A stretch of 10,040 nt of DNA from Nitrospinae bacterium RIFCSPLOWO2_12_FULL_45_22 (GTDB taxonomy: Bacteria > 2-12-FULL-45-22), in assembly GCA_001803565.1 (NCBI GenBank), contig MHDQ01000003.1, positions 1 to 10,040 of the forward strand, read 5' to 3'. Position 1 is the first letter of the stretch, and each line of letters begins with the position of its first letter. The notes under the pieces were generated by a model. The model had not been told where the DNA came from. It was given only the letters and a program-made list of their open reading frames with translations, and did not search any database. Position numbers and translations under genes: made by a program. Shown here one piece after another: positions 1 to 10,040 of the stretch.

Positions 1-1126
1 CAATCACCCGTTGGATCTGATTTGTTCCATCAATGATCTGGGTAGATTTGGCATCGCGCATCATCCGCTCTACGGGATAATCCTTCATATAGCCATAAGC
101 GCCTAATATCTGCACGGCGTCAGTAGTGACCCTCAGGGCTATATCCGAGGCAAAGCATTTAGCTATACAGACCATGGTCTCTTGTTCTTTCTTAGTGCCC
201 TGATTCTGGTCAATCATAACCGCAATCCGCCAGATCAGGGATCTAGCTGCTTCTATGCCGATTTTCATATCTGCCAGCATAAACCTGACCGCCTGAAAAT
301 CGGCAATAGGTCTGCTAAACTGCCTCCGTTCCTGGGCATAGGTCATGGCATACTCATAAGCCCCTTCAGCAAGCCCCAGGGATACCGAGGCAACTCCCCA
401 GACCCGCATCTGATTACCGACCTCGGTAAGGATCCGCCACCCATCCCCCTCTTTTCCCAGACGGTTCTCTTTAGGTACTATGGCGTCCTGGAAGATAAGT
501 TCTGCGGTAATAGAACCCCGCAGACCCATCTTGTTCTCCTTTTTCCCTATAGTAAACCCAGACGTCCCTTTCTCGACGATAAAGCCACTGATCCCTTTAG
601 AGCGCTCCCCAGGGCCGGTACGGACAAAGACCAGATAATAATGAGCAACATCGGCAGTAGTGATAAATAGCTTGGTCCCATTCATGATGTAGTTGGGTCC
701 TTGAAGAACGGCTTTAGTCTGTAAACTACCAGCATCAGAGCCATAACCGGGCTCAGTTAGGGCAAAGGCCCCCAGCCTATTACCCCGACTGAAGCCAGTG
801 AAAAATCGCTTCTTTTGCTCATCATTACCGGCAGCTTTTATTACCCGGATGACCGATTGAGTAGAGAAAACCATCAGGGCAGAGGCGGGGGATACTTTAG
901 AGATTTCTTCAATAATCAGCGATAAAGTCAGGCTGTCGCAATTAATACCCCCATATTCTTCCGGCAAGGACAGCTTGAAGAGACCATTCTCTACGAAGGC
1001 TTCAAAACACTCCTCAGGGAAATCCTCTGTCTCATCAATCCTGGCTGCTATAGGGCCAACCTTATCCTGCACTAATTGCCTCACCATCTGACGGATCATC
1101 TCTTGTTCTTCTGTCAACTGATACAC
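1..1126 (-). CDS. Acyl-CoA dehydrogenase, 3'-truncated by the window edge
   Basis: FAD-dependent alpha,beta-dehydrogenation of an acyl-CoA, passing electrons to electron-transfer flavoprotein in the cytoplasm. About 375 residues are visible on the minus strand and the C-terminus is off the left edge. Family signatures in order (numbered from an ATG at 1141): LPEEYGG near 59-65, ALTEPGYGSD near 127-136, the ERRQFSRPI helix at 271-279, FQAVRFMLADM, and a C-terminal block with GAYGYMKDYPVERMMRDAK followed by IIDGTNQIQR. The catalytic Glu of the usual YEGT(N/S)QIQR motif is Asp (codon GAT) here; the alternative Glu position used by isovaleryl-CoA dehydrogenase appears to be Met. I chose GTG at 1126 because AAGGAGGG lies just upstream (1138-1131); an in-frame ATG at 1141 has a poorer ribosome site. 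Substrate is not deducible: fatty, branched or cyclic acyl-CoA are all possible. Family assignment is very secure. Confidence 0.95.
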   Translation of the reverse strand, partial: MYQLTEEQEMIRQMVRQLVQDKVGPIAARIDETEDFPEECFEAFVENGLFKLSLPEEYGGINCDSLTLSLIIEEISKVSPASALMVFSTQSVIRVIKAAGNDEQKKRFFTGFSRGNRLGAFALTEPGYGSDAGSLQTKAVLQGPNYIMNGTKLFITTADVAHYYLVFVRTGPGERSKGISGFIVEKGTSGFTIGKKENKMGLRGSITAELIFQDAIVPKENRLGKEGDGWRILTEVGNQMRVWGVASVSLGLAEGAYEYAMTYAQERRQFSRPIADFQAVRFMLADMKIGIEAARSLIWRIAVMIDQNQGTKKEQETMVCIAKCFASDIALRVTTDAVQILGAYGYMKDYPVERMMRDAKSTQIIDGTNQIQRVI

Positions 1127-1141
1127 CTGTCCCTCCTTCAT

Positions 1142-1459
1142 CACCTTGTGTTAGTCAATAGGTTCATACCGCCGAAAATAAATGCAGGTAATCTATTCAT
1201 ACTATTTAAGGTCTGACCCGCTCAACAAGGCACGAATAAATCCATGCCCATAATAAACTAAACAAGATTTATTTTAGAAAGACTTAGGGGGCCAGATTTG
1301 TCTAATATACAGCCTTTGATTAAGAATAGTCAATCGCAGTTCATTCAGGAGCACTTTAATAAGACAGATATTATATCCTAGCCTGTAACAGTTCAGGTTC
1401 TTTGTCATTTCGAGCGCTTGGTTACTTTACTCTTAGGGGCTTCTTTTCTTTTAAATTTT
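1142..1459. other. Gene-free stretch between divergent genes
   Basis: No convincing coding frame or stable RNA was seen on either strand. The stretch separates the divergent acyl-CoA dehydrogenase and pgpH units. It holds the candidate minus-strand promoter near 1200 and, at about 1403-1416, a short GTCATTTCGAGCG-like string that resembles the end of interspersed repeats seen in many genomes. That string is too short to call a repeat here. Confidence 0.5.
1199..1228 (-). promoter_or_regulatory. Candidate sigma-70 promoter for the acyl-CoA dehydrogenase
   Basis: On the minus strand TTGTTG (1228-1223) and TAGTAT (1204-1199) are separated by 18 bases. They lie about 70 bases upstream of the acyl-CoA dehydrogenase start. 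Both hexamers are imperfect, so this is a weak prediction. Confidence 0.3.
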
Positions 1460-1468
1460 TGCTATAAT
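1460..1468 (+). promoter_or_regulatory. Extended -10 promoter upstream of pgpH
   Basis: TGCTATAAT is a perfect extended -10 (TGn followed by TATAAT). The matching -35 region (around 1440-1446) is poor, as is often tolerated with an extended -10. Transcription would start near 1475, giving a leader of about 145 bases before the pgpH start. Confidence 0.5.
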
Positions 1469-1479
1469 AATACGATATA

Positions 1480-1594
1480 AGCCACTGAAAGATGGGGGTA
1501 TCGAGCAAGGGTAACCACTACATGGATGATGAAAAACATGTTGTTATAATTATGGAGTGGCAAGACCTGCTTGACAAGGATTTTCTCAGTGGCT
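1480..1594. repeat. 9-bp inverted repeat bracketing the pgpH leader
   Basis: AGCCACTGA at 1480-1488 is the exact reverse complement of TCAGTGGCT at 1586-1594, about 97 bases apart. The first copy lies almost at the predicted transcript 5' end and the second just before the pgpH ribosome-binding site. Pairing would close the whole leader into one domain. I recognise no known riboswitch consensus between the arms. Confidence 0.4.
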
Positions 1595-1599
1595 ATTGA
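1492..1599 (+). CDS. Possible small leader ORF (25-35 aa)
   Basis: An open frame of 35 codons starts at ATG 1492 and ends at TGA 1597-1599, 21 bases before pgpH. The 1492 start has no good ribosome site. An internal ATG at 1522 has AAGGG at 1507-1511 and would give a 25-residue acidic peptide containing VVIIMEWQDLLDKDF, which could form a short amphipathic helix. It lies entirely inside the predicted transcript leader and covers one arm of the inverted repeat. I do not recognise the peptide. It could be a regulatory leader peptide, a true microprotein or chance. Confidence 0.3.
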   Translation: MGVSSKGNHYMDDEKHVVIIMEWQDLLDKDFLSGY

Positions 1600-1620
1600 T
1601 TTTCCTAAAGGACACCTAAA

Positions 1621-3885
1621 TTGGCAAGTAAAGATAAAGCCCGAAAGGGAAAGATAGACACTAAGATCAAAGATCGCCCTGCTATTATACATTCTTACAA
1701 ATTAAGGATTCGTTGGGCTTTAGGCATCTCTGCCGTTCTCATCTTATTGTTTCTAGCCTTTTTCGACCGCTTCTTATTTCCTATAGCATATCCCAAATTA
1801 GGTGAACCCGCCCCGCAAACTATCAGAGCCCCATATGATTTTTATTTTGATGAGAAAGCGGCCTTTGAGAAGGCAACGAAGGAAGAGATGGAGAACTTTA
1901 TCCCCATCTTTATCCAGGATCAAAGGTCACAGAGGGACTTAATAGAACGGGTAAAATCGTTAATTGAAGCGACAAAACAAATTCAGTCTGATAAATCCCT
2001 CAGCGAGCGAAGGAAATTGGAGAGGTTAAAACAAGTCTTCTCCTTGAAAAGGACTACTGAGGGCATAAGAAAATTGCTGAAATATGGCCAGCTCGAAGAG
2101 CTAGGAGAAATCTTGATCTCTGAAGTAATTACCCCTATTGTCTCGAAAGGTATTATTACCGATAAAGACCTCCTCAGCAAAGAGGAATTGCGTATCCGTA
2201 GCCCTGATAGTGATGATACTGGCTTTAAAAAGGTCCCTGCCAGAGAGATATATACCCTCTCTCAGGCTAAAGGCTTATTCCGGAATAGAATGGAGAAACT
2301 CCTCTTCAATCTTGATCCAGAAATAACCGATTTATTGACCTCGACGATCCAGCAATATATTTCCCCTAACCTACGCTATTCAGAAGAAAATGCTAAGGAG
2401 ATGAAAAAGCTCTCTGAAAAGACCTCGAACCGGCTGGTTTTTTATCGCCGGGGGGATATCCTTTTGCGATCTGGCAGCCCGGTTAGCCGGGTAGATATTT
2501 TTAGACTTGAGGCCTGTAATAAACAGAAAGTGCTCCCCTATTGGGTTAGTGCCCTGGGAACTTTCCTGCCTCTACTTATCCTAACTTTTTTGTTTATTAT
2601 CTATCTCTCCCATTTTCATACCTATACCTTTTCCTATACCCAAAACTATGTCTTTATATTCCTAACCCTCTTAATCCTTATAGTAATAGCAAAGATCATT
2701 ACCCTATTCACCAGTTTTTCTGGTTATATTCTACCAGTCTCTATGGTGGGCATATTGATTACCTCAATAATGAATAGACGGATAGCCCTAATAACTACCC
2801 TGCTCGCTGCCCTGTATATAACTTATCTTACTAATTTTCAGCTTGCCCTTTTTGTCTTCTATGTTATCAGTGGGACATTAGGTATCTGGGTAGGAATGAG
2901 GGCCCATAAGCGGGGAAATTTATTTCTATATTCCTTATTGCTAGGGGTCGGCAACGTAGTGGTTTTCCTGTGCTGCCAGGCGATGGGAGATACTTTTGAT
3001 TATAAAGCCAATAAGATTATTCTCTTCCAGGGGTCTGCCGAGGCCTTTTTTAATGGGGTGCTGGCATGGTTCATGATATTATTAATAACACCTTTCTTTG
3101 AGAAGGTCTTTGGCATGGCCTCTACCTATAGATTGTTAGAGCTTTCTGATCTCAATGGTCCCCTCTTAAAAAAGTTACAAGAAAAAGCCCCGGGGACTTA
3201 TTATCACAGCATTGAAGTAGGAAACCTGGCAGCGGCCGCAGCCGATGCCATTGGAGCTAACTCATTATTAGTAAGGGTTGCCGGCTATTATCACGATATA
3301 GGCAAGATGATTCGGCCCAATTATTTTGTAGAAAATCTAGGTGGAGGAGAAAATCCCCATAATTCTTTATCGTTGGCCATGAGTTCCCATATCCTCCGCT
3401 CCCATGTGAAGGAAGGGATTGAGATTGCCAAAGAATATACCCTCCCGCAGAGGATTATTGACCTGATTTTCCAGCATCACGGCACATCAGTTATGGGTTT
3501 TTTCTATCACAAGGCCAGGGATAATGGACTTGAAGAGGTTTTATCCGAGGATTTCTTCCGCTACGATGGCCCTAAACCGGTCAGTGTAGAAGCTGGTTTA
3601 CTCCTTATTGCCGATGCAGTCGAGGCAGCATCCCGATCCTTAAAGAATCCCACTTATATAAAAACAGAGGAGATGGTAAAAGAAGTCGTTAAAGAGAAGT
3701 TTGCTGATGGCCAATTTGATGAATGTCAGATTACTGGTAAAGAAATTAATAAGGTAATCAATACCCTTACTAATAGCTTGATGAGCTATTCCCATTTAAG
3801 GATAGAATATCCCAAGGCAGCGGAAAAGGTCAAGGCTACTAACGCTAATGCCGGGGTACGCGAGGAAGTTAAGCAGGCATTATGA
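1621..3885 (+). CDS. pgpH: PgpH-type 7TM-HD membrane phosphodiesterase (probable c-di-AMP hydrolase)
   Basis: Probable inner-membrane phosphodiesterase that hydrolyses cyclic di-AMP to pApA in the cytoplasm, by analogy with Listeria PgpH. Architecture of the 754 residues: basic N-terminus, first membrane helix about 33-55, a large extracytoplasmic 7TMR-HDED region about 57-300, a multi-helix membrane block about 308-495, and a C-terminal HD domain about 510-735. Metal-binding candidates are H529 (YYHS), H558-D559 (YYHDIGK), H590, H619-H620 (FQHHG) and D665 (IADAVEAA), so the metal-ligand set looks intact. The length is normal for the family. The start is TTG, decided by AAAGGA at 1607-1612 with an 8-base spacer. 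In related bacteria the gene often sits between phoH and ybeY, but neither is visible here. The stop overlaps an ATGA whose frame ends after 7 codons. Fold assignment is secure; the nucleotide substrate is inferred from family. Confidence 0.93.
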   Translation: MASKDKARKGKIDTKIKDRPAIIHSYKLRIRWALGISAVLILLFLAFFDRFLFPIAYPKLGEPAPQTIRAPYDFYFDEKAAFEKATKEEMENFIPIFIQDQRSQRDLIERVKSLIEATKQIQSDKSLSERRKLERLKQVFSLKRTTEGIRKLLKYGQLEELGEILISEVITPIVSKGIITDKDLLSKEELRIRSPDSDDTGFKKVPAREIYTLSQAKGLFRNRMEKLLFNLDPEITDLLTSTIQQYISPNLRYSEENAKEMKKLSEKTSNRLVFYRRGDILLRSGSPVSRVDIFRLEACNKQKVLPYWVSALGTFLPLLILTFLFIIYLSHFHTYTFSYTQNYVFIFLTLLILIVIAKIITLFTSFSGYILPVSMVGILITSIMNRRIALITTLLAALYITYLTNFQLALFVFYVISGTLGIWVGMRAHKRGNLFLYSLLLGVGNVVVFLCCQAMGDTFDYKANKIILFQGSAEAFFNGVLAWFMILLITPFFEKVFGMASTYRLLELSDLNGPLLKKLQEKAPGTYYHSIEVGNLAAAAADAIGANSLLVRVAGYYHDIGKMIRPNYFVENLGGGENPHNSLSLAMSSHILRSHVKEGIEIAKEYTLPQRIIDLIFQHHGTSVMGFFYHKARDNGLEEVLSEDFFRYDGPKPVSVEAGLLLIADAVEAASRSLKNPTYIKTEEMVKEVVKEKFADGQFDECQITGKEINKVINTLTNSLMSYSHLRIEYPKAAEKVKATNANAGVREEVKQAL

Positions 3886-4192
3886 TGAAGCAGGAAAAGA
3901 GCTAGTTTGAGCGTATTAAATCAAGCTGGAACATATTTGGGACGATAGTGATCGTAATTTCTTAACCTTTATTGCACGTCAAAAAGGCAGGCTCGACACC
4001 CCCCTGATAGACCATTCACAATCCTTAATTTTTGGGTTTTTTCGGAATAATCCTTCGTATCTTTTCAGGTTATTATTAGGTAGTACCCTTTCCCCGATAA
4101 TTGCTATTAGCCACCTATTTTTCTTGACTGAAAAATACGAGTCTGTTATTTATTAATCAATTTAGCATCAGCGATCAAACAATATCATGAAT
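3886..4192. other. Gene-free stretch downstream of pgpH
   Basis: No gene with a start and ribosome site was found. A plus-strand frame from about 3920 to 4158 stays open for some 79 codons but has no ATG/GTG/TTG start near its beginning and matches nothing I recognise. The stretch is AT-rich with T-tracts (for example around 4028-4042), but no clean stem-plus-T-tract terminator could be drawn. Confidence 0.4.
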
Positions 4193-4318
4193 CCGAAAAA
4201 TGCGGATATGCTCTCAAATAGTTGTAGGGCAAGGCTTTAGCCTTGCATGAAATATTCGGCGAAGCAAGCCCAAAGGCTTGCCCCTACCTGAGTTTGAAAA
4301 AAGAATTGCATTTTTCGG
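4193..4318. repeat. MITE-like palindromic element with 11-bp terminal inverted repeats
   Basis: CCGAAAAATGC (4193-4203) and GCATTTTTCGG (4308-4318) are exact reverse complements 104 bases apart. Inside are two perfect hairpins, GCAAGGCT/AGCCTTGC at 4229-4246 and GCAAGCC/GGCTTGC at 4264-4281. Each is flanked by GTAGGG-type sequence in opposite orientation (TTGTAGGG near 4222, CCCCTACC near 4281). The whole can fold into one long cruciform. It carries no ORF, so it would be a non-autonomous element. It may also end transcription of both convergent neighbours. No clear target-site duplication was seen. Confidence 0.65.
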
Positions 4319-4341
4319 GTAAAGGCAAGGGAAAAAGTGTA

Positions 4342-4728
4342 TTATTTTTTGATATAAAGCTTGCTTAGCACCTGATCAACTTGATCTGCCGTAAGCGATC
4401 CATTGGCAAGCAAAATTTGTCCTAATAGTCTATGGCGATTTTGAGTCAAATTTTCTTCTAGTTGTCTATTTAACGCCTCCAGCAGTTTTTCTCTCGTGAT
4501 GAATCCCATTTTGACGGCCATCTCTCCGAAATGGGCATCTCTATAGGCCACTTTGGTAGCTGCCAATCCGCTTTTTTCCGAGACTAATGTCTTGATATAT
4601 TCTTTTAGCTTCCTTTGCTCTTTAGCAGGCAGTTTCTCCAACGCATATTTCCATGTGTCTAACATATCTTGAAGGGTTAACTTGTTTAAAAGGGAAAGTA
4701 TCTCTGAAATAGAACTTTTTTGACCCAT
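4342..4728 (-). CDS. Small protein with two MshEN-like (GspE N-terminal-like) repeats
   Basis: A cytoplasmic-looking 128-residue protein with no signal peptide or membrane helix. Residues 1-60 look mainly helical and charged. Residues 66-89 (FGEMAVKMGFIT..KLLEAL..Q) and 101-124 (LLGQILLANGSLT..QV..VL) each follow the 24-residue pattern LGxxLxxxGxxT/SxxxLxxxLxxQ of type II secretion ATPase and MshEN N-terminal domains, which bind c-di-GMP in some proteins. Here the spacer is about 11 residues, longer than classical MshEN, and the ligand-binding Arg at the first motif position is His or Leu. Nucleotide binding is therefore uncertain. No ATPase domain is attached. The ATG is preceded by AAGGGG seven bases away, and a good promoter lies just upstream. 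It reads as a monocistron. Fold similarity is an inference from pattern alone. Confidence 0.75.
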   Translation of the reverse strand: MGQKSSISEILSLLNKLTLQDMLDTWKYALEKLPAKEQRKLKEYIKTLVSEKSGLAATKVAYRDAHFGEMAVKMGFITREKLLEALNRQLEENLTQNRHRLLGQILLANGSLTADQVDQVLSKLYIKK

Positions 4729-4760
4729 GATTGATCCCCTTATTCTTAAATATAAATTAA

Positions 4761-4789
4761 AGTATAAATCAAGCCGATACTATCTGCAA
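4761..4789 (-). promoter_or_regulatory. Sigma-70-like promoter for the MshEN-like gene
   Basis: On the minus strand TTGCAG (4789-4784) and TATACT (4766-4761) are spaced by exactly 17 bases. Transcription would begin near 4754, leaving a leader of about 26 bases that includes the AAGGGG ribosome site. Confidence 0.45.
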
Positions 4790-4999
4790 AATATCTACTG
4801 AAGAAGCTTAAGCAAAAGGTATTATGAAAACAAAAGCACTGAATTCCATGGGCCCCATATCATATAAAAATATCCATTTTTAAGCAATCCCATAATACAA
4901 ATATGTGCGAAGTCTTATGACGACAACAACTCTTTATATTTTAAGTGAATATGTGGTAAACTAGTGCTGCTCCATGCAGCCACAAAGGATCATGATATA
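4790..4999. other. AT-rich gene-free intergenic region
   Basis: This region separates the divergent MshEN-like gene and the 7-haem cytochrome. It contains a 19-codon frame starting ATG at 4824 that looks like chance, and a small stem GCTGC/GCAGC at 4966-4980. No clear plus-strand promoter was found. Confidence 0.4.
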
Positions 5000-5047
5000 C
5001 CCCCCTTTATCCTTCTTGTGAAGGGGGAAATTGGGCGATATGAGGGA
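5000..5047. repeat. C/G-tract hairpin repeat fragment
   Basis: CCCCCTT (5001-5007) pairs with AAGGGGG (5021-5027) across a 13-base loop and is followed by AAATTGGGCGATATGAGGG. The pattern resembles short interspersed CCCCCTTT...AAAGGGGGA elements common in many environmental bacterial genomes. It sits directly upstream of the 7-haem cytochrome and could affect its expression. Confidence 0.35.
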
Positions 5048-5084
5048 TCACACGTTCCGAATCTTCCACGTTATATAAATTTAA

Positions 5085-5909
5085 GTGAGACGATATTCAA
5101 TACTTATTATTCTAATAATCCTTCTCTTTACATTCTGGATTGTTTACAGCCTTGTTACCAATCCCCACCGCTTCTCAGAAGGTGAATGCCCCAAGTGCCA
5201 TGTAAAAAAGCCTTCAAAGACAGATAAAAAGAATTCTGCATTAATGACCGCGCCCATAAGCATACTATGTGGAGAATGTCATGCAGCCATAGCAGAAACA
5301 TATTCGCATCCCATAAACATAGTCCCTGAGAAGGTAAGGATTCCAAAGGACTTGCCTCTCTCCTTCGAAGGTCTTCTTACTTGCAGTACTTGTCATAATA
5401 TCCATTCCTCCTCAGTAACACCCATGGGAACCCCTTCACTTTTTCTGAGACGCATTGCTTCTGGGAGGAGTTTTTGTATCATCTGCCATATAGAGCAGAG
5501 ATTAAGTCATAAAACTACCGTTACAGAAGCCCACATGCAATCCCGGTTTATTGAAATCGAATCGTCCAGGACGATTGACCCTATGTCAGCAGATTGCGTA
5601 TCCTGTCATGATGGTTCCTATGCCACATCGGTCAGTATACAAGCTGGGCTCTGGCTGCATAATAAAGATTTTATAAGATTTGATAAGGGGAGTCATCCTA
5701 TCGGAATTGACCACGAGATGGCTCGAACCCGCGAAAAGAGAAAAACTGACCTTAAACCCCTCAGCATGGTTGATCCCCGCATAAAATTCTTTGGAGGAAA
5801 GATAGGTTGTGGTACATGTCATGACCCTTATTCTCCTGACAGGGGACAGCTTGTAATGAGTAATGAGGGCAGTAGATTATGCCTGGAATGCCATCTGGTT
5901 GACCAATAA
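5085..5909 (+). CDS. Membrane-anchored seven-haem c-type cytochrome
   Basis: Probable periplasmic electron carrier attached to the inner membrane. The 274 residues begin with MRRYS and a hydrophobic stretch (about 5-24) without a convincing cleavage site, so it likely stays as an N-terminal anchor. Seven CXXCH haem sites are present: C35, C62, C100, C131, C171, C242 and C266 (first cysteine of each). HPI/HPIG histidines near 75 and 204 and other spare histidines could be distal ligands. The CVSCHDGSYA block followed by GSHPIGIDHE is typical of doubled-CXXCH family cytochromes. The GTG start is forced by an in-frame TAA immediately upstream, yet no Shine-Dalgarno is visible. The 15-haem gene follows about 0.2 kb downstream on the same strand. 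Cytochrome identity is certain; partner and redox role are inferred. Confidence 0.93.
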   Translation: MRRYSILIILIILLFTFWIVYSLVTNPHRFSEGECPKCHVKKPSKTDKKNSALMTAPISILCGECHAAIAETYSHPINIVPEKVRIPKDLPLSFEGLLTCSTCHNIHSSSVTPMGTPSLFLRRIASGRSFCIICHIEQRLSHKTTVTEAHMQSRFIEIESSRTIDPMSADCVSCHDGSYATSVSIQAGLWLHNKDFIRFDKGSHPIGIDHEMARTREKRKTDLKPLSMVDPRIKFFGGKIGCGTCHDPYSPDRGQLVMSNEGSRLCLECHLVDQ

Positions 5910-5936
5910 GGAATTTACCATCATACTGTAGGTGAA

Positions 5937-6015
5937 GTCATTGGCCATTAGTCATAGGTCATTGGTTAATGCAGGATTACAAGGCTTTGACCTAATGACG
6001 AATGACCAGTGACTA
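5937..6015. repeat. Inverted-repeat element of TCATTGG/CCAATGA-type motifs
   Basis: The left arm (5937-5966) contains repeated GTCAT(T/A)GG-like units: GTCATTGG, TTAGTCATAGG and GTCATTGGT. The right arm (5989-6015) contains the same motifs on the opposite strand (CCTAATGACG, AATGACCAGTGACTAA). The arms pair imperfectly around a loop of roughly 22 bases. This looks like a short interspersed palindromic element between the two plus-strand cytochrome genes. It could act as an attenuator or mRNA-stabilising stem that sets their relative expression. Confidence 0.55.
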
Positions 6016-6067
6016 AAAACGTTCACTACATATTAATCGTAGGACAGGAAGAAAAAATTTTATAGGT

Positions 6068-6073
6068 AGGAGG
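6068..6073 (+). promoter_or_regulatory. Strong ribosome-binding site pointing to a CTG start at 6081
   Basis: AGGAGG is the only good Shine-Dalgarno upstream of the 15-haem cytochrome. It lies 34 bases before the ATG at 6108 but exactly 7 bases before an in-frame CTG at 6081. Starting there adds nine residues (MQHFCDKKF), which supply the two lysines a signal peptide n-region normally needs. Confidence 0.5.
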
Positions 6074-6107
6074 AATACCACTGCAGCATTTCTGCGATAA
6101 AAAGTTC

Positions 6108-7430
6108 ATGATAGATCCCTTGCTAATACCCCTGGTTTTTTTTATGACCGTCCTTATTTCTCTTTGCCCACCCCTTATCCCTATCGTTGAAGCACAGGAT
6201 GGTTGTGTCACCCAAAAATGCCATAGCACAATGTTGAAAGGGAAATCGGTTCACCCGGGCGCCGATCCCTGCGAGGGATGTCATGAGGCAACTGATACCA
6301 CTCATCCGGTGAAGGGGAAAAAGACTTTTAAACTCCTGCAGGAACCGCCTGATCTCTGCTATACGTGTCATGATGCGTTCGGTACCGGAGAGGGTATGAA
6401 GCTACACTCACCGGTTGAGGAAGGAACGTGTACCGTTTGCCATAACCCCCACCAATCTGATCAGGAGAAATTACTGGTCCAGCCCATGGGTGATCTCTGC
6501 TTTGGTTGCCACGAAAACAATATATCCGATGCGTCTGTTCATGGACCAGCGGGAGTTGGCTCATGCACCGAATGCCATAATCCCCACCAATCGAAATATG
6601 ATAAGCTGAGGGTCGAGGAAGGTGAAAAGCTCTGTTTCCTCTGCCATGCTGACATTCAAGAGGATTTGAAAAAAGGTCATGTACACACGGCTGTGACGAT
6701 GGGCTGCCCATCCTGCCATAATCCCCATAGTGGGCCTTACAAAATGATGCTTCCGGCTGATGGCAAAGATCTCTGCTTCCAATGCCACTCTGATATCTCT
6801 GACATAATAAAAAAGGCCAAGATTATTCATCCACCCATACAAACTGAACGGTCCTGTGTATCCTGTCATTCCCCACATGCCGGTAAGACCGAGAAACTTA
6901 CCGACAAGATGGGGAAGGACCTGTGCCTGGAATGCCACAAAGGCATCATAGGAACGTCTGACCAGAATCTACATGGCCCGATAAAGCAGGGAGCCTGTGT
7001 TGCTTGTCATGATCCCCACGGCACCCCTAACGACAAATTGTTGAAGAAACATTATGTCATGGATTATTATGCCCCCTATAACGATACCAATTACGAGCTG
7101 TGTTTTAGCTGCCATGACAAAGAGCTACTCCGTTTTCCCGACACATCCTTTGCAACCAATTTCAGGGATGGTCAGAGAAATCTTCACTATCTGCACGTTA
7201 ACAGGAAGAAGAAGAGCCGGACCTGTAGATTCTGCCACGAACCCCATTCATCAAAGAATCCCAAGTTAATCAGGAATTATATTCAGTTTGAGCAATGGAG
7301 ACTTCCGACAAATTTTGAAAAGACAGAAACCGGTGGTACCTGTACGCCGGGGTGTCATAAAAAGGTTATCTATGACCGGGAAACGCCTGGCAAAGAGCCT
7401 GAAAAACCGCCTAAGACGCTTCCCCCCTAA
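6108..7430 (+). CDS. Secreted fifteen-haem doubled-CXXCH cytochrome c
   Basis: Large exported electron-transfer protein, periplasmic, outer-membrane or extracellular. The 440 residues (from ATG 6108) start with a hydrophobic signal segment ending near VEA-Q at 29-30. Fifteen haem sites are visible: thirteen CXXCH (C55, C84, C108, C131, C153, C176, C200, C223, C250, C273, C297, C332, C373), one CX4CH at C33 and one CX3CH at C412. From about 83 to 340 it is built of tandem units of roughly 45-50 residues, each with a LCFxCH haem followed by a CxxCHNPHxS haem, the hallmark of doubled-CXXCH proteins. The tail is proline/lysine-rich (about 424-440). The first residues lack positive charge, so the true start may be CTG 6081 (see the ribosome-site entry). 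Its stop is only 9 bases from that of the convergent 12-haem gene. Family is certain; electron donor and acceptor are unknown. Confidence 0.94.
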   Translation: MIDPLLIPLVFFMTVLISLCPPLIPIVEAQDGCVTQKCHSTMLKGKSVHPGADPCEGCHEATDTTHPVKGKKTFKLLQEPPDLCYTCHDAFGTGEGMKLHSPVEEGTCTVCHNPHQSDQEKLLVQPMGDLCFGCHENNISDASVHGPAGVGSCTECHNPHQSKYDKLRVEEGEKLCFLCHADIQEDLKKGHVHTAVTMGCPSCHNPHSGPYKMMLPADGKDLCFQCHSDISDIIKKAKIIHPPIQTERSCVSCHSPHAGKTEKLTDKMGKDLCLECHKGIIGTSDQNLHGPIKQGACVACHDPHGTPNDKLLKKHYVMDYYAPYNDTNYELCFSCHDKELLRFPDTSFATNFRDGQRNLHYLHVNRKKKSRTCRFCHEPHSSKNPKLIRNYIQFEQWRLPTNFEKTETGGTCTPGCHKKVIYDRETPGKEPEKPPKTLPP

Positions 7431-7439
7431 TGACGGCTT

Positions 7440-9155
7440 CTAATATGCAAAGTCCCCGGTACCGGTATGGTCTTCACTGTGGCACCTGAGGGTACAACTA
7501 CCCGACCTGTTGCCATTATCCGTGAAGAACGGCACCAGTTGCCCAGGAAGGGGTTCGACTATGTTGGTATCAAAATTTATCAGGTGGGTATGCGAACCTG
7601 AAGCTGGGTCCTCACGTACCCCATGAGGATCATGGCATGCAGAGCATGGGACTTGCTCCTCGCTGATATGCTCATTATGCTCCGGGAAGCTTTCATCAGC
7701 AAGAATACTGTCCCGGTTATGACATCTATAACAGAGGGCGAAGCTTTCATAACTCTCCGGGGTAAAATCATTGATTTCATACCTCTCTCTCAAGATAGGC
7801 GCAAAGCTTGACCCATGGGCCCCCCTTGCTCCAGAGCCACCTACCTTAGGGCTGCTATCACTGTCGTGACAGTCCGTGCAATAGATAATGTTTGATGGCA
7901 GAAGAGTAGGTTCCAGGGCGGAAGGTATACTCGGAACGTCAGGGTTCTTTCCGATACCTGCCACGGGATGATAGGAAGGGTTATTCAGGGAAAACTCTAT
8001 CCTGGTATTGGGCTCATCGACAACCCGCTGCACATAAGATAGCTGTGAATTGGTATCAGCATGACACTTAAAGCATACCTCGTACTGATACCTCGCAGGA
8101 TCGCTGACTACCCCATCCCTGTCTATACCCTTCATCTTTTCCAGGCTGCCCGATATATCGGGGGCCTCGGCTGCTCTTTCATTATGCGCGTGGGGATTGT
8201 GACAGTCCACACACTCCACATGGCCGGATATAAGGGGGTTTTCATCCGGCTCATGTATTCCTATGGTATTTTCTACCGGATGGTGTGATGCCTTCTCAAA
8301 ATCCGCCATTACATTTTTAGAAGCCACATTCCCATTATGACAGGGAAAACAGTTCCATTCTTCCTCTGCGTAACTAAGCAATCTCTTGGGTTCCCCTGCA
8401 GTATGGGGCATATGGCAGTTCTGGCACCCATTCTCTGCCACGGTAAGCCACTCCGTGAAAGGCCAGGGGTCAGGAGGTGTGCCGTTCCAGGTAGCACCAG
8501 ATATTGCCTTTGGGGAATTTAACCACCCATCCATTTTATGGCATTTGATACATAATGCCGCGTATCGATTATCCATGACCAGAAATTTACACTCGTAACC
8601 CTTATCACAGTGATTGTCCTCGTGCGCATCGTGACAGGTAGAACACTCTATGCTGAAATTACCATAAAATATCAGTCTCGGGTCATTCGGGGGGGGCGAG
8701 ACAATCTCGGGGTCAATCGTGGAATCGAGATAAGAAAAGGAGATCGGGTGATCATCCGCCAGGTCAGTCCCTATATCTGACCGCCTTTCAGGGGTTATCT
8801 CACCTGTAGTCGTTACCTTGCCGGTGAGGAGGGCACCGAGGGCGATCAAACCATCATGGCAAGTCAGGCATAACCTGGAAGGGCCCATGGGTTGCGTGGG
8901 GATTGCCTGAAGGGTTGAGCTTTCATAGAGGATGTAATTTACTGGCTCTACTTCCTTGTTCCAGAGGGGCGTTTGAGGTGAAGCATTATGCGGGGTATGG
9001 CAGAAGACACAGACCCGCTCCTCGGACAATGCCTTCAATTCCCCAGGGCCTGATACAGAGAGGTTATGCCTGGTGGTAAGGATTGAGGCATTTATGTTTG
9101 ACAACAGGACATATAGATGAAAGAAACCCGTTAATAAGATAATATATTGCCTCAC
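7440..9155 (-). CDS. Secreted twelve-haem cytochrome c (HNLS...CVFCHTPHN family)
   Basis: Exported multihaem cytochrome of 571 residues. A signal peptide (about 1-23, with NINA-S as a possible cleavage site) is followed by TTRHNLSVSGPG and the first haem in CVFCHTPHNA, a signature shared by many anaerobe cytochromes of this type. There are eleven CXXCH sites (C49, C96, C171, C202, C244, C269, C315, C361, C426, C475, C504) and a C-terminal CX3CH at C554. HPI/HPV histidines near 136, 292 and 396 are candidate distal ligands. Two extra cysteines (C183, C189) sit between haems 3 and 4 and may form a disulfide. The GTG start overlaps the stop of the upstream NHL gene in GTGA and is preceded by AGGGGG nine bases away, so translation is probably coupled. 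Spacing is sparser than in the convergent 15-haem protein, suggesting larger loops. Family is secure, role inferred. Confidence 0.94.
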   Translation of the reverse strand: MRQYIILLTGFFHLYVLLSNINASILTTRHNLSVSGPGELKALSEERVCVFCHTPHNASPQTPLWNKEVEPVNYILYESSTLQAIPTQPMGPSRLCLTCHDGLIALGALLTGKVTTTGEITPERRSDIGTDLADDHPISFSYLDSTIDPEIVSPPPNDPRLIFYGNFSIECSTCHDAHEDNHCDKGYECKFLVMDNRYAALCIKCHKMDGWLNSPKAISGATWNGTPPDPWPFTEWLTVAENGCQNCHMPHTAGEPKRLLSYAEEEWNCFPCHNGNVASKNVMADFEKASHHPVENTIGIHEPDENPLISGHVECVDCHNPHAHNERAAEAPDISGSLEKMKGIDRDGVVSDPARYQYEVCFKCHADTNSQLSYVQRVVDEPNTRIEFSLNNPSYHPVAGIGKNPDVPSIPSALEPTLLPSNIIYCTDCHDSDSSPKVGGSGARGAHGSSFAPILRERYEINDFTPESYESFALCYRCHNRDSILADESFPEHNEHISEEQVPCSACHDPHGVREDPASGSHTHLINFDTNIVEPLPGQLVPFFTDNGNRSGSCTLRCHSEDHTGTGDFAY

Positions 9156-10040
9156 TGCAGTGCGCCCCCTTCTATCTTGAAGACCTGTATCCTTCTATTG
9201 TAAGTATCGCAAACATAAAGATAATGTTTTTGGTCAATAAAACATCCAGAAGGGAGCCAGAATTCTCCCATATCGGTACCCCGCTGCCCAACGGTCAGGA
9301 GCAATCGTCCTTCTCGATTAAATAATTGCACATTATCAAAGAGGCTATCAACCATATAGATAACCCCGCTTTCATCGACTGCAATACCCTTCGGCATGGC
9401 AAAATCACCCGATCCATCCCCATGATGGCCGAACCTGGCTACAAATTTCCCATCCGCGTTAAATATCTGAACCCGGAAATTCATGGCATCGGTTACGTAC
9501 AATAACCCTTTTTGATCACAGAAAATATAGGTAGGAAAGTTAAACCTTCCCTCCGCGGTCCCCCTCCCTCCAAAGGATGAGATAAATCTTCCCTCCATAT
9601 CAAATATATGTATCTTATGCCACGCGGTATCAGCAACATAGAGCTTATCTCCAGGAGCATTGCAGGCAAGTGCTGTGGGCCGCTTTAATCTGCCATCCGT
9701 TGTTTCCTTGATAGAGAGGATATAACGGCCATTCCGGTCAAAGATATGCACCTGGGCGGTAAAAGAATCAGAGACGAAGAGTCTCAGGTCTTTATCAAAT
9801 GCCACACCAACCGGGAAAGCAAGTTCCTCTCCTTTTCGTGTCGCTGTAATCCGTAAATATCTCTGCTCTTCTGCACCATAAAAATGGACCATCCCATTGG
9901 CTGGATCAGCAATCGCCATACTCCCATCACGCCCCACGGTCACAGAAACCGGCTTGACCAGACCATCGATGGCCTTCTTCTGTCCTGAAATCGCCCCCGC
10001 AATCTTACCCCAGATATTCTTCTTTTCACTCTCAAATTTA
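9152..10040 (-). CDS. NHL-repeat six-bladed beta-propeller protein, 5'-truncated by the window edge
   Basis: Beta-propeller protein, probably exported and serving as a scaffold or binding partner for the cytochrome encoded next to it; no enzymatic motif is apparent. About 295 C-terminal residues are visible. The frame stays open through 10040, so the N-terminus and any signal peptide are outside the window; the GTG at 9943 is internal. Six NHL-type blades can be followed, each with a P-x-x-(V/I/L) strand, a D-x-x-G turn and a (A/S/V/T/C)D...(V/I)x(I/V/L)F strand: ADPANGMVHF, SDSFTAQVHIF, ADTAWHKIHIF, TDAMNFRVQIF, VDSLFDNVQLF and CDTYNRRIQVF. The last blade ends at the C-terminus. The stop overlaps the GTG of the 12-haem gene by 3 bases within GTGA. 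NHL proteins are commonly encoded next to multihaem cytochromes in Geobacter-like bacteria. Fold is secure, function inferred. Confidence 0.92.
   Translation of the reverse strand, partial: KFESEKKNIWGKIAGAISGQKKAIDGLVKPVSVTVGRDGSMAIADPANGMVHFYGAEEQRYLRITATRKGEELAFPVGVAFDKDLRLFVSDSFTAQVHIFDRNGRYILSIKETTDGRLKRPTALACNAPGDKLYVADTAWHKIHIFDMEGRFISSFGGRGTAEGRFNFPTYIFCDQKGLLYVTDAMNFRVQIFNADGKFVARFGHHGDGSGDFAMPKGIAVDESGVIYMVDSLFDNVQLFNREGRLLLTVGQRGTDMGEFWLPSGCFIDQKHYLYVCDTYNRRIQVFKIEGGALQ

Follow-up and report, generated by a model that had tools for sequence, protein, structure and literature searches.

A 12-haem cytochrome with an OmcE-like module and its NHL propeller partner as the probable end of a Uet-like electron-transfer cluster

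Introduction

The Uet system was reportedly first described by Eddie et al. in 2022. The name stands for "undecaheme electron transfer", and the hosts given in two accounts are Ca. Tenderia electrophaga, Gallionella and Leptothrix (PMC10734462, PMC13386937). As listed in one of these, the complex comprises UetJ with 11 or 12 haems, the tetrahaem UetA, the peptidyl-prolyl isomerase (PPIase) UetB, the porin UetC, the trihaems UetDEG and the NHL proteins UetHI (PMC10734462). Undecahaem conduits have also been found in further groundwater genomes (PMC13264449).

A second point of comparison is the osc (OmcS companion) cluster of G. sulfurreducens, where genes for folding, secretion and morphology accompany the nanowire genes (PMC13194489). 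A recent review regarded the assembly and secretion of cytochrome nanowires as unresolved (PMC12307469); one structural study expressly excluded possible filament tip proteins (PMC9473688). Here we describe a contig that encodes three multihaem cytochromes and an NHL propeller protein, and compare it with these systems.

Results

Gene layout of the contig

The window, that is, the whole stretch of DNA analysed here, is an entire contig (C3; 10,040 bases) from an 85%-complete genome of 3.67 Mb in 321 contigs. It encodes the cytochromes A, B and C and the NHL protein D (Table 1). An earlier sequence-only reading had counted 34 haem sites, distributed as 7, 15 and 12 over A, B and C, and this count was borne out: 31 sites are CXXCH and the other three are longer motifs that are kept in homologues. 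Across all six frames the window contains 32 CXXCH motifs, with one lying outside the three proteins in the same plus-strand frame and four of the six frames containing none. Since 31 of the 32 fall inside three proteins, the clustering of haem motifs is not due to chance. The intergenic stretches were searched for repeats, and none were found.

B and C are convergent, with 9 bases separating their stop codons, in agreement with the face-to-face packing seen by the sequence-only reading. The TGA stop of D and the GTG start of C share bases as GTGA, an overlap consistent with the translational coupling it had proposed for the NHL gene and one cytochrome gene. The same reading had also noted that no porin, reductase or maturation gene lies between the four genes. 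These do not form a closed locus: the contig ends inside D, which is without its N-terminus, so the lack of a porin in the window tells nothing about the content of the locus. The apparent boundary is an assembly artefact; in relatives the cluster extends past D, with an MtrB-like barrel encoded two genes upstream of it.

Table 1. Positions of the cytochrome and propeller genes in the 10,040-base window
Feature	Positions	Strand	Size or basis
A: 7-haem cytochrome with one N-terminal transmembrane anchor	5085-5909	+	274 aa; motif count
B: 15-haem exported cytochrome with paired CXXCH, MtrA/DmsE-like	6108-7430	+	440 aa; motif count
C: 12-haem cytochrome, UetJ-like; OmcE-like module plus 8-haem C-terminal part	7440-9155	-	571 aa
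OmcE-like tetrahaem module of C, about residues 22-212	8520-9092	-	phmmer, profile, invariant His
C-terminal part of C, haems 5-12	7443-8519	-	not OmcE-like by HMM
D: NHL six-bladed propeller, UetH/I-like, incomplete	9152-10040	-	Pfam NHL 5.6e-20

The OmcE-like module of the 12-haem cytochrome

C contains 11 CXXCH motifs and one CX3CH (CTLRCH, residue 554), the latter kept in all 15 of the aligned homologues. Residues 22-207 match the OmcE filament chain 7tfs (phmmer E 5.4e-21) and the 9yuq chain, annotated as a putative multihaem cytochrome (E 4.2e-19). A module profile, built from 14 C homologues and five stand-alone tetrahaems, gave E-values of 1.4e-45 for 7tfs and 1.8e-39 for 9yuq, followed by OmcS at 9e-4. 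Eight His residues are invariant across the module and the stand-alone tetrahaems, four of them in CXXCH motifs and the others corresponding to H30, H56, H136 and H178 in C numbering, and OmcE itself has all eight. H30 is nearly invariant when the C homologues are taken by themselves, because one row of the alignment is cut before that position. When scored with an OmcE HMM, the modules have a median of 140 bits, compared with a maximum of 43 bits for 175 control four-haem windows from other cytochromes. The homology with OmcE extends over the whole mature protein, including four haems and four further conserved His residues. As a whole, with its 12 haems, C contains an OmcE module but is not itself OmcE. 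The presence of such a module within a 12-haem protein may be new, as may its usual company of a stand-alone OmcE-like tetrahaem in the same genomes.

The remainder of C, haems 5-12, has no close solved relative in a profile search, where the match to OmcE had an E of just 0.44. Around haems 5-8 the DmsE/MtrA model detects weak similarity, and haems 9-12 are similar to the final haems of B-family proteins; with the M3 HMM, for which the control median is 4, the highest-scoring controls (40-58 bits) are B-type C-terminal windows. An AlphaFold model of C computed with 15 homologues had a mean pLDDT of 32 and was discarded. In a tree of C, the Nitrospirota and Acidobacteriota copies group by phylum, and the copy in the window is placed without support. 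A search of plasmid records for C gave no match.

The cluster in relatives

Loci with relatives of C were collected from a scan of GTDB species contigs, which yielded 16, and from whole-genome searches, which yielded more. The D-C pair occurs in Nitrospirota, deltaproteobacterial lineages, Acidobacteria, Planctomycetes and others. Three loci (L034, L035 and L047, the last with a partial tetrahaem gene) have the complete order tetrahaem, NHL1, pentahaem, barrel, PPIase, NHL2 and C, where NHL2 is the homologue of D and both NHL proteins are taken as lipoproteins. Most of the cluster is present in L036 and L042, and shorter stretches in L033, L038 and L041. In several loci, a gene for a sigma-54 response regulator lies just past C on the opposite strand. 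The barrel of the relatives is predicted to be a large beta-barrel (pLDDT 78), and its best fold match in the PDB is the MtrB chain of 6r2q (6r2q_B; E 4e-9), so that both the model and the fold match point to an MtrB-like porin. Its C-terminus reads RKLF or RRILF.

The sequence-only reading had treated the four genes as one arrangement, and in the relatives the C-D half of this linkage proved tight. D is directly upstream of C in 18 of the 20 loci with enough sequence. One exception is L030, where a barrel-sized gene lies between the two; in the other, L045, no D was found next to a C matched there over residues 176-563 only. Most D homologues begin with lipoprotein signals. The linkage to A and B did not hold in the same way. 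About 6 of 20 loci have B or a relative near C (relatives in L026, L031, L041, L043 and L047), and A is near C in 2 of 20, with a relative adjoining C in L045. The 15-haem gene is a recurrent yet optional neighbour of C, and the 7-haem gene is a rare one.

Thirteen of the motifs in B are CXXCH, and the other two are a CX4CH (CVTQKCH, residue 33) and a CX3CH (CTPGCH, residue 412), both of which recur in homologues where those ends exist. B matches chain A of 6r2q (MtrA) at 2e-20. Against the MtrA/DmsE model TIGR03508, however, it scores 132.8 bits, below the cut-off of 192.2, and with 15 haems versus ten it falls outside that family. The 7 CXXCH motifs of A follow a single N-terminal hydrophobic segment; its 21 bits against the NapC/NrfH model TIGR03153, versus a cut-off of 134.2, place it outside that family as well.

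Other contigs of the same genome

A gene for an OmcE-like tetrahaem is split between two further contigs of this genome, C219 and C310, whose ends coincide exactly over 80 bases. C219 further encodes a 9-haem protein, a 4-haem protein related to A, and relatives of the histidine kinase and sigma-54 regulator found in the clusters, and C310 encodes 9-, 16- and 11-haem proteins together with one NHL gene. A further NHL gene, NHL1, runs off the end of C310; it is 55% identical to NHL1 of L034 and is oriented as if the missing genes, followed by D and C, came next. An end-overlap search found no other contig overlapping the relevant ends of C310 and C3. The simplest reading is a single cluster running from C219 through C310 and a gap of ~4 kb to C3, the crossing of the gap being what we infer. 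One query each for the barrel and the PPIase, the counterparts of UetC and UetB that lie upstream of D in relatives, gave no match in this incomplete genome, so their presence here rests on synteny.

The stand-alone OmcE-like tetrahaem is present in 15 of 21 C-bearing genomes, this one included, and was not detected in the other six; the tally was taken from open-frame lengths. Among 98 genomes drawn from as many families, it occurs in four of six that have a full C and in none of the other 92. A Fisher test on this panel, calculated by hand, gives ~4e-6, with the genomes not being independent draws.

Discussion

We consider it probable, at roughly three chances in four, that a Uet-like cluster for electron transfer at the outer membrane ends, on its 3' side, with the D-C pair. 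With 11 CXXCH and an invariant CX3CH, C has the haem number given for UetJ. The two NHL proteins UetH and UetI have counterparts in D and in NHL1 on C310, their linkage being seen in relatives only. A counterpart of UetA is the OmcE-like tetrahaem of this genome, encoded on contigs separate from C. Where Uet has the trihaems UetDEG, the clusters of the relatives have a pentahaem, and the locus is therefore called Uet-like rather than a full member. An outer-membrane electron-transfer system is the best-supported function, and in this the sequence-only reading, which had suggested extracellular electron transfer, is well supported. Its further proposal of a distinct module bounded by four genes gives way, as C and D largely match the published Uet. 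On this reading, the three cytochromes and the NHL protein are the end of an already known cluster type plus optional neighbours.

In such a system, the barrel would house a haem chain spanning the outer membrane. Folding, export or shaping of the cytochromes would fall to the PPIase and the propellers, functions reported for OscH and OscD with OmcS nanowires; according to Shen et al. (2025), OscH is reportedly a prolyl isomerase, with OscD being propeller-like. The OmcE-like tetrahaem would polymerise outside the cell, and C, whose N-terminus forms one wire unit with eight further haems behind it, would sit between conduit and wire. The MtrA-like B and the membrane-anchored A would link the inner membrane to this system through the periplasm, with electrons moving in either direction, for metal reduction or for electron uptake.

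As a tentative extension, which we hold at less than even odds, C could terminate an OmcE-type nanowire, as its fixed end or its tip. Its N-terminal unit would dock on the tetrahaem polymer through the inter-subunit His, and its eight other haems would pass electrons to the porin-housed chain. This role is suggested by the N-terminal wire unit with its full ligand set, by the eight additional haems, and by the porin-type and wire-subunit genes alongside.

The main alternative, a serious possibility although short of probable, is that Uet is a porin-cytochrome conduit only, in which the tetrahaem and C stay monomeric at the cell surface, no filament forms, and the kinship with OmcE reflects ancestry without polymerisation. 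Published accounts describe Uet as a porin-multihaem complex (PMC10734462, PMC13386937), and the six C-bearing genomes in which the stand-alone tetrahaem was not detected fit a conduit that works without a wire. On the other hand, the tetrahaem and the N-terminus of C retain all eight conserved OmcE His, one of which serves the adjacent subunit in OmcE, and the osc nanowire cluster likewise has folding, secretion and propeller genes. It is improbable that the genes of the window instead serve some other respiratory process as an electron store or relay in the periplasm, A/B having come to lie next to C/D by chance. Many-haem cytochromes can serve as capacitors too, and A and B are often missing beside C in relatives, but C and D keep their linkage to the MtrB-like barrel and the OmcE-like gene, and B relatives again adjoin or neighbour C in the five loci named above. 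Finally, it is very unlikely that C carries its own short stretch of wire in the form of three covalently joined OmcE units. By eye, the CxxCHxPH...CxxCH...HP...CxxCHxPH...CxxCH order of haems 1-4 recurs in haems 5-8 and in haems 9-12, but tandem triplication was rejected: with the HMMs of OmcE and of module 1, the scores of modules 2 and 3 did not exceed those of the 175 control windows, and the profile of haems 5-12 had an E of 0.44 to OmcE.

A wire unit fused to a larger cytochrome, nearly always adjoined by a propeller gene and often by porin and wire-subunit genes, makes C a concrete candidate for a junction. If C is the fixed end, Uet would be a complete nanowire-to-outer-membrane junction spread over several phyla, and the OmcE-related piece of C may reveal how cells hold such a wire in place.

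Comparison with known systems

The likeness to MtrCAB/DmsE lies in the barrel of the relatives, which best matches MtrB, and in B, which matches the MtrA chain of 6r2q but has 15 haems rather than 10. With the osc cluster, the parallel is that a wire subunit occurs together with folding, secretion and morphology genes; its subunit OmcS belongs to another family, unlike OmcE in overall sequence.

The OmcE filament of G. sulfurreducens (7tfs) and the homologous 9yuq chain share four haems and eight conserved His with the C module and the stand-alone tetrahaems. C differs by its eight extra C-terminal haems. The genes around omcE in Geobacter (GSU0612-0618) had been considered as the same set of parts, which was wrong, as GSU0612 is PpcA and GSU0613-0614 are ResB/ResC-like.

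The closest likeness is to Uet, matched here by its published gene list rather than by the Tenderia sequences: an 11-12-haem cytochrome, a tetrahaem, a PPIase, a beta-barrel porin and NHL proteins. Uet has three trihaems, whereas the clusters of the relatives here have one pentahaem. The locus described here additionally has the 15-haem B and the 7-haem A beside C, and its hosts belong to other phyla.

C-terminal ends of the two cytochromes

The final four haems are similar between C, the 12-haem UetJ-like cytochrome, and B, the 15-haem MtrA/DmsE-like cytochrome, and in both a conserved CX3CH haem site is the last of the four. The two possibly have a terminal domain in common.

Genes in the window and on other contigs

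The two genes that were judged by eye to encode an acyl-CoA dehydrogenase and a 7TM-HD phosphohydrolase are outside the electron-transfer cluster. Elsewhere in the same genome, an OmcE-like tetrahaem gene is cut in two by an assembly break between contigs C219 and C310, which have an 80-base end in common with exact identity. Large multihaem proteins adjoin this gene, some of them with C-terminal parts that, judged by eye, are PKD-like or LamG-like.

Features in the window and on contigs C219 (L051) and C310 (L049)
Feature	Position	Strand	Basis
Final four haems of C	window 7443-8000	-	
Final four haems of B	window 7100-7430	+	
Acyl-CoA dehydrogenase	window 2-1144	-	by eye
7TM-HD phosphohydrolase	window 1621-3885	+	by eye
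Small protein, c-di-GMP-binding MshE-type motif	window 4342-4728	-	NF053729, 39.6 bits (cut-off 38 bits)
OmcE-like tetrahaem gene, two pieces	L051 12550-13101; L049 3-350		
9-, 16- and 11-haem proteins	L049 4082-15401; L051 9649-12366		

Related structures

Chain N of PDB entry 9yuq, which holds 16 chains, is a second OmcE homologue with a solved structure, and the entry is perhaps another filament. The MtrA-like chain A of the Mtr complex (6r2q) carries the database molecule name "Cystathionine beta-synthase", apparently a mislabel.
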